Shown one piece after another: positions 1-64,000 of a stretch of 64,000 bases of DNA (position 1 is the stretch's first letter; every line of letters begins with the position of its first letter). The notes under the pieces were generated by a model. It ran no database searches, was not told where the DNA came from, and worked only from the letters and a program-made list of their open reading frames with translations. The stretch is from Gynurincola endophyticus (lineage in GTDB: Bacteria > Bacteroidota > Bacteroidia > Chitinophagales > Chitinophagaceae): NCBI RefSeq assembly GCF_003991195.1, contig NZ_RCWL01000001.1, forward strand, positions 868,001-932,000, in the 5' to 3' direction. Made by a program: the position numbers and the translations under genes.

Positions 1-1314
1 CTTTATATTCAACCTCTGAAACAAGTAGTTACTGAAGTGGTAGCGGATTTTGATGCGCTCGTTCAGCAAGGACTTGACAACGGAGGTAAGCTAACGGCCA
101 TCCGTAACGAATTAGCTTCGAATCGTGAACCCCATTACAAAGAAATTATTCAATCTTTACACAAGGTAATTACCTTGCTTAAAAACTCTCCTCAGGTAGC
201 AACCCTGAAAGAACGTTACCGCCAGTTTGTACAGGAAGGAGAAAATACTTACGGAAGATTCCTGTATGATGAATCGCCGAAAGCAATTGAATATATAGAC
301 GGTAATGAACTTCAGTTTGATGCTGATGCACCGGTTATTAATGGTTACGAAGTTTTAAATAAGTATTTCGATCAGCTTTTTGCTGATAATCCTAAAGTGG
401 TGGCATTCGGTGAAGATGTTGGCCATATCGGCGACGTGAATCAGGGCTTCTCCGGATTACAGGCAAAACATGGTGACTGGAGAATTTTTGATACTGCCAT
501 CAGAGAAGTGACTATTATGGGGCAGGGTATCGGATTGGCAATGCGTGGGTTACGCCCGATTGCAGAAATCCAATACCTCGATTATATGTTATACGGTTTG
601 CAGCCTTTAAGCGACGATGCCGCAACGCTTCATTGGAGAACACACGGCCGGCAGAGTGCTCCGATCATTGTTCGCACCCGCGGGCACCGTTTAGAAGGTA
701 TCTGGCACAGTGGTTCACCAATGGCAATGATGTTGAATGCTTTGAGAGGAATGCATTTATGTGTTCCGCGCAACATGGTGCAGGCAGCCGGTATGTACAA
801 TACTTTATTGCAGGGGAATGATCCGGCAATTGTAGTAGAGTGCCTGAACGGCTATCGCCTTAAAGAAAAAATGCCCAATAACCTGAACGATTATCAGGTG
901 GCTTTAGGTGTTCCGGAAGTGGTTCGCGAAGGAGAAGATATTACAATTGTGTCATACGGTTCTGTTTTAAGAATCATAGCAGAAGCTGCCGACCTCCTTG
1001 CGCAGGAAGGTGTGAGTTGTGAAATTGTAGACGTACAAACCTTACTGCCGTTTGACCGGTTCCATCTGATCAGAAAGTCACTTGAAAAAACGAATAAAAT
1101 TTTGTTTGTAGATGAAGATGTACCGGGTGGCGCTGCCGCTTACATGTACAATCATGTTATCGAAAAACAAAAAGGATATGAATTACTGGATGTAGCACCA
1201 CGAACAATTACCGGTAAGGCACACAGGCCTTCTTACGGTAGTGATGGTGATTACTTTAGTAAGCCCAATCGGGAAGATATTATCAACGTTGTAAGAGAAA
1301 TGATGGCTGAATAA
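1..1314 (+). CDS. 2-oxoacid dehydrogenase E1, C-terminal part (fused alpha/beta type), 5' truncated by window
   Basis: The reading frame is open from base 1, so the true start lies upstream; the ATG at 37 is internal. Numbering from that ATG, residues 1-90 are a linker or the end of an alpha-subunit region. From about residue 98 the protein is a typical E1 beta subunit: a transketolase pyrimidine-binding domain with FGEDVG at 124-129 and the TAIRE segment at 153-157 that holds the glutamate contacting thiamine diphosphate, then a transketolase C-terminal domain. The family decarboxylates pyruvate or branched-chain 2-oxoacids as E1 of a multienzyme complex in the cytoplasm. Bacteroidota often fuse alpha and beta, and the extra N-terminal sequence fits that. 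The substrate cannot be told from this fragment. An intrinsic terminator is built from its last codons. Confidence 0.9.
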   Translation, partial: LYIQPLKQVVTEVVADFDALVQQGLDNGGKLTAIRNELASNREPHYKEIIQSLHKVITLLKNSPQVATLKERYRQFVQEGENTYGRFLYDESPKAIEYIDGNELQFDADAPVINGYEVLNKYFDQLFADNPKVVAFGEDVGHIGDVNQGFSGLQAKHGDWRIFDTAIREVTIMGQGIGLAMRGLRPIAEIQYLDYMLYGLQPLSDDAATLHWRTHGRQSAPIIVRTRGHRLEGIWHSGSPMAMMLNALRGMHLCVPRNMVQAAGMYNTLLQGNDPAIVVECLNGYRLKEKMPNNLNDYQVALGVPEVVREGEDITIVSYGSVLRIIAEAADLLAQEGVSCEIVDVQTLLPFDRFHLIRKSLEKTNKILFVDEDVPGGAAAYMYNHVIEKQKGYELLDVAPRTITGKAHRPSYGSDGDYFSKPNREDIINVVREMMAE

Positions 1315-1329
1315 GCCATCATTTTTTTT
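1299..1329 (+). terminator. Intrinsic terminator overlapping the E1 stop codon
   Basis: A perfect 10-bp stem (AATGATGGCT / AGCCATCATT) with loop GAATA is followed by six more T. The left arm encodes the last codons of the E1 gene, and the TAA stop runs from the loop into the right arm. Confidence 0.85.
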
Positions 1330-1398
1330 GAGTACACTATTAGTTAACTTCACATGACTAGCTTTAATCTAAAAAATTACTAGAAATATTTATAGTAA

Positions 1399-2712
1399 AT
1401 GCCAGAACAACAAAACATAGAGTACAAAAGTGCTTGGCACGATGATTATCTTAAATGGGTATGTGGTTTTGCAAATGCTCAGGGAGGCATAATCTTTATA
1501 GGTAAAGATGATAATGGAAGAAGTTTAGGTATCCTCGAATTTAAACGATTGATGGATGATATTCCTAACAAGATCCGAAACTCAATGGGCATTACTGTCG
1601 AAGTTAATTTACATGAAGAAAATGGGAAGTTTTTCATAGAAATAATTATATATCCTTACTCTGTTCCCATATCACTAAGAGGTAGATATTATTACCGAAG
1701 TGGAAGTACAAAACAGGAATTAACTGGAGCTGCTCTTAACGAATTCTTATTGAAGAAATCGGGTAAAACCTGGGATGATGTTATAGAGTCACGTGCAGAT
1801 TTTACAGATATTGATGAGAACGTATTTAATTCTTTCATTGCTATATCCAGAGAGTATGGTCGACTACCGGAAACAGTTGGATTAACCATACCTGAAATTA
1901 TGGAAAAACTACGTCTTGTAGAGAATGGGCAACCTAAACGGGCTGCCATAGTACTTTTTGGTAAAGACCCGGGAAAGTTTTACCCTAATATGTTTGTCAA
2001 AATCGGACGGTTCGAGAATGATGACACAAATCTTCGATTTCAGGAAGTTGAAGAAGGTAATCTCATTTTATTATTACGTTCAGTACTCGATCAGCTCAAT
2101 CATAAATTTCTTATACGTCAGATAGATTTCGAAGGAATGCATCGTATAGAAAGAGGAGAGTATCCTGTTGCTGCTATTAGAGAAATGCTGTTAAATGCTT
2201 TGGTTCATCGTAATTATATGGGAGCACCGATACAAATGCGCATATCTGATAATAAGATAAGTATTTGGAATGAAGGTGCTTTGCCGGAAGGGTTGAGCCT
2301 GGAAGCTTTAAAAAGACCTCATTCTTCGAAGCCTCGAAATCCAATTGTTGCTGACGTTTGTTTTAAAGGAGGACTCATTGACTCTTGGGGGCGTGGTACT
2401 ATCAGAATTTTGGAAACTTGTAAACAAGCTCAATTGCCAGAACCAGAGTTAATAGAAATAGATGGAGGCTTTATGGTTACTTTATTTAGCACCTATCATG
2501 TACTCAATCAGGAGCCTGAATCAGGCTTGAATGAAAGACAAGTAGATATTCTATCAAACCTAAGCGAAAATCAGGGTATCACTTCAGTTGAGTATTCTGT
2601 TAGATATGGTATTACCGATAGAACTGCACGAAGAGATCTGACTGAACTGGTAGAAAAACAATTGCTGCTGAAAACTGGAGTAAAAAAGTCTACTAAATAT
2701 TATGTCCGATAA
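1399..2712 (+). CDS. ATP-binding protein with AlbA_2 (Schlafen-type) domain and C-terminal winged helix; putative transcriptional regulator
   Basis: 437 aa. The N-terminus (about 1-115) is an AlbA_2/Schlafen-like domain with the usual FANAQGG...IGKDD pattern at residues 24-37. The middle has a GHKL-type ATPase fold: REMLLNALVHRNY at 261-273 corresponds to an N-box and DSWGRGTIRI at 328-337 to a glycine-rich lid. The C-terminus (about 375-437) looks like a winged helix with TDRTARRDL at 406-414. Such proteins are annotated as DNA-binding regulators and are common near accessory loci; no target is known. It stands alone between a terminator and a membrane-protein gene. Its stop codon lies inside the first copy of an 11-bp tandem repeat. 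Confidence 0.85.
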   Translation: MPEQQNIEYKSAWHDDYLKWVCGFANAQGGIIFIGKDDNGRSLGILEFKRLMDDIPNKIRNSMGITVEVNLHEENGKFFIEIIIYPYSVPISLRGRYYYRSGSTKQELTGAALNEFLLKKSGKTWDDVIESRADFTDIDENVFNSFIAISREYGRLPETVGLTIPEIMEKLRLVENGQPKRAAIVLFGKDPGKFYPNMFVKIGRFENDDTNLRFQEVEEGNLILLLRSVLDQLNHKFLIRQIDFEGMHRIERGEYPVAAIREMLLNALVHRNYMGAPIQMRISDNKISIWNEGALPEGLSLEALKRPHSSKPRNPIVADVCFKGGLIDSWGRGTIRILETCKQAQLPEPELIEIDGGFMVTLFSTYHVLNQEPESGLNERQVDILSNLSENQGITSVEYSVRYGITDRTARRDLTELVEKQLLLKTGVKKSTKYYVR

Positions 2713-2756
2713 ATGTCCGATAAATGTCCGATAAATGTCCGATAAATGTCCGATAA
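2702..2756. repeat. Five perfect tandem copies of an 11-bp unit (ATGTCCGATAA)
   Basis: Five uninterrupted identical copies begin at the last codons of the AlbA_2 protein; the first copy supplies its Val-Arg-stop. Eleven is not a multiple of three and each unit contains TAA, so any reading frame entering the array meets a stop within three units. Copy number is likely to vary by replication slippage. Confidence 0.97.
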
Positions 2757-2940
2757 ACTTTCGGGTAAACAGGTAATAACTTTATGATTCGTATAATATG
2801 AAGTGTACATTTTTTGTAATTTGGGAAGTAAAGCAGCAAACATTTTTCTTACAAACAGCCTAATTCCGGTGCTGTAACAGCTATACCTTACATACAGGTA
2901 GAATCTGAGAAGTTTTTCTTAACAGACAAGGCCTTTTTCT

Positions 2941-3552
2941 ATGGATTATAATACTTTCTTTTTTCTCATCGAGTTTTTCGGAACCATCGCATTTGCACTT
3001 TCCGGTGCTTTACATGCCATGGAAAAAAAGTTAGACCCTTTTGGAGTTATCATTATCGCTTTTGTAACTTCTATTGGAGGTGGTACGTTGCGCGATATGT
3101 TGATCGGCAACACACCTGTTACCTGGTTGCAGAACGGAACAATGAGTATTACCATTTTATGTGCTGCTATTGGCGCATTTTTCCTTAGAAAGTATCTTCG
3201 CATGCTTTCAAAAACACTCTTTTTATTTGATTCACTCGGACTGGGGCTGTTTACCGTAATCGGTTTTGAAAAAGGAATGCAATTAAATCTGAGTCCGGGT
3301 ATTTGTATCGCCCTTGGTACTATTACCGGCTGTTTCGGAGGTGTTACCCGCGATGTATTATTAAACAATGTGCCGTTAATTTTTCATAAAGAAATTTATG
3401 CCTCGGCCTGTATTATCGGTGGGGTAGCCTATTACCTCATGATGTTACTGGGGGTGAATGATTTGATTAATACCACTATTGTAATTGGCATTATTGTATT
3501 TATCAGGGTAGTGGCAGTACGGTTTAAATTAAGATTACCAAATTTTTATTAA
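2941..3552 (+). CDS. TRIC/UPF0126 family membrane protein (YicG-like)
   Basis: 203 aa, almost entirely hydrophobic, with about seven membrane segments. It has two homologous halves, each with the family motif: GGGTLRD at 46-52 and FGGVTRD at 132-138. Bacterial members are prokaryotic relatives of trimeric intracellular cation channels, and some UPF0126 members are linked to glycine transport; substrate here is not known. It lies 228 bp after the AlbA_2 gene and is followed 50 bp later by another small membrane protein gene that has its own -7 box, so the two are probably separate units. Confidence 0.85.
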   Translation: MDYNTFFFLIEFFGTIAFALSGALHAMEKKLDPFGVIIIAFVTSIGGGTLRDMLIGNTPVTWLQNGTMSITILCAAIGAFFLRKYLRMLSKTLFLFDSLGLGLFTVIGFEKGMQLNLSPGICIALGTITGCFGGVTRDVLLNNVPLIFHKEIYASACIIGGVAYYLMMLLGVNDLINTTIVIGIIVFIRVVAVRFKLRLPNFY

Positions 3553-3575
3553 TTCCGCGATCTTTACTTTTATAC

Positions 3576-3583
3576 TAACTTTG
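3576..3583 (+). promoter_or_regulatory. Bacteroidota -7 box (TAACTTTG)
   Basis: Exact match to TAnnTTTG, 19 bp before the GTG start at 3603. No clear TTTG -33 element is seen about 19-21 bp upstream. Confidence 0.45.
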
Positions 3584-3602
3584 TTTTTTAAAATCAGGAA
3601 AC

Positions 3603-3905
3603 GTGATTACACAAAAAGAACGCAGGTTTTTAAAGTATTGGGAAGAGCAGCGAAAAGGTGGCAAATTCAGCTTCTTTGCATTGTATATTTCAATGGGTAC
3701 CATCGTAACAACTATTGCAGTAGCTTTTCTGATGAGTGTCTTAGGATTAAAATACGCTTACTGGCCCGTACCGATTATCGGATTGGTGTTGATGGTAATT
3801 ATCACTATGCTTACATGGAATACGAATGAAAAGCAATTCAGACGCATTATTAAAAGAGTGATTAATGAGGGCAAAGAAAAAGACTCTTCCGAAGCCGCTG
3901 TATAA
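3603..3905 (+). CDS. Small membrane protein, unknown function
   Basis: 100 aa starting with GTG. It has a basic N-terminus (residues 1-22), two hydrophobic segments (about 23-46 and 53-71) and a charged cytoplasmic-looking tail. I do not recognise the family. The in-frame GTG preceded by AGGAA is the best start; no ATG lies closer to the N-terminal end. A strong bidirectional terminator follows at 3935. Confidence 0.65.
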   Translation: MITQKERRFLKYWEEQRKGGKFSFFALYISMGTIVTTIAVAFLMSVLGLKYAYWPVPIIGLVLMVIITMLTWNTNEKQFRRIIKRVINEGKEKDSSEAAV

Positions 3906-3934
3906 AGAATCTGCTTATTAAAAGAATTAGTCAT

Positions 3935-3977
3935 AAAAAAAGCCTCCTTACAATACTTTTGTAAAGAGGCTTTTCTT
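3935..3977. terminator. Bidirectional intrinsic terminator
   Basis: AAAAGCCTC / GAGGCTTTT arms with inner TTACAA / TTTGTAA pairing, A-rich before and T-rich after. It sits between two convergent genes, the small membrane protein (+) and yebC (-). Confidence 0.85.
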
Positions 3978-3988
3978 TATTGCTGACG

Positions 3989-4004
3989 CCAGACTCTCGT
4001 CTGG
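3989..4004. repeat. Short extragenic palindrome
   Basis: CCAGAC and GTCTGG around a TCTC loop, 15 bp beyond the yebC stop and outside the terminator. It resembles REP-type extragenic hairpins, but only one copy is seen here. Confidence 0.5.
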
Positions 4005-4018
4005 TGACATAAAACAGA

Positions 4019-4741
4019 TTAAGCTAAGTTGTGAAATACTTTCTGCACGTCATCATCCTGCTCTAACTTATCTACGAGTTTAAGAACGTCTTGTGCCTGT
4101 TCTTCACTAACAGCTACAGTGGTGGCCGGAATCCACTCTACCTCAGCGCTGATAGGAGTTAACCCTTTTTCTTCGAGCGCTTTCTGCATATTACCGAAAT
4201 CTGTAAATCCACAGCGTATTACCAGAACGGTTTCATCATTTTCACCAGTACCTTCACCCAGTTCTTCTAAACCAAAGTCAATGAGCTCAAGCTCCAGGTC
4301 ATCCTGGCTTAAACCTTCCGGATTTAATTTAAATACGCCCATTTTTTTAAACTGGAAGCTTACCGAACCGCTATTTCCCAGTGAACCGCTTGCTTTATTA
4401 AAGATGGCTTTTACGTTTGCAACCGTACGAACGTGGTTATCGGTGGCTGTTTCCACTAAAACCGCTACTCCGTGAGGCGCATAACCTTCATAAAGGATCT
4501 CGTCGTAGTTTTCAATGTCTTTACCCTGAGCACGTTTGATAGCCGCTTCTACACGGTCTTTAGGCATGTTAACGCTTTTCGCGTTCTGCATACAACGGCG
4601 TAATGCAGGGTTGGTATTTGGGTCAGGTCCGCCTGCTTTAACAGCAATTACAATCTCTTTACCAATACGAGTGAATTGTTTTGCCATACGGTCCCAACGT
4701 GCGAACATCGTGGCTTTTCTTACTTCAAATATACGACCCAT
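4019..4741 (-). CDS. yebC: YebC/PmpR family protein
   Basis: 240 aa, normal length for the family. The N-terminal [20 protein letters not shown] segment and the stretch with [14 protein letters not shown] (about 58-71) are diagnostic of YebC/TACO1. The family was described as DNA-binding regulators and has more recently been implicated in easing ribosome stalling, including at proline-rich stretches; the second role is notable because polyproline proteins and efp are present in this window. A candidate minus-strand promoter lies at 4792-4823. Confidence 0.95.
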
Positions 4742-4791
4742 TTTATCGGAATATTTTATTGTAAATCAATGAATGTCTTTCTAAAGTTCTG

Positions 4792-4823
4792 CAAAAATAA
4801 AAATTCGGCTGCAAGTAGCCAAT
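4792..4823 (-). promoter_or_regulatory. Candidate yebC promoter
   Basis: On the minus strand: ATTG, 20 bp, TATTTTTG, close to the Bacteroidota TTTG-N19..21-TAnnTTTG form; about 50 bp before the yebC start. Confidence 0.5.
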
Positions 4824-4875
4824 TCTGTTTAAGGCATTTTTGCTCTTATTGTATGGTACAACGCCCCTGATAGCA

Positions 4876-4908
4876 AAAAACCTCCCCGGTATTACCGGGG
4901 AGGTTTTT
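4876..4908 (-). terminator. Intrinsic terminator of the amino acid permease gene
   Basis: Perfect 15-bp stem (AAAAACCTCCCCGGT and complement) with a 3-nt loop. It is 21 bp beyond the permease stop and U-rich in the minus-strand transcript. Confidence 0.9.
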
Positions 4909-4929
4909 AATTTATTGGGTGAACCGGCC

Positions 4930-6567
4930 TTATTCAGGCTTGTTCGGATTATTGAGTTTGCTATGTTTTTTGCTATAGCCAAAGTAAATGAGGAAACCCA
5001 GTGCTAACCAAACGGCTAAACGCACCCAGTTTTCCCATCCTAAGCCAAAGATCATTACACCACAGGCTACGATACCTAAAATAGGTAAGAACGGAACCAA
5101 AGGTACTTTGAACTGACGAGGCAACTCAGGATTGCTCTTTCTCAGGATGATTACAGCAGCACATACCAGCATGAAGGCAAATAAAGTTCCGATAGAAGTC
5201 ATGTGACCTACTACGTCGCCCGGTACAAATGCAGCAAATAATGCTACTAATACCAGAATTACCATATTTCCTTTATAAGGAGTTTTGAATTTAGGGTGTA
5301 CTTCTGAGAATACTTTCGGTAATAAACCGTCTTTACTCATTGAGTAGAATACACGGCTCTGACCTAATAACATTACTAAGATTACAGAAGAGAAACCGGC
5401 TAAAATCGCCACAGTGATAGATTTACTCAACCAGCCATAAGCAGGCATTGCTTCCTGGATAGCGGCTACTACAGATGCTTCACCACCTTTAGTTGGATCT
5501 CTGAAGAACTCTAATGGCACTAATCCGGTTAATACGTGTCCGAATAATACATATAATACAGTACAGATCAGTAAAGAACCTAAAATACCGAAAGGCATAT
5601 CTTTCTTAGGATTCTTTGTTTCCTGAGCGGCAGTACTTACGGCATCAAATCCGATAAATGCGAAGAATACCGTTCCGGCAGCACCGATGATACCCATGAA
5701 ACCACCGAAGTTGTGTGTAATACCCTGATGGTCTATGTACTTAGTTGCTTCCGGAATGTAATTCGCATGGAATTCCGGATTGATATAACCCCACCCTAAT
5801 GCGATAATTAACACTACAATTGCAACTTTCAGAATTACAATGATATTGTTTACAAAGGCTGATTCCTGCGTACCTCTCATTAATAAGAAGCTGATGGCTG
5901 TTACGATCCCTAAGGCTGGAAGGTTGATAATACCTTTTTTGGTTTCTACAGCAACTTTTAAAGCTTCTGGGAAAGCAGCAACAGTTTCTTTGTCGATGTT
6001 AGCTTTACCCGAAGTCAGCAGGTCGTTGAATTTTTCTGCAGATAAATAGTTGGCGTAAGCCTGTGCCTGTTCAGCACCACTTACCATTAAAGTATTTAAT
6101 TGCTGGAAGGGTGAGTGACACCATTCGTAAGCTACGGGTTTCATTCGAAGTACTTCTACCAGCAGGTTATTCAGATACTCGCTCCAGGCAATACCTACGG
6201 TGGCAGCACCTACAGCATATTCCAGTACCAGATCCCAACCGATTATCCAAGCCAATAATTCACCCATGGTGGCATAGGTGTAAGTATAAGCTGAACCGGA
6301 AATAGGAATAGAGGAAGATAATTCTGCATAGCATAAGCCGGCTAAAGCGCAACCAATTCCGGCTAAAAGGAAACCAATCGTTACTGAAGGACCAGCATTT
6401 TGTGCGGCGGCAGCGGCAGTTCGAACGAATAGCCCTGCACCAATGATTGCTCCGATTCCCAATGCTACCAGTCCCCATCCACCCAAGGTTCTTTTCAGTG
6501 TGTTTTCACCTGTAGCATTTGCTTCTTTCAGTAGCAAATCCATTGGCTTTTTTGTAAACAAACTCAT
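4930..6567 (-). CDS. APC superfamily amino acid permease (cationic amino acid transporter type)
   Basis: 545 aa with about 12-14 membrane segments. The N-terminus (GGWGLVALGIGAIIGAGLFV at about 29-48) is the APC family substrate-binding helix 1 signature, and FFAFIGFDAVSTAAQETKNP is the conserved helix 6 region. The family exchanges or imports amino acids across the inner membrane. A long hydrophilic insert (roughly residues 155-215) separates two early helices and would face outward. Start chosen at MSLFTKK. The gene is monocistronic, with a terminator directly downstream. The exact substrate cannot be read from sequence. Confidence 0.9.
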   Translation of the reverse strand: MSLFTKKPMDLLLKEANATGENTLKRTLGGWGLVALGIGAIIGAGLFVRTAAAAAQNAGPSVTIGFLLAGIGCALAGLCYAELSSSIPISGSAYTYTYATMGELLAWIIGWDLVLEYAVGAATVGIAWSEYLNNLLVEVLRMKPVAYEWCHSPFQQLNTLMVSGAEQAQAYANYLSAEKFNDLLTSGKANIDKETVAAFPEALKVAVETKKGIINLPALGIVTAISFLLMRGTQESAFVNNIIVILKVAIVVLIIALGWGYINPEFHANYIPEATKYIDHQGITHNFGGFMGIIGAAGTVFFAFIGFDAVSTAAQETKNPKKDMPFGILGSLLICTVLYVLFGHVLTGLVPLEFFRDPTKGGEASVVAAIQEAMPAYGWLSKSITVAILAGFSSVILVMLLGQSRVFYSMSKDGLLPKVFSEVHPKFKTPYKGNMVILVLVALFAAFVPGDVVGHMTSIGTLFAFMLVCAAVIILRKSNPELPRQFKVPLVPFLPILGIVACGVMIFGLGWENWVRLAVWLALGFLIYFGYSKKHSKLNNPNKPE

Positions 6568-6761
6568 AACAGTTTAGTATGTTTTCATGAAAAAATTAAG
6601 AACGAAAATTTTTCGAAGGTGGAAAGATACAGATAAATTGAAGTAAGTGATACGATTTTTATAACATTTTTTGAACATAACCGCACAAATTAATCGTTAA
6701 ATCTTTCTTTATAAAGTGTTATATTGCATCCCATTACAAACTCCATAAGTTATTGCTAGCA

Positions 6762-8024
6762 ATGAAAAAGAATAGGCTCACGATTATGATTTTACTGGCA
6801 ATGCTACTTGGCGGTATCGTCGGGTACATTGTAAACGTCTCTGCGTCCCCTGAATTTATAACAGGCTTTTCAGATAAAATCAAACTTTTAGGTACCATCT
6901 TTATCAGATTGGTTAAAATGATAATTGCACCTTTAGTATTCTCTACTTTAGTGGTAGGAATTGCGAAAATGGGCGACTTAAAAGCTGTAGGACGTGTGGG
7001 AGGAAAAGCAATGCTTTGGTTTGTTTCCGCCTCATTGGTTTCCTTATTATTAGGATTGGTGCTCGTTAATATATTCAAACCGGGTGCATCTATCGATTTA
7101 TCTTACGCACAGGGAAGTTCAATTGACGACCTCGTAAAAAATTCTCAGGAAGGTTTTACCCTCAAAAAGTTTATTGAACACATCGTACCGCAATCGATTG
7201 TAGAAGCTATGTCGCACAACGAAATTTTACAGATTGTGGTATTCTCTATTTTCTTCGGTGTGGCAATGACGGCTTTAGGTGATTATACCAAACCGATTTT
7301 GAAAGCGTTGGATGTTTTAGCACATATTACCTTAAAAATGGTGAACTATGTGATGAACTTTGCTCCTTTAGGCGTTTTCGGTGCACTGGCTGCCGTAATC
7401 GCTATCAACGGTTTAGGTATTTTTAAATTTTACCTCGTTTATTTTCTTTATTTCTTAATAGGAATATTTGTACTTTGGTTATTGTTAATCGGAGTTGGAT
7501 ACATGATTCTTGGAAAAAGAGTGTTTGACCTCTTGAAAAGATTGGGTAACCCTTTGTTAATCGCCTTCTCTACCACCAGTTCAGAAGCGGTTTTCCCTAA
7601 ATTAACAGAAGAATTACAGAAATTCGGTTGTAAGAAAAGTATCGTATCCTTCATTTTACCTTTGGGATATTCTTTTAATCTCGACGGGTCAATGATGTAT
7701 ATGACTTTTGCCTCGATGGCAATTGCACAGGCATATGGTATTCAATTAGATCTGGCCACCCAGCTAACAATGTTACTGGTATTGATGATTACTTCAAAAG
7801 GTATTGCAGGTGTTCCGCGTGCATCACTGGTAATCGTTCTGGCAACTTGTGCGATGTTCAACATTCCGCCCGAAGGAGTCGCATTGATTTTACCGATTGA
7901 CCACTTCTGTGATATGTTCAGATCTGCTACCAATGCTGTAGGTAATGGCTTAGCTACTTCCGTAGTATCCAAGTGGGAAGGAGAATTAGGACCGGAAACC
8001 GAAATACTGGATACAGAAGCTTAA
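6762..8024 (+). CDS. Dicarboxylate/amino acid:cation symporter (DAACS family)
   Basis: 420 aa from the ATG at 6762; an in-frame TTG three codons earlier is a weaker start. Eight or so membrane segments plus two re-entrant loops are expected. Visible family motifs are TTSSEAVFP (re-entrant loop 1), NLDGSMMYM (helix 7, sodium site), GVPRASLV (loop 2) and DHFCDMFRSATNAVGNGLA (helix 8, substrate contact). The family takes up C4-dicarboxylates, glutamate or aspartate with sodium or protons at the inner membrane. FRSATN, where glutamate and aspartate carriers usually have RTxxN, agrees with an acidic substrate but does not fix it. Confidence 0.9.
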   Translation: MKKNRLTIMILLAMLLGGIVGYIVNVSASPEFITGFSDKIKLLGTIFIRLVKMIIAPLVFSTLVVGIAKMGDLKAVGRVGGKAMLWFVSASLVSLLLGLVLVNIFKPGASIDLSYAQGSSIDDLVKNSQEGFTLKKFIEHIVPQSIVEAMSHNEILQIVVFSIFFGVAMTALGDYTKPILKALDVLAHITLKMVNYVMNFAPLGVFGALAAVIAINGLGIFKFYLVYFLYFLIGIFVLWLLLIGVGYMILGKRVFDLLKRLGNPLLIAFSTTSSEAVFPKLTEELQKFGCKKSIVSFILPLGYSFNLDGSMMYMTFASMAIAQAYGIQLDLATQLTMLLVLMITSKGIAGVPRASLVIVLATCAMFNIPPEGVALILPIDHFCDMFRSATNAVGNGLATSVVSKWEGELGPETEILDTEA

Positions 8025-8050
8025 CATACTTAAAATAATTAAATTTCGTT

Positions 8051-8082
8051 AAAAATGCACGCACGTCGTGCATTTACCTTTT
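8051..8082 (+). terminator. Probable terminator after the symporter gene
   Basis: 9-bp stem AAATGCACG / CGTGCATTT with a 5-nt loop, followed by an interrupted T-rich stretch. Confidence 0.6.
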
Positions 8083-8120
8083 CAGAAACATAACTTTATC
8101 TATCATAAATTGAACAATAT

Positions 8121-8849
8121 ATGCTCAGCTTGATTTTGCTAGATTTTCATTGGGGTCAGTTACTTCAGCCTCAATTTTATATTCAAAATGGTGGACTTTG
8201 GTTATTGCTTTTTGTTGTTTTCGCCGAAACAGGCTTGTTTGCAGGTTTCTTTTTACCGGGTGACTCATTATTATTCGTTGCCGGCATCTATGCACACGAA
8301 ATGGAAAACAACCAACCCGGTATTACTTACCAGTTTTTAAAATTATTCGGATTAGGGCACATCAGAAATGAATTAGTAGACCTAACCGTCTTATGGCTGC
8401 TCATTTCAATATGCGGTATCCTGGGTAATATGGTGGGGTATTGGACGGGCCGGAAAGTGGGTCCGGCAATGTACAACTGGAAAGAAAATTTCTTGTATAA
8501 AAGAAAGTATCTGGTACAGGCTGATGAATTCTATCAGAAACACGGTGGCGGTGCAATTGTTATTGCCCGTTTTTTACCGATTATCAGAACTTTTGCGCCT
8601 ATCGTTGCAGGTATTGTACGCATGGACAGAAAAAAATTCATGTTCTATAACATCGTTGGTTGTCTGGCTTGGGTATTTTCAATGTTATTCGCGGGGCACT
8701 TCCTGCAAAAATGGATCTATGAAGCATGGGGATATAATTTAAAAGACCATTTGGAAGTAATCGTTTTAGGAATCGTCTTTGTAACTACTTTGCCGGTAAT
8801 TCTGAAACTGCTTAGCGGAAAAAAACAGAATCCACCTACTCAACCATAA
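8121..8849 (+). CDS. DedA/SNARE-associated family membrane protein
   Basis: 242 aa. Family hallmarks are present: an early FLPGDSLLFVAG segment (about 48-59) and RFLPIIRTFAPIVAG (about 154-168) with its conserved arginine and prolines. DedA proteins are inner-membrane proteins; some members are undecaprenyl-phosphate or phospholipid flippases supporting envelope homeostasis. The MFS gene starts 19 bp after its stop, so the two may be cotranscribed. Confidence 0.9.
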   Translation: MLSLILLDFHWGQLLQPQFYIQNGGLWLLLFVVFAETGLFAGFFLPGDSLLFVAGIYAHEMENNQPGITYQFLKLFGLGHIRNELVDLTVLWLLISICGILGNMVGYWTGRKVGPAMYNWKENFLYKRKYLVQADEFYQKHGGGAIVIARFLPIIRTFAPIVAGIVRMDRKKFMFYNIVGCLAWVFSMLFAGHFLQKWIYEAWGYNLKDHLEVIVLGIVFVTTLPVILKLLSGKKQNPPTQP

Positions 8850-8868
8850 TTAGCATTTGTAATATTAT

Positions 8869-10098
8869 ATGCAATCTAATTTGAATAAAACCTCAGTATT
8901 TAACCTAGCCGTGCTCGTTGCCGCGCTAGGTTATTTTGTTGATATCTACGATTTATTGCTATTCTCTATTATCCGGGTTCCTTCATTGCGCGACCTTGGT
9001 TTAAGTGAAGAACAAATTGCAACAGACGGTTTGTTTATCATTAATACCCAGATGCTCGGGCTGATGATCGGCGGTATTTTATGGGGTATACTGGGCGATA
9101 AAAAAGGACGCCTGAAAATTATGTATGCTTCTATCATTCTCTATTCACTCGGTAATATTGCCAATGGATTTGTACAAACCGTAGAACAATATGCTTTCAT
9201 CCGTTTTGTAACAGGATTAGGACTGGCAGGTGAGTTAGGAGCAGGTATCACACTGGTGAGCGAGTTACTACCTAAAGAAAAAAGAGGTATAGGAACTTCA
9301 TTGGTAGCCGGTATCGGACTTACAGGAGCTGTGTTCGCCTACTTTATTAAAGAATCATTTCCGTGGAGAACCTGTTATTTTATCGGCGGTGGATTAGGTT
9401 TCGCACTACTCTTTTTAAGAGCCGGTGTTTTAGAATCTTCCATGTTCGAAAAAATTCAGCATAAAGCCGTTAAAAAAGGTGACTTTTTTATGCTCTTCAG
9501 AAGCGGTAAACGACTAAAAAAGTATTTACTCAGTATCCTGATTGGTTTACCTACCTGGTATGTAATCGGTATTCTGGTTTCGTTTTCGAAGGAGTTCGGA
9601 AAAAACATGAATATCATTGGTGAAATTGATCCCGGAAAAGCCATCATGTTTGCTTATGTAGGTATTTCTGTAGGAGATCTGATGAGCGGATTGGTGAGCC
9701 AATGGCTGAAAAGCCGGAAACGGGCATTGTATGTTTTTTATTCATTGACCGCGATTGCAATTATCTGGTTTTTCACTTTAGAAAATGCACAGGCCTCTGA
9801 GTTATACGCCTGTTGTTTATTATTAGGTTTTGGTACCGGATTCTGGGCCATCTTTGTAACCATGGCAGCTGAACAGTTCGGAACAAATATCCGGGCTACC
9901 GTTACTACCACTGTACCTAATTTCGTAAGAGGAGCACTCAACCTGGTGTCGCTTTTATTTGTGTCACTGCAGGTGTCTATGGGATATGTAAAAAGCGGTA
10001 TGATTACCGGCGCCGTTGTAATGCTAATCGGCATCGTTTCTGTAGCGCTTTCCGAAGAAACATTCCATAAAGATTTGAACTATATTGAAGAGGAGTAA
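8869..10098 (+). CDS. MFS transporter (sugar/acid symporter-like)
   Basis: 409 aa, twelve predicted membrane segments. The loop between helices 2 and 3 holds the MFS motif A equivalent GILGDKKGRLKIMYAS (about 79-94), and FVTGLGLAGELGAGITLVSE resembles motif B/C of the sugar-transporter branch. It imports or exports a small solute at the inner membrane; substrate unknown. It follows the DedA gene closely. Just after its stop a consensus -7 box begins for the next gene, so GT9 need not depend on this transcript. Confidence 0.88.
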   Translation: MQSNLNKTSVFNLAVLVAALGYFVDIYDLLLFSIIRVPSLRDLGLSEEQIATDGLFIINTQMLGLMIGGILWGILGDKKGRLKIMYASIILYSLGNIANGFVQTVEQYAFIRFVTGLGLAGELGAGITLVSELLPKEKRGIGTSLVAGIGLTGAVFAYFIKESFPWRTCYFIGGGLGFALLFLRAGVLESSMFEKIQHKAVKKGDFFMLFRSGKRLKKYLLSILIGLPTWYVIGILVSFSKEFGKNMNIIGEIDPGKAIMFAYVGISVGDLMSGLVSQWLKSRKRALYVFYSLTAIAIIWFFTLENAQASELYACCLLLGFGTGFWAIFVTMAAEQFGTNIRATVTTTVPNFVRGALNLVSLLFVSLQVSMGYVKSGMITGAVVMLIGIVSVALSEETFHKDLNYIEEE

Positions 10099-10106
10099 TA
10101 CATTTG
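10074..10106 (+). promoter_or_regulatory. Promoter of the GT9 gene
   Basis: TTTG at 10074-10077, 21 bp, then TACATTTG at 10099-10106, an exact -7 box. Only 4 nt separate the box from the ATG, so the mRNA would be leaderless or nearly so. Confidence 0.65.
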
Positions 10107-10110
10107 CAGC

Positions 10111-11109
10111 ATGAAGTTTTTAGTGATTCGTTTTTCATCTATCGGAGATATTGTACTGACTACACCCGTAATGCGTTGCCTGAAAACTCAGATCAGCACA
10201 GCGGAAGTACATTTTCTTACCAAAAAATCCTTTGTGGGGTTGATGGAAGCGAATCCCTATATTGATAAAATCATTACCCTTCAGGATGATTTTAATAATA
10301 CAGTTCAGGCATTAATTGAGGAAGATTATGATTATGTAATTGACCTGCATCATAATCTCAGAACATTACGCATTAAAAGATCACTGAAAAAGCAAACCTT
10401 CGCTTTTGATAAACTCAATTTTAAAAAATGGTTACTGACGGCTTTTAAAATTAATAAAATGCCGGATATACATATCGTTGACCGCTATCTGGCAACTGCC
10501 AGTAACTTTGGTGTTACCAACGATGGTAAAGGGCTTGATTATTTTATACCGGAAGGTAAAGGTGTAGACGTAGGTAAAGATTTGCCGTTGTCACATCAGG
10601 CTGGTTATATCGGTATAGTAATCGGCGCTACCTACTTTACAAAAAGGTATCCCCTGGATAATTTGAAATCTCTTTGTAAAAAAATCAATCATCCCGTTGT
10701 ATTATTGGGCGGTAAAGAAGATGCGGCAATAGGGGCTGAAATTGCAGCAACGGACCAGTATAAAATTTACAATGCCTGCGGAAAGTTCTCTCTGCATGAA
10801 TCTGCCGATCTCGTAAGAAATGCAAAAGTGGTGGTTTCAAATGATACAGGTTTAATGCATATTGCTGCGGCATTTAATAAACCTATTGTGTCTTTATGGG
10901 GAAATACGGTTCCTGAATTAGGCATGTATCCTTATTACGGTGAAAAACGGAGCGACTCTTATGCAAAGTCGAATATACTGGAGGTAAAAGGACTGGGCTG
11001 CAGACCCTGCTCAAAGATCGGATACAAAAAATGCCCCAAAGGGCATTTTAAGTGTATGGTTGAAATAACTCCTGATTCAGTGATCAGTGCTATCTCCAGA
11101 TTATTGTAA
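10111..11109 (+). CDS. Glycosyltransferase family 9 (heptosyltransferase-like)
   Basis: 332 aa. The N-terminal IRFSSIGDIVLTTPVMRCLK is the GT9 nucleotide-sugar enzyme signature, and NDTGLMHIAAAFNKPIVSLWG (about 247-267) is the conserved C-terminal donor-binding region. The family adds heptose or related sugars to LPS core at the cytoplasmic face of the inner membrane. The C-terminal cluster GLGCRPCSKIGYKKCPKGHFKCM, with four cysteines, is common in GT9 proteins and could bind a metal. It agrees with the presence of kdsA later in the window. Its 3' end overlaps the convergent mdh gene by 9 bp. Confidence 0.92.
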   Translation: MKFLVIRFSSIGDIVLTTPVMRCLKTQISTAEVHFLTKKSFVGLMEANPYIDKIITLQDDFNNTVQALIEEDYDYVIDLHHNLRTLRIKRSLKKQTFAFDKLNFKKWLLTAFKINKMPDIHIVDRYLATASNFGVTNDGKGLDYFIPEGKGVDVGKDLPLSHQAGYIGIVIGATYFTKRYPLDNLKSLCKKINHPVVLLGGKEDAAIGAEIAATDQYKIYNACGKFSLHESADLVRNAKVVVSNDTGLMHIAAAFNKPIVSLWGNTVPELGMYPYYGEKRSDSYAKSNILEVKGLGCRPCSKIGYKKCPKGHFKCMVEITPDSVISAISRLL

Positions 11110-12024
11110 AACAGCATTCATACTGCGAACTGCAGTAGCGCTTTCGTCAAATAATTTTTGTTCGTCGGCTGTAAGTTGGAAATCTATGATTTTTTCCCAA
11201 CCGTTTTTTCCGATGATAACAGGTACGCCTAAGCAAATATCTTTCTGTCCGTATTCGCCGTCTAAAGCTACACAGCAGGTAAATAATTTCTTCTCGTCTC
11301 TTACAATGGCTTCTACCAATGCAGCACCGGCAGCACCGGGAGCATACCAGGCACTTGTACCTAATAATTTGGTAAGAGTAGCTCCCCCAACCATGGTGTC
11401 TTTTACGATCTGCTCTTTCTGTGCATCCGTTAAAAAGTTTTTAACCGGAACACTATTCCAGGTCGCTTTATCAATCAAAGGAATCATAGTCGTATCGCCA
11501 TGACCACCGATTACAACGGCATTCAGGTCGGCAGCACTGCAATTCAGGTGTTGAGTGAGCTGATATTTGAATCTGGCACTATCTAATATACCTCCCATAC
11601 CAATAATTCTGTTCTTAGGTATGCCGGTTGATTTAAGTGCCAGATAGGTCATCGTATCCATCGGATTAGAGATGATAACGAAGATCGCATTGGGAGAGTA
11701 CTGGAGAATATTTTCGCAAACTGTTTTTACAATGTTCGCATTTGTACCGATTAATTCTTCACGGGTCATTCCCGGTTTACGTGGAATACCGGAAGTTACT
11801 ACCACTACATCGCTATTGGCAGTTTTTGAATAATCGTTCGTAGAACCGGTTACTCTTGTATCAAAATTAAGCAATGCAGCCGTTTGCATGATGTCCTGAG
11901 CTTTTCCTTCTGCAAAACCTTCTTTAATATCCAGTAATACTAATTCCGTTGCCAGTTCTTTTCTGGCAATATTGTCAGCACAGGTAGCACCTACTGCACC
12001 TGCACCCACTACAGTGATTTTCAT
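11101..12024 (-). CDS. mdh: Malate dehydrogenase
   Basis: 307 aa, LDH-like MDH group. It opens with a Rossmann nucleotide site VVGAGAVGATCADNIA (residues 4-19), has the SGIPRKPGMTREEL mobile loop with substrate-binding arginines (about 78-91), SNPMDTMTYL (about 118-127) and the catalytic histidine in VIGGHGDTTMIP. It interconverts malate and oxaloacetate with NAD in the TCA cycle. The last 9 bp overlap the convergent GT9 gene and no terminator lies between. It is downstream of the thioredoxin-like gene by 30 bp and may share its transcript. Confidence 0.95.
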   Translation of the reverse strand: MKITVVGAGAVGATCADNIARKELATELVLLDIKEGFAEGKAQDIMQTAALLNFDTRVTGSTNDYSKTANSDVVVVTSGIPRKPGMTREELIGTNANIVKTVCENILQYSPNAIFVIISNPMDTMTYLALKSTGIPKNRIIGMGGILDSARFKYQLTQHLNCSAADLNAVVIGGHGDTTMIPLIDKATWNSVPVKNFLTDAQKEQIVKDTMVGGATLTKLLGTSAWYAPGAAGAALVEAIVRDEKKLFTCCVALDGEYGQKDICLGVPVIIGKNGWEKIIDFQLTADEQKLFDESATAVRSMNAVLQ

Positions 12025-12054
12025 AAAAGATAAATTTAATAATCAGAACAATGG

Positions 12055-12543
12055 TTATTGTAATGCCTTTATCATATCGTCAACTTTCATATTACCTTGT
12101 TGTGCTTTTATCAGTTTACCTTTCTTGTCATACAACGCGATAAATGGCAAACTTTTGATATCATAAAACGGCGGTAATACATATTTAGTATCGATTCCTA
12201 ATTTGAAAGCAGGATACTTATGCATGTTATAATCATTGATGAATTTACTTAATTCTTCCGGTTTTGTATAACATGCCAGCACAAATTGAAATTGTTTTAT
12301 TTTATCGTAATTCTTTTGAAAGTCTTCTACCTGATGTTGACAATGGTCGCAGGTTGGACTAAAAAACATGATCACCGTAGGCTTTGCTTCTAAATTGCTT
12401 TTAGTATAAACCTGACGATCGATGGTGGTAATTTCAAAAGGCGGGAGCGTAGGGAATCTTTTGTAGGGAGGCAGATTGGCTTCTTGTGCCTGTGATACCC
12501 AGCTAAAACTTAAAAGAGTCAGTAAGAAAAATATCTGTTTCAA
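12055..12543 (-). CDS. Secreted thioredoxin-like (TlpA-type) protein
   Basis: 162 aa with an N-terminal signal peptide ending at AQ (about residue 20). The thioredoxin fold shows FFSPTCDHCQHQ with active-site CxxC cysteines C65 and C68, and a cis-proline region LPFIALYD. The likely role is disulfide reduction or redox chemistry in the periplasm. The start is a TTG: upstream in frame there is no ATG or GTG before a TGA 14 codons earlier, and the TTG gives a normal signal peptide. Confidence 0.85.
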   Translation of the reverse strand: MKQIFFLLTLLSFSWVSQAQEANLPPYKRFPTLPPFEITTIDRQVYTKSNLEAKPTVIMFFSPTCDHCQHQVEDFQKNYDKIKQFQFVLACYTKPEELSKFINDYNMHKYPAFKLGIDTKYVLPPFYDIKSLPFIALYDKKGKLIKAQQGNMKVDDMIKALQ

Positions 12544-12780
12544 AGTAAATCCGTTTAAGTGAAAAAATAACTCACCTAAAAGTAATCAACGAATGGAGAA
12601 AAAAATCATTAAAAAAGGTAAGATTTCATTAAAAGTTAGCAAATTCATGGTTATACCAGCCTCTTAATCATATTTTTGAATGAAAAAACACTTCTGCTTT
12701 CTGTAGAAAATACCTGTTTCAAATCAATACAGAGGCCCCGTATAACCTGTTTTATCTCCTCAATATATTCTTCGTTTTGT

Positions 12781-12806
12781 TCCGAAAGTTTCGTATATTT
12801 ACGAAA
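12781..12806 (+). promoter_or_regulatory. BlaI-type operator at the blaI promoter
   Basis: Bases 12781-12795 match the operator TACGAATGTTTCGTA, seen twice before the GLPGLI gene, at 13 of 15 positions. A half-site TACGAA follows at 12800-12805, putting the next operator centre 19 bp away, the same spacing as at 18281-18334. The site overlaps a -7-like TATATTTA at 12794-12801, 18 bp before the blaI ATG, as expected for autorepression. Confidence 0.7.
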
Positions 12807-12819
12807 ACAAGAAAGTGTA

Positions 12820-13182
12820 ATGGAGAAGCTAACACCACAGGAAGAATCGGCAATGCTGGCCATCTGGAAGGTCGGACCGGGCTTTATCAAAGAGTTTATG
12901 GAAGCCATGTTACCCGAACAGATGCCTTATACTACCCTGGCTTCTATTGTAAAGAATTTAGAAAAAAAAGGTTTTGTAAAAAGTGAAAAATTCGCCAATG
13001 CCTACCGTTACAGTGCAAAAGTAAAGGAAGCCGATTACAAGAAAAAGTATATGCAGGGGGTCGTTAGTAACTTCTTCCAGAGCTCTTACAAAGAGTTGGT
13101 GACTTTTTTTGCTAAAGACAAAAAAATCAGTGCCGACGAACTGAAAGAAATTATTCAGCAAATAGAAAAGGGAGACAAATAA
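12820..13182 (+). CDS. blaI: BlaI/MecI/CopY family transcriptional repressor
   Basis: 120 aa from the ATG at 12820; an open frame extends 48 codons upstream, but it runs through the operator and adds unrelated sequence. The N-terminal winged helix (about 1-75) shows LTPQEESAMLAIWKVGPGFIKE and YTTLASIVKNLEKKGFV, typical of BlaI/MecI; the C-terminal helices dimerise. Family members repress their own operon and targets until a partner protease triggers their cleavage. The partner is encoded 1 bp downstream. Related operators at its own promoter and at 18281-18334 suggest it controls the GLPGLI/outer-membrane pair. The link to beta-lactams is not supported here. Confidence 0.9.
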   Translation: MEKLTPQEESAMLAIWKVGPGFIKEFMEAMLPEQMPYTTLASIVKNLEKKGFVKSEKFANAYRYSAKVKEADYKKKYMQGVVSNFFQSSYKELVTFFAKDKKISADELKEIIQQIEKGDK

Positions 13183-13183
13183 T

Positions 13184-14590
13184 ATGGAACAAGCAGGGCT
13201 TATATTATTAAAAACCAACGTAGCGATCATCATTTTTACAGCTTTCTATTGGCTGTTACTGAGAAAACTTACTTTTTATAATATCAACAGATTATACCTG
13301 CTGTTTGCAGTTCTGTTTTCGCTTTTATACCCTTTCATAGAGATTAGTAACCTTTTCTCTAAGCAACTTCCTTCAATTCCTGCAATGGTACCCCGGTTTG
13401 TATCGCGTACCGAAAGTTTACTTTCTGGTGCCTGGTTTTATCTGGCCTGTAGTATCTGGATTGTCGGGTTTTTATATTTTTTAATTAGACTAAGCATACA
13501 GTTTTATTCTTTACACCGGTTACACCGGCTTTCGGCTCCCAGTGAAACATCAGAAAATATCCGGATTGTTCATAATGAAGTAAGTCCGTTTTCTTTCGGC
13601 TCTTACATCTACATCAATCCGAAAATGCATTCGGAAGAAGAACTGAATGCTATTTTATTGCATGAACACATTCATGTACGTCAAAAACATTCAGTAGACA
13701 TTCTGGTAACAGAGTTTTTAATGTTGTTTAATTGGTTTAATCCTTTTTCATGGATATTACGAAAAGCCGTAAAAGATAATATTGAATATATAACTGATGA
13801 TCAGGTTTTGAAAAATGGTGTTAATAAAAAGGAATATCAATATCATTTACTGAATACTACTTGTTTATCACCAGATTTCAGAGTACAGAATAATTTTAGT
13901 ATTTCTGATCTTAGAAAAAGAATCAGCCAGATGAATATGAAAAGATCTGCAGCAGGGAAGTTGATTTTTTATTCAATGATTCCATTGCTGGCAGTTTTTT
14001 TGTTGTTATTCAATCAACCTGTAAAAAAGTTAACCCTGAATTTATTGTCACCGCAACAACAGGGGTTGTCTAATGAAAATGAAGCGAAAGAATCAGTAAA
14101 GATTGCTGAAGGCGTTCCGTTGGAAAGCGTTATCATTACGCCCTTGAATACTGCTGAAAAACAACAGTCTTCGGCCGGTATCAATGCTCCCGGTAATTCT
14201 ACACCGGCATCCACTTCCACACCGGCAAATAACACTATAAAAATTCAGCTCGAAGACCTTGCTGAAACACCGCCACCACCTCCACCGCAAGAAGCAAGAA
14301 CCAATCGCGTTTACAGGGGTGTTCCGGTTGCTACTGAAGAAAGCAAACAGCTCCAGTTAAAATTAGAATCAGCAATGACTAATAAAGAAGAAAACGCAAT
14401 TATTTTGCAAGGATATCCTTATGCTGTAAAGAAGTCTGATAATGAAAATTTACCTGCGAACAATTCCACAAAATTAGAAGAGGTAATTGTTCAGGGAGTT
14501 AAAAGAGTGAAGGGGGTTCCTCTTTCTGAAAAAAATACAACCGGTGATGATACAGAAGTAATTGTTATCGGACGTAAAACTCAACAATAA
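13184..14590 (+). CDS. M56 family (BlaR1-like) membrane metallopeptidase with non-canonical C-terminal tail
   Basis: 468 aa. Membrane segments lie near 5-26, 34-52, 84-102 and 260-276. The zinc-peptidase motif HEHIH is at 159-163 in a cytoplasmic loop, as in BlaR1/MecR1. The family cleaves or triggers loss of the cognate BlaI repressor after a signal. Instead of the penicillin-binding sensor domain of BlaR1 it has a 190-residue, low-complexity external tail: Ser/Thr/Asn-rich, six prolines at 363-368, and two copies resembling the TonB receptor plug entrance (LEEVIVQG and TEVIVIGRKTQ). Its ATG is 1 bp from the blaI stop, so the two are translationally linked. No clear terminator follows. Confidence 0.88.
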   Translation: MEQAGLILLKTNVAIIIFTAFYWLLLRKLTFYNINRLYLLFAVLFSLLYPFIEISNLFSKQLPSIPAMVPRFVSRTESLLSGAWFYLACSIWIVGFLYFLIRLSIQFYSLHRLHRLSAPSETSENIRIVHNEVSPFSFGSYIYINPKMHSEEELNAILLHEHIHVRQKHSVDILVTEFLMLFNWFNPFSWILRKAVKDNIEYITDDQVLKNGVNKKEYQYHLLNTTCLSPDFRVQNNFSISDLRKRISQMNMKRSAAGKLIFYSMIPLLAVFLLLFNQPVKKLTLNLLSPQQQGLSNENEAKESVKIAEGVPLESVIITPLNTAEKQQSSAGINAPGNSTPASTSTPANNTIKIQLEDLAETPPPPPPQEARTNRVYRGVPVATEESKQLQLKLESAMTNKEENAIILQGYPYAVKKSDNENLPANNSTKLEEVIVQGVKRVKGVPLSEKNTTGDDTEVIVIGRKTQQ

Positions 14591-14727
14591 ATTCTCTTTT
14601 ATTACAAATACAGGAAGAAAATAAAGACATCGTAACCTGAATGAAGAAACCTACTGATAATGAAAACGGATGTAGAACAGTTTCTTTCTGATGATGCTTT
14701 ATTTCCTTTCCTGCGTTTATTTGAATG

Positions 14728-17382
14728 CTACAGTTGAAAAGTGAATTTTATTAATGCCATTCTTCCTCTGATTAAATACCTGCTCATCGATGACATACCT
14801 GCTGTAACTCTCAATAATTCATACTCATTTACATTTGCAAGGTTGGTACAGTCCAGCTCAATATCTGTTTTCCATTTCTTTAAGTTGTAGCGCACTTTTG
14901 CATCTGCGAACCAATACTGTACATCGCTTCCGCTATTATTCCAGCTACTGATATTTCTCGCCTGAACCTGAAAAAGAAAATCCTTAAATAAATTAAAGGT
15001 GGCAGTAAACTGCTGATCAATTCTGTACATTTCGGAGGAGGTACTGTTTTTGATTTGCTGTTTCATGGTTTGATAACTGAGACTGCCGTTATAATTAAAG
15101 TTAATGCGTTTAAACAAACGTGTATCCAACCCTAATGAACCACTGAGTGTGTTAAACTTTGTAGGAATGAGTTCATCGTTAATTAACTGTCGTGAGTTGG
15201 TTTCTCCGTAAGCTGTTTTAACGGAAATAGTACTTTTCAGAAAATAAGAATATTTACTACCGCCCAATGTACCCTGAATACTTTCCATAATATTAGGAAC
15301 AGGTAACAATACTGATTCCTGTACATCGTCGGTTAAAGAATATGCAAGAATTGAGTTTACTTTTTCGCGTGAGTAAGTAATGCCAGCATTCAGGAAAAAC
15401 ATTTGAATCGTTCGCTGCAGGTTGTAGCGGATGCCTGCCTGGTGCGATTGGGCTTCCTGTAAAATGGCATTATTTGCTTGTAGCGAACGATAATTGGTTA
15501 AAATAACTGCCCGATATATGCTGTTAATATCTGAAATAGAGTTATTGAAACTATAAGATAATTGTAAAAAATCTTCTGTGCTCGTATACCATCTTGCACT
15601 GAGCGAAGGCGTAAACCAAACTCTTTTTTGTTGCTCTTTCATCGAAAACTCTTCTTGCTGATAGCGGATTGATTGCAGTATCAGTGGCAGCGAAATACTG
15701 GTTTCATATTTACCTTTTTTCGACCATCCGTAAAGTGCTGTAAAAGTAGCTGAAGTATTATTCCATTTCAGGCGATTGGTAGTGCTGTCAACTAAAGTCC
15801 AGTTATGATTATTCTGCTGCAACAACAGGTCTGAATTCAATTCTTTATTCTCCTGTAACAGAACAGCACTATACTGTTGTCTGAATATACCTTTTGATAT
15901 TAAGTAATTAGTGGCTATCCGGTTTTTAAAAGCCGGCATATCGGCAGTTTGCCGCATGGCTGTATAGGGAATACCATTGTTAAGAATATCAGCATGTAAA
16001 CCGTCATCAACATATAATTGCTGCGGACGTTTGCTGTAATTAAAACTCCACGCAAAATCAAGTATCCCTCTTTGTTTTATTGAAGGGGTGAAATTGAATG
16101 CATTTGCAATAGTAAAAGGTTTTTGACGGAGGTTTTGGGAGAATGAATTCTGGTGTGTTGTAAGCTGGTTAGGATCGTGAATGCCTTCCGCTTCCACTGT
16201 CAGGCGGTTACTTAAATAGTATCTTTCTTTATTGGCCATTATGGTAAATGCACCATTCAATATCCACGGCTTTTTTTGAATGTTTTGTTGTTCAAAATAA
16301 CGAATGGTATCAGTGGCTGTATACAATTCGGTAAAGCTATTGTATTCCTGTGTTTGCCGGTCGGTAAAAGCCTGAATATTGGTTCTGAATTGAAACTGAT
16401 TTTTAGTGTTCACAAGAAAATTGATATTGGCAAGTCCGGAACGGTTGAAATAATAATTGCGTCGTGGAAGATCGGGGTTACCGGCTGTTCCTGATGACAA
16501 TAGCTGTGAGGAAGAAGCGGATAATTGATTTTCTGTAAAACCACCCATACGTGTTATTTCATTACGGTAATCCTCACCTGTATTATTGATTTTTAAAGTG
16601 TTGAGTGTTTTTACTTTTTTGTTTAATAATACAGTATTCAGATTAGATGTTAGCAGTTTGGGGGCACCTATGCCAATCATTGCCTGACCGGATAGTGCCC
16701 AGCTATTTTCATCTTTTAAAACAAGATTAAGACCTATATTATCAGTAGGTTTTTTATTTCTTAATACTTTAACGGGTTGATGATTCTGAATAACATCTAC
16801 ACTTTCGATCATTTCTTTTTTGATAACTTTTGTAGCACCTCCGTAGCGGCCATCCATCAAGTCATCGTCGTGCATATAGAGATTCGAAATTTCTTTTCCG
16901 TTATAATAGATCTTTCCGCTTTCATCTATGTCAAGGCCCGGCATTCTTTTTATTACATCGGCAATACTGCGGTCTTCATCTTTAGCGAAAGAAGATACTT
17001 TATATCTTGTAGTGTCGCCACGGGTAATGATGGGTGGTTGTTTAACTACTACCTGACTAAGTATTTCAGCTGATTCGTCCATTGTAAAATTATAAATGAA
17101 CTTACCCTTTTCAATCAATTGCTGTAAAGATTGGTAGCTGATATGTTTAACTTCAAGGTTTGTTTTTTTGACGAATACAGTGTCTGCAACCACCAGTGAA
17201 AATTCTCCTTTTGTATTGGTAACGGCATACTTTAGTACTAGGTTTTTTTCGTTTTTAATTAAAATGGTAACCCCCGCGAGAGGGCTACCCGATTTGTCTT
17301 TCACGGTACCTTTAATAGATTGCTGCGCCTGGCTGAGCAAACAGCATAAGGTGAAAAGGGTTGTCAGCAATAATGAATTCAT
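14728..17382 (-). CDS. Outer membrane beta-barrel protein with carboxypeptidase-regulatory-like N-terminus (TonB-receptor-like)
   Basis: 884 aa. Signal peptide 1-19 ends at AQ; residues about 22-95 form a carboxypeptidase-regulatory-like beta-sandwich (IKGTVKDKSGSPLAGVTI); next a plug-like region (IADVIKRMPGLDIDESGKIYYNGKEI at about 140-165); then a long beta-barrel with many aromatic, alternating strands to the C-terminal aromatic-rich end. The family resembles TonB-dependent receptors and may import or release a large ligand across the outer membrane. The ATG overlaps the TAA of the GLPGLI gene (TAATG), so the two are translated together. The pair faces the blaI operon tail to tail, leaving 137 bp. 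Confidence 0.85.
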   Translation of the reverse strand: MNSLLLTTLFTLCCLLSQAQQSIKGTVKDKSGSPLAGVTILIKNEKNLVLKYAVTNTKGEFSLVVADTVFVKKTNLEVKHISYQSLQQLIEKGKFIYNFTMDESAEILSQVVVKQPPIITRGDTTRYKVSSFAKDEDRSIADVIKRMPGLDIDESGKIYYNGKEISNLYMHDDDLMDGRYGGATKVIKKEMIESVDVIQNHQPVKVLRNKKPTDNIGLNLVLKDENSWALSGQAMIGIGAPKLLTSNLNTVLLNKKVKTLNTLKINNTGEDYRNEITRMGGFTENQLSASSSQLLSSGTAGNPDLPRRNYYFNRSGLANINFLVNTKNQFQFRTNIQAFTDRQTQEYNSFTELYTATDTIRYFEQQNIQKKPWILNGAFTIMANKERYYLSNRLTVEAEGIHDPNQLTTHQNSFSQNLRQKPFTIANAFNFTPSIKQRGILDFAWSFNYSKRPQQLYVDDGLHADILNNGIPYTAMRQTADMPAFKNRIATNYLISKGIFRQQYSAVLLQENKELNSDLLLQQNNHNWTLVDSTTNRLKWNNTSATFTALYGWSKKGKYETSISLPLILQSIRYQQEEFSMKEQQKRVWFTPSLSARWYTSTEDFLQLSYSFNNSISDINSIYRAVILTNYRSLQANNAILQEAQSHQAGIRYNLQRTIQMFFLNAGITYSREKVNSILAYSLTDDVQESVLLPVPNIMESIQGTLGGSKYSYFLKSTISVKTAYGETNSRQLINDELIPTKFNTLSGSLGLDTRLFKRINFNYNGSLSYQTMKQQIKNSTSSEMYRIDQQFTATFNLFKDFLFQVQARNISSWNNSGSDVQYWFADAKVRYNLKKWKTDIELDCTNLANVNEYELLRVTAGMSSMSRYLIRGRMALIKFTFQL

Positions 17383-18263
17383 TATTTCAGTTCTAGGGGA
17401 TTACTTAATACAGCTTTCGTCTTTTTTCTTTTTTCTTCCAATAAGCGGTGTGCCGCTTCATCTGAATGAAACTTATCATTACGGTCTCTGAAACGGAACA
17501 GGATGTTGCCGGTTACACCTGTTTGTGCCTGAACAACACCGGAAGGGTTTTGGTCAAAACCATCTTTTGCTTTGTTGAAAGCTGATTGCGTAACACTCAC
17601 AGGTTCTTTGTACAATTCATTTTGAGTCATTTCTCCTTCCCTGGCCTGTGCTATTCTGTTGAATATAAAAAAGACTTCACCTTTGTCATCGGTGGCTTCC
17701 AGAATAGTTCCCGGTAAGCCATTGAGTTTCCAGGGACCTGCCTGGGAGGGAAGTTCGGTGGTAAACCATGCGGTGTATTTTCTTCCTGCAAAAGTGCCGG
17801 TGGCTTCCTGACAGGTATATTCGCCTACTTGTTTGGTATTAGACGTTATCTGCCAGTTGATAGTAGGATATGATTCTTTAATAGAATATAGCATTACACC
17901 TACTGATGCCGTTTTTTGAATTTCTTTTTTTGAATGGTTAAAGAATAAAGCATCGTCTGTAATTCCCCAGTCGTTTACGATGGCCATCGGGCGTCCTACA
18001 GCTGTTATGGTAACAGAACCGGGTGGGGGTGGAGGCAGTAACTCTTTTTTTTGTATAACCGCTTCAAAATCTAATCTTCCATAAGCACTACCTTCAGGAG
18101 ATACGCGCAGCACGAGTTTCTCATTATGTAAAGTATCGTTTTTGGCCTTGTTCAGGAGATGAATAAATTGATACTCTACTTTAAAGAGCATTGGTTCGGG
18201 TTGTTGCGCCCGGGCAGAAACTGTAATGAATGCTGAAGCTGCCAGTAGTAATGATTTTAGCAT
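17382..18263 (-). CDS. GLPGLI family secreted protein
   Basis: 293 aa with a signal peptide ending near ARAQ (residue 20). The family motif appears as NGLPGTILEATDDKG, GLPG at 182-185. Five consecutive prolines lie at 77-81. GLPGLI proteins are Bacteroidota-specific, probably periplasmic or outer-membrane-attached, and usually encoded beside a TonB-receptor-like barrel as here; their function is unknown. Three phased operator-like sites lie 18-71 bp before its start, so the operon is very probably controlled by the BlaI-type repressor encoded at 12820. Confidence 0.88.
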   Translation of the reverse strand: MLKSLLLAASAFITVSARAQQPEPMLFKVEYQFIHLLNKAKNDTLHNEKLVLRVSPEGSAYGRLDFEAVIQKKELLPPPPPGSVTITAVGRPMAIVNDWGITDDALFFNHSKKEIQKTASVGVMLYSIKESYPTINWQITSNTKQVGEYTCQEATGTFAGRKYTAWFTTELPSQAGPWKLNGLPGTILEATDDKGEVFFIFNRIAQAREGEMTQNELYKEPVSVTQSAFNKAKDGFDQNPSGVVQAQTGVTGNILFRFRDRNDKFHSDEAAHRLLEEKRKKTKAVLSNPLELK

Positions 18264-18274
18264 ATAATATATTT

Positions 18275-18334
18275 TAAATCTACGAATGTTTCGTAAATGT
18301 ACGTAAATATTGTATTTATTACGAATGTTTCGTA
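18275..18334 (-). promoter_or_regulatory. Phased BlaI-type operator array and promoter of the GLPGLI operon
   Basis: Two perfect 15-bp inverted repeats TACGAA-TGT-TTCGTA lie at 18281-18295 and 18320-18334. Between them, at 18300-18314, TACGTAAATATTGTA matches 10 of 15 positions. The centres are 19 and 20 bp apart, about two helical turns each. A minus-strand -7-like box (TAGATTTA, 18275-18282) overlaps the first operator, and a TTTA -33 candidate lies within the middle one. Confidence 0.8.
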
Positions 18335-18410
18335 GTATTTTTTTATCATGGGTATTAATTGATTGATATTTAGTTGTTTGTAGTCGGTCTGAGAGGTTGA
18401 AAAATCAGAC

Positions 18411-18441
18411 TTTGTAAGCAGACATTTTTGCTATAATTTTG
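18411..18441 (+). promoter_or_regulatory. Promoter of efp
   Basis: TTTG at 18411-18414, exactly 19 bp, then TAATTTTG at 18434-18441: a complete Bacteroidota promoter, 67 bp before the efp ATG. Confidence 0.8.
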
Positions 18442-18508
18442 CGTACCTAAAATTGTAAACCAGCTCAGGCCATGTAGGCAGTTGAGTGAAAACATTGTAC
18501 ATTTTTAT

Positions 18509-19075
18509 ATGGCAAATACATCAGATATCAGCCGTGGCATGATTCTTAAGCTAGATGGCAACCTTTACTCTGTAGTGGAGTTTGGAGAAAACAAAACTGC
18601 ACGTGCTGCCGCAAAAGTTTGGGCAAAACTAAAAGGTGTTGACAACAAACGCAGCATTGAGAAAACATGGAACTCTGGCGATACTATCTACCCTGTTCGT
18701 GTAGAGCGTAAACCTTTCCAGTTTTTGTATAAGGATGATTCAGGGTATAACTTCATGGATAATGAAACTTTTGAACAAATTGCATTAGGAGAAGATCTGA
18801 TCGATGCTCCTCAATACCTGAAAGACGGTTCAGAAGTAAGTATCATGGTGAATACAGAATCAGAAACACCGATTGGTGTTGAGTTACCTGACAAAATTGT
18901 GTTGAGAGTAACTTATTCTGAGCCTGGTATCAAAGGTGATACAGCTACCAGAACTTTAAAACCTGCAACGCTTGAAACAGGTGCTTCGATTAACGTGCCT
19001 TTATTTGTGAATGAGGGCGAGTTAATTCGTATCAATACGAAAACGAACGAGTACGTTGAGCGTGTAAAAGAATAA
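18509..19075 (+). CDS. efp: Translation elongation factor P
   Basis: 188 aa from the ATG at 18509 (an in-frame TTG nine codons upstream is less likely). KOW-like domain I, OB domains II and III; the C-terminal signature region YSEPGIKGDTATRTLKPATL is intact. EF-P enters the ribosome E site and relieves stalling at consecutive prolines. The domain I tip loop reads GENKTARAAAK (26-36) where most bacteria have a KPGKG-type loop with the functional Lys or Arg; K29 is the aligned basic residue. The gene lies next to genes coding for runs of six and five prolines. Confidence 0.95.
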   Translation: MANTSDISRGMILKLDGNLYSVVEFGENKTARAAAKVWAKLKGVDNKRSIEKTWNSGDTIYPVRVERKPFQFLYKDDSGYNFMDNETFEQIALGEDLIDAPQYLKDGSEVSIMVNTESETPIGVELPDKIVLRVTYSEPGIKGDTATRTLKPATLETGASINVPLFVNEGELIRINTKTNEYVERVKE

Positions 19076-19289
19076 TTGTAATTGGCTGCTGTAAAAGCAG
19101 CCTTTTTGCTTTGCAATATTTGGATAATAGCATACGTTATTGTCCTTTTTTATATAATGAAAATCGGGTGAAACACCTTGAGGTTGAGCATTTTTTCAAC
19201 GAAAAGGTAATTTTTTGGTGACATTTAATGATGAATCATTAACTTAGCCGACTGTTTAGCCCGTATAATTAGAAATAAAAGCTTAAAAA

Positions 19290-19781
19290 ATGGATTTTAA
19301 ACAAATACAGGAGTTGATCAAAATGATCAATAAATCCAACATCGGTGAAGTAAGCATTGAGGAAAAGGGATTTAAAGTAACGATCAAACAAAAAGAAGAC
19401 CCTGTTCAACAAGTGATTGCTACTGCGCCTGCAGCTATTCAGGCATATGCTCAGCCTTCTGCTGCTCCGGCGTCAGTTACTGCCGCAACCCCAACTTCTG
19501 CTGCAGAAAAACCTAAAGCTGCTGATGTTGAATCAAGCAACTACATTACTATCAAATCTCCAATGATTGGTACTTTCTATCGCAGCGCTTCTCCGGGTAA
19601 ACCTACATTTGTTGAAGTAGGTACGGAAATCGCTCCGGGTAAAGTAGTTTGTATCATCGAAGCAATGAAATTATTCAACGAAATCGAAGCGGAAGTAAAA
19701 GGTAAAATCGTAAAAATATTAGTGGACGATGCTTCTCCAGTTGAATACGACCAACCTTTATTCTTAGTGGAACCTATGTAA
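19290..19781 (+). CDS. accB: Acetyl-CoA carboxylase biotin carboxyl carrier protein
   Basis: 163 aa, normal length. Residues 1-36 are the conserved N-terminal region, about 38-80 an Ala/Pro-rich flexible linker, and about 84-163 the biotinyl domain with IIEAMKLFNE; K127 is the biotin attachment lysine. It carries carboxyl-biotin between AccC and the carboxyltransferase in the first step of fatty acid synthesis. accC follows 52 bp later and they form the usual accBC operon. Confidence 0.96.
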   Translation: MDFKQIQELIKMINKSNIGEVSIEEKGFKVTIKQKEDPVQQVIATAPAAIQAYAQPSAAPASVTAATPTSAAEKPKAADVESSNYITIKSPMIGTFYRSASPGKPTFVEVGTEIAPGKVVCIIEAMKLFNEIEAEVKGKIVKILVDDASPVEYDQPLFLVEPM

Positions 19782-19833
19782 TCTTTTATTGAATAGGTTA
19801 CAGACGCCATTGTTGAATACTTAATTAAAAAGA

Positions 19834-21171
19834 ATGTTTAAAAAAATATTGATTGCTAATAGGGGAGAGATAGCCCTTCGCATTATTCGTACATGTCGCG
19901 AAATGGGTATCAAAACCGTAGCAGTATATTCTACCGCTGATAAAGATTCGTTACATGTTCGCTTCGCTGATGAGGCGGTATGTATCGGTCGTCCTGCCAG
20001 TGCTGAATCATACTTAAACATCCCCCATATCATGGCAGCTGCTGAAATTACCAATGCAGATGCTATTCACCCGGGTTATGGATTCTTAGCAGAAAATGCA
20101 CGTTTTGCTGAAATCTGCGGAGAACACGGTATTAAATTTATCGGTCCTACTCCGGAACAAATTCGTTTAATGGGTGATAAAATCACCGCGAAAGATACGA
20201 TGATCAAAGCCGGGGTACCGGTTATTCCTGGTAGCGATGGATTATTGGATAGTCTGGAACAGGCAAGAGAATTGTCTGTTGCAATGGGCTTCCCGGTAAT
20301 TCTGAAAGCTACTGCAGGTGGTGGTGGTAAAGGTATGAGAGTGGTATGGAAAGAAGATGAGTTGGAAAGAGCTTACAATACCGCAAAAACAGAAGCAGGC
20401 GCAGCTTTCAAAAACGATGGTATTTACATGGAGAAATTCGTTGAAGAACCTCGTCACATTGAAATTCAGATCGCCGGCGATCGTTACGGTAAAGTTTGTC
20501 ACCTTTCTGAAAGAGATTGCTCTATTCAACGCCGTCACCAGAAGTTAGTAGAAGAATCTCCTTCTCCGTTTATGACACCTGAATTACGTCAGAAAATGGG
20601 TGAAGCAGCTATTAAAGCAGCTTCTGCTATCAATTATGAAAGTGTAGGTACTATCGAGTTCCTGGTTGATAAACACCGCAACTTCTACTTCATGGAAATG
20701 AATACCCGTATCCAGGTAGAACATTGTGTTACGGAAGAAGTTACTTACTTCGACCTGATCAAAGAACAAATTAAAATCGCTGCGGGTGAAGCGATCTCCG
20801 GTTTAAATTACGAACCTCAAATGCACGCCATTGAGTGCCGTATCAACGCCGAAGATCCGTATAACGATTTCAGACCTTCTCCTGGTAAAATCACTGTTTT
20901 GCACCAGCCGGGGGGGCATGGAATTCGTGTTGACTCTCACGTTTATGCAGGATATGTAATTCCTCCTTACTACGATTCAATGATTGCAAAAATTATTGCA
21001 ATCGCACGTACCCGCGAAGAAGCGATCAATACCATGAGCCGCGCATTAAGTGAGTATGTAATCGAAGGAGTCAAAACTACTATTCCTTTCCATCAGCAAT
21101 TAATGAAAAACGAAGACTTTATCAAAGGTAATTTCAACACTAAATTCCTTGAATCTTTCGAGATGAAATAG
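19834..21171 (+). CDS. accC: Acetyl-CoA carboxylase biotin carboxylase subunit
   Basis: 445 aa, normal length. N-terminal [21 protein letters not shown]-grasp glycine-rich loop [12 protein letters not shown] (about 152-163), the HIEIQI and [19 protein letters not shown] segments, and [11 protein letters not shown] with catalytic residues are all intact. It carboxylates biotin on AccB using ATP and bicarbonate. A strong terminator at 21199 closes the operon. Confidence 0.97.
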
Positions 21172-21198
21172 TAAAGTCTCTTTTGTTATATCTGTTTT

Positions 21199-21236
21199 AA
21201 AAAAATAGCTGACTATACATAGTCAGCTATTTTTTT
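21199..21236. terminator. Intrinsic terminator of accBC, probably bidirectional
   Basis: Perfect 15-bp stem (AAAAATAGCTGACTA and complement) with loop TACA, A-tract before and T-tract after, between convergent accC and ispH. Confidence 0.9.
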
Positions 21237-21344
21237 GTATAAGTAAATTGAAATGTCAGAAAATTCATCGTATTCTTCCTGAAATGGGTGGATGCTGATT
21301 TTCACAGCAGCTTTTCTATACTGCTAAATGGATGAATCTATTTT

Positions 21345-22568
21345 TTAGATAGTCTCGATTAACTCATCTACCAGATGCTCCACACCGTAAAAACCAGCCA
21401 GCTTTCTGATCACTCCTTCAACAATGGCATCCGGGCAAGAAGCGCCGCTCGACATTAATATTCTTACTTTCTCCTGAACCGGTAAATATTGTTCAATCGT
21501 CTGCTCGTGCTTCGTATGATAATTATAATGTAATACGGTGTTTTGATTTACTAATTTATCTGCCGAATTGATAAAGTAGACCGGTAGCACTTCTTCACAC
21601 AGTTCTACCAGATGTGTAGTATTAGAAGAGTTATAACCTCCTACTACAATTGCAAGGTCTGCCGGGGTTTCAAGCAAAGCTTTCATTGCAGTCTGATTAT
21701 CATTGGTTGCATAACACAATGTATCCCTGGTGTCGGCAAAATGATCCTGTACTTTGCCGTCTTCCAGTTGATAATACTCCCTGATAACGTTTTTTAAATA
21801 TTCTGCAATGGCCTGTGTATCGGTTGCCAGTTGGGTGGTTTGGTTTACTACTCCGATCTTGGTCAGATCAGTTTCCGGGTCAAAGCCTTCTGTGTAGCGA
21901 CCTGCAAAATCCTTATAAAACTGCTCTTTAGATAATTCTTTGCGAATGTATTTTGCCAGCAGTTCGGTTTCATGCATATCATTTACCACTACTGCCGGAG
22001 CATTCTGGCCCGCATGTGAAAAAGTAGCTCTGGTTTCTTCATGCTGGGGTTTACCATGAATAATAATACTATATCCTTTCGTAGCAATTTGCTCGCTTCT
22101 GTTCCATACTTTTTCTACAAAAGGGCAGGTAGTATTGTATTTTTCAATCGGGATGCCCAATGATTTTAATTGAGATTCTATAGTAGTTGTAGTACCAAAT
22201 GCCGGAATGATAGCAATATCTTCTGCAGACAATGAATCAAAAGGAATTAACTGATTTCCCTTTGTATCCTGTAAAAACTCTACTCCTTTCGATTTCAGGT
22301 CAGCATTCACCTGAGGATTGTGAATCATTTCACTCAACAGGTAAATCTTTTTATCAGGATGCTCGTCAATTGTTCTGAAGGCAATTTCAATAGCATTTTC
22401 CACACCATAACAAAACCCGAAATGCCGGGCCAGATAAATTTCCAAAGGACCAATCTCCAATAAAGTTGGAGTAAAGTCTTTCTTCATTTTATCAGCAGCT
22501 TTTCTTTTGTTCTTTACAGCGGTAATTAAAGGGCTCCGATATGTTATTGGTACATTGAATGTTTTCAT
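21345..22568 (-). CDS. ispH: 4-hydroxy-3-methylbut-2-enyl diphosphate reductase (IspH), long form
   Basis: 407 aa, the long variant found in Bacteroidota, cyanobacteria and plastids rather than the 310-320 aa E. coli type. The three iron-sulfur cysteines are visible in HFGFCYGVENA (C53), NTTCPFVEKVW and GASCPDAIVEG. The enzyme makes IPP and DMAPP in the last step of the MEP isoprenoid pathway. A minus-strand -7 box TAACTTTG (22588-22595) lies 19 bp before the ATG. Confidence 0.95.
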   Translation of the reverse strand: MKTFNVPITYRSPLITAVKNKRKAADKMKKDFTPTLLEIGPLEIYLARHFGFCYGVENAIEIAFRTIDEHPDKKIYLLSEMIHNPQVNADLKSKGVEFLQDTKGNQLIPFDSLSAEDIAIIPAFGTTTTIESQLKSLGIPIEKYNTTCPFVEKVWNRSEQIATKGYSIIIHGKPQHEETRATFSHAGQNAPAVVVNDMHETELLAKYIRKELSKEQFYKDFAGRYTEGFDPETDLTKIGVVNQTTQLATDTQAIAEYLKNVIREYYQLEDGKVQDHFADTRDTLCYATNDNQTAMKALLETPADLAIVVGGYNSSNTTHLVELCEEVLPVYFINSADKLVNQNTVLHYNYHTKHEQTIEQYLPVQEKVRILMSSGASCPDAIVEGVIRKLAGFYGVEHLVDELIETI

Positions 22569-22587
22569 TCTATAGTAATATCAACCA

Positions 22588-22595
22588 CAAAGTTA
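22588..22595 (-). promoter_or_regulatory. -7 box of ispH (TAACTTTG)
   Basis: Exact match to TAnnTTTG on the minus strand, 19 bp before the ATG; no clear -33 element. Confidence 0.5.
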
Positions 22596-22604
22596 CATAA
22601 AATA

Positions 22605-22633
22605 AAACACCTGTGGGATTAGAGTTCCACAGG
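22605..22633 (-). terminator. Terminator of the secreted-protein gene at 22666
   Basis: Stem CCTGTGG / CCACAGG, extended by a G-U and an A-U pair, 9-nt loop, followed on the minus strand by TGTTTTATTTT. Confidence 0.7.
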
Positions 22634-22665
22634 CGCTTAAAATAATAGAATGTATTAAAAATGAG

Positions 22666-23202
22666 CTATTTCCATGATTGGTCAGACATTACCGTTCCCT
22701 TCTCTTCCGGAATGATCATTTCTTTCGGAGCATTCGGCAAAACTTTCTTCAAATGGGGTAAAGTAGCTTCATTCAGGTAAAAGAATTTCCAGCTCGGTGC
22801 ATTCGGAGAGCGGATAAAAATAATGGGTGCTTCAAATTCGCCGGCGCCGAATATACCTGCATCCAGCTTTAATACCTCATAACCTGTGTAATATTCAGCA
22901 TTATCTGATTGATACAAACGTGATATTACTTTGAAGTCAACCGATTGTATACGCATATCATTGAGCGTCTCCACCATATCACTTGCACTGGCAGTGGCGT
23001 TTGGAAGTTTTAGTTTGGCTCTGATGAAAAACTCATATGCCTGAAATTGATAATATTCGGTATAAGCACCGTTCATCAGTTTTTGTTTCCAGATGGTAAA
23101 GTGACGGTTGAGTAAACTATCAGTTTCAGCATTTTGTGCTGTCAGGGAGCCCGTCTGGAAAAATAAGCTGCCGATCAGTAGTAAAGAGGTTAACTTTTTC
23201 AT
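22666..23202 (-). CDS. Secreted protein of unknown function
   Basis: 178 aa with a clear signal peptide (residues 1-23, ending LTAQ). The mature part is a mixed alpha/beta sequence with no motif I recognise; aromatic residues are frequent (YTEYYQFQAYEFF). It is monocistronic, with a terminator downstream and a -7 box (TAAATTTG, minus strand, 23218-23225) 15 bp before the ATG. It diverges from the GH13 gene. Probably periplasmic or lipid-free outer-membrane-associated. Confidence 0.7.
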   Translation of the reverse strand: MKKLTSLLLIGSLFFQTGSLTAQNAETDSLLNRHFTIWKQKLMNGAYTEYYQFQAYEFFIRAKLKLPNATASASDMVETLNDMRIQSVDFKVISRLYQSDNAEYYTGYEVLKLDAGIFGAGEFEAPIIFIRSPNAPSWKFFYLNEATLPHLKKVLPNAPKEMIIPEEKGTVMSDQSWK

Positions 23203-23217
23203 ACTTTAATGTTATAA

Positions 23218-23225
23218 CAAATTTA
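23218..23225 (-). promoter_or_regulatory. -7 box of the 22666-23202 gene (TAAATTTG)
   Basis: Exact TAnnTTTG on the minus strand, 15 bp before the start codon. Confidence 0.5.
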
Positions 23226-23252
23226 ATAACGATGCATTTATTAAATTAGCGT

Positions 23253-24266
23253 ATGGCTAGAAAATTTAAGATGCTCGATTGGGTGAGTAAATCGGTTATT
23301 TATGAAGTAAACATACGCCAGTATACGCAGGAAGGCACTTTTAAGGCCTTTGCCGATCATGTACCGCGTTTGATTGACATGGGGGTAAATGTATTCTGGC
23401 TCATGCCTGTTTATGCCATCAGCAAAGAAGGCCGTAAAGGAACTTTAGGCAGCTATTATGCTATTCAAAATTATACTGCGATAAATTCTGAGTTCGGCTC
23501 TATGGATGATTTTAAAGAACTCGTGCAGCTGATTCAGCAAATGGGGGGAAAGGTGGTGTTAGACTGGGTGGCCAATCATACCGGCCTCGATCATGTCTGG
23601 ACTGTGCAGCATCCCGGCGCTTATATGAAGAATGAAAAAGGTAAATTTTATGAGCGTAACGGCTGGGATGATGTGATCGACCTGAACTATTACGATGGAA
23701 AAATGAGGACAATGATGAAAGAGGATATGTTGTATTGGGTAAATGAAGGTGGTATTGACGGATTTCGTTGCGATATGGCTCATCTGGTACCGCTGGACTT
23801 CTGGTACGAGGCCCGAACCTTTCTTGATCAGCGTAAAAAACTATTATGGTTAGGTGAAACAGAAACCGCCGCTTATCTGGATGTATTTGATGTTTGTTAT
23901 GCCTGGAAATGGTTACATGCATCGGAAAGTGTAGTGAAAGAAAAAATGTCAGCCGCCGAATTTGATTTACTGGAAAAAGAATATCAGTATAATTTCACAA
24001 AAGGGTGCCTGCCTATGTTTTTTACCAGTAACCACGATGAAAACTCCTGGAATGGTACCGAATATGAACGCTATGGAGATAAAGCCCTGCCTTTCGCTGA
24101 ACGTACTTTTCAATTGGGAGGAGTGCCGTTGATTTATTCAGGTCAGGAACTTCCCCTGAAGAAAAGATTAGCGTTTTTTGATAAAGACGAAATACCCTGG
24201 CATGAAGGAATGCAATTGCATGGTTTTTATAAAGAGTTAATCCGGAAATTTAAAGAGAACCGTTAG
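23253..24266 (+). CDS. GH13 alpha-amylase family glycoside hydrolase, lacking domain C
   Basis: 337 aa, cytoplasmic (no signal peptide). The GH13 regions are in order: VVLDWVANH (region I), GIDGFRCDMAHL (region II, nucleophile Asp), LWLGETE (region III, acid/base Glu) and FFTSNHDE (region IV, transition-state Asp). All catalytic residues are present, so the barrel may be active on alpha-glucans or oligosaccharides. The protein stops at LIRKFKENR, where GH13 relatives continue into the beta-sandwich domain C. The base after the stop shows no convincing continuation in another frame. The function might be trimming of storage or imported glucan. Confidence 0.88.
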   Translation: MARKFKMLDWVSKSVIYEVNIRQYTQEGTFKAFADHVPRLIDMGVNVFWLMPVYAISKEGRKGTLGSYYAIQNYTAINSEFGSMDDFKELVQLIQQMGGKVVLDWVANHTGLDHVWTVQHPGAYMKNEKGKFYERNGWDDVIDLNYYDGKMRTMMKEDMLYWVNEGGIDGFRCDMAHLVPLDFWYEARTFLDQRKKLLWLGETETAAYLDVFDVCYAWKWLHASESVVKEKMSAAEFDLLEKEYQYNFTKGCLPMFFTSNHDENSWNGTEYERYGDKALPFAERTFQLGGVPLIYSGQELPLKKRLAFFDKDEIPWHEGMQLHGFYKELIRKFKENR

Positions 24267-24382
24267 TGCTGTTTTATGGTTGCTATACCCTGATGAACAG
24301 GAGGATGGTATGAATCATTAAATAGGTGGTTGTATAAATTCTTGTTTGCTGAATAATTTATTACTCATCTTAATTTTTGTGC

Positions 24383-24952
24383 ATGAAAAAAATAATTGGT
24401 CTTGTTCTGATCGTACTGGCTTTTGCCGGTTGTAAGAAATCATCTTCAGAAGATGGTGAATATTACGTAAAGTTTAAAGTCAATGGCCAGCAGGTAGAAT
24501 ACCGTAAGCAAATTATGAATAACAATGTATTATTGATAAATGCAGGGGCGGATGGTTTTTATTATGCAACTATCACCGGCATGCTCGATACACATGATGG
24601 TGTATCCTCTTTCCTGAATAATTTTATTCAGATTTCGGTGAAAGATACAGTGGCCGTTCGTCAGGGTTTTGTTTATAATTTACAGGACGGTGTTACCAAT
24701 AACGGATTCAATCATCCCCGAATTATATTGACCTATACTGATGACGGAGGTACAACCTATACTGCCAGCATGTTGCGCAGTAGTTATCCCAATATCAATA
24801 TATTAAATGAAACGCAGGTGGTATTTTCAGAAATAAACGGCTCGTATGCTAAAGGAACTTTCACCGCAACCGCTTTAAAATCAGGTTCACTTACAGAAAC
24901 TATTGCAATTACCGACGGCGAATTTTACCTGAAAGTATCAGGTCCGCAATAA
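24383..24952 (+). CDS. Lipoprotein of unknown function
   Basis: 189 aa from the ATG at 24383. The N-terminus MKKIIGLVLIVLAFAGCKKSS is a lipoprotein signal with the lipidated cysteine at 17. The rest is predicted beta-rich (YYVKFKVNGQQVEY, then alternating strands) like small Bacteroidota surface or periplasmic lipoproteins. No family recognised. It stands alone, with a strong terminator at 24969. Confidence 0.75.
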   Translation: MKKIIGLVLIVLAFAGCKKSSSEDGEYYVKFKVNGQQVEYRKQIMNNNVLLINAGADGFYYATITGMLDTHDGVSSFLNNFIQISVKDTVAVRQGFVYNLQDGVTNNGFNHPRIILTYTDDGGTTYTASMLRSSYPNINILNETQVVFSEINGSYAKGTFTATALKSGSLTETIAITDGEFYLKVSGPQ

Positions 24953-24968
24953 AATATTAGTTTATCTT

Positions 24969-25004
24969 AAAAGCCTCCTTTTATCAGAAAAGGAGGCTTT
25001 TTTT
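24969..25004 (+). terminator. Intrinsic terminator of the lipoprotein gene
   Basis: 14-bp stem AAAAGCCTCCTTTT with loop ATCAG and a following T-tract. Confidence 0.9.
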
Positions 25005-25377
25005 ATTAATATGAATTTTTATGTTGACCATAAAATTGTTATTAAGCTTATTGGTACACCTGTTTATCTTTTTCTAAGTATTTATTCGTATCTGAATGAA
25101 GTGTGATGCGTTTTATTAAATATGTTTAGCTGCGTCACTTCTGTTTGATGATTAAATGATTGTATTTTTTCAGAACGGGAATGATTGGTTGCTGTTTTTT
25201 GCAGATATACTACTTTAGTGTATTTTTTAACATTATAGTGTGTTATAACTGGTTAGTAAAGTCGAATATCTGTTTTGTTGCTTATATTTATTAAGGGTTA
25301 GGGCTAATACTTAATTTGTAAGGTTCTTTCCTTTGTATTTAATGACTATTGTTCACTTTAACTTCAATAACACAATT
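25005..25377. other. AT-rich gene-free stretch before the glycine-rich secreted peptide gene
   Basis: 373 bp of AT-rich sequence with no convincing coding frame on either strand and no strong hairpin. It presumably holds the promoter of the 25378 gene; TAATTTG at 25312-25318 is close to, but one base short of, a -7 box. Nothing else is supported. Confidence 0.6.
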
Positions 25378-25668
25378 ATGGAAAAGATTTCTTCTAAGCT
25401 CTTTCTTTTTGTATGTGCAGCAATGATGGTTTTTTCTCTTTCTGCTTTTTCTAAAGGAAAAGATCCGGTATCTCCTAAAGGTTTGCCCGGTGACGGTGGG
25501 GGAGAAGGTTTTTATGTTATCTGTGCAGAGTCTACACCGGTAGGAACACATACCTGGAGAAACTATTATATTATTGTTGACGGATCCGGTAATATTATCA
25601 GCAACTATACGATCATCTCTTCTCAACCATGTGGTAGTGTTGGCGGCCCGGGTGGTGGTTGGGATTAG
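25378..25668 (+). CDS. Small glycine-rich secreted protein, unknown
   Basis: 96 aa from the ATG at 25378; the 15 in-frame codons upstream would spoil the signal peptide. A signal peptide (1-24, ending AFS) is followed by a short mature part of about 70 residues with GDGGGEG, two cysteines, a YYIIVDGSGNIISNY beta-hairpin-like stretch and a GGPGGGWD tail. No family recognised. A terminator directly follows, so it is its own transcription unit after a 370-bp leader. It could be an exported peptide or small surface protein. Confidence 0.65.
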   Translation: MEKISSKLFLFVCAAMMVFSLSAFSKGKDPVSPKGLPGDGGGEGFYVICAESTPVGTHTWRNYYIIVDGSGNIISNYTIISSQPCGSVGGPGGGWD

Positions 25669-25696
25669 TGAAAACTAATTGACTTTGTATGTTAAA

Positions 25697-25735
25697 AATA
25701 AAACGGCCCCTTATTAAAGGGGCCGTTTTTATTTT
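25697..25735. terminator. Bidirectional intrinsic terminator
   Basis: 13-bp stem AAAACGGCCCCTT / AAGGGGCCGTTTT with loop ATTA, between the convergent small secreted protein gene and htrA. Confidence 0.92.
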
Positions 25736-25747
25736 TCTTACAGTATC

Positions 25748-27244
25748 TTATTTGATTGCATCTACATTCACATCGATCGGATATACACCGGCATACCCAG
25801 GATAAATTCCTTCGATTTTTATAGAGCCTTTCGCATTTTCTATCACTTTAATAAAGTCTTCTTTTGTTTTGATTTCTTTATTATCCGCTTTAACAATTAC
25901 ATAGCCTTCCTGTACTCTTACCTTGCTGAATAATCCGTTTGGTTTGATGGCTCTTAATTCAACTCCTCCGTTAATACCTAACTCTTTTGCATTTTCTGAA
26001 GGAATGGTAATTAATTCAGCTCCGATTCTGTCAGGAGAGAATTTTACAATATCAGTACCTCCTGTAAGGTTCTTTAAAGTAACGGTAGAGGTTAATTCTT
26101 TGCCTTCTCTTGCATAAGAAACCACTATTTTATCACCAGGAGTTTTTGATGCCAGTGCCCCCACTAAATCAGCATTGCTGGTAATAGGAGTTTGATCTAT
26201 TTTTGTAATAATATCTCCTTTTTTGATACCGGCTGCTTTGGCTGCACTGTTTTCCTGAACTTCCTGTACCTGTACACCCTCTCCATCTTTCAAGCCTTCT
26301 TTTAGTTTAATTTCTTCCGGTAAATTTTCTTTTGCATAACTAATACCTAAGTAGGCTCTTTGAACTGTTCCGTATTTAATTAAATCATTCACAATCTTTT
26401 TTACGATGTTTACAGGAATGGTGAATGAATATCCTGCATAACTACCGGTCGGGGATGCGATCGCAGAGTTGATACCAACTAATTCACCTTTAATGTTTAC
26501 CAGCGGACCACCACTGTTACCTGGGTTTACTGCTGCATCCGTTTGTATAAATGATTCAATCGGGCTACTGCTCTGACGGCTGTTAATATCTAATGTACGG
26601 CCTTTAGCACTTACGATACCCGCTGTTACGGTTGTTTGTAAGCTTAAAGGATATCCTACAGCCAGTACCCACTGCCCGACTTTCACCAGGTCTGAATTTC
26701 CATATACAATAAATGGTAATCCTTTTGCATCAATTCTGATCACAGCGATATCCGTACTCGGATCGGATGCAATCAGTTTTGCTTTAAATGATTTTTTGTT
26801 GTGAAGGGTTACTGTAATTTCTTCAGCACCGGCAATCACGTGGTTATTGGTAACAATATAACCGTCATCGCTGATAATAGCACCTGAACCTGAACCGGTT
26901 CTCGGCATTGAACGTGGCATTGAAGGACCAAAGAAATCTTCGAAGAAATCATCAAATGGTGATGACTGCCTTGGTAAATTGTTTGTTTGTGCTTTTACTA
27001 CGGTTTTAATGTGCACGGTGGCCGGAATTACTGAAGCGGATGCTGCAGAAAAATCTGGGTAGTTCACCGAATTATCATCGCCTGCCATACCTACATAATT
27101 AGCGGGAATGGCTTGAACCGAGTCGGAATTACCAACACTGTACTTGTATATTTTTTGATTACTCAATTGTTGGTATCCCCATAAAGTAGCAACAGTTGTC
27201 GCTGCACTGATCAAAACGACTGTTACAATCTGTTTAAACTTCAT
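25748..27244 (-). CDS. htrA: HtrA/DegP family periplasmic serine protease
   Basis: 498 aa from MKFKQIV; a start 12 codons earlier is possible but adds a Lys-rich stretch before the membrane anchor. N-terminal hydrophobic signal/anchor (about 5-24), trypsin-like domain with catalytic triad H135 (NNHVI), D165 (STDIAVI) and S244 (GNSGGPL), then two PDZ domains. It degrades or refolds misfolded envelope proteins. It is monocistronic. Confidence 0.95.
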   Translation of the reverse strand: MKFKQIVTVVLISAATTVATLWGYQQLSNQKIYKYSVGNSDSVQAIPANYVGMAGDDNSVNYPDFSAASASVIPATVHIKTVVKAQTNNLPRQSSPFDDFFEDFFGPSMPRSMPRTGSGSGAIISDDGYIVTNNHVIAGAEEITVTLHNKKSFKAKLIASDPSTDIAVIRIDAKGLPFIVYGNSDLVKVGQWVLAVGYPLSLQTTVTAGIVSAKGRTLDINSRQSSSPIESFIQTDAAVNPGNSGGPLVNIKGELVGINSAIASPTGSYAGYSFTIPVNIVKKIVNDLIKYGTVQRAYLGISYAKENLPEEIKLKEGLKDGEGVQVQEVQENSAAKAAGIKKGDIITKIDQTPITSNADLVGALASKTPGDKIVVSYAREGKELTSTVTLKNLTGGTDIVKFSPDRIGAELITIPSENAKELGINGGVELRAIKPNGLFSKVRVQEGYVIVKADNKEIKTKEDFIKVIENAKGSIKIEGIYPGYAGVYPIDVNVDAIK

Positions 27245-27381
27245 AATCTTACACTTTTTGTTTTTTGACTTGCCTTTCAACTACCAAGTTAAAAAGAAAA
27301 ACAATATTTTGAAAGTACTTTAAAGCATATTTAACACTCTTTTACGCTTAGTATTGCTGCCTGTTTTTCAAATGAAAATTT

Positions 27382-28401
27382 TTATTTATCTGTTGAAGTT
27401 AGCTTTAACAAAAATGTTAAAGTATCTACTCCGTCGGCATACTGATCGGGTTTCGGTTGCTGCGCAGTACCGAAAGAAATATATTCTCTTCCCACGATAC
27501 ACTGTAATTCATCCTTTTTTTCTATCAGACTATTAACTATTTCTGTAGTTCCGTTCTCGTAAAATTCATAGTTTAACTGGCTCACCGGAGAGAATAGTTG
27601 CTGATTTTCATGCAAAACAAGGGCGGGAGTACTCATGTAGTACTGTTTCCCCAATATGAGTACGGCTAACTGATAATCGTAATTGTTTTTGTATTTATGA
27701 TGCTCTTCCATCCAGTTATACTTCTTAAACACCTCCAGCAATGGTTCAAACGCATACCCTTTAGGAACGTAAATTTTGGTAACGTTTCTGCATCCCATCC
27801 CGAAGTACAAAAAAACATCGTCTGCCAGTGCGGCGAGTTCTTCTGCCGTCTCATCACCGGTTAATATAGCAACCGAAGTGCGGTTTTTGCGGATGATATG
27901 GGGATATTTTTGAAAATAGTGTTCAAAATAGCGGGCCGAATTGTTTGATCCGGTGGCGATATAAGCATCGCAGTTTTTAAGAATTTCATGAAATTCAAAA
28001 TAAGGTGCCGCCGCAGGGTTCCATTCGATCATTTTTTCTATAAAATGTCTGATTAATACCTCGTCTTTACCCGAAAGTTTTATAGCGGCAATATTTCCGG
28101 TAAGAAACACACATAACAGGTCATGAAAACCAACCAGTGGTATATTTCCGGCCATCACGATGCCCACCCGCTTTGGAGCATAGTTTTCAGCGGGAATATC
28201 ATACTTTTTTACCCAGGCCAGTAAGTCTTCCTCCTGTAAATATCCGTCTGCAATATTTTGAACAGATATGTCAATAAACGCTGGAATAAACCAGTTGTTT
28301 TTCAAATATGCCTGATTTTTAGCTACTTGTAAGGACTCATCACCCCCTGAAATATAGTTTCTTAAACGAAACAGCAGCTCAATACGTTGTTGTAATCTCA
28401 T
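27382..28401 (-). CDS. Acyl-CoA reductase (LuxC-like, aldehyde-dehydrogenase fold)
   Basis: 339 aa. The segments VGIVMAGNIPLVGFHDLLCVFLTGN (about 78-102) and FGMGCRNVTKIYVPKGY (catalytic Cys region, about 196-212) fit the Bacteroidota acyl-CoA reductase family, related to LuxC. It would reduce acyl-CoA to aldehyde with NAD(P)H. It is divergent from the ferredoxin gene and their promoters overlap, an arrangement I take as regulatory linkage. The electron carrier partnership is inference. Confidence 0.85.
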   Translation of the reverse strand: MRLQQRIELLFRLRNYISGGDESLQVAKNQAYLKNNWFIPAFIDISVQNIADGYLQEEDLLAWVKKYDIPAENYAPKRVGIVMAGNIPLVGFHDLLCVFLTGNIAAIKLSGKDEVLIRHFIEKMIEWNPAAAPYFEFHEILKNCDAYIATGSNNSARYFEHYFQKYPHIIRKNRTSVAILTGDETAEELAALADDVFLYFGMGCRNVTKIYVPKGYAFEPLLEVFKKYNWMEEHHKYKNNYDYQLAVLILGKQYYMSTPALVLHENQQLFSPVSQLNYEFYENGTTEIVNSLIEKKDELQCIVGREYISFGTAQQPKPDQYADGVDTLTFLLKLTSTDK

Positions 28402-28428
28402 TCCGTCTTATCTTTGTATGCAAAAGTA
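28386..28428. promoter_or_regulatory. Overlapping divergent promoters of acyl-CoA reductase (-) and ferredoxin (+)
   Basis: Plus strand: GTTG at 28386-28389, 19 bp, TATCTTTG at 28409-28416. Minus strand: TACTTTTG at 28421-28428. The two exact -7 boxes are 4 bp apart and point at each other, so each start site falls in or next to the other box. Confidence 0.7.
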
Positions 28429-28458
28429 ATAGTATTCAACTCAATAAAATCGACAGCT

Positions 28459-28806
28459 ATGGCTATTAAAATAACTGATGAGTGTATAAACTGTGGCGCA
28501 TGTGAACCTGAATGCCCGAATAATGCCATTTATGAAGGTGGGGTAGAGTGGGCTTTAGCAGACGGAACCAGCCTTAAAGGCGCTTTTACATTAATGGACG
28601 GCTCTGTGGTGAATTCAGATGACCGTTTTGCTCCTATCAGCGTAGATACATATTATATCGTTCCTAATAAATGTACAGAGTGTCAGGGTTTTCACGAAGA
28701 ACCACAGTGTGCGGCTGTTTGTCCGGTTGACTGTTGTGTGCCGGATGAAATGTATGAAGAAACGGTAGAGCAACTCATGGAGAAAAAAGAAAAATTACAC
28801 CTGTAA
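28459..28806 (+). CDS. 4Fe-4S dicluster ferredoxin
   Basis: 115 aa from the ATG at 28459; an in-frame TTG 15 codons upstream overlaps the promoter. First cluster motif CINCGACEPECP (C9, C12, C15, C19); second set NKCTECQGFHEEPQCAAVCP with additional CC. The insert between the two cluster motifs is typical of Bacteroidota ferredoxins. It transfers low-potential electrons in the cytoplasm. The partner enzyme is unknown; the divergent acyl-CoA reductase is a candidate. Confidence 0.92.
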   Translation: MAIKITDECINCGACEPECPNNAIYEGGVEWALADGTSLKGAFTLMDGSVVNSDDRFAPISVDTYYIVPNKCTECQGFHEEPQCAAVCPVDCCVPDEMYEETVEQLMEKKEKLHL

Positions 28807-28813
28807 AATCAAA

Positions 28814-28929
28814 TTTGGTCATTTGTGTAAAAAATCGTATCTTAATAGTATGTAGTGCCCGTCATTACATACGTAAAGTGGGTGATATTTCCCACTGATA
28901 AAGGTGAAGAGTTAACATTCTTCACCTTT
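28814..28929 (+). ncRNA. Candidate structured RNA with three consecutive hairpins (or ddl leader)
   Basis: A promoter-like TTTG (28814-28817), 20 bp, TATCTTAA (28838-28845) is followed at once by three stem-loops: 10 bp at 28848-28857/28863-28872 with loop CCCGT; 6 bp AGTGGG/CCCACT at 28877-28882/28891-28896; 11 bp at 28900-28910/28919-28929, which could be the terminator. It lies between the ferredoxin gene and ddl and has no coding frame. It might be a small RNA, a leader of ddl, or just the ferredoxin terminator with chance hairpins. Confidence 0.4.
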
Positions 28930-29000
28930 CTTGTTATAAGAAAAATGTTGAAAATCAATACGGATTTCGTTTATTTGTTTAAAATATTCAGTTAAAGATC

Positions 29001-29984
29001 ATGAAACCCAAAATAGCACTCATCACGGGTGGGTACTCTAACGAAGCGATCGTATCTTACAAAAGTGCCCGGACCATAGAAAATAACGTCGATAAAGACA
29101 AATACGACCTCTATAAAATTGATATTCATCCCGCTGGCTGGTTTTATCTGAACGGTGAAGAAAAAGTACCTGTAGATAAAAACGATTTCTCCATTACCCT
29201 GAATGGCAATAAAATAACATTTGATGCGGTATTGGTAGGATTACACGGTACTCCGGGTGAGGATGGTAAATTACAGGGTTATTTCGACCTGTTGAATATT
29301 CCTTATACTTCCTGTGATGCGGCTACTTCCGCATTAACCATGAATAAACGTTACACCGTAGCAGTTGCTGCTTTCGGAGGCATTAGCGTTGCTAAATCAT
29401 TACACCTCTTCCGTGATTTCCCTACTCCGGCTGCCGAAATTCTGGCTCAGCTGAGTTTGCCTTTATTTGTAAAACCTAACAGCGGTGGTTCCAGCATCGG
29501 AATGAGCCGGGTGGATAAAGCAGAAGAGCTGGCTCCCGCACTTGAAAAAGCTTTCAAAGAAGATAGTCAGGTATTGGTAGAAGAATTTATTTCCGGCAGA
29601 GAGTTCACCGTGGGTGTATATCGTAAAAATGGTACAGTAACCGTATTGCCGATTACTGAAATCAAAGCACTCAATCATTTCTTCGATTTCGAAGCGAAGT
29701 ATGAAGGCAAAAGTGTGGAAACCACCCCTGCCGAAATAGTTCCTGAAATGAAGGAAAAAATAGAAAATACCGTTAAAAATATCTACGAGGTGTTTAATTG
29801 CAGAGGAGTTGTAAGAGTAGATATTATCTTTAACGAAGAAAAAAATGTTCCCTACATGTTAGAGATCAATACCGTGCCCGGCCAGTCTGACGCATCGGTT
29901 ATTCCTCAGCAGGTGAGGGCATCAGGCGGTAACCTGAAAGATTTCTATGGAGAAATTATTCAGGAAGCACTCGCCAGAAAATAA
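29001..29984 (+). CDS. ddl: D-alanine--D-alanine ligase
   Basis: 327 aa. N-terminal IALITGGYSNEAIVSYKSA, ATP-grasp segments FVKPNSGGSSIGMS (about 155-168) and VLVEEFISGREFTVGV, and the C-terminal YMLEINTVPGQSDASVIPQQ with metal-binding residues. It makes the D-Ala-D-Ala dipeptide for peptidoglycan in the cytoplasm. A PASTA-protein gene follows 22 bp downstream, consistent with a cell-wall operon. Confidence 0.95.
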   Translation: MKPKIALITGGYSNEAIVSYKSARTIENNVDKDKYDLYKIDIHPAGWFYLNGEEKVPVDKNDFSITLNGNKITFDAVLVGLHGTPGEDGKLQGYFDLLNIPYTSCDAATSALTMNKRYTVAVAAFGGISVAKSLHLFRDFPTPAAEILAQLSLPLFVKPNSGGSSIGMSRVDKAEELAPALEKAFKEDSQVLVEEFISGREFTVGVYRKNGTVTVLPITEIKALNHFFDFEAKYEGKSVETTPAEIVPEMKEKIENTVKNIYEVFNCRGVVRVDIIFNEEKNVPYMLEINTVPGQSDASVIPQQVRASGGNLKDFYGEIIQEALARK

Positions 29985-30006
29985 TTGATTCATATAATTT
30001 AGTTTG

Positions 30007-30831
30007 ATGGTGTTTAAATTCATTACTTCCAAACCCCTGTGGGTAAATATATTGGCAGGCCTCGGCGTATTGCTGATCGTTCTGTTTGTATTCTTACAGT
30101 CATTGAAACTGATTACCAAACACGGACATACCTTACATATCCCGAATGTAATCGGTAAATCATTGCAGGAAGCTGAAAGTATTTTATCTGCCCAGGGTTT
30201 TGAAGTGGAACTACAGGATTCTATTTATCAGAAAGATGCGCCGGCCGGTATGGTATTACGCCAGTTTCCCGATGCGAATGAAACCGTAAAAATTAACAGA
30301 ACCGTTTACATCACTATTAATCGCTGGGTGGCCCCTTTGATTGATATGCCGAAATTTGAAGGGTTAAGTTTCAGAAGTGCAGAAGTGTCTATTAAACAGC
30401 TGGGGTTGTTGTTGGGGGATACAAGTTATCGTCAGGACTTCGCCAAAAATGCCGTATTGGAACAGCGTTATCAGGGCAAAAGAATAGAACCCGGTAAGAA
30501 AGTACCGCTCGGAAGTAAAATAGACCTTGTACTCGGAAGTGGATTAAGTAATATCGCTTTTTCAGTACCGGATCTATTCGGAATGACTTATGCCGATGCT
30601 AAAATTCTGCTTGAATCAAATAACCTTTATACCGGTTTGGTTTTCTTCGACAGAGACGTAACCGATACAAATAGTGCTTATATTTATAAACAAACTCCTG
30701 AGCGTATTACGGCAGACAGACGGATTAATAAAATCCGCCGCGGTGAAACGATCGACCTTTGGATGAGTACGACGTTGCCGGTTAGAAAAGTAGATACCTC
30801 AGTGAGCAATAATATTGATCAACCTTATTAA
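30007..30831 (+). CDS. Membrane-anchored PASTA-domain protein
   Basis: 274 aa from the ATG at 30007. One membrane segment (about 14-34) and then three PASTA repeats: starting near IPNVIGKSLQEAESIL, MPKFEGLSFRSAEVSI and VPDLFGMTYADAKILL. PASTA modules sense or bind peptidoglycan fragments. There is no kinase or transpeptidase domain, so it is a stand-alone binding protein of the periplasm. It sits in line with ddl, supporting a cell-wall role. Confidence 0.9.
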   Translation: MVFKFITSKPLWVNILAGLGVLLIVLFVFLQSLKLITKHGHTLHIPNVIGKSLQEAESILSAQGFEVELQDSIYQKDAPAGMVLRQFPDANETVKINRTVYITINRWVAPLIDMPKFEGLSFRSAEVSIKQLGLLLGDTSYRQDFAKNAVLEQRYQGKRIEPGKKVPLGSKIDLVLGSGLSNIAFSVPDLFGMTYADAKILLESNNLYTGLVFFDRDVTDTNSAYIYKQTPERITADRRINKIRRGETIDLWMSTTLPVRKVDTSVSNNIDQPY

Positions 30832-30840
30832 ATTTTTTTT

Positions 30841-31149
30841 ATGGAAAACATTACTGTTGAAGAGTTGAAAGCCCGCCTCGATGCCGGTGAAAATGTAGTA
30901 CTGGTAGACGTTAGAGAAGCTGGTGAACACGAAGAATTTAATATCGGCGGTGTTTTACATCCATTGCCAAAAATCATGCAGATGGATATAGAAGCCATTG
31001 AAAACCTGAAAGACGGTGAAGTGGTACTGTATTGCAGAAGTGGTAACAGAAGCGGACAGGCTGCCATGATGTTAGAAACGATGGGCTTCTCCGAAACCAA
31101 AAACCTGGTAGGCGGAATGCTCAAATGGAGAGAAACTTTCGGCGGATAA
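30841..31149 (+). CDS. Rhodanese-like domain protein
   Basis: 102 aa, one rhodanese domain with the active-site loop YCRSGNRSG (C65). It is cytoplasmic and could act as a sulfurtransferase. Only 9 bp separate it from the PASTA gene, so it is likely cotranscribed; a strong terminator follows. The physiological acceptor is not known. Confidence 0.92.
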   Translation: MENITVEELKARLDAGENVVLVDVREAGEHEEFNIGGVLHPLPKIMQMDIEAIENLKDGEVVLYCRSGNRSGQAAMMLETMGFSETKNLVGGMLKWRETFGG

Positions 31150-31157
31150 AAGATAAT

Positions 31158-31194
31158 AAAACAAAGGGCGGTGTTAACACCGCCCTTTGTTTTT
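31158..31194. terminator. Bidirectional terminator between rhodanese and TonB receptor genes
   Basis: Perfect 16-bp stem (AAAACAAAGGGCGGTG and complement) with loop TTAA. It overlaps the stop codon end of the convergent TonB receptor gene by 2 bp. Confidence 0.92.
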
Positions 31195-33547
31195 ATAACT
31201 TGATGTTCAAAGACAACATCCAGTTGGTTCCTGCCATAGGATAATAATAATTTTCAGTATAGAATTCTCCGCCGGCTAAATAAGAAAACGTATAGCCGTT
31301 TGATTCATACATTTTATTGAATACGTTGTTTACCTGGAAAACTAATTGCGACTCTTTGAATACTACTTTCTTTAAATCGTAACTCAACTGTATATTCTGA
31401 TTGTAAAACCCGTTAATGCTTCTGTTTTTGTTACCGGTATTATCCAGAAACTGACGGTCTACAAATTTGCCCAGTAAATGAATATTGAATGCGTTAAATG
31501 GTGTTATTCTCAAATTATAACCACCCACCCATTTAGGTGCAAATGCAATCGGTGTATTGGAGAAATCTTCAGAAATCTGATCGTCATTATCATAATTATC
31601 ATAAAATGCAGTGAAGCTTTTGATACGGTTTTTGCTCCACGCCAGGTTAGCAGACAAATACGCCCATGAACTTAGCTGAACATTTCCCTCCAGTTCAACA
31701 CCCATGCGATAGCTTTTATCTACATTGGTTCTGGCATAAGCGCCCACATCATTCACTTTACCTGTTAAGATCAGCTGGTCTTTGTAATTCATGTAATAGA
31801 AGTTAATACCTCCTCCTAACTGTGCATTTCCTTTCTTAACACCTAATTCAATATTTTGCAGTTGCTCATGTTTGGGTTTCTCACTTGGCTTTACTTCAAA
31901 ATCATCACGGTTCGGTTCTCTGTTTGAAATAGCAAAAGATGCATAAGCGGTGAGGTCATTTACTATATAAGAAACCCCGATTTTCGGATTAACAAAATTC
32001 CAGGTATTGAGATGATTCACGGAAGGCGCTTTTCTGTAACCGTAAATTGCATAGTGAACATTTCTGTATTGTACATCTGCAAACAGATTCCAGCGATCAA
32101 TTGTTCTCAGGTATTTTGCATAAAAGTTGACATCATTTTTATGTGCAGGTAAACGGTACCATTCAGTTCCGTCCTGAATACCATGTTCAGACCAGATGAT
32201 TCTGCCGATGTGATGGCCTTCATAACGGTTCCACCCGCCACCGAATGTAAATTCGTTTTGTTGATTTGATTTCTGAATAGAAAATACCTGACCGTAGTAA
32301 TCGTTATCCAGCCAAAGCTGACGGATCATATCTCCACGCTCAAATGTTACACCTCCAATAGTCGGTTCAGGTAAACCATAATCTTCAGCATATTTTTGTC
32401 TGGCTCTGTACTCTTCATAATAACCTTTTCCGATTGTCCAGAAAAGCGCTGTATTGAATTTCCATTGTTTACCGAGGTCGTGGTTAAAGAAAAGCTGGAA
32501 ATGGTCTTGTTGATAATTATCTGTTTCATTAGGGTACGGACTGCCCGGGCGTTCTGTGCCCGATACGTTATAAGTTCTGTCAGTTTTTAATTTATCTTCT
32601 GCAACACCATTCCAGGCAAGATAGGTTCTCTCTTTACCGGAGAAAACGTTTAGGCGTACAGATGATTTTTCGTTCATCCATGCACCGGATAAATAGAATG
32701 ATTTCAGATCGGTACTGGCTCTGTCAACATAACCGTCGCTGCTTACTTTCGATAAGCGAACATCTACGGTGAAGTGATCATCAATTAAACCGGAACCGGC
32801 TTTGATTGTATGTTTTCTGGTGTTAAAAGAACCGATGCTGTTATTAATATGGGCATAGGCTGAATCTTTCACACCGTTCGTATTTAAGTTGATAGACGCT
32901 CCGAATGCAGCTGCACCGTTTGATGAAGTGCCTACTCCCCGTTGAATTTGCACATCTTCCAAAGAAGAAGCGAAGTCAGGAAGGTTTACAAAAAAAGCGC
33001 CCTGAGATTCCTGGTCATTGTAAGGAATACCATTTAATGTAATGTTTATTCTGGTGCCGTCTGTACCTCTGATACGCATACCTGTATAACCTACTGCATT
33101 ACCTGCATCAGAGTTTGCTACCAGTGAAGGAGTGTTTTGTAAGAGGAAAGGAAGGTCTTGTCCGTTAAGATTTTTTTCAAGATCTTTCGCAGTGAGTTTT
33201 GATTGTGTAAATGGCATTTTCTCACCGGCACGGATTGCTTTTACTTCGATAGGTTCCATATAACCGGCCCTTTCTGTAAGTTGAATAACATGTGGCGTAG
33301 TTTGTTTTTTCAACGTGGTGCTATACGGATTGTAACCCACCGCAGTAATGTGAATGCGAACAGAATCGCTGTTTGAACTAAATCTGAAATAACCATTTGC
33401 ATTTGCAGAAATGAAAATGTTCTGCGGTAATTGAATAGAGGCGAATGGGATAGGCTCATTGTTTTGATTGGTAACAGTACCAACAAATTGAGCATTGCTT
33501 AATAATGCAATAAATAGTAAGCATATCCCCAAAATCAATTTTTTCAT
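31193..33547 (-). CDS. TonB-dependent outer membrane receptor, probable thiamin transporter
   Basis: 784 aa. Signal peptide 1-19; carboxypeptidase-regulatory-like domain about 20-92; plug domain about 105-215 (MRIRGTDGTRINITLNGIP, DVQIQRGVG); then a 22-strand barrel ending in a C-terminal aromatic (MLSLNIKL). TonB receptors import scarce ligands across the outer membrane with energy from the TonB complex. The TPP riboswitch in its leader identifies thiamin or a phosphate ester as the likely substrate. There is no thiamin biosynthesis gene beside it. Confidence 0.92.
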   Translation of the reverse strand: MKKLILGICLLFIALLSNAQFVGTVTNQNNEPIPFASIQLPQNIFISANANGYFRFSSNSDSVRIHITAVGYNPYSTTLKKQTTPHVIQLTERAGYMEPIEVKAIRAGEKMPFTQSKLTAKDLEKNLNGQDLPFLLQNTPSLVANSDAGNAVGYTGMRIRGTDGTRINITLNGIPYNDQESQGAFFVNLPDFASSLEDVQIQRGVGTSSNGAAAFGASINLNTNGVKDSAYAHINNSIGSFNTRKHTIKAGSGLIDDHFTVDVRLSKVSSDGYVDRASTDLKSFYLSGAWMNEKSSVRLNVFSGKERTYLAWNGVAEDKLKTDRTYNVSGTERPGSPYPNETDNYQQDHFQLFFNHDLGKQWKFNTALFWTIGKGYYEEYRARQKYAEDYGLPEPTIGGVTFERGDMIRQLWLDNDYYGQVFSIQKSNQQNEFTFGGGWNRYEGHHIGRIIWSEHGIQDGTEWYRLPAHKNDVNFYAKYLRTIDRWNLFADVQYRNVHYAIYGYRKAPSVNHLNTWNFVNPKIGVSYIVNDLTAYASFAISNREPNRDDFEVKPSEKPKHEQLQNIELGVKKGNAQLGGGINFYYMNYKDQLILTGKVNDVGAYARTNVDKSYRMGVELEGNVQLSSWAYLSANLAWSKNRIKSFTAFYDNYDNDDQISEDFSNTPIAFAPKWVGGYNLRITPFNAFNIHLLGKFVDRQFLDNTGNKNRSINGFYNQNIQLSYDLKKVVFKESQLVFQVNNVFNKMYESNGYTFSYLAGGEFYTENYYYPMAGTNWMLSLNIKL

Positions 33548-33623
33548 TCATTAAAACTTTAAAGAACCGTAGTTCTTTCATTAAAAAAATATGTTTTGGA
33601 GGAAATGCTGCGAATAGGAGATG

Positions 33624-33642
33624 CACTATGCATTGCATAGTG
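33624..33642 (-). promoter_or_regulatory. Hairpin between the TPP aptamer and the receptor gene (expression platform candidate)
   Basis: CACTATGC / GCATAGTG with a 3-nt loop. The adjoining bases 33642-33648 (GTTCTAC on the minus strand) are complementary to GTAGAAC of the aptamer (33680-33686). No U-tract follows the hairpin. Confidence 0.6.
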
Positions 33643-33647
33643 TAGAA

Positions 33648-33724
33648 CTAACTCCCTGCGCAGGCATTACCCTGTTCAGGTTCTACGGGTATTATCTCAG
33701 CCTTTTAATAAAAAGCACCCCGGT
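33648..33724 (-). promoter_or_regulatory. TPP riboswitch (THI element)
   Basis: Read on the minus strand, the conserved blocks appear in order: GGGGTGC at the 5' end, then GGCTGAGATAATACCC, then GAACCTGAACAGGGTAATGC and the closing GCAGGGAGTT. The short third helix is AT-rich. It lies 101 bp before the ATG of the TonB receptor, so it controls thiamin uptake through that receptor. Confidence 0.95.
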
Positions 33725-33733
33725 AAACCAATC

Positions 33734-33762
33734 TACTTTGGCCAAAGTAAAAAGCAAAGTTA
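33734..33762 (-). promoter_or_regulatory. TonB receptor promoter region with 16-bp palindrome
   Basis: An exact minus-strand -7 box TAACTTTG (33755-33762) precedes the riboswitch; the -33 element is unclear. A perfect palindrome TACTTTGGCCAAAGTA occupies 33734-33749, about where the transcript would start. Confidence 0.5.
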
Positions 33763-33798
33763 CTCTGAAATTTATTTTAAAAAAATTTAATTATTAAA

Positions 33799-33838
33799 GC
33801 CCATCTTTCAACCGATGTTAATGTGTTGAAAGATGGGC
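33799..33838 (-). terminator. Terminator of the S41 peptidase gene
   Basis: 14-bp stem GCCCATCTTTCAAC / GTTGAAAGATGGGC with a 12-nt loop, then TTTAATAATT on the minus strand. Confidence 0.85.
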
Positions 33839-33866
33839 CTTTATATTAAACCTGTTCATTGAGTGT

Positions 33867-34958
33867 TTACTGTTCTGATTGTATTTTCTCCAGTGCTTTT
33901 GTAAAAAAAGCTTTTATTCTTTCATCAGTAGCAGAACCGGCTAATTGTTGTAATACTTTGATATGTGTAAAGCGAAGTGCTTCTTCTTTGGTGGCAGTAA
34001 AGTCTGGTTGAACGCCCGCACCCTCCCAATTAGTTTTGGTAATGGGGTTAATGGCTTTTCCGGTAGGAATAAAAGCGGAAAATTTCTCTGTCAGTTGAAT
34101 TTCTCTTCCGGGGTTAGCACCACCACCGGTAGCAGTTCCGACAGTAATGGCTCTTTTCAGTGATTGCAAATCGTAAGTGAACTCCTCACCAGCCGAAAAT
34201 GTGCTTTGATCGGTCAGTAAATATACTGGCTTGTGGAGATAGCGGTTGCCTGCAACATCGGGTAATGTCCAGAATTCAACGGTTTTATTTCCTTCACGCC
34301 AGTATAAATCGTTGAGATGAACGACCGGAGTGTCAAAAAAGTAACTGGCTAAATATTGCACCATGGCAGGGTCACCGCCATGATTAGGTCGGAGGTCAAT
34401 AATAAGAGCATCGGTATTGGTCAAAAAGTTCATAGCAGCAGCAGCGGTTTGTGCTGCCTCCGCCACCGGAAAAAATGATTCTATTTTTAGATAGCCGATA
34501 TTTCCTTCCAGAATATCCGCTTTAGCAAAACCGAAATTCTTTTGTACTTTAAACCGTTGTCGCTTTAGCACTTCTTCTTTGTCATCATGATTAATTATAC
34601 TGATCGTCTGGTTATTGTCGCCACGAAAATAAATATTCAGATGATTGTCGTTGGCAAACCTTCGAAGTTGCTGCGTTAAAGTATCAGCAAAAGACTTCGG
34701 GTTGTCAATGCCGTTATAGTATCCTTGTTGATGGTACAGGCGTAACGTTTTTTCTAATTGTATTGCTGTTTCCGGAAAAACATAAAAATCATGAAGCTTT
34801 TTTATCAGAGAATCCAATACTTGATTATGCGATTGTTTACTAGTAACAGCAGTGGCCTTCTCTACTTTTTTTTGAGCGTAGGAAAATTGTACATATAGTG
34901 TAAGTATCAATAAAAAGGAAAGTTGTTTGGACAGGCTATTTATCAAAATGTTTTTCAT
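33867..34958 (-). CDS. Secreted S41 family peptidase (C-terminal processing protease-like)
   Basis: 363 aa. Signal peptide about 1-28 (ends SYAQ). Residues 45-130 match the helical N-terminal domain of interphotoreceptor retinoid-binding/S41 proteins; the peptidase core includes ALIIDLRPNHGGDP and TFSAGEEFTYDL, where S255 is the expected nucleophile. There is no recognisable PDZ domain. Periplasmic or secreted. It is monocistronic, with a terminator behind it. The natural substrate is unknown. Confidence 0.85.
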   Translation of the reverse strand: MKNILINSLSKQLSFLLILTLYVQFSYAQKKVEKATAVTSKQSHNQVLDSLIKKLHDFYVFPETAIQLEKTLRLYHQQGYYNGIDNPKSFADTLTQQLRRFANDNHLNIYFRGDNNQTISIINHDDKEEVLKRQRFKVQKNFGFAKADILEGNIGYLKIESFFPVAEAAQTAAAAMNFLTNTDALIIDLRPNHGGDPAMVQYLASYFFDTPVVHLNDLYWREGNKTVEFWTLPDVAGNRYLHKPVYLLTDQSTFSAGEEFTYDLQSLKRAITVGTATGGGANPGREIQLTEKFSAFIPTGKAINPITKTNWEGAGVQPDFTATKEEALRFTHIKVLQQLAGSATDERIKAFFTKALEKIQSEQ

Positions 34959-35246
34959 ATAAATAAAATTGAATATCTGTATAGGGTGAAACTTGGGTCT
35001 ATCTATAAAGATGCATTGTCAGAAATATTCCACAGTCGGTACGAAAAGTGAAATTTTCATGAAAAGGGGGAAGCTAATTAATTGTTTCAGGATAAGAAAA
35101 TTAATATGTACTCTATTGATTATCAGTATTCGTTGAAGTTTGGAAAATATGCTGAGAAAAATAAAAAAAATATTTTTTTCGGCTGTAACATTTGAAACCT
35201 TGTAACGTATAACTATTATAAACTCACCCAAGCTATTTAAAACAAA

Positions 35247-35957
35247 ATGAAAATGAAGAAATTATATATGTTATTACTTGCTGTGCTGCCTTTACTGGCG
35301 GTTGCTCAGGATAAAATAATGCAAGATGATAATGTAGTGGTTCGTGTAGTGCCCGAATTCCATAGTGTAAGAGTAAATTCTGCCATTAACCTGTATTTAT
35401 CAAAAGGCAACGAAACAAAAGTAGCCGTAAGTACCTCAGACAAAAGTTTAATTGATAACCTGACTACCATCGTCAATGACGGCGTTTTATATATAGGGTT
35501 TAAAAATAAAATCAATACCGGAAAATTGAAGCTGAATGCATATGTTTCTTATGAGACATTGCGTTATCTCCAGGCTTCCGGCGCAACGGATGTAAAGTTC
35601 ATAGAGCCATTGGAGCAGGAAGAATTTGAATTATCTGCCAGTGGCGCCAGTGATGTAACTATCAATCTGAAAGTAAAAACGCTGACGGTTAAAATTGCCG
35701 GCGCCAGTGATGTGAAAGTGACTGGTAAGGCAGAGTCTGCAAAACTAGCGGTAAGCGGCGCCAGTAACTTCAAAGGGTTGGGGCTGCAAACAGCTGATGC
35801 CATGATCAGTACTACCGGTGCTTCGGATGTAAGTATTCAGGTTAACAAATCGATTTATGTAGCTGCCAGCGGCGCCAGTTCTGTAAAATGGAAAGGTGAC
35901 GCTAACGATAAAGAAATCAGAACCAGTGGCGCCAGTTCTGTAAAGAAAGTAAACTAA
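35247..35957 (+). CDS. GIN-domain (DUF2807) secreted protein with repeated G-A-S-D motifs
   Basis: 236 aa, signal peptide ending VAQ (about 21). The body is a repetitive beta-helix: SGATDV, SGASDV, AGASDV, SGASNF, TGASDV, SGASSV, SGASSV recur at about 18-26 residue spacing. This is the putative auto-transporter adhesin head GIN domain found in Bacteroidota. The repeat is mirrored in DNA by recurrent GGCGCCAG. Function is unknown; a surface or periplasmic binding role is inferred. Confidence 0.85.
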   Translation: MKMKKLYMLLLAVLPLLAVAQDKIMQDDNVVVRVVPEFHSVRVNSAINLYLSKGNETKVAVSTSDKSLIDNLTTIVNDGVLYIGFKNKINTGKLKLNAYVSYETLRYLQASGATDVKFIEPLEQEEFELSASGASDVTINLKVKTLTVKIAGASDVKVTGKAESAKLAVSGASNFKGLGLQTADAMISTTGASDVSIQVNKSIYVAASGASSVKWKGDANDKEIRTSGASSVKKVN

Positions 35958-35983
35958 AGTATAGAAAGTATAGCCCTGATATT

Positions 35984-36087
35984 AATGGAGAATTGAAAGT
36001 TGAAAGTTGAAAACGGGAAAACAGCTGTTACAATAAAGAATTGGTCTTATGCTATTCCCCTTCATCCACAATTTTCAATTCTCCATT
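35984..36087. repeat. Inverted-repeat element, possibly miniature or REP-like
   Basis: 15-bp perfect inverted ends AATGGAGAATTGAAA (35984-35998) and TTTCAATTCTCCATT (36073-36087), with a 7-bp GTTGAAA-type tandem beside the left end. No transposase is nearby. It lies between the GIN gene and the tRNA promoter. Confidence 0.65.
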
Positions 36088-36149
36088 TTCCATTTCTTAA
36101 CTCCTTTCAGATTGAAAATCAGAATATTTTGAAACTTTTTTTAAAAAGA

Positions 36150-36180
36150 TTTGGTGGTTAATGAAATATTGTTATCTTTG
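36150..36180 (+). promoter_or_regulatory. Promoter of the initiator tRNA gene
   Basis: TTTG at 36150-36153, exactly 19 bp, TATCTTTG at 36173-36180: a full consensus Bacteroidota promoter 58 bp before the tRNA. Confidence 0.85.
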
Positions 36181-36238
36181 CACTCCCGTTACGGTAAAAC
36201 GAGCGGTCAATAGCGATAAAAATTGAAACTAATTATAT

Positions 36239-36310
<72 letters not shown>

Positions 36311-36318
36311 CTCAGGAA

Positions 36319-36347
36319 GGAGATTCTGCTTAGAGTCTCCTTTTTTT
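36319..36347 (+). terminator. Terminator of the tRNA gene
   Basis: 9-bp stem GGAGATTCT/AGAGTCTCC (one G-U pair), loop GCTT, then seven T. Confidence 0.88.
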
Positions 36348-36372
36348 ATTAGTATAATCTGAATGTTGATTT

Positions 36373-36380
36373 TACCTTTG
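36373..36380 (+). promoter_or_regulatory. -7 box of era (TACCTTTG)
   Basis: Exact TAnnTTTG match 6 bp before the ATG at 36387; it supports that start over the ATG at 36363. A -33 element is not clear. Confidence 0.55.
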
Positions 36381-36386
36381 CAAACG

Positions 36387-37256
36387 ATGAAAGCAGGATT
36401 TGTAAATATTTTTGGTAAACCGAATGCCGGCAAAAGCACTTTGTTAAACGCCATCTTAGGAGAGCGTCTGGCCATCGTTTCACCTAAAGTTCAAACAACG
36501 CGCCATCGTATTAAAGGAATTGTTACAGAATCCGAATACCAGATCATTTTTTCAGACACACCGGGTATTATTTCACCCAAATATAAGTTGCAGGAAAAAA
36601 TGATGGATGCCGTAAAAAGCGCTCTGGAAGATGCGGATGTAGCCATATTGCTGGTAGACATAAATGATGATTACCAGGCGGCACATGAATTGTTTGATGC
36701 ATTGAAGTTAAGAGTGCCGGCACTGGTGCTGTTAAATAAAATCGACAAGGCTAAAAAATCAAAAATTGATACCGTTCAGCAATTTTTCAGTGAGAAGGGA
36801 TATTGTAAAAAAGTTATCTCAATCTCTGCATTGCAGAATATTGGTGTGGAACAGGTAATTCCTGAAGTGTTAAATTATTTACCTGAAAGTGAACCTTTCT
36901 TCGGTGAAGACGAATTAACAGACCTGCCTACCCGCTTTTTTGTAGCTGAAATGGTGAGAGAAAAGATATTTGAATTGTATCAGGAGGAAATTCCTTATCA
37001 TACAACAGTGCAGATAAGAGAATTTAAAGAAAAATCAACCCTGACTAAAATTTCTGCAGATATCATTGTTCAGCGCGAAACGCAAAAAATGATTTTACTG
37101 GGAGAAAAGGGATCGATGATAAAAAAACTAGGCACCGAATCGCGCATTTCGATCGAACAGTTTCTGGATAGAAAAGTATTTCTGGAACTTTTTGTAAAAG
37201 TTCGTCCGAAATGGCGTGACAATGATTTGTTTTTGAAAGAATACGGATATCACTAA
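36387..37256 (+). CDS. era: GTPase Era
   Basis: 289 aa from the ATG at 36387, which matches the usual Era start; an upstream ATG at 36363 would lie before a -7 box. G1 GKPNAGKST (10-18), G3 DTPG, G4 NKID, then a KH domain ending the protein. Era binds 16S rRNA and helps assemble the small ribosomal subunit. der begins 14 bp after its stop, so the two GTPases form an operon. Confidence 0.95.
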   Translation: MKAGFVNIFGKPNAGKSTLLNAILGERLAIVSPKVQTTRHRIKGIVTESEYQIIFSDTPGIISPKYKLQEKMMDAVKSALEDADVAILLVDINDDYQAAHELFDALKLRVPALVLLNKIDKAKKSKIDTVQQFFSEKGYCKKVISISALQNIGVEQVIPEVLNYLPESEPFFGEDELTDLPTRFFVAEMVREKIFELYQEEIPYHTTVQIREFKEKSTLTKISADIIVQRETQKMILLGEKGSMIKKLGTESRISIEQFLDRKVFLELFVKVRPKWRDNDLFLKEYGYH

Positions 37257-37270
37257 AATATAGTATCGAA

Positions 37271-38587
37271 ATGGCTGGTTATACAGTTGCAATAGTAGGA
37301 AGACCTAATGTGGGAAAAAGTACCTTCTTCAATCGTTTGCTCGAATCTCGTAAAGCGATTGTAGATGATGTTAGCGGAGTTACCCGCGACCGTCAATACG
37401 GAATTGCCGATTGGAACGGTAAATCTTTTAACGTAATTGATACGGGTGGGTTTGTTCCTCAAAGTGAAGATGTTTTCGAAATGGAAATCCGCAAACAGGT
37501 AAATATCGCTTTGGAAGAAACCAATGCGGTTATTTTTATGTGCGATGCCGCTACCGGAATCACTGATCTGGATGAAGCAATGGCAGACCTGCTTCGCCGT
37601 ACTTCAAAACCTGTATTCCTCGTTATAAATAAAGTTGACAACAACGAACGCCTGCTCGAAGCAACTGAGTTTTACGGACTCGGTTTCGATAATATATTCT
37701 TTGTTTCGGCAATGTCGGGTAGCGGAAGTGGTGATTTGCTCGACGCTATTACGGAAAATATCACCGACGAACTGAGCCAGCAAACTGAAGAAAAAGATGC
37801 GTTGCCGAAGTTTGCAATTATCGGTCAGCCCAATGTTGGAAAATCATCTTTACTGAACTCATTGGTAGGGCAGGAAAGAACGATTGTAAGTGATATCGCA
37901 GGAACTACCAGAGATACTATCCATACACACTATAACCTTTTCGGAAAGGAATTTATTCTGATCGATACAGCGGGTATCCGCCGGAAAACTAAAGTGCACG
38001 AAGATCTTGAGTTCTATTCTGTTATCCGGGCTATTAAAGCAATGGATGAAGCGGATATTTGTTTACTGGTATTGGATGCCCAAAAAGGTATTACCGCTCA
38101 GGATTTAAGTATTTACTCGCTCGCCGCCAGAAAAGGAAAGGGAATTGTAATCTTAGTAAATAAGTGGGATACTGTTGAAAAAGAAACCAATACCGCCAGA
38201 GATTATGAAAAAGAACTGAAAAACCGCCTGGCTCCTTTTAACGACGTGCCGATTATTTTTATCTCGGCTACTGAAAAGGTGAGAATTCATAAAGCTATTG
38301 AGTCTGCATTACAGGTTTATGAAAATAAATCTAAAAAAATACCTACTTCAAAGTTAAATGATGTAATTCTGAAGGCCATAGAAACTTATCACCCACCGGT
38401 GGTAAGGGGGCACGCGGTTAAGGTAAAATATATTACCCAACTGCCTACCCATGTACCGTCTTTTGCCTTTTTCTGTAACTTCCCCGATGATATTAAGCAG
38501 CCGTATAAGAACTATCTTGAAAATCAATTAAGAAAGAATTTTGATTTTTCAGGCATTCCGGTAAGGCTGTTCTTCAGAAAAAAATAA
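37271..38587 (+). CDS. der: GTPase Der (EngA)
   Basis: 438 aa, two GTPase domains in tandem: first G1 GRPNVGKST (9-17), second GQPNVGKSS with DTAGIRR and NKWD, plus a C-terminal KH-like domain (VKVKYITQLPTHVPSFAFF). Der is essential for 50S ribosome assembly. The terminator at 38727 closes the era-der transcript. Confidence 0.97.
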   Translation: MAGYTVAIVGRPNVGKSTFFNRLLESRKAIVDDVSGVTRDRQYGIADWNGKSFNVIDTGGFVPQSEDVFEMEIRKQVNIALEETNAVIFMCDAATGITDLDEAMADLLRRTSKPVFLVINKVDNNERLLEATEFYGLGFDNIFFVSAMSGSGSGDLLDAITENITDELSQQTEEKDALPKFAIIGQPNVGKSSLLNSLVGQERTIVSDIAGTTRDTIHTHYNLFGKEFILIDTAGIRRKTKVHEDLEFYSVIRAIKAMDEADICLLVLDAQKGITAQDLSIYSLAARKGKGIVILVNKWDTVEKETNTARDYEKELKNRLAPFNDVPIIFISATEKVRIHKAIESALQVYENKSKKIPTSKLNDVILKAIETYHPPVVRGHAVKVKYITQLPTHVPSFAFFCNFPDDIKQPYKNYLENQLRKNFDFSGIPVRLFFRKK

Positions 38588-38902
38588 ATTTTCAGATACA
38601 ATAAATATTTAGTATCTTTTAAGTATAAACGTGTATTGTTAAAAGATTTATTACTTTAATGGCTCATATTCAATACATTCTTTATTTGACTTCGATAATA
38701 ATCCGATAGGCATATAAATCTTTATGAAAAACTCCCGTTAAGGGAGTTTTTTTATACTTGCAAGATTCTAAAGGATTCTTATTTTTACATAATTATTCAA
38801 TTGAAGGTCTGATCAGCGCTTACTGAAAAACCTCAATCTTCCAGAGAAACCACTTCCACATATCCTCTTCGAATAGAAACCACAAAACATTCAACTACTT
38901 GT
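38588..38902. other. Gene-free stretch between der and the T9SS protein gene
   Basis: 315 bp. It holds the der terminator at 38727-38753 and the untranslated leader of the T9SS protein gene. No coding frame or promoter of consensus form was seen elsewhere in it. Confidence 0.6.
38727..38753 (+). terminator. Intrinsic terminator of era-der
   Basis: 10-bp stem AAAAACTCCC / GGGAGTTTTT with loop GTTAA and following T-tract, 140 bp after der. Confidence 0.85.
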
Positions 38903-41320
38903 ATGAAATATTTCTACACGACCTTACTTCTATTGGTGTGCTTTGCAGCCTCCTCACAAAACCTTTATTGGATAGGTGGGCCTTCAGGTAACTGGAATAA
39001 TCCCGCTAACTGGAGTGCTGTTTCAGGCGGCCCTTCGGCAAGTACTGTTCCGGGTACATCGAACTACGCTGTATTCAATACGAATGCAACAGTAACTTTT
39101 GATGTAACCAGTACTACTATTACCGGCTTACATATATTAAATGCCAGTAATGTGAAATTGGTTGCCAATGACAACGCAACACTCACCGTAACCAGTACCA
39201 ATACTTCAGCAGCTGCTACCGGCTTGTATGTTGCAGCCAATGCAGTATTAACCGATTCAATGACGGCATATCCTTCAGGTGTATTTACCCTTCAGTTTGG
39301 GAATAATGCCAAAGGAACCGTAGATGGTATGCTGGTAACCACAGGCGACCCGGGTACAGGCCTTTTACCGAATGTCGGTAAAAGCCGTATCGCATTCAAT
39401 GCTTATGGTGGCAGTAATAACAATGCTTTACTGACTATCAACGGTACTTACAAACAAATGAACAGCGCAGGTGCTACCGGATTAACTGCCAGTCAGATAC
39501 CTTTCTGGGTGTTTAGTGCGGGCAGTACACACTGGATAAACTCCTTAACCGGTGGAAATATCGGCCCTGCCGTTTATGATAATACATCAACTATTCATAT
39601 CGGTGGCGATATTAATACGATGCCGGTATTCTCTACTAATCTTGCCAGCGTAGGAAATGTAGTAGTAGACATTGTAAGCTTTGGGGGGCCATCCGTTAAT
39701 AACCTGGGTTTAGTATTTCCGAATAACTTACCTATTAACGGTAATCTTACTTTCCGCAGAACCGCGAATGCTCCGCTGCTGATTGCGGGTCCTACGGTTT
39801 CTAATTCGCTTTTAAGAGTAAACGGTAATTTAGTGATAGAATCACCGGCGCAGGTAGCCATCGGTTCGTATAATGACCATGCTGCTACGTTGGAAGTGGC
39901 AGGAAATGTAGTAATGTCGGGCGGTACTTTGTACTTTAGAAAAACGCCTACCACTGCCACTACCTATACTACTCCAACCGTACTAAAAGTATTCGGTAAT
40001 ATTCAACAGACCGACGGTTCAATTACAACCGGAACAGTGAACGTTTCTTCACCAACCGATGAATTATTTGTGGTGGAGATGGCCGGTACTACCGCACAAA
40101 CGATCAGTGCTACCGGTGGCGATTGGGATAATACACTTAAAAATATAGTTCTTCGTATCAATAATAGCCTCGGTGTTACCACTACAACCAACGTACGTGT
40201 ATCTAAAGTGAGCTGGAATAGTGCTAATGCTGGAATTATTAATACCAGTACAGCTGCTCCTTTAACGATTTTGAATCCAAGTACTACCGATGCTACCGTA
40301 ATGAACAATGCCGGCAGCACCGGCTATGTTGACGGACCGGTACGCCGTGTAACGAATACTGTTGCGGCATATGTGTTTCCAACCGGAGATAATGGCGTTT
40401 ACAGACCATTAATAATATTACCGGAAGATACCAACCCGACAGTTTTCGAAGCTCAATACTGGAATGAAGCTTTTGCTAATCTGAATACTTCACCGATTAT
40501 GCATGGTATTTCTAATCAGGAATACTGGAGAGCCAGAACAACTTCAGGAACGACCAATGCAAGTGTTCAATTAACATTAAACAATATTGTACCGGGAACA
40601 AATCCTACCGACGGTTTAGTAGTAGCCAGTTACAATGGAAGTCAATGGGTATCTGAATATGCAGGAACCGTTTCGAATATGCTGGTGCCGGGTAATGTAG
40701 ACGAAGGTCAGGTTCAATCTGAATACTCAGCTTTAAACCGTTATTATACATTCGGATTCGGAACTGCAGCAACTTTACCGATTGAGTTGAAAAAATTCAA
40801 TGTAAGTAAAATAAATAATAATCAGGCTTCAGTGGAGTGGGAAATCACTACTGAAAGTACACCGGTATCATTTGTTGTTGAGCGTTCATTAAACGGTGTT
40901 CAGTTTACAGCTATTGCTACTGTAAATGTTACCAGCGCTACTCAATATCAATACATCGATACTGAATTACCTTCAGGTCGTGTATACTACCGTTTGAGAA
41001 TGATTGATCAGGATGGTTCTGCTACTTACTCAGATATTCAGTCTGTTCAGATCAGTAACAGTGGTGATAAAGTACAGCTGTATCCGACAATATCCAATAC
41101 ACAAACACAGATCAAACTGAATATTTCAAGATCTGCTAAAATCACCCTTGTTGTTTCTGATAACAGCGGAAGAATTGTTCAACGCAATGCTTATTCGGTA
41201 AATGCAGGAACACAAATGATTCCGTTAAATGTGTCAACCTGGGCTAATGGAGTTTATTATGTAGTAGTGTTGTATGAAGATGGCACTAGCTCAGCTCCGC
41301 AGCGATTTATTAAACAATAA
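38903..41320 (+). CDS. Large secreted protein with T9SS type A sorting domain
   Basis: 805 aa. Signal peptide about 1-18. The N-terminus WIGGPSGNWNNPANWS is a common extracellular repeat-protein motif in Bacteroidota; a long beta-rich region follows. About 660-735 is a fibronectin-like module, and the last 80 residues are a T9SS C-terminal domain (LYPTISNTQTQIKLNI ... GVYYVVVLYEDG). T9SS exports it through the outer membrane and anchors or releases it. No catalytic motif seen; adhesion or matrix role is inferred. It is a single-gene unit ending at a strong terminator. Confidence 0.85.
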   Translation: MKYFYTTLLLLVCFAASSQNLYWIGGPSGNWNNPANWSAVSGGPSASTVPGTSNYAVFNTNATVTFDVTSTTITGLHILNASNVKLVANDNATLTVTSTNTSAAATGLYVAANAVLTDSMTAYPSGVFTLQFGNNAKGTVDGMLVTTGDPGTGLLPNVGKSRIAFNAYGGSNNNALLTINGTYKQMNSAGATGLTASQIPFWVFSAGSTHWINSLTGGNIGPAVYDNTSTIHIGGDINTMPVFSTNLASVGNVVVDIVSFGGPSVNNLGLVFPNNLPINGNLTFRRTANAPLLIAGPTVSNSLLRVNGNLVIESPAQVAIGSYNDHAATLEVAGNVVMSGGTLYFRKTPTTATTYTTPTVLKVFGNIQQTDGSITTGTVNVSSPTDELFVVEMAGTTAQTISATGGDWDNTLKNIVLRINNSLGVTTTTNVRVSKVSWNSANAGIINTSTAAPLTILNPSTTDATVMNNAGSTGYVDGPVRRVTNTVAAYVFPTGDNGVYRPLIILPEDTNPTVFEAQYWNEAFANLNTSPIMHGISNQEYWRARTTSGTTNASVQLTLNNIVPGTNPTDGLVVASYNGSQWVSEYAGTVSNMLVPGNVDEGQVQSEYSALNRYYTFGFGTAATLPIELKKFNVSKINNNQASVEWEITTESTPVSFVVERSLNGVQFTAIATVNVTSATQYQYIDTELPSGRVYYRLRMIDQDGSATYSDIQSVQISNSGDKVQLYPTISNTQTQIKLNISRSAKITLVVSDNSGRIVQRNAYSVNAGTQMIPLNVSTWANGVYYVVVLYEDGTSSAPQRFIKQ

Positions 41321-41335
41321 TATACATACTGCAAA

Positions 41336-41373
41336 GAAGAAGCCCCTCAACAACGTTGAGGGGCTTCTTCTTT
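41336..41373. terminator. Bidirectional terminator
   Basis: Perfect 16-bp stem GAAGAAGCCCCTCAAC / GTTGAGGGGCTTCTTC with a 3-nt loop, between the convergent T9SS protein and serine hydrolase genes. Confidence 0.9.
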
Positions 41374-41422
41374 AATGAATACTCCTCATTAAAGATGAAA
41401 ATACTAATCAATGAAGTAATTT

Positions 41423-42487
41423 TTATTGCCCCAGGTAAGCAGTTATTATTTTTTCGCGCATCTTGTTAAGATCAACCGTATTGGTATTAGATAAGATAAT
41501 CAGGGTAACTCCTTTATCGATCAGGTGAACCCAGTTCGAGTTAAATCCGTATCCATAGCCTTGTCTCTCTGCAAAAAGAGTATTGACGTTTCCGAATTTC
41601 TTTTCATAAACCCAGAATCCAAAGGCAACCTCTCCCAGGTGAGGATACGCAGTCAACATCAGATGAACGGTTTCTTTCTTTAAGAGGCGGTGATTAAACA
41701 ATGCCTGGTCAAAGATCAATAAGTCTTCAGCCGTAGAGTACATGGCACCGGAAGAAAAATAATTATCTATGTAATAATTTGTTGGGGTATAAAAATCGGT
41801 AATGCTTGCTTCTTTATTAAAATAGGCATTACTCATGCCGGTCACTATATCTTCATGATGTAAGTAGTTCGTGTTATCCATTTTCAGCGGATCAATGATC
41901 TGCTGTTGTAAGACTGCCTGATAAGACTTGCCATAAATTTTCTCTATGATTCTACCCAGTATAATGTAATCTCCATTGTTGTAATTAAATTTTGTTCCCG
42001 GAGTTTCGAGCAGTGCTCCGGAGCAATATCGTTGAATAAATGTATCAACAGGCCAGATAGTAGTGTTATAAGCCTCCGCCAGAAAACTGATATCTTTTTG
42101 TTCTCGCCCACCACTATATGTCAGAAGATTTCTGATTGTTATTTTATCGGCACCTTCACCCTGGTATTCAGGGTAATACTTTGCTATAGTTGAATCGAGA
42201 TGAAGTTTACCGTTTTCATACAGCTGCATAATCAGTACAGCTGTAAAGGTTTTGGTAATAGAGAATATTTTGAACCTTGATTTTGCCGAAAAGTTTATAG
42301 AGTTGGTACGGTCTGCTAAGCCGGTATATCTGAGATATTCTTTTTTTCCATTTTTAGCGATTAAGATAGTGCCGTTGAAGTTTGCTTTAAGAATAATTGA
42401 GTCAACTACTTTTTCAACTTTGCGGAGTTGACCGTACAATAAGTTAGTTGCAATAACAAATACGAACAGAGCTGATAATTTTTTCAT
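41423..42487 (-). CDS. Secreted serine hydrolase, beta-lactamase class C/PBP4-like family
   Basis: 354 aa with a signal peptide ending YGQ (about 20). The SxxK motif SITK is at 76-79; a YxN-like YNNGDY lies around 180. The fold is shared by class C beta-lactamases, D-Ala-D-Ala peptidases and esterases; without more motifs the substrate cannot be assigned. It is far from the BlaI-type regulator and has none of its operators upstream. A single-gene transcript is likely. Confidence 0.85.
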   Translation of the reverse strand: MKKLSALFVFVIATNLLYGQLRKVEKVVDSIILKANFNGTILIAKNGKKEYLRYTGLADRTNSINFSAKSRFKIFSITKTFTAVLIMQLYENGKLHLDSTIAKYYPEYQGEGADKITIRNLLTYSGGREQKDISFLAEAYNTTIWPVDTFIQRYCSGALLETPGTKFNYNNGDYIILGRIIEKIYGKSYQAVLQQQIIDPLKMDNTNYLHHEDIVTGMSNAYFNKEASITDFYTPTNYYIDNYFSSGAMYSTAEDLLIFDQALFNHRLLKKETVHLMLTAYPHLGEVAFGFWVYEKKFGNVNTLFAERQGYGYGFNSNWVHLIDKGVTLIILSNTNTVDLNKMREKIITAYLGQ

Positions 42488-42511
42488 GTATCTGAATAAG
42501 TAGTGATAAAC

Positions 42512-42544
42512 AAAAAAGCGGTTACATAAGTGTTACCGCTTTTT
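42512..42544 (-). terminator. Terminator of the glmS-DUF4954 operon
   Basis: 14-bp stem AAAAAGCGGTTACA / TGTTACCGCTTTTT with one mismatch and loop TAAG. Confidence 0.8.
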
Positions 42545-42572
42545 ATATCGTAGAACATCCTGAGGTAAAATA

Positions 42573-44786
42573 TTACAGATTGAATTTTTTCAGAATCTGT
42601 TGTACCTCTTTTTTGAACTTTTTAAATTCAACTTCTTCCTGCAGAATGAAAGTATTTTCTTCAAACTTTCCGATAACAGCATCCATAGTAGCCGGGTCTG
42701 TATAAACCATTTGGCGGAATGGGCTGGTATAGTCTTTTTCTCTTGACTGATAGATCATTTGATAGATCCATTCTTTAGTAAGAATAGCATTTTGTAAAAG
42801 GTTCTTCCAGTCTTCTTTTTTACCTTCCGATAATGAAATACCTGAGATCAGTTTATAAACATGCAGAGCCTGTTGAAGTTTTAATGTGCTATAGTCACGT
42901 GCTTCTGCTTCGTAGAAGGCATGTACCTGGTTCCAGCTGTTTACTTTTCCTGTTTCAATAGAATGAAGTAAAGTGTCGAGGTGTTTACCAGGTATTAGTT
43001 GTCCGCCCACATTCACCCATTCGCTCAATGGAGCAGAGGCAGGAAGGTGTTTTACCAGTGTTGCAAATTGTTTGTAACCGTATTGCTCAATAAAAGAAAT
43101 TATTTCTTTTGCTGTATAAAACTCAACCATCTTCCTGTAAAGCTGGTATCCTTTTGCCAGTTTTACAATTCTTGTTTTCCGTTTTGTATTCTCAAATCCG
43201 GTTACTTTGATATCCAGAGTATCAATGATCGGGTCGTCGTTTAATAATAATTCCTTTCCTTGTTTGCGAATCGCTTTATCAGTATGTTCTTTAAAGTTGT
43301 TTTTAGACTGAAAATAAGCATCTCCCACCCAGTGTTCAATCATCTCAATGGCATTCAGCATTTCGTTGACGGTGTCGGGAGCCAGATAGTTGAACTCAAG
43401 CAATTGCTGTTTATTCACACGTTTATCTCTGTCGATATATTTCCAGGAGTTTCTGGCTAATGCATACATGTTATACTGGAACCAATATCCAGGCATAACC
43501 GTTAATTCGTTGTTTTTAGCATCATTCGATACTAAACTGAAAGGTAGCGGTATGTTTAGTTCAGAAGAGTAATCTCCTTTTGCCAGAATAGTATAAGAAG
43601 CAAAAACGGAATTGTGTTTTATGCTTACGCAGAGTGCAGGCCAGAATCCTCTTCCGGCGATTAATTCACCGTCAGCACTTCTTGAATTGTGGTTAGATCC
43701 TAAGGTAGCTCCGGCTGCTATATTACTTTGTCCTTGTATTAAAGAGGCACAGAGAAAAGAGTTGTTATGGTGTTGTTCGTGTGAAGGGAATATTAAAGAG
43801 TTTAATACTTCGCAACACGAGATGGTAGAATTATCTCCAAGGTATGAGTTAATCAGGCGTGCTCCGTATTTTAATTGTGAGTGAGAGGCCATAAAAAACC
43901 TTACTGCCTTTACACCATAAAAGACTCTGCATCCATAATCAACAATACCGTTTACCAGTTCACAACCTTCACCAACCTGGGTTTGTGAAGTAGCGTTTGA
44001 ATGAATGGTAACATTCTTGATTTTATTGGCTCCTTTGATATATGCATCGGTGCCAATATTGGTATCTTTGATGATCTTACAGTTTTTGATGACTGTTCTG
44101 TCTCCGATTGTACCGTAGTAGCCTCGTTTGTTATCAAACTTTTGTTGAGTAAAGTTTTTGAACTGTTCCATCAGAGTGGTATTACCTCTGTAACGGCTCC
44201 ACAAAAATGCATCACCGGGTAGCATACCAATAAACGGAAGAATTTTTCTTCCGCCATTCTCATTACACACTTCTAACCAGATTCTGATGTCTTCTTTTTC
44301 TCCTTCTTTAATAATGCCGTTTCCGAATTTAGACTTATTGGTAGTAGCAATTTCGTTGGTATTAATTAAGATCACTTCACTGCCAACGATAACGTGAGAT
44401 AAGAAATTGACATTATCAACTACAACATTGTCGCCAAAATCACAGCTGATAATAGTGCTGTTGTAAAGTCCTACCGGGCGTTTCAGGTTATGAAACTCAA
44501 GGTAAAAGGATTCGAGTTTACCGATTCTTACTAAACCGTAAAATTTACAGTTCTGTACCAGTTCAGGGTTAAATGCATCTGATACGAAAATGTTATTCCA
44601 GTTGTCGGTTGTATTTCGGTTACGAACGAGTATTTCAATTTCAAAGGCAGTCAGTTGACGGTATTTTATACCATTGTTATTCTGCTCATACCGGATGTAG
44701 TATTCATCCTTACCTTCGGGAAGGTAAGGATGTTCTATAAAGTTGTATCCTAAATGATGGATGGGCTGTTTTTGAATAATATTCAT
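42573..44786 (-). CDS. DUF4954 family protein
   Basis: 737 aa, cytoplasmic. The sequence matches the Bacteroidota DUF4954 family. The middle section (about 90-400) has many short hexapeptide-like strands (for example VIVGSEVILINTNEIA and VRIGKLESF) as in left-handed beta-helix acyltransferases; the C-terminal half is helical. It starts 25 bp after the glmS stop, so the two are cotranscribed, and a role in amino-sugar metabolism is inferred. No enzymatic activity has been assigned to the family to my knowledge. Confidence 0.85.
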   Translation of the reverse strand: MNIIQKQPIHHLGYNFIEHPYLPEGKDEYYIRYEQNNNGIKYRQLTAFEIEILVRNRNTTDNWNNIFVSDAFNPELVQNCKFYGLVRIGKLESFYLEFHNLKRPVGLYNSTIISCDFGDNVVVDNVNFLSHVIVGSEVILINTNEIATTNKSKFGNGIIKEGEKEDIRIWLEVCNENGGRKILPFIGMLPGDAFLWSRYRGNTTLMEQFKNFTQQKFDNKRGYYGTIGDRTVIKNCKIIKDTNIGTDAYIKGANKIKNVTIHSNATSQTQVGEGCELVNGIVDYGCRVFYGVKAVRFFMASHSQLKYGARLINSYLGDNSTISCCEVLNSLIFPSHEQHHNNSFLCASLIQGQSNIAAGATLGSNHNSRSADGELIAGRGFWPALCVSIKHNSVFASYTILAKGDYSSELNIPLPFSLVSNDAKNNELTVMPGYWFQYNMYALARNSWKYIDRDKRVNKQQLLEFNYLAPDTVNEMLNAIEMIEHWVGDAYFQSKNNFKEHTDKAIRKQGKELLLNDDPIIDTLDIKVTGFENTKRKTRIVKLAKGYQLYRKMVEFYTAKEIISFIEQYGYKQFATLVKHLPASAPLSEWVNVGGQLIPGKHLDTLLHSIETGKVNSWNQVHAFYEAEARDYSTLKLQQALHVYKLISGISLSEGKKEDWKNLLQNAILTKEWIYQMIYQSREKDYTSPFRQMVYTDPATMDAVIGKFEENTFILQEEVEFKKFKKEVQQILKKFNL

Positions 44787-44811
44787 TCGTGATATTTATT
44801 CAGTAAAATGA

Positions 44812-46647
44812 TTACTCAACGGTAACGCTTTTTGCCAGGTTACGTGGTTTGTCTACGTCGAGGCCTTTAGCTACACCTACATAATAGGCTAACAGTTGAA
44901 GTGGAATTACAGAAAGCATAGGAGCTACTGTTTCATCGGCTTCCGGTACTTCGAAGTAATCATCTACCATTTTAGTAATTACATCGTCTCCTTCTGAAAC
45001 GATCGCAATAACCTTACCTTTTCTTGCTTTAATTTCCTGGATATTGCTCACGATTTTTTCATAGTAAGCGTCTTTGGTAGCAACGAATACTACCGGCAGG
45101 TTTTCATCTACTAATGCAATTGGTCCGTGTTTCATTTCTGCCGCCGGATAACCTTCAGCATGTATGTAAGAAATTTCTTTCAGTTTCAGTGCTCCTTCCA
45201 GTGCTACCGGAAAGTTTAATCCTCTTCCCAGGAATAAGAAGTCACGGGCATCTTTATATTTTTCAGCCAGTGCTTTCAATTCGTTTGATTTTGCTAAGAT
45301 GGCTGGTACTTTTTCAGGAATTGCATTTAGCTCCTGCACAAGATGTTTAAATTTGTCGCTGTTGAGAGTGCCTTTTGATTCGGCAATTTTCATTGCTACC
45401 ATTGTTAGTACTGCTAATTGTGCGGTAAATGCTTTGGTTGAAGCAACGCCGATTTCTGGTCCGGCATGGGTATAGGCGCCGGCATCGGAAATTCTGGCAA
45501 TTGATGAACCTACCTGATTCACGATACCCAGAATAACGGCTCCCTGTTCTTTTGCCTTTTCAATCGCTACCATTGTATCAGCTGTTTCTCCTGATTGAGA
45601 AATAGCAATGATCACATCACCCGGGTGAATGACCGGGTTTCTGTATCTGAATTCAGAAGCATATTCAACTTCAACAGGAATGCGGCATAGGTCTTCTATA
45701 ATATATTCAGCAACCAAACCTGCGTGCCAGCTGGTTCCGCAGGCCACAATCATAATTCTTTGGGCATTGATCAGTTTATCAATGTTTTTGTCGATGCCAG
45801 CCATTCTGATATTGAAATGCTGGGCATCCAGGCGGCCTCTTAAACAATCATGAATAGTATCAGGTTGTTCATTAATTTCTTTCAGCATGAAATGATCATA
45901 GCCTCCTTTTTCAATTGCAGCCAGTTCCATGTCGAGCTTCTGAATGAATGGTGTTACTTTTTCATTTCCCAGATTTTTAAGAATCAATTCATCGGCCTTT
46001 ACGATGGCCAGCTCATAATCATTCACATATACTACTTCTTTAGTGTATTCAATGATAGGAGAGGCATCACTTGCCAGAAAATGTTCACCTTTTCCGATTC
46101 CGATTACTAAAGGGCTACCTTTTCTGGCAGCAATTAAAGTATCGGGATTGTCTTTGTCTAATAAAATAATTACATAAGCACCTACCACTCTTTTTAGTGC
46201 GATGCGTACTGCTTCTTCTAAAGGACATTGGTTATTTTTCTGAATATCTTCTATAAATTTCAATAATACTTCTGTATCTGTGTCACTCTCAAATTCATAA
46301 CCTTTTTTAAGTAACTCTCCTTTTAACTGAGTGTAGTTCTCAATGATTCCATTATGAATCATTGCTAATTTACCGTTTGAGGAGCGATGGGGGTGGGCAT
46401 TCTTATCACAAGGTTCACCGTGTGTGGCCCATCTGGTGTGACCAATTCCGATAGAACCGCTTAAATCCTTACCTATTGTAAACTCTTCCAGCTGAGCTAC
46501 CTTCCCTTGTTTTTTATATATGTTTAAGTCTTCGTTGAGCAGTGCAATACCCGCACTGTCATAACCTCTGTATTCTAATCTCTTTAAACCTTTAACGATT
46601 ACGGGATAAGCAGAGCGTTTTCCGATGTAAGCTACTATTCCACACAT
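44812..46647 (-). CDS. glmS: Glutamine--fructose-6-phosphate aminotransferase (isomerizing)
   Basis: 611 aa, typical length. The N-terminal nucleophile Cys2 (MCGIVAYIG) begins the glutamine amidotransferase domain; two SIS sugar-isomerase domains follow (SQSGETADT, about residue 350; GPEIGVASTKAF). The C-terminal PRNLAKSVTVE is the conserved end. It makes glucosamine-6-phosphate, the first step to UDP-GlcNAc for peptidoglycan and LPS. No glmS ribozyme-like leader was seen in the 247 bp upstream. Confidence 0.97.
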   Translation of the reverse strand: MCGIVAYIGKRSAYPVIVKGLKRLEYRGYDSAGIALLNEDLNIYKKQGKVAQLEEFTIGKDLSGSIGIGHTRWATHGEPCDKNAHPHRSSNGKLAMIHNGIIENYTQLKGELLKKGYEFESDTDTEVLLKFIEDIQKNNQCPLEEAVRIALKRVVGAYVIILLDKDNPDTLIAARKGSPLVIGIGKGEHFLASDASPIIEYTKEVVYVNDYELAIVKADELILKNLGNEKVTPFIQKLDMELAAIEKGGYDHFMLKEINEQPDTIHDCLRGRLDAQHFNIRMAGIDKNIDKLINAQRIMIVACGTSWHAGLVAEYIIEDLCRIPVEVEYASEFRYRNPVIHPGDVIIAISQSGETADTMVAIEKAKEQGAVILGIVNQVGSSIARISDAGAYTHAGPEIGVASTKAFTAQLAVLTMVAMKIAESKGTLNSDKFKHLVQELNAIPEKVPAILAKSNELKALAEKYKDARDFLFLGRGLNFPVALEGALKLKEISYIHAEGYPAAEMKHGPIALVDENLPVVFVATKDAYYEKIVSNIQEIKARKGKVIAIVSEGDDVITKMVDDYFEVPEADETVAPMLSVIPLQLLAYYVGVAKGLDVDKPRNLAKSVTVE

Positions 46648-46824
46648 AGTTATTAATTAAGTTGGCGCAATTTTACGATTTTTTGGCTTGAATATCTAAA
46701 AAATGGTGTTATAATCCTCTGCGGTTGCAAAAAAACGCAGAGATAATGATAAACGAAGAGCGGGGCTCTTTATTTTAATTAAAAAGATGCATTTTGTTGT
46801 ACAAAAAGCATGCAATTAATGCAT

Positions 46825-46862
46825 AAAAAAACCTTGATTATTACTAATAATCAAGGTTTTTT
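46825..46862 (-). terminator. Terminator of the S9 peptidase gene
   Basis: Perfect stem ACCTTGATTATT / AATAATCAAGGT, extended by A/T pairs, loop ACT, with a long U-tract in the minus-strand transcript. Confidence 0.9.
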
Positions 46863-46894
46863 AGTGTTGTTTTATTTTAAACTTTTTTGAGCTT

Positions 46895-49297
46895 TTATTG
46901 TTTGAGCGTTGTTTCAAATAACTTCAGTATACGCTTATACTCGTCCGTCCAGCTGCTCGGTTCAACAAAGCCGTGGTCTTCCATCGGATAAACCGCTAAT
47001 TCCCAATTATCTTTTCCTAATTCAATCAGTCTCTGACTGAGTCTGACGATATCTTGAAACTGAACGTTCACATCTACCATACCATGACACATCAGTAAAT
47101 AACCTTTTAAACCTTCAGCAAAGTTAATGGGTGATGACTTAGCATAACTAAGGCTGTCTTTATGAGGTTCGTTTAATATATTGGCAGTATAGCCATGATT
47201 GTAATGCGCCCAATCGGTTACTGAGCGTAACGCCGCCCCTGATTTAAAGGTTTCCGGTTCGTTAAACAATGCCATCAGAGTAATAAATCCACCGTATGAA
47301 CCACCGTAGATACCTATGTTTTTTGCATTAACGCCTTTTTCTTTTACTAACCAGTTGGCTGCGTCCACATGGTCTGACAGGTCTTTCCCTCCCATATGAC
47401 GGTAAATTCCGGTTCTCCAGTTTCTGCCATAACCTGCACTTCCTCTGTAATCAATGTCTAACACGGTATAACCTAAATCTGCCAATAAGTTATGAAACAT
47501 ATACTCTCTGAAGTATGAGCTCCACCATTTATGCGCATTCTGTAAATAACCTGCTCCGTGTACAAAAATAACAGCCGGTTTAGACGAATGAGCATTTTTC
47601 GGAGTATATAATCTACCGTAGATCATCTCTCCGTCATTCGCTTTAATAGTCACTACTTCCGGATCTCTCCATTGGTATGATTTGAAGTCTGCCGTTTGCG
47701 CAAGGTGGGTGATCTGTTTTGGAACTGCGCCCGGTTTGTTTTCCTGAATATACAGTTCCCATGGTTTGGTACTGTAAGAATAAGTATAAGCTATCCATTT
47801 TTCATCAGGAGAAATACTCGCCTGATGTGCACCGGTCATAGAAGTCAGTTTAGTTTGTTTTCCGGAACTGATCTCTAGTTTATACAGGTGTTGTTCTCCC
47901 GGATGTATCTCATTAGTCGTAATGTAAAAATGTTTTTTATCTTTTGATAGCTGAGCATTCAATACTTCATACTTTCCTTGTGTTAAAGGTTTTTTTCGGT
48001 TACCGGCTATATCATAAGTGTACAGGTGTGAGTATCCGGTTGTCTCAGACTGGAAGTAGATGGTGTTGTCATCCAGAAATCCGATATGCCTGCCTCCAAA
48101 GCCACTGATGCCAGGGCCTGCAATCCATGCCTCATCACGTTGACGGTCTATATTTTTGAAAATGCCGTCTTCAAATAAGACTAACCAACGATCTTTATTA
48201 TCAACCGATCTGATTTCAATAATTGCTTTGTTACCCTGTGTACTCCAAACAATTGATTGAACATTTACCAATCTGGTAGGAGGCGTTTTTAGGTCTTTAG
48301 CATATTTTTCAGGATAATCTTTTACGTAATCGGGCAGCTCTGTAATACCGGGAAGGTCTTTCACCGGAAAAACGATGATAGAATCCAGTTCGGTATTCCA
48401 GATATAAAATTCACTGGTAGAAGGAATCGTACCAACTTTAGGGCGGCCATTCAGGTTTGAAACATAACCTGACTCGGTTACATAATCAGGAACCAGTGTG
48501 TTTTTGTTAGTAGCCGATTGTGTAAGGCGGTAGCTTACATATTTACCGGTATTGCTAACAGATACGGCACTCAACATTTTTCCCTGAGTTGAAATATTTC
48601 TCAGCGTTTCTGCTTTGGGGTATGATTTACGTGCCTCAGCTGTAGCTTCTTTGTTTGCTTTTCTTTCTTGTAACACTTCTGATAATCTAAGTGCATCTTT
48701 GCTCACCCACTCTTCCTGTTCGTTTGCTTTTGCTGCATTACCGGTATTCTGACGTGCGGGCATACCCCCTCTTCCGGGTACTTCTACATTCCCACCTGAA
48801 CTGAAGTTAGTAAGTTGGGTAGTAATGCCGGTGGCTATTTCCCAGCTATACAGATTCTGGCCATATTGATAAGTGATTTTTGTATCGTTATGGGTAAAGC
48901 GGATATTAGATACCTGATCTACAATTTGTGTAACAAAGGTTGTTTTACCGCTCTTTTTTTCGCCTAAAACAATATTTCCGTTTTTCAGATAGATGAACTG
49001 AGTGCCGGCCTGATTGTATTGAACCTGTTGAGCATTCAGAAAATCCTGACGTTGATATACGTTTGCTTTTTGGGGTTGAAAACTTTTAGTATCTACATAA
49101 TAAGTAGAATCACCGGGAAAATTTTCTGCATTCCAGGAAAAAGTTAAAAGTCCATTATTAGTCCAGCTTAAACCGGAAGGAGAATAACCGATCCACTTAG
49201 GATCTTTCATGATTTTCTCCACAGATAAAGTTGAGGTTTGAGCGAATATTAACTGTGCAGACAAAGTTAATGCGCTTACAAAAAGTAATTTTTTCAT
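46895..49297 (-). CDS. Secreted S9 family peptidase (prolyl oligopeptidase/DPP-like)
   Basis: 800 aa. Signal peptide about 1-19 (ends FAQ). Residues about 20-560 form an atypical WD/beta-propeller region, and the C-terminal alpha/beta-hydrolase domain has GIYGGSYGGFITLMA (nucleophile Ser of GGSYGG), with an Asp and His near VDVNVQFQD and MEDHGFVEP. Such enzymes release dipeptides or cut after proline in the periplasm. The gene lies 45 bp downstream of mgtE, so they may share a transcript. Confidence 0.9.
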   Translation of the reverse strand: MKKLLFVSALTLSAQLIFAQTSTLSVEKIMKDPKWIGYSPSGLSWTNNGLLTFSWNAENFPGDSTYYVDTKSFQPQKANVYQRQDFLNAQQVQYNQAGTQFIYLKNGNIVLGEKKSGKTTFVTQIVDQVSNIRFTHNDTKITYQYGQNLYSWEIATGITTQLTNFSSGGNVEVPGRGGMPARQNTGNAAKANEQEEWVSKDALRLSEVLQERKANKEATAEARKSYPKAETLRNISTQGKMLSAVSVSNTGKYVSYRLTQSATNKNTLVPDYVTESGYVSNLNGRPKVGTIPSTSEFYIWNTELDSIIVFPVKDLPGITELPDYVKDYPEKYAKDLKTPPTRLVNVQSIVWSTQGNKAIIEIRSVDNKDRWLVLFEDGIFKNIDRQRDEAWIAGPGISGFGGRHIGFLDDNTIYFQSETTGYSHLYTYDIAGNRKKPLTQGKYEVLNAQLSKDKKHFYITTNEIHPGEQHLYKLEISSGKQTKLTSMTGAHQASISPDEKWIAYTYSYSTKPWELYIQENKPGAVPKQITHLAQTADFKSYQWRDPEVVTIKANDGEMIYGRLYTPKNAHSSKPAVIFVHGAGYLQNAHKWWSSYFREYMFHNLLADLGYTVLDIDYRGSAGYGRNWRTGIYRHMGGKDLSDHVDAANWLVKEKGVNAKNIGIYGGSYGGFITLMALFNEPETFKSGAALRSVTDWAHYNHGYTANILNEPHKDSLSYAKSSPINFAEGLKGYLLMCHGMVDVNVQFQDIVRLSQRLIELGKDNWELAVYPMEDHGFVEPSSWTDEYKRILKLFETTLKQ

Positions 49298-49342
49298 GAA
49301 GCCGTTGTTTTGCTATAGTGAAATTCATGAAAAAAAGGGACA

Positions 49343-50731
49343 TTACAATAAGATACCTCTTAAAAATATATAGGCGGTTGAAAAATAGATGATCAAACCG
49401 GTAACATCTACCAGCGTTGCTACAAATGGGGCTGAAGAAGTGGCAGGGTCAGCTCCCAGTCTTTTTAAAACAATCGGTAACATCGATCCGGAAAGTGTAC
49501 CCCAGAGCACAACTCCCAGCAATGAGAATCCTATAGTAAATGCAATCGGCAAAGTGTGGTCTCCATAGGTATGAAACACCATATTCCAGCCGATTACTCT
49601 AAGAAAACCGATTAATCCCAATACACCACCCAGTAATAAGCCCGATGCCAATTCTCTTTTGAGGATTCGCCACCAGTCATGTAAAGTGATTTCACCTACA
49701 GCCATTGCCTGGATAATCAGCGTAGATGCCTGTGATCCGCTATTACCACCGCTCGAAATAATGAGCGGAACAAATAATGCCAGTACAACAGCTTTCGCTA
49801 TTTCATCTTCAAAATAACCCATGGCAGTAGCGGTCAGCATTTCACCCAGAAATAATACCACCAGCCATACCACTCTCTTTTTAAAGAGTTTCAAAAGTGG
49901 CATTTCCAGATAGGGTTCGTTCAATGCTTCGGTACCACCGATTTTCTGCATGTCTTCAGAAAACTCTTCACTGGCTACCCATAAAACGTCATCAATGGTA
50001 ACGATACCCAGTAATAATCCTTTATCATCAACCACGGGTAATGCCACTCTGTTATTCATTTTGAATATTTCGTTGGCTACCTCCTGGTCGTCGTTTGCAT
50101 TTAAGGTGATATAGCGGTGATCGATAATTTCACCAACTTTTTTGGTGGGTGAGGTGAGAATAACTTCTCTGATCCGGATATCATCAACAAATTCACCTTT
50201 TTCATTAACGATATAAATTACGTCGATGGTTTCGGAGTTTTTACCTTCTTCGCGGATATAGGCCAGTACCTCATCCATGGTCCAGTCTACCTGTACGGCA
50301 ATATAATCGGGCGTCATCAAACGTCCTACCGAGCCTTCCGGATAGCCAAGCAGGGAAAGCGTGATCTTTCTTTCTTCGGGGTCTAGTAATTTAATGAGCT
50401 CCTTTACTACTTCTGAGGGTAGTTCTTCCAGAAATGAAGTACGGTCATCGGCAGGCAGTTCATTGAGTAGTTCAGCGGTTTTAAAAGGCGGTAGTGCCTG
50501 AATAATGCTTTTTTGCTCAGTCAGATCCAGAATTTTAAATACACTCGATGCGCGGTGTACGCTCATATGGCTAATGATCTGACTTTCATAGTCAGGCATT
50601 TCATGAATCAGTTCGGCTACATCACTGATGTTCTGGTCGTTTAAAAACTCACGAATAGCCAGCACATCTTCCTGCTGCACTAAAACTTCGAATTGCTCCA
50701 ATAATTGATCAATATGTTGGTCCATTGCCAT
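49343..50731 (-). CDS. mgtE: Magnesium transporter MgtE
   Basis: 462 aa. N-terminal helical superfamily domain (about 1-135), two CBS domains (about 140-265, LMTPDYIAVQ and RVALPVVDDKG), then five membrane segments with the SSGGNSGSQAST motif (about 335-346), characteristic of the MgtE pore. The CBS and N domains sense cytoplasmic magnesium to gate the channel. It diverges from the SET gene. Confidence 0.95.
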   Translation of the reverse strand: MAMDQHIDQLLEQFEVLVQQEDVLAIREFLNDQNISDVAELIHEMPDYESQIISHMSVHRASSVFKILDLTEQKSIIQALPPFKTAELLNELPADDRTSFLEELPSEVVKELIKLLDPEERKITLSLLGYPEGSVGRLMTPDYIAVQVDWTMDEVLAYIREEGKNSETIDVIYIVNEKGEFVDDIRIREVILTSPTKKVGEIIDHRYITLNANDDQEVANEIFKMNNRVALPVVDDKGLLLGIVTIDDVLWVASEEFSEDMQKIGGTEALNEPYLEMPLLKLFKKRVVWLVVLFLGEMLTATAMGYFEDEIAKAVVLALFVPLIISSGGNSGSQASTLIIQAMAVGEITLHDWWRILKRELASGLLLGGVLGLIGFLRVIGWNMVFHTYGDHTLPIAFTIGFSLLGVVLWGTLSGSMLPIVLKRLGADPATSSAPFVATLVDVTGLIIYFSTAYIFLRGILL

Positions 50732-50817
50732 GTTTCAAAAATACCGGTTTCTTTGAGAAAATTCAAACGCTTGCAATCATAAAATTTAATGTTACTTTGT
50801 TTGAGAATATCAGACCA

Positions 50818-51201
50818 ATGATTTATTATAGTTTATATATCGAAAATACCCCCAATATGGGTAGAGGAGTCTACACCAGAGAGACTATTGCTGCCAATAC
50901 CATCGTAGAAGTATCACCGGTTATTGTAATGAGCCAGGAAGAAAGAAAGTTATTAGATCAAACTACTTTACACGATTACATACACGAATGGGGATATAAG
51001 TTGGATCAATGTTGTTTAGCACTGGGATATTGTGCTGTTTATAATCATTCTTATCAATCAAACTGTGAATACGAAATGGATTTTGAAACATCCACCATGA
51101 CTATAAAAACTGTTCGCCTGATCGAAGAAGGCGAACAGTTGTATGTAAATTATAATGGAAATTGGAATGATACCACACCGTTATGGTTTCCAGCTCAGTA
51201 A
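50818..51201 (+). CDS. SET-domain protein
   Basis: 127 aa from the ATG at 50818; the 31 in-frame codons upstream lie in the divergent mgtE promoter region. A minimal SET fold: GRGVYTRETIAANTIVEVSPV at the N-terminus, NHSYQSNC (76-83) as the NHxxxxNC SAM-binding motif, and GEQLYVNY (105-112) as the GEELxxDY motif. This would be a small lysine methyltransferase in the cytoplasm; bacterial versions of this size occur in Bacteroidota, and targets are not known. Its last 21 bp overlap the convergent DUF4403 gene. Confidence 0.85.
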   Translation: MIYYSLYIENTPNMGRGVYTRETIAANTIVEVSPVIVMSQEERKLLDQTTLHDYIHEWGYKLDQCCLALGYCAVYNHSYQSNCEYEMDFETSTMTIKTVRLIEEGEQLYVNYNGNWNDTTPLWFPAQ

Positions 51202-52602
51202 AGCAGGAGTCAGCGTACCTTTGATTTTTATATCTCCTTTTAATTTTACCTGCAGGCGGAGATCCTTTTCACGGCAGATCAAACCTACCACTTTGATACT
51301 TTCGATAGACCCGGTAGAGAAAATACCGGGCATCAGTTCCTGATACATTGTTTTCTCTATAGACTCTTTTTCTTCAGCCATCAGCTTTTTTATATCGATC
51401 ATTGCCATTCCGCTCACTTCTTTAACAATTGTTTTTTCAATCCATCGGCCGGCTATCTTCAACAGGATATCCTTCGAAGATAAATTCGCTTTCATTTTAG
51501 AAAGTTTTAAAACCTGTTGGGCCGTATCGAGTTCCGGTTTTCCGGTAATTTGAATAGATCCGTTTTTGTATCCGCTAAAATCAATCCGGATATCAATATT
51601 GTTATTATTCGATTTTAACTGAATATCATTTACAACAAAGGTTTTTCCATCTAAAGTATAAGGTTTATTTCCGATACTGTCTTTTAATATCTTTACCAAT
51701 GAATCATAAGCATACTGAATATCAAGATATGCATCGATGCCTGCGGGTTCATCATAATTTGTCAGCATCGGTAACTGATAAGAAGACGGGTAATGAAGCG
51801 TATCAGAAAAAAAGTAATTACGACCTGTAAAACCCACGCTCAGCAGTAAAGAATCATTTCTGATCTGAAAAGGTGATAAGTTGTAATGCTGTGGTTGAAT
51901 TACCAGAAAACCGTAATTATCGATACCCAAAGCATGTATTTTCTTCTTTCTCCATTTTTCGAAATAAGGAGATTGGTTAATGTCGGAAACCAGTTGGTCT
52001 ATCGTTTGTGCATATCCGTTGATACTGCTTTTAATGCTATCCATTATTACTGAAGTAATATCTGTTTGCATGACGGTGATCTCACACTTGTCAATCGGAT
52101 TTATTTTGGATAAATAAGTTTTTGAATAAACGTGGTGAGAAGGCAGTATTCTGATATCTGAGGCTATTTCAAGGTTTACTCTCCGCAGCGCTTCTCCATC
52201 AAAACCACAGCTGCCGGTTACCCAGGGGCCAACCTTTTTGCCTAATACACAGAGTGCTTTACTACCAGCTATCTGATACCTGCCTTGAAACTCCACCTTA
52301 ATATGATTGTTTTGAGCAGAAACTTTAAAGGGCGATCTGGTAAAACGATATTTATACCTGAAACAATCATCTTCGTCGAAGTTCGGCCATTTATCGCTGG
52401 TAAAGTTCGGGTCATTCTCTTTTTCAACAACTGCCAGCAATGGTTTAATGTTTAATGCAATGGGTACACTAAATGTTGAAATCGGTACTGTTTCATAGTG
52501 CTCCGGCTTCTCAGGAATAGTTGAAACCGTGCTTTGTGTTTTCTTTGAACTACCGCAGGATATTGCTAATAAACCAACGAGAAAAATGTTAAACCATTTC
52601 AT
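51181..52602 (-). CDS. DUF4403 family lipoprotein
   Basis: 473 aa from MKWFNIF; earlier in-frame starts add a Lys/Arg-rich stretch. Lipobox LLAISC (lipidated cysteine at 16). Three similar segments of beta-rich structure occupy about 55-470, fitting DUF4403, whose members resemble lipid-binding tubular (BPI/TULIP-like) folds; that comparison is from memory and should be treated as a guess. It is probably anchored to the outer membrane or the periplasmic side. Its promoter region abuts the divergent M48 gene with 44 bp between start codons. Confidence 0.8.
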   Translation of the reverse strand: MKWFNIFLVGLLAISCGSSKKTQSTVSTIPEKPEHYETVPISTFSVPIALNIKPLLAVVEKENDPNFTSDKWPNFDEDDCFRYKYRFTRSPFKVSAQNNHIKVEFQGRYQIAGSKALCVLGKKVGPWVTGSCGFDGEALRRVNLEIASDIRILPSHHVYSKTYLSKINPIDKCEITVMQTDITSVIMDSIKSSINGYAQTIDQLVSDINQSPYFEKWRKKKIHALGIDNYGFLVIQPQHYNLSPFQIRNDSLLLSVGFTGRNYFFSDTLHYPSSYQLPMLTNYDEPAGIDAYLDIQYAYDSLVKILKDSIGNKPYTLDGKTFVVNDIQLKSNNNNIDIRIDFSGYKNGSIQITGKPELDTAQQVLKLSKMKANLSSKDILLKIAGRWIEKTIVKEVSGMAMIDIKKLMAEEKESIEKTMYQELMPGIFSTGSIESIKVVGLICREKDLRLQVKLKGDIKIKGTLTPALLSWKP

Positions 52603-52633
52603 AAAATATCTACACATTTTTTTTAAATTACGC

Positions 52634-52641
52634 CAAAAGTA
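52634..52641 (-). promoter_or_regulatory. -7 box of the DUF4403 gene (TACTTTTG)
   Basis: Exact TAnnTTTG on the minus strand, 31 bp before the chosen start and 5 bp from the divergent M48 start codon. Confidence 0.5.
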
Positions 52642-52646
52642 TAAAG

Positions 52647-53711
52647 ATGTCAAAAATCACTGCACTTTATTCTGAAAACCCCGGTAAATCGCAAGAGCAG
52701 GTAGAAGTCATCCTTTCAAAAGTTACTATTACCATTATTCAGGGAACTCAGCAGAAGCATTGGTTATTAGAAAATGTTGTATTAAAACCTGAATACGGGC
52801 GCTTAGAAGTTCAGCATCCGGCAGAAGGTATTTTAATTATTTCAGACGACAAAGTTATTCAACAAATACAGAAATCGTATCAACTATATAAAAGAACTAA
52901 TTGGGGTATCCCGGTGGTGTATATGAGTATTGCTCTCAGAATCATCGGCTTTTTTGCGATCATCGGATTAATTATTTACCTGTTTTTCCGAAGTGTGGTA
53001 CCCTGGATGGGAGAAAAAGCGGCAGAAAGTTTTCCGAAAGAATATGAAATACAGTTGGGAGAAGAAATGTTTGCCGGAATGAAAAGTTCTTTAAAAATTG
53101 ATACCGCTAAATCTGCTCAATTACAGGCTTTTTATAATGAACTGGGTTTTAAGGTTGACTATCCCGTTCAATTATACTGGGTGGATGAACCCGTGGTGAA
53201 TGCATTTGCCATTCCGGGTGGAAATGTGGTAGTGTACAGAGGCATTGTTGAAAAAATGCAGCGTGCCGAAGAGTTGGCAGCTTTATTGGCACATGAAGTA
53301 TCACATATCGCTTTCAAGCATTCATTAAAAGGAATTTTCAGAAAAGCTTCAAATTCTTTATGGTGGATGATTATTACCGGAGGTGATGCAGGTATTGTAG
53401 GGGCATTAGCTAATCAGGCTGATATGTTGCAGGGATTGTCGTATGGCAGAGAACTCGAATCGGAAGCTGATAAAAACGGTGTTGTTATGATGTTCAGCTC
53501 AGGTATTGATACCCGGGGAATGTTAGATTTGGTAAACATTCTGAAAAGAGAAGAGGGGGATAAACAAGCTGTGAACTTTTTAAGTACCCACCCCATACCT
53601 GAAATTCGTATTCAGCAGGTAGAAAAATTGATGCAGGAATATCCTGGGTCTGTAACCGTTAAAAAAGAAACACTCGACAGTTTGTTTAAAACATTCCGAC
53701 AGTCCTGGTAA
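52647..53711 (+). CDS. M48 family metallopeptidase with N-terminal domain and membrane anchor
   Basis: 354 aa. Residues 1-80 form an unassigned cytoplasmic domain (beta-rich); one membrane segment at about 92-114; the peptidase with HEVSH at 216-220 and the third ligand region ELESEADKNGV follows. M48 enzymes such as HtpX, Oma1 and BepA take part in envelope protein quality control. The protease domain would face the periplasm. It is divergent from the DUF4403 gene and may be functionally paired with it. Confidence 0.88.
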   Translation: MSKITALYSENPGKSQEQVEVILSKVTITIIQGTQQKHWLLENVVLKPEYGRLEVQHPAEGILIISDDKVIQQIQKSYQLYKRTNWGIPVVYMSIALRIIGFFAIIGLIIYLFFRSVVPWMGEKAAESFPKEYEIQLGEEMFAGMKSSLKIDTAKSAQLQAFYNELGFKVDYPVQLYWVDEPVVNAFAIPGGNVVVYRGIVEKMQRAEELAALLAHEVSHIAFKHSLKGIFRKASNSLWWMIITGGDAGIVGALANQADMLQGLSYGRELESEADKNGVVMMFSSGIDTRGMLDLVNILKREEGDKQAVNFLSTHPIPEIRIQQVEKLMQEYPGSVTVKKETLDSLFKTFRQSW

Positions 53712-53790
53712 CCCGTGTCAGAGATATACGACCCCTTCGGGATTGGTGTAGTATAGAATAAATGTATATTTATTTGTCAGCGTGTATAAT

Positions 53791-53805
53791 GACCTCGAAG
53801 AGGTC
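53791..53805. repeat. Extragenic palindrome GACCTC-GAA-GAGGTC
   Basis: Perfect 6-bp arms around GAA in the 110-bp gap between convergent M48 and bestrophin genes. A second, imperfect palindrome (CCCCTTCGGG) lies at about 53739-53748. Both have the style of REP-type extragenic palindromes in Bacteroidota; copy number elsewhere cannot be seen. Confidence 0.55.
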
Positions 53806-53821
53806 AAACATCTTCGCATAA

Positions 53822-54703
53822 TTAAACCAATATCTCCACCACCTTTTGTTTAATATTTTCGGACATTTTATGAATTGGTAAATCGTTCAGGTCTTTACCA
53901 AACGGATCTTCAATTTCTTCTGCGATCAACTCTAAGCTGGCTAAAACATAAAAGATAAAGCCAACTACGGGAATGGCATAATAGCCCAGACTGAATGCAA
54001 GTGCTATCGGGAGCGTGGCTACAAAAATTACAATGAATTTTTTCAGAAAAGAACTATATGAATAGGGAATGGGTGTATTCTTTATCCTTTCACAGGCACC
54101 ACATACATCAGTGAAAGAAGTGATTTCGTTATTTAACAAAATCAGCTGGTCGCCGGTGATTAATTTATCAATATATAATTTATTAACTCTTTGGGTAATT
54201 AACCCGGCAATCATATTAGGCTGGTGGTGTGCATCAGAAATACCTGCTAATTCAGGATGTTCTTTCTCATCCAGAGCCAGACGGGTTGATTCTGCATGCA
54301 GGTGACGGGCGAGTATAGCCGAATACATCGGAATCAGTTTCGCAAAGTACTTGCGGTTAACCTGATCATCAGGTACTAAAAAAGCATTCAGTTTTATTGC
54401 CAGATTACGGCTTACATTTACAAGTGTTCCCCAATGTTTACGGCCTTCCCACCATCTGTCGTAAGCAGTATTGGTACGAAATACCAGTAACATGGAAATA
54501 GCAAAGCTCAATAGCGTATGCATCTGATTCAGATTCTTGAGATATTGCGACTCAGATGCTCTGATATAATGAAACTCAAGATAGGCAATACCCCAGGTTA
54601 GAAAACAGATTAATAATATCAGTGGCCAGAGCTTCTGTAAAGTATCATTTCTGTCAAATCTGAAAATTGTACCTAACCAATCTTTCGTATTATACGCTAA
54701 CAT
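53822..54703 (-). CDS. Bestrophin-like family membrane protein (UPF0187)
   Basis: 293 aa. The family pattern RTNTAYDRWWEGRKHWGTLVN (about 76-96) is clear, with hydrophobic segments near 28-45, 64-76, 212-230 and 232-250. Prokaryotic bestrophins are pentameric ion channels; the ion is not defined by sequence. Single-gene unit. Confidence 0.88.
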   Translation of the reverse strand: MLAYNTKDWLGTIFRFDRNDTLQKLWPLILLICFLTWGIAYLEFHYIRASESQYLKNLNQMHTLLSFAISMLLVFRTNTAYDRWWEGRKHWGTLVNVSRNLAIKLNAFLVPDDQVNRKYFAKLIPMYSAILARHLHAESTRLALDEKEHPELAGISDAHHQPNMIAGLITQRVNKLYIDKLITGDQLILLNNEITSFTDVCGACERIKNTPIPYSYSSFLKKFIVIFVATLPIALAFSLGYYAIPVVGFIFYVLASLELIAEEIEDPFGKDLNDLPIHKMSENIKQKVVEILV

Positions 54704-54790
54704 ATAAATGTGTTAAAATGAATTAGCTATTCCGCAGGTATGGTAAAACGAGTCATCCCGAAAGGCGGAGTAGCTTAACCGGACAAAGAT

Positions 54791-54823
54791 AAAAAAGCCC
54801 CCAGATGTTTAATCTCCGGGGGC
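54791..54823 (-). terminator. Terminator of the aconitase gene
   Basis: GCCCCC / GGGGGC outer arms with an inner AGAT/ATCT and a small bulge; six U follow on the minus strand. Confidence 0.85.
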
Positions 54824-54872
54824 GGGGTATTTTAAAATTTTAATGCAGGTGGGTGTCAATCCTGCCTATAAA

Positions 54873-57137
54873 CTATTTTGCAAAAGAAGCACGAATAACA
54901 TTCAACGCACCACCTGCTTTGAACCACTCGATTTGTTGTTCATTGTAAGTGTGGTTTAAAATCACTTCGTCTTTGGTACCGTCTTCATGATTCAGAACCA
55001 TGGTGATTGTACTTCCGGGAGCAAATTGATTTAAGCCATTGATGTCAATGCGGTCATTTTCCTGAATTTTATCATAATCTTCTTTGTTAGCAAAAGTTAA
55101 TGCTAACATACCTTGTTTTTTAAGGTTGGTTTCGTGGATACGGGCGAAACTACGTACAATGATTGCTCTGACTCCTAAATGTCGAGGCTCCATTGCAGCG
55201 TGTTCGCGGCTTGAACCTTCACCATAGTTTTCGTCTCCTACTACCACAGAACCGATACCGGCAGCTTTATAAGAACGCTGTGTGGCAGGTACTGCTCCAT
55301 AATCACCGGTTAACTGGTTTTTCACCGTATCTGTTTTATCATTGAAGTAGTTTACTGCGCCGATCAGCATGTTGTTGGATATATTATCGAGGTGGCCGCG
55401 GAACTTTAACCAGGGGCCGGCCATTGAAATATGGTCGGTCGTACATTTCCCTTTGGCTTTGATTAATAATTTCAAGCCTTTCAGGTCGGTACCTTCCCAT
55501 GCAGTAAATGGTTCTAATAGTTGAAGACGTTGAGAATCAGGACTCACTTGTACCTGAACGTTGCTACCGTCAGCTGCGGGAGCCTGGTAACCGGCATCTT
55601 CTACTGCGAAACCTGTTGGTGGTAATTCAACACCTGTAGGTTCATCTAACATTACTTCTTTACCGTCTTCATTGATCAACTTGTCGGTTAACGGGTTGAA
55701 TGTTAAGTCACCGGCGATCGCAAAAGCCGTAACGATTTCAGGAGAAGCAACAAATGCGTGTGTAGAAGCCAAACCATCATTCCGTTTTGCGAAGTTACGG
55801 TTGAACGAAGTGATGATAGAGTTCTTACGATTAGGGTCATCAATGTGACGCGCCCATTGGCCGATGCAGGGTCCGCAGGCATTGGCTAAAACAATGCCAC
55901 CTATTTTATCGAAAGTATTTAAGAAACCGTCTTTTTCAATTGTATATCTTACTAATTCTGAACCCGGAGTAATTGTGAACTCTGCTTTCGCTTTTAAGTT
56001 CTTGTCTACTGCCTGTTGCGCTAAGGAAGCGGAACGGCTGATATCTTCGTAAGAAGAGTTGGTACAAGATCCGATTAAAGCAACTTCCAGACGTTCAGGC
56101 CAGTTATTTTCTTTAACAGCTTGTGCGAATTTAGAAATAGGCCATGCAAGGTCCGGAGTGAATGGTCCGTTAACGTGCGGTTCTAATTGACTTAAATCGA
56201 TCTCAATTAACTGATCGTAATATAATTCAGGGTTTGCATATACTTCAGCATCAGGACGTAAGTAGTCTTTTACGCCATCTGCCAATGCTGCTACCTCAGT
56301 TCTTTCGGTAGCTTTCAGGTAAGCTGCCATTCTTTCGTCATAGGCGAAAAGTGAGCAGGTTGCACCGATTTCAGCTCCCATATTACAAATGGTACCCTTA
56401 CCGGTTGCACTTAAAGTATCTGCACCTTCACCAAAATATTCTACGATTGCACCAGTACCACCTTTTACGGTTAAAATACCAGCCACTTTTAAGATAACGT
56501 CTTTAGCTGAAGTCCAACCATTCATTCTACCAGTTAACTTCACGCCGATTAATTTAGGCATTTTCAATTCCCATGGAAGGCCGGCCATTACGTCAACGGC
56601 ATCAGCACCACCCACACCGATTGCTACCATTCCCAAACCGCCGGCATTGGGCGTGTGAGAGTCGGTACCAATCATCATACCGCCGGGAAAGGCATAATTT
56701 TCCAACACCACCTGGTGAATGATACCTGCACCAGGCTTCCAGAAGCCAATACCATATTTGTTAGAGATAGACGCCAGGAAGTCATATACCTCTTTGTTTG
56801 TATCTAACGCATTTTGTAAGTCTGTAACTGCACCTGTTTTTGCTTGAATTAAGTGGTCGCAGTGTACTGTTGAAGGTACGGCCACTTTTGCTCTTCCACA
56901 GGTCATAAACTGTAATAATGCCATCTGTGCGGTAGCGTCTTGCATCGCTACACGGTCAGGTGCAAAATCTACATAATCTTTACCACGAACATATGCCTGT
57001 GCCGGCGGATTAAAAAGGTGGGAGTACAAAATCTTTTCTGCCAGCGTCAGCGGTTTACCAGTTAATTTTCGGGCAGCATCCACTTTTCCCGGCATTTCCG
57101 CATACACTTTCTTAATTAATTCCAGATCAAAAACCAT
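54873..57137 (-). CDS. acn: Aconitate hydratase (mitochondrial-type)
   Basis: 754 aa, the length of the mitochondrial-type aconitase typical for Bacteroidota. Fe-S ligands are in GSCTNSS (about 353-359) and ACGPCIGQW (about 415-423); [19 protein letters not shown] and the C-terminal swivel motif [18 protein letters not shown] are present. It interconverts citrate and isocitrate in the TCA cycle. Monocistronic. Confidence 0.96.
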
Positions 57138-57293
57138 GATAATAATTTTAGATTTTTTTTCTATATGATTACCAACACCCTGTGGGCATTGTGGAGTGAC
57201 TTTTTCAGAGTAGTGTAAATTTACCTAAAAAACTGCTTACAGATATAACCAAACACTACTTGATTTTGTTTTAATTTTTTTTAAATTAGTAGT

Positions 57294-57515
57294 ATGAACC
57301 GATTTCGTAACTTTATTGAATGGCAAGTTTTTGGTGTTTGCACCAAAATTGGTGATAAACTGGGTATTGCTACATCGCGTATCAGAACCTGGTTTGTTTA
57401 CATATCACTCCTGACTATGGGTTCACCTTTGATTATTTATTTTATTCTGGCATTTTGGTTGGATATGAAACGATCTATCCAGTCTAAAAGGCGCAATCCC
57501 ATCTACTACGAGTGA
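57294..57515 (+). CDS. PspC-domain small membrane protein
   Basis: 73 aa, one PspC-like domain: GVCTKIGDKLGIATSRIRTWFVYISLL with a C-terminal membrane segment (about 40-61). PspC domains take part in phage-shock-type envelope stress responses; whether this short protein senses or only docks is unknown. The 57611 regulator begins 95 bp further on. Confidence 0.85.
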   Translation: MNRFRNFIEWQVFGVCTKIGDKLGIATSRIRTWFVYISLLTMGSPLIIYFILAFWLDMKRSIQSKRRNPIYYE

Positions 57516-57610
57516 AATTTTTGCTAAAATTTAGTTCTGACCCGTTAACGGTCTTTTAACCATTCTTACTGGTACAATTTTTTCAGGCACTACAAAAAAC
57601 ATTTAACATA

Positions 57611-58603
57611 GTGTTCCAGTTTGATATTAGCCACACACGATACGAACAGATGGTCAAAGATATGGCCAGCCAATTGAATGTTCCGATCGTTGACAACCGG
57701 TTTACCTTCCCTGAGGAGGTAGCAGACGGATACAGCATGTATCTGAATCTCCCCAACGGGTTGCAGGTGCATATCTTTGATATTAAGTTTAATCAAGACT
57801 GGAGGTATGCCCGGCATAAAAATGAAACAGAGTTTTATACATTGCGTTTTGATGAATTGGTTATTCCCGATTCTATGATCATCACCATCGATGACGAAAA
57901 AATCAGAGAAACCAATACAAGCCGAAATATAGCCTATCTCACTTCTTCTTTGTTCGATTGGTCATACATGGGTACGAAAGGCAGCCATTGCAAAGGTGTT
58001 CACATCTTATTTGATAAAGAATTTTTACGAAAATATCTTGATCTGAGTAAGGTGGAGGATGTACTCACTACATATATTTCACTCAGAGTAGAGAACTTTA
58101 CGATTATGCCATTAGACTCGAAGTTTAAGAGATGGATGGATTCAATCTATGAAACTGAACCGTCTAATCATATGTATATGACTATCATCACTAACCGAAT
58201 TATGCTGCTGGGAGAACGGTTCTTTACTTTGATCTACGAAAAGATGAAAAATCCTGCTTTCAGAGTACCGCTTTCGCAGGAAGATATTGACCGTGTAATG
58301 CGTGTAGAACATATTCTTACGAAAGATATCTTTCAACCTGCCCCTTCCATTCAGCAACTGGCTAAAATGGTGGCTATCAGCGAATCAAAATTGAAGAAAG
58401 ATTTTAAAGTGATGTATGGTGCACCCATCTACGAGTATTATCAACGCACCAGAATGCAGGCCGCTCAGGATAAATTGTTAACAGGACGATTTTCTGTAAA
58501 AGAAGTTGCCATGGAACTGGGCTATTCTAACTTAAGTAACTTTACCATAGCGTTTAAAAAAGAGTTTGGTATCCTGCCCAGCCAGCTTTTAGCTACCTTA
58601 TAA
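57611..58603 (+). CDS. AraC family transcriptional regulator
   Basis: 330 aa with GTG at 57611 as the chosen start; an ATG at 57650 (codon 14) is an alternative. About 1-220 is an unassigned ligand-binding region; the C-terminal pair of helix-turn-helix modules (about 245-330) includes SIQQLAKMVAISESKLKKDF and VKEVAMELGYSNLSNFTIAFKKEFG. Target genes are not evident. It has no adjacent structural gene on its strand; a palindrome and a possible regulated small RNA lie immediately downstream. Confidence 0.9.
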   Translation: MFQFDISHTRYEQMVKDMASQLNVPIVDNRFTFPEEVADGYSMYLNLPNGLQVHIFDIKFNQDWRYARHKNETEFYTLRFDELVIPDSMIITIDDEKIRETNTSRNIAYLTSSLFDWSYMGTKGSHCKGVHILFDKEFLRKYLDLSKVEDVLTTYISLRVENFTIMPLDSKFKRWMDSIYETEPSNHMYMTIITNRIMLLGERFFTLIYEKMKNPAFRVPLSQEDIDRVMRVEHILTKDIFQPAPSIQQLAKMVAISESKLKKDFKVMYGAPIYEYYQRTRMQAAQDKLLTGRFSVKEVAMELGYSNLSNFTIAFKKEFGILPSQLLATL

Positions 58604-58609
58604 TCAATT

Positions 58610-58632
58610 TTATACGAAATCATTTCGTATAA
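58610..58632. repeat. 23-bp perfect palindrome
   Basis: 11-bp arms TTATACGAAAT and ATTTCGTATAA around a single C, 6 bp after the AraC-family stop codon. It contains TACGAA and TTCGTA half-sites as in the BlaI-type operators, but spaced by 5 instead of 3 bp. AT-rich and without a U-tract, so not a terminator. Confidence 0.75.
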
Positions 58633-58654
58633 GATTTACCGTATATGGATAAAT

Positions 58655-58850
58655 TTTGAGCGCAAACGGTTGCATTATATTTCCGTATTAGACTACTTTT
58701 ACTTTAAGGGCACTACGATAACCTTTATAGTCCCGTTTTTAATCCAACAGCTACATGATGCACACATGAGGGTTTAAAAAAGTACTTATGTAGCATTCCT
58801 TGAAAACAACTTACCCCTCCTTCCCATTAGGGATGGAGGGGTATTTTTAT
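58655..58850 (+). ncRNA. Candidate small RNA with LacI-type operator in its promoter
   Basis: TTTG at 58655-58658 and TATATTTC at 58676-58683 (17-bp spacer) resemble a Bacteroidota promoter. The spacer holds CGCAAACGGTTGCA (58661-58674), a near-symmetric LacI/PurR-like operator. The following ~160 bp have no coding frame longer than a few codons, contain two inverted repeats (58708-58734 and 58750-58756 with 58788-58794) and end in the terminator at 58812-58848. Expression is unproven. Confidence 0.4.
58812..58848 (+). terminator. Intrinsic terminator
   Basis: TACCCCTCC / GGAGGGGTA outer stem, a T-T mismatch, TCCC/GGGA inner stem with loop ATTA, then five T. It ends transcripts of the candidate small RNA or the AraC gene. 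Confidence 0.85.
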
Positions 58851-58878
58851 ATTAAATGGTGCCACACCGACCACTATG

Positions 58879-59706
58879 CTATAAACTAACTACTGCTTTT
58901 CTGAGTTTCACCAATTGTTCTAATAACCCTTCCAGTAAATCAAGGCGTAACATATTCGCACCATCACTCAACGCACGGGCAGGATCAGGGTGTGTTTCTA
59001 TGAATAAACCATTTGCACCAGCAGCAATTGCTGCTTTTGCAATAGTTCCGATAAGTTCAGGATTTCCGCCGGTTATACCTGAAGTCTGATTTGGTTGCTG
59101 CAAACTGTGTGTACAGTCCATTACCACAGGCACACCATGTGCCTGCATCCATGGAATATTGCGATAGTCAACTACCAGATCCTGATAACCGAAAGTAGTT
59201 CCACGCTCAGTCAGAATAATATTTTCATTACCCGCATTTTGTATTTTTTCTACGGCAAATTTCATAGAAGGGCCGCTTAAAAACTGTCCTTTCTTAACAT
59301 TCACAATTTTGCCGGTTTCAGCAGCTGCAATCAATAAATCCGTCTGACGGCATAAAAAAGCCGGTATCTGAAGGATATCAATATATTTTGCCGCTAATGC
59401 ACATTCATCGTGCGCATGTACATCGGATGTAACGGGTAAATTAAATTTATCCCCGGTAGCTCTTAACAATTGTAAAGCTTTTTCATCACCAATACCGGTA
59501 AATGAACTTAAACTCGTACGGTTGGCTTTGCGATAAGATGCCTTAAAAACATAAGGAATTTCCAGACGCCTGCAAATGCCGGATACCTTCTCCGCCACTT
59601 CCAGTAAAAGCGCTTCACTTTCTACTACACAGGGGCCAGCTATTAAAAAAAAATTGTCGGGATCGTATGATTGATTCGAAAATAAGGATTGTAATGTCTT
59701 GTTCAT
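58879..59706 (-). CDS. kdsA: 3-deoxy-8-phosphooctulonate synthase
   Basis: 275 aa, normal length. Motifs of the class I aldolase: FFLIAGPCVVES (about 20-31), FKASYRKANRTS, LPVTSDVHA, LSGPSMKFA and VVMDCTHS. It makes KDO-8-phosphate from arabinose-5-phosphate and PEP for LPS inner core. A -7 box TATCTTTG (59711-59718 on the minus strand) ends 4 bp before the ATG, so the mRNA is probably leaderless. Confidence 0.95.
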   Translation of the reverse strand: MNKTLQSLFSNQSYDPDNFFLIAGPCVVESEALLLEVAEKVSGICRRLEIPYVFKASYRKANRTSLSSFTGIGDEKALQLLRATGDKFNLPVTSDVHAHDECALAAKYIDILQIPAFLCRQTDLLIAAAETGKIVNVKKGQFLSGPSMKFAVEKIQNAGNENIILTERGTTFGYQDLVVDYRNIPWMQAHGVPVVMDCTHSLQQPNQTSGITGGNPELIGTIAKAAIAAGANGLFIETHPDPARALSDGANMLRLDLLEGLLEQLVKLRKAVVSL

Positions 59707-59710
59707 AACT

Positions 59711-59718
59711 CAAAGATA
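59711..59718 (-). promoter_or_regulatory. -7 box of kdsA (TATCTTTG)
   Basis: Exact minus-strand TAnnTTTG 4 bp before the ATG; -33 element not clear. Confidence 0.5.
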
Positions 59719-59759
59719 CAGCGATTTCTGAGCATTAAAAGTGTAGAAAATGATAATCC

Positions 59760-59775
59760 TGTACTTTTTAGTACA
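59760..59775. promoter_or_regulatory. Palindrome TGTACT-TTTT-AGTACA between kdsA and the amylase gene
   Basis: Perfect 6-bp inverted repeat with a 4-bp spacer, in the divergent intergenic region 79 bp before the amylase ATG. Possible operator; no regulator identified. Confidence 0.4.
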
Positions 59776-59853
59776 CCCTATCCTTAGAAGATACGAAAAA
59801 TTTTCGATATATTTATAATGTGTGAAAAATACACATTAACTAAAACTTGCTAT

Positions 59854-62238
59854 ATGAAAAAGCTGATTCTCCTATGGAAAAGCTTGTTCCTGCTTTTCTT
59901 TGCGTTTAACCTCCAGGCGCAAAATCCCTGGAATGGTAAAGTTGTTTTACAAGGTTTCTGGTGGGATTACTGGAACAGTAATTATCCTAATGCCTGGGCT
60001 AATTATCTGACCGACCTGGCTCCCCGGTTAAGAGATCTGGGAATTGATGGGGTCTGGATTCCGCCCACTGTTAAAAATGGTTCTACCAATAGTAATGGCT
60101 ATTCTCCTTTCGATCATTATGATCTCGGCGATAAGTACCAGAAAGGTTCGCTCAGAACCCGGGTGGGTACAAAAGATGAATTGTTGCGTCTGGTAGCTGT
60201 AATGCATGCCAATGGAATTGATGTGATTCAGGATATTGTTTTAAATCATATTGATAATGCAGGTTCCAATACCGGCGATGGTGGAAGTGATCCGGGTGCC
60301 AGTAACGGCGACGGTAACTCTTATAAGAATTTCAGGTATGTTTCCTTTTTAACGCCGGCCAGTAGTGAAAGCAGCAGCAATTACCTGGCGCGTAGCGGAC
60401 GTTGGCCTAAAAACTGGCCGAATTTCCATGGAAATTCAGCACATAATTGTACCAGCGGTGACTGGTGTCAGGCGTTTTTCGGACCGGATATCTGTTATTA
60501 TGAAGGCGCTTTCGGCTCTTCATCCAATGCTACTTTTAATCCTTCTCAAACGTCTAACTATATGCGTAATCAGGCACGCGACTGGATGATCTGGTTTAAG
60601 AAACAAACCGGTATGGACGGATTCAGGTTTGATGCCGTAAAACATTTTCCTCATTGGGCACTGCAGGATTTTATCTGGAATCTGAAATATAATGCAGGTT
60701 GGGCAAACGGCGGTGCTCAGATGATGGCGATCGGAGAATATGTTGGTAGTAAAACACAACTCGACGGCTGGATTAATGACGTACGTTACAGTAATGGAAG
60801 TTCTGATGATCTGGTAGGAACTTTTGATTTTAGTTTACGTCAGGAAATTAAAAATATGGTTAGTGGTGGCGGTGCTTATAATCTTTCTAATATTCCCGGC
60901 AGCCAGCAATCGAATCGCTACCGCACGATGCCTTTTGTGAATAATCATGATACCTTTCGCCCCTTAAAAGATGCCAACGGTAATTATACCGGCTGGGATA
61001 CCGGTAATGAATTAGGAGGAGGCCATATCGACCCGTTTGATATTCGCCTGGAAGCTGCCTACGCTATCGCTTTTGCAGTGGACGGATCTCCCCAAGTGTT
61101 TTTTGAAGATCTTTTTGATATCGGTGGAACCGGAAAAAGATATTCGCATAGCCCTACTTCGCTGGCGAACTTACCGGTCAGAGACGGAGTTGCTAATATC
61201 ATATGGTGTCATCAGAAATTGAATTTTAAAAAAGGTTCTTACAAAGTACGCCATCAGGCAAATGACCTGTTGATTATTGAAAGAGGATACAATGCCGGTC
61301 CTGAAAACTCTTATGCCATCATCGGTATTAATGACAACTGGAATACCTGGCAGTCTGCCACCATTCAAACTGACTTTGGTGCGAATGTAAGATTGCATGA
61401 TTATTCCGGTGCAAATGCCAGTGATATATGGACGGATGCGACTGGTAAGGCTACTATCTGGGTTCCTCCTGTGGATGGTACCAATATCAGAAGAGGTTAT
61501 TCGATCTGGGGGCCTGCAGGTATTTCGGGAGGTTTTTCTCCTGTACAAAGAAGTACTACACAGGAGTGGGAGATGGCGAATGACCTTGGTGATAATCATG
61601 CCAGTTCATTGCAACAGGGGGGAGCACTTCCGGCTGCATCTACCACGCAACGATATGTAGGAAAAGTTTTTGCAGAAGCCGGCAAATCAATCGTGGTAAA
61701 CTTGTATCCGGCCGCCCCTGCCCATTCATTGAATGTTCAGCTTTACAATAATGGCGGTAGCAGCGTTGCAACACAAACCGGAACAGGAACGCTTACACTG
61801 ACTTATACTCCTGCGGTAACCGGTTTTTACCAGATAAGGGTGAGAAATAACAGTACCGCTAACCCGGCTCAGAACGTTTGGGTGAAAGCTACCTATACAG
61901 CACCGCGCGTGATCAGTACCGCCAGCTATCCTGCAAGAATGGTTACTTCTACTGAGACGGAAACAAAAGAATCCGCCATTGTAAGTGACCTGGTAGTATT
62001 TCCATCACCGGTGGTGCAGCAAACTACTGTACAATTCGGCCTCAGCGAATCAATACGTATTCAATTAGTGGTGATCAATGCATCGGGGCAAACAGTGGCT
62101 CAGATTGCAGATCAGCGCTTTGATGCGGGCTTGCATAAAATAGTGTGGAATGCCCAGGATATTCCGGCCGGAACTTATTACATACAGTTAAAATCTGAAC
62201 AAGGACAACAAATTTACAAAATAGTAAAAACGTTATAG
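59854..62238 (+). CDS. Secreted alpha-amylase (GH13) with T9SS sorting domain
   Basis: 794 aa from MKKLILL at 59854; a start 12 codons earlier would precede the signal peptide. Signal peptide about 1-23; GH13 catalytic barrel with VIQDIVLNH (region I), GFRFDAVKH (region II), MAIGEYVG (region III) and FVNNHDT (region IV); domain C; a beta-sandwich (about 540-650); T9SS C-terminal domain at the end. It cuts starch or glycogen outside the cell. The gene is followed by a 19-bp hairpin. Confidence 0.92.
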   Translation: MKKLILLWKSLFLLFFAFNLQAQNPWNGKVVLQGFWWDYWNSNYPNAWANYLTDLAPRLRDLGIDGVWIPPTVKNGSTNSNGYSPFDHYDLGDKYQKGSLRTRVGTKDELLRLVAVMHANGIDVIQDIVLNHIDNAGSNTGDGGSDPGASNGDGNSYKNFRYVSFLTPASSESSSNYLARSGRWPKNWPNFHGNSAHNCTSGDWCQAFFGPDICYYEGAFGSSSNATFNPSQTSNYMRNQARDWMIWFKKQTGMDGFRFDAVKHFPHWALQDFIWNLKYNAGWANGGAQMMAIGEYVGSKTQLDGWINDVRYSNGSSDDLVGTFDFSLRQEIKNMVSGGGAYNLSNIPGSQQSNRYRTMPFVNNHDTFRPLKDANGNYTGWDTGNELGGGHIDPFDIRLEAAYAIAFAVDGSPQVFFEDLFDIGGTGKRYSHSPTSLANLPVRDGVANIIWCHQKLNFKKGSYKVRHQANDLLIIERGYNAGPENSYAIIGINDNWNTWQSATIQTDFGANVRLHDYSGANASDIWTDATGKATIWVPPVDGTNIRRGYSIWGPAGISGGFSPVQRSTTQEWEMANDLGDNHASSLQQGGALPAASTTQRYVGKVFAEAGKSIVVNLYPAAPAHSLNVQLYNNGGSSVATQTGTGTLTLTYTPAVTGFYQIRVRNNSTANPAQNVWVKATYTAPRVISTASYPARMVTSTETETKESAIVSDLVVFPSPVVQQTTVQFGLSESIRIQLVVINASGQTVAQIADQRFDAGLHKIVWNAQDIPAGTYYIQLKSEQGQQIYKIVKTL

Positions 62239-62248
62239 CGTTACGATC

Positions 62249-62290
62249 TTCTGCTGCTGTTCGTGATTAAAATCGCGAACAGCAGCAGAA
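62249..62290 (+). terminator. Strong hairpin after the amylase gene
   Basis: 19-bp stem (one G-U pair) with loop TAAA, starting TTCTGCTGCTGTTCG. No run of T follows, so it may protect the mRNA 3' end rather than terminate alone. Confidence 0.6.
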
Positions 62291-62413
62291 TTAAATAAGA
62301 GATTATCAGTAAACCGCTATGATAGCAGTAGCAGGATTCTCTGCATTTTTGGGGAAGCTGTTCTTTGAATCTGCTTTTTTCTTTCCTTTGCAGCATATTA
62401 ATCAACTGTTGCT

Positions 62414-63358
62414 ATGGCTAAAGAAAAAATTCTTGTAATTGGAGCTTCCGGTCAAATTGGTGTTGAATTAACACTGGCATTAAGAAACCTTTATGGCGAA
62501 GAAAATGTGATTGCTTCAGATTTACGCGAGCCCAATCAATTATTAAAAGATAGCGGTCCTTACGTAAGCATGGATGTAATGAACAAGGAAATGCTGCACG
62601 TACAGGTGATCCGTCAGAATGTAACCCAGATTTATTTATTGGCAGCAATGTTATCGGCTACCGGCGAAAAAAATCCGAATCTTGCATGGAATCTGAATAT
62701 GCAGGGATTGTTAAATGTATTGGATATTGCCCGCGAAGAAAACCTGCATAAAGTATACTGGCCTTCAAGTATTGCCGTTTTTGGGCCTACTTCCCCTAAA
62801 AATAACTGTCCTCAACAAACTATTATCGAACCAACTACCGTATATGGTATTTCAAAATATGCCGGCGAGTTCTGGTGTAATTATTATCATCAGCGCTTTG
62901 GGGTAGATGTCAGAAGCATCCGTTATCCCGGATTGATTTCTTATAAATCAGCTCCGGGCGGAGGAACCACCGACTACGCAGTGGAAATTTATAATGAAGC
63001 TATTGAAAATAAAAAATATACCTGTTTCCTTGAAGAAAACACTTATCTGCCGATGATGTATATGCCCGATGCCATCAGAGGTACTATTGAGTTAATGGAA
63101 GCGCCTGCCGATAAAATATCGATCAGAACTTCTTACAACTTATCTTCGATGAGTTTTTCGCCGAAAGAAATCGGTGCGGAAATCAAAAAACATATTCCTG
63201 ACTTTACAATGGATTATGCACCTGACTACCGTCAGCAAATTGCCAATTCATGGCCTGCCAGCATTGATGATACCGTTGCCAGAAATGACTGGGGCTGGAA
63301 ACATGAATTTGACCTGCAGAGAATGACGGCAGATATGCTGACAAATCTTAAAAAGTAA
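62414..63358 (+). CDS. L-threonine 3-dehydrogenase, SDR (epimerase-like) type
   Basis: 314 aa. Rossmann start ILVIGASGQIGVELTLALR (about 6-24), active-site YGISKYAGE (about 143-151; YxxxK), and RYPGLISYKSAPGGGTTDYA, which is specific to the SDR-type threonine dehydrogenases rather than UDP-sugar epimerases. It oxidises L-threonine to 2-amino-3-ketobutyrate with NAD. A ligase (Kbl) to complete the pathway is not in this window. Likely monocistronic. Confidence 0.85.
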   Translation: MAKEKILVIGASGQIGVELTLALRNLYGEENVIASDLREPNQLLKDSGPYVSMDVMNKEMLHVQVIRQNVTQIYLLAAMLSATGEKNPNLAWNLNMQGLLNVLDIAREENLHKVYWPSSIAVFGPTSPKNNCPQQTIIEPTTVYGISKYAGEFWCNYYHQRFGVDVRSIRYPGLISYKSAPGGGTTDYAVEIYNEAIENKKYTCFLEENTYLPMMYMPDAIRGTIELMEAPADKISIRTSYNLSSMSFSPKEIGAEIKKHIPDFTMDYAPDYRQQIANSWPASIDDTVARNDWGWKHEFDLQRMTADMLTNLKK

Positions 63359-63408
63359 AAGAAAAACATAAAATTACCGGGAACGGAGTTTTAAGAATAA
63401 AAGTCTAC

Positions 63409-63416
63409 TAAATTTG
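63409..63416 (+). promoter_or_regulatory. -7 box of the 63453 gene (TAAATTTG)
   Basis: Exact TAnnTTTG, 36 bp before the ATG at 63453; -33 unclear. Confidence 0.5.
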
Positions 63417-63452
63417 TAGGAATTAATTGTACAATTAATTCCTATTTTTTAT

Positions 63453-64000
63453 ATGAAACAAATCATTTCAGCATTAGTATTGATCGTATGGGTAGGAAGT
63501 GTTTCTGCACAGTTGTGTACGGGACCGTGGCGGGGAGCTGTTATTAGAAATGATGCGGTACCTGTTTATTTTAATTTTGATATCTCTAAAAAGAACGGAA
63601 AGCCTGTAATAGCGATAAAAAATGGTGACGAAAAGATAGTCATTGATGAAGTAATGGTAAAAGCAGACTCGGTATATTTTCAAATGCCTTTTTACGAATC
63701 GTCTTTTAAGGCTAGTATTACATCGGAAGGAGTGATGCAGGGCGTATGGGAGAAGTGGACTTATGACTCTGTGAATACACTAAAGTTCGAGGCGATTCCT
63801 GCTATCAAAAAACGTTTTTCGGCGGTAGATGGTAAAGCTACGGTGAATATAACAGGCTTATGGCAAGCGTCGATCAGTACAGCAGCCGGAGTAAGCCGAC
63901 CCGCAGTGGCTACATTCAAACAAAAAGGAAACGAGCTGACAGGTTCTTTTGTTACTGCTACCGGTGATTTTAGGTTTTTAGAGGGTATTGTTACCGGAAA
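63453..64000 (+). CDS. N-terminal part of a secreted TlpA-like redoxin-family protein, 3' truncated by window
   Basis: The frame from the ATG at 63453 is open to the end of the window (182 codons). Signal peptide MKQIISALVLIVWVGSVSAQ, then beta-rich sequence with GPWRGAVIR, DSVYFQMPFYESSFKA and FKQKGNELTGSFVTATGDFRFLEG. This N-terminal layout is the one I associate with Bacteroidota secreted TlpA/peroxiredoxin-family proteins in which the thioredoxin domain with CxxC follows later. That domain lies beyond the window, so the assignment is by memory of the family architecture. Function would be periplasmic thiol-disulfide chemistry. Confidence 0.65.
   Translation, partial: MKQIISALVLIVWVGSVSAQLCTGPWRGAVIRNDAVPVYFNFDISKKNGKPVIAIKNGDEKIVIDEVMVKADSVYFQMPFYESSFKASITSEGVMQGVWEKWTYDSVNTLKFEAIPAIKKRFSAVDGKATVNITGLWQASISTAAGVSRPAVATFKQKGNELTGSFVTATGDFRFLEGIVTG

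Follow-up and report, generated by a model that had tools for sequence, protein, structure and literature searches.

A BlaI-type repressor and its M56 membrane protease partner probably form an autoregulated switch that controls both their own operon and a facing operon for an outer-membrane receptor-like protein and a GLPGLI-family protein, acting through tandem operators at the two promoters. Our analysis is centred on the window, by which we mean the whole 64,000-nucleotide stretch of the Gynurincola endophyticus genome under study. A sequence-only reading of the window had proposed a circuit with a shared operator, and this circuit is well supported at the level of sequence because both the gene pairing and the operator are conserved in relatives. 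The regulator class is known; the operator and the output are new, and the input is probably new. BlaI-M56 pairs recur across the Chitinophagaceae and are here given a defined operator, a promoter position and a conserved output, pointing to what may be an outer-membrane control circuit kept by relatives. In the accessible parts of the open-licence literature, a scope outside which most subscription papers fall, we found no paper giving a Bacteroidota BlaI-M56 pair an operator or a target. Hemin-response tables list, in the part available to us, a BlaI and an M56 gene without mechanism (PMC10470040), and the accessible portion of a further paper (PMC12578637) holds nothing on BlaI-M56.

Operator sites and gene layout in the window

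The blaI and M56 genes had been described as lying one base apart, the GLPGLI and barrel genes as overlapping in a TAATG, and the two pairs as facing each other; all of this was confirmed (Table 1). No SusD lipoprotein gene was seen among the four annotated genes, the neighbour of the barrel gene being the GLPGLI gene. The two perfect dyads before the GLPGLI gene were likewise recovered, and the dyad before blaI, previously given as 13 of 15 matching letters, corresponds to one mismatch in the 12 fixed positions. As to the earlier statement that there is no other copy, the window holds no further site at zero or one mismatch and four at two mismatches. Both promoters are multi-site, beyond what had been described, and share the core TCGTA-NN-TTTACGA, which is perfect before blaI and carries one mismatch at 18291-18304. 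The second dyad of the blaI promoter in the window is half lost, which counts against the shared-operator reading.

Table 1. Genes, protein motifs and operator sites of the two facing operons (window coordinates)
Feature	Position	Strand	Details
Operator dyad before blaI	12781-12795	.	TACGAA-N3-TTCGTA with 1 mismatch
Operator/promoter core TCGTATATTTACGA	12791-12804	+	-7-like TAnnTTTA
Half-site TACGAA before blaI	12800-12805	.	Remnant of second dyad at 19-base pitch
BlaI-type repressor gene (blaI)	12820-13182	+	120 aa; PF03965, 91.3 bits; ATG at 12820
M56 membrane zinc protease gene	13184-14590	+	468 aa; PF05569, 50.6 bits; BlaR1-like without penicillin-binding domain
HExxH zinc site of M56 (HEHIH, residues 160-164)	13661-13675	+	From sequence; conserved in relatives
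M56 C-terminal tail (residues 276-468), proline-rich	14009-14587	+	Presumed periplasmic by analogy with BlaR1
Ton-box-like motif EEVIVQG (M56 residues 432-438)	14477-14497	+	Compare DEVVVTG of Bt1763
Ton-box-like motif TEVIVIG (M56 residues 457-463)	14552-14572	+	Compare DEVVVTG of Bt1763
TonB-dependent-receptor-like outer-membrane protein (barrel)	14728-17382	-	884 aa; CarboxypepD-like N-terminal domain, plug, barrel
GLPGLI-family secreted protein	17382-18263	-	293 aa; upstream gene of two-gene operon; TIGR01200
Operator dyad 1 before GLPGLI	18281-18295	.	Perfect TACGAA-N3-TTCGTA
TACGTA between GLPGLI dyads	18300-18305	.	From sequence
Operator dyad 2 before GLPGLI	18320-18334	.	Perfect TACGAA-N3-TTCGTA

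Expected dyad counts were calculated from a dinucleotide model of the window scaled to the 4.53-Mb genome, yielding 0.32 perfect, 12.4 one-mismatch and 215 two-mismatch sites. The genome contains three perfect and five one-mismatch dyads and a total of 211 at up to two mismatches, for which the summed model predicts 227. A genome-wide scan at two mismatches therefore gives no signal, and single-dyad scanning at this threshold is useless as a regulon test because the counts are at chance level. The reversed-pattern control is uninformative for single sites, since it exceeds the observed count in this genome (36 compared with 8). Finding two perfect copies within one promoter, 39 bases from each other, nevertheless goes far beyond chance. 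At five loci with core-pattern matches elsewhere in the genome, none had dyads at the right pitch, and no further convincing target was found among the single-dyad and core-pattern sites inspected. The earlier claim of a regulon thus holds for the blaI-M56 and GLPGLI-barrel promoters and lacks a third member among these sites, so that in this genome the word means two promoters. At one locus (L265, G000:C1:770407), a perfect core and, at a distance of 42 bases, a two-mismatch dyad precede the gene for a secreted protein. The genome also carries a second GLPGLI/barrel set (L122, G000:C28) with two GLPGLI genes and no dyad.

Conservation of the operator and the four-gene unit

The barrel search covered 294 family genomes, 34 of which gave a match at 1e-60, and named genomes, which contributed 33 loci; after removal of nine repeats, 58 distinct barrel loci were annotated. 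The whole four-gene unit was present in 17 of these, nine from Chitinophagaceae (six genus labels) and eight from Pedobacter, and the M56 protease accompanies BlaI in all 17. The Chitinophagaceae loci are the window, UBA4857, Paraflavitalea pollutisoli with two more genomes of its genus label, two loci of another single genus label (L148 and L149), Terrimonas ginsenosidimutans and strain PMP191F. By script, a dyad with at most one mismatch was found within 150 bases of the GLPGLI gene at 14 of the 17 linked and 7 of the 41 unlinked loci, and in 0.05% of letter-shuffled upstream regions. The Fisher p-value for the dyad in linked versus unlinked loci is 5e-6 and is only a guide, as the linked loci are related and the counts hence not independent. 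Of the three linked loci missed, L162 and L168 do contain a perfect dyad, which the script overlooked because the GLPGLI start had been called too far upstream, and L146 contains one with two mismatches. After correction of these starts, a dyad with up to two mismatches precedes GLPGLI in 17/17 linked loci. Before blaI such a dyad is present in 16/17, the window being counted from its ATG, and the exception is L146 with three mismatches. Judged by sequence, the proposed shared-operator circuit is borne out by these counts, and the gene-order comparison finds both pairing and operator conserved across six Chitinophagaceae genera and Pedobacter. Against this reading, the sites in the closest relative, UBA4857, are weaker, with two and three mismatches. 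Four Pedobacter loci (L163, L165, L166 and L177) contain two consecutive GLPGLI genes, each preceded by a dyad, and L177 has one further frame, in two pieces.

The operator was also followed on the repressor side. In 14 of 19 BlaI loci (L047-L065), the blaI start is immediately preceded by a pair of TACGAA-type dyads with a pitch of 19 or 20 bases; some of these dyads are degenerate, and the remaining five loci show other arrangements. A tandem operator, defined as TACGAA-N3-TTCGTA-NN-TT-TACGAA-N3-TTCGTA with at most three mismatches, is present in 89 of the 294 family genomes and 42 of 101 genera. The reversed tandem pattern does not occur among the matches listed for the 294 genomes and thus the tandem arrangement, unlike single copies, is above chance. 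Chosen close pairs agree at 116 of 120 half-site positions, 25 of 30 spacer positions and 299 of 390 flank positions. Among 29 tandem-operator loci read, blaI lies directly downstream in 27; in the other two (G128 and G251) it follows 1.2-1.3 kb on, behind one gene for a 387-aa CarboxypepD-domain protein (G128) or a 378-aa protein looking alike (G251). In L225 (7374-7407) and L190, the tandem operator precedes a gene for a secreted CarboxypepD-domain protein, with blaI immediately downstream of it.

Bacteroidota promoters have a -33 element, TTTG, and a -7 element, TAnnTTTG, about 19 bases apart. Across the 27 loci with blaI directly downstream, the consensus reads AAATAAATTTG, first dyad, TAGATTTA and a second dyad close to the ATG, with TTTG 19 bases before TAGATTTA, one dyad in the spacer and the other downstream. 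As this spacing matches the promoter, the first dyad would fill the spacer and the second would cover the transcription start. From its sequence, the tandem operator overlaps a promoter of Bacteroidota type. Scans for sigma-70 promoters and terminators gave results at shuffle level and were not used.

Because the operator overlaps the promoter, its action is likely repression. Position and conservation suggest that BlaI would bind the tandem TACGAA-N3-TTCGTA dyads over both core promoters and block the blaI-M56 and GLPGLI-barrel operons. M56, a zinc protease of the inner membrane, would read an envelope signal via its periplasmic tail and cause cleavage of BlaI, as in BlaR1/MecR1. Both operons would then be derepressed, supplying the outer membrane and periplasm with the receptor-like protein and its GLPGLI partner. 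Derepression would also yield more repressor and sensor, so the response would be self-limiting.

The dyad is found away from blaI as well. The seven unlinked GLPGLI/barrel pairs that carry it (L147, L151, L152, L154, L169, L126 and L127) all come from genomes whose best M56 match elsewhere adjoins a BlaI gene. In six, a dyad with at most one mismatch precedes the distant blaI (in L283 the called start lies beyond the dyad); the seventh, Olivibacter sitiensis, has only a three-mismatch site there. The other 34 of the 41 unlinked pairs have no dyad at up to two mismatches, which counts against the reading. Four genomes with dyad-less pairs were searched: G322 and G324 are without such a BlaI operator, and G323 and G325, which have it, count against the reading because the BlaI operator is present and the pair's dyad absent. 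That the dyads belong to another regulator, with the two operons merely co-regulated neighbours, is nevertheless highly improbable. The 27 of 29 tandem sites directly before blaI occur in genomes where no GLPGLI/barrel pair adjoins them, and dyad-bearing pairs in trans come with a dyad-bearing BlaI in six of seven genomes. Another BlaI clade, including the second pair of the G. endophyticus genome (L061), moreover carries a different, CTAAT..ATTAG-type dyad in the same place. In this second BlaI-M56 class (L061, G000:C5; L062; L064), the M56 tails contain repeated helical-looking units.

In at least six genomes (G029, G236, G281, G107, G315 and G184), a second receptor-like gene is preceded by a tandem operator, and the three such genes scanned match PF14905 with a CarboxypepD domain. 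The operator therefore reaches other outer-membrane genes among the matches listed, and by sequence other genera have more targets than two promoters. The corresponding sites (L208, 8120-8153; L209, 8084-8117; L210; L211; L223; L224) lie away from BlaI. Tandem operators not beside BlaI were also seen near secreted-protein genes of 389 and 366 aa (L226, 7627-7660; L229, 814-847), and the large genes adjoining the operator in L226 resemble a SusC/SusD pair by eye.

In several genera the BlaI-M56 pair with its operator lies between mdh-/thioredoxin-like genes and efp-accB, the order being mdh-like, thioredoxin-like, blaI, M56, efp, accB (L048, L049, L051, L052, L055, L215, L216, L220-L222, L228 and L237). 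The window unit occupies this same place (flanks 11101-12543 and 18509-19781), the barrel and GLPGLI genes separating M56 from efp, and none of the 16 other linked loci has mdh, thioredoxin, efp or accB neighbours. In the M56 tree the window joins UBA4857 (100/100) and the other 15 linked proteins form one clade with L054; a second clade holds 16 others, 11 of them with at least one neighbour of mdh/thioredoxin/efp/accB type. Linked, trans and unlinked members are scattered in the barrel tree, a pattern consistent with the link between blaI-M56 and the barrel having been gained and lost repeatedly. At the mdh-efp place, three loci (L220, L221 and L222) have two consecutive M56 genes behind one blaI.

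Predicted properties of the regulator, output and input

BlaI matches PF03965 over the whole protein (E 7e-26; 91.3 bits, gathering score 22.6), its closest solved structures are BlaI (1sd4) and MecI at about 1e-7, and a putative dyad operator lies in its own promoter. Staphylococcal BlaI is cut at the residue pair N-F; this pair aligns with F-F in the window protein, which counts against the reading. The M56 protein matches PF05569 (E 2.1e-13; 50.6 against 31 bits) and BlaR1 (8exs, E 8.6e-4), and its zinc-site residues H160, E161, H164, E201 and D205 are invariant in 51 relatives. Pfam gave no match to a penicillin-binding domain in the window protein, and blaR1_generic scored 30.4 against 400 bits. 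The sensor is thus not a BlaR1, since the defining domain is missing; the circuit is otherwise BlaI/BlaR1-like. In a cell-wall or beta-lactam circuit, M56 would, like BlaR1, respond to beta-lactams or to peptidoglycan damage, with the receptor pair as an indirect output. Such a circuit is improbable, even though it agrees with the family membership of BlaI and M56 and with the third perfect dyad of the genome, a single copy before a serine hydrolase resembling beta-lactamase-family proteins by eye. None of 24 homologues of this hydrolase has a dyad of up to two mismatches within 400 bases upstream, and 0.32 perfect sites are expected by chance; the hydrolase was rejected as a target and its dyad taken as chance. 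The missing penicillin-binding domain also argues against this circuit, as do the conserved neighbours, which are outer-membrane and not cell-wall genes.

The output had been called undescribed in function and can, by prediction, be better defined as of TonB-dependent-receptor type with a partner of the PNGase F-II-N/LolA/RseB fold class. The barrel protein has the CarboxypepD-like matches PF13620 and PF13715. With its AlphaFold2 model (pLDDT 86.2), the best 50 Foldseek matches are all TonB-dependent receptors (best 6i97, E 8.2e-16), with low TM-scores to the query (0.27-0.40) despite good E-values. Model and Foldseek together predict a plug inside the barrel; the plug Pfam families are unmatched in the window barrel and weak in L160 (E 0.0052). 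A candidate Ton box, ILSQVVVKQPPI, precedes the plug. The barrel falls outside SusC/RagA, scoring 36 against 368 bits with TIGR04056. The GLPGLI protein matches TIGR01200 (144.7 bits, cut-off 50). In its model (pLDDT 86.4), residues 24-237 are nearest in fold to the N-terminal domain of PNGase F-II (Z 16.8, rmsd 2.9 over 172), followed at Z 8-10 by a Thermus protein, LolA (Z 9.6), VioE, EPDR1, RseB (Z 8.6) and MucB, with rmsd near 4 for LolA, RseB and MucB. The predicted resemblance is thus strongest to the PNGase F-II N-terminal domain and weaker to LolA/RseB, and a family named only for a motif gains a predicted fold and a partner. In the accessible part of a study on Riemerella, PhoP targets include GLPGLI genes (PMC9603813).

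No Pfam domain was matched in the tail of the window M56 protein. Its two Ton-box-like motifs (Table 1) are close to the Ton box DEVVVTG of Bt1763, a SusC protein; in the part of the study available to us, Ton-box mutants of Bt1763 show a growth defect on levan similar to that of a strain lacking SusD (PMC7782687). Among linked Chitinophagaceae tails such motifs occur in 6/9 under a strict and 9/9 under a relaxed definition, compared with two and four of 22 other M56 tails and a mean of 0.02 to 0.37 matches per set of shuffled tails. None of the eight linked Pedobacter tails has the motif, and it was rejected as a universal feature of the circuit. When 51 M56 proteins were scanned singly at 0.01, 18 matched Plug (best 7.8e-16), two TonB_C and two CarbopepD_reg_2, several of these matches lying below the gathering score. 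Based on the Ton-box-like motifs and the Plug and TonB_C matches, M56 tails weakly favour the TonB system over the cell wall. Two M56 proteases (L063 and L113) themselves end in a TonB C-terminal domain (TonB_C 4.9e-16 and, slightly below the cut-off, 4.3e-5). One M56 protein with a plug match (L225, 9071-11344) ends in a match to a type IX secretion sorting domain, which is unexpected in an inner-membrane protein.

As the most likely input we tentatively propose the condition of the outer membrane or of TonB-dependent transport; the lack of Ton-box-like motifs in all eight Pedobacter tails weakens this proposal. Rather unlikely is a soluble or metal signal, in a CopY-like or nutrient response where the receptor would import, and the circuit read, one defined substrate. 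The best Foldseek matches of the barrel include siderophore and copper receptors and BlaI belongs to the CopY superfamily (TIGR02698, E 1.3e-8), but at 35 of 122 bits the latter match is far below cut-off. The receptor likeness is moreover to the whole class with no single substrate, and the constant presence of M56 beside BlaI in linked loci speaks for a membrane-borne signal. Returning to a TonB-related input, a broader and quite doubtful proposal is that Bacteroidota have rewired a BlaR1-type protease from antibiotic sensing to TonB-dependent transport. Its periplasmic part would be built from Ton-box-like repeats, plug fragments and TonB C-terminal domains; TonB engagement or receptor traffic would set the protease, and BlaI would adjust the receptor repertoire.

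Comparison with known systems

The circuit resembles BlaI/BlaR1 and MecI/MecR1 of staphylococci in having a winged-helix repressor, drawn from the same Pfam family and encoded next to an M56 HExxH membrane protease, short inverted-repeat operators and predicted control of its own and a facing operon. It differs in its sensor, which lacks the penicillin-binding domain and has a tail with Ton-box-like motifs, in its TACGAA-N3-TTCGTA operator, arranged in tandem at 19-20 bases, and in its output of receptor and GLPGLI protein instead of beta-lactamase or PBP. CopY/CopR is a related repressor whose operator, TACANNTGTA in the accessible part of the source (PMC7253601), also has TAC...GTA ends. The dyad here spans 15 bases instead of 10, the repressor has an M56 partner, and TIGR02698 reaches only the 35 bits given above.

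The output shares a CarboxypepD-like N-terminal domain and the predicted receptor-with-plug fold with SusC-type and other TonB-dependent receptors, whereas its TIGR04056 score is 36 of 368 bits and its neighbour is GLPGLI, not a SusD lipoprotein. The predicted GLPGLI fold (residues 24-237) resembles the PNGase F-II N-terminal domain and, less closely, RseB/MucB and LolA, but at an identity of about 5-12%. In the FecA-FecR-FecI transducers, the state of outer-membrane transport is carried to transcription. Here, protease and repressor would transmit instead, the unit containing no sigma/anti-sigma gene; if the TonB link is true, the transport state of the outer membrane would reach transcription without a sigma/anti-sigma pair.
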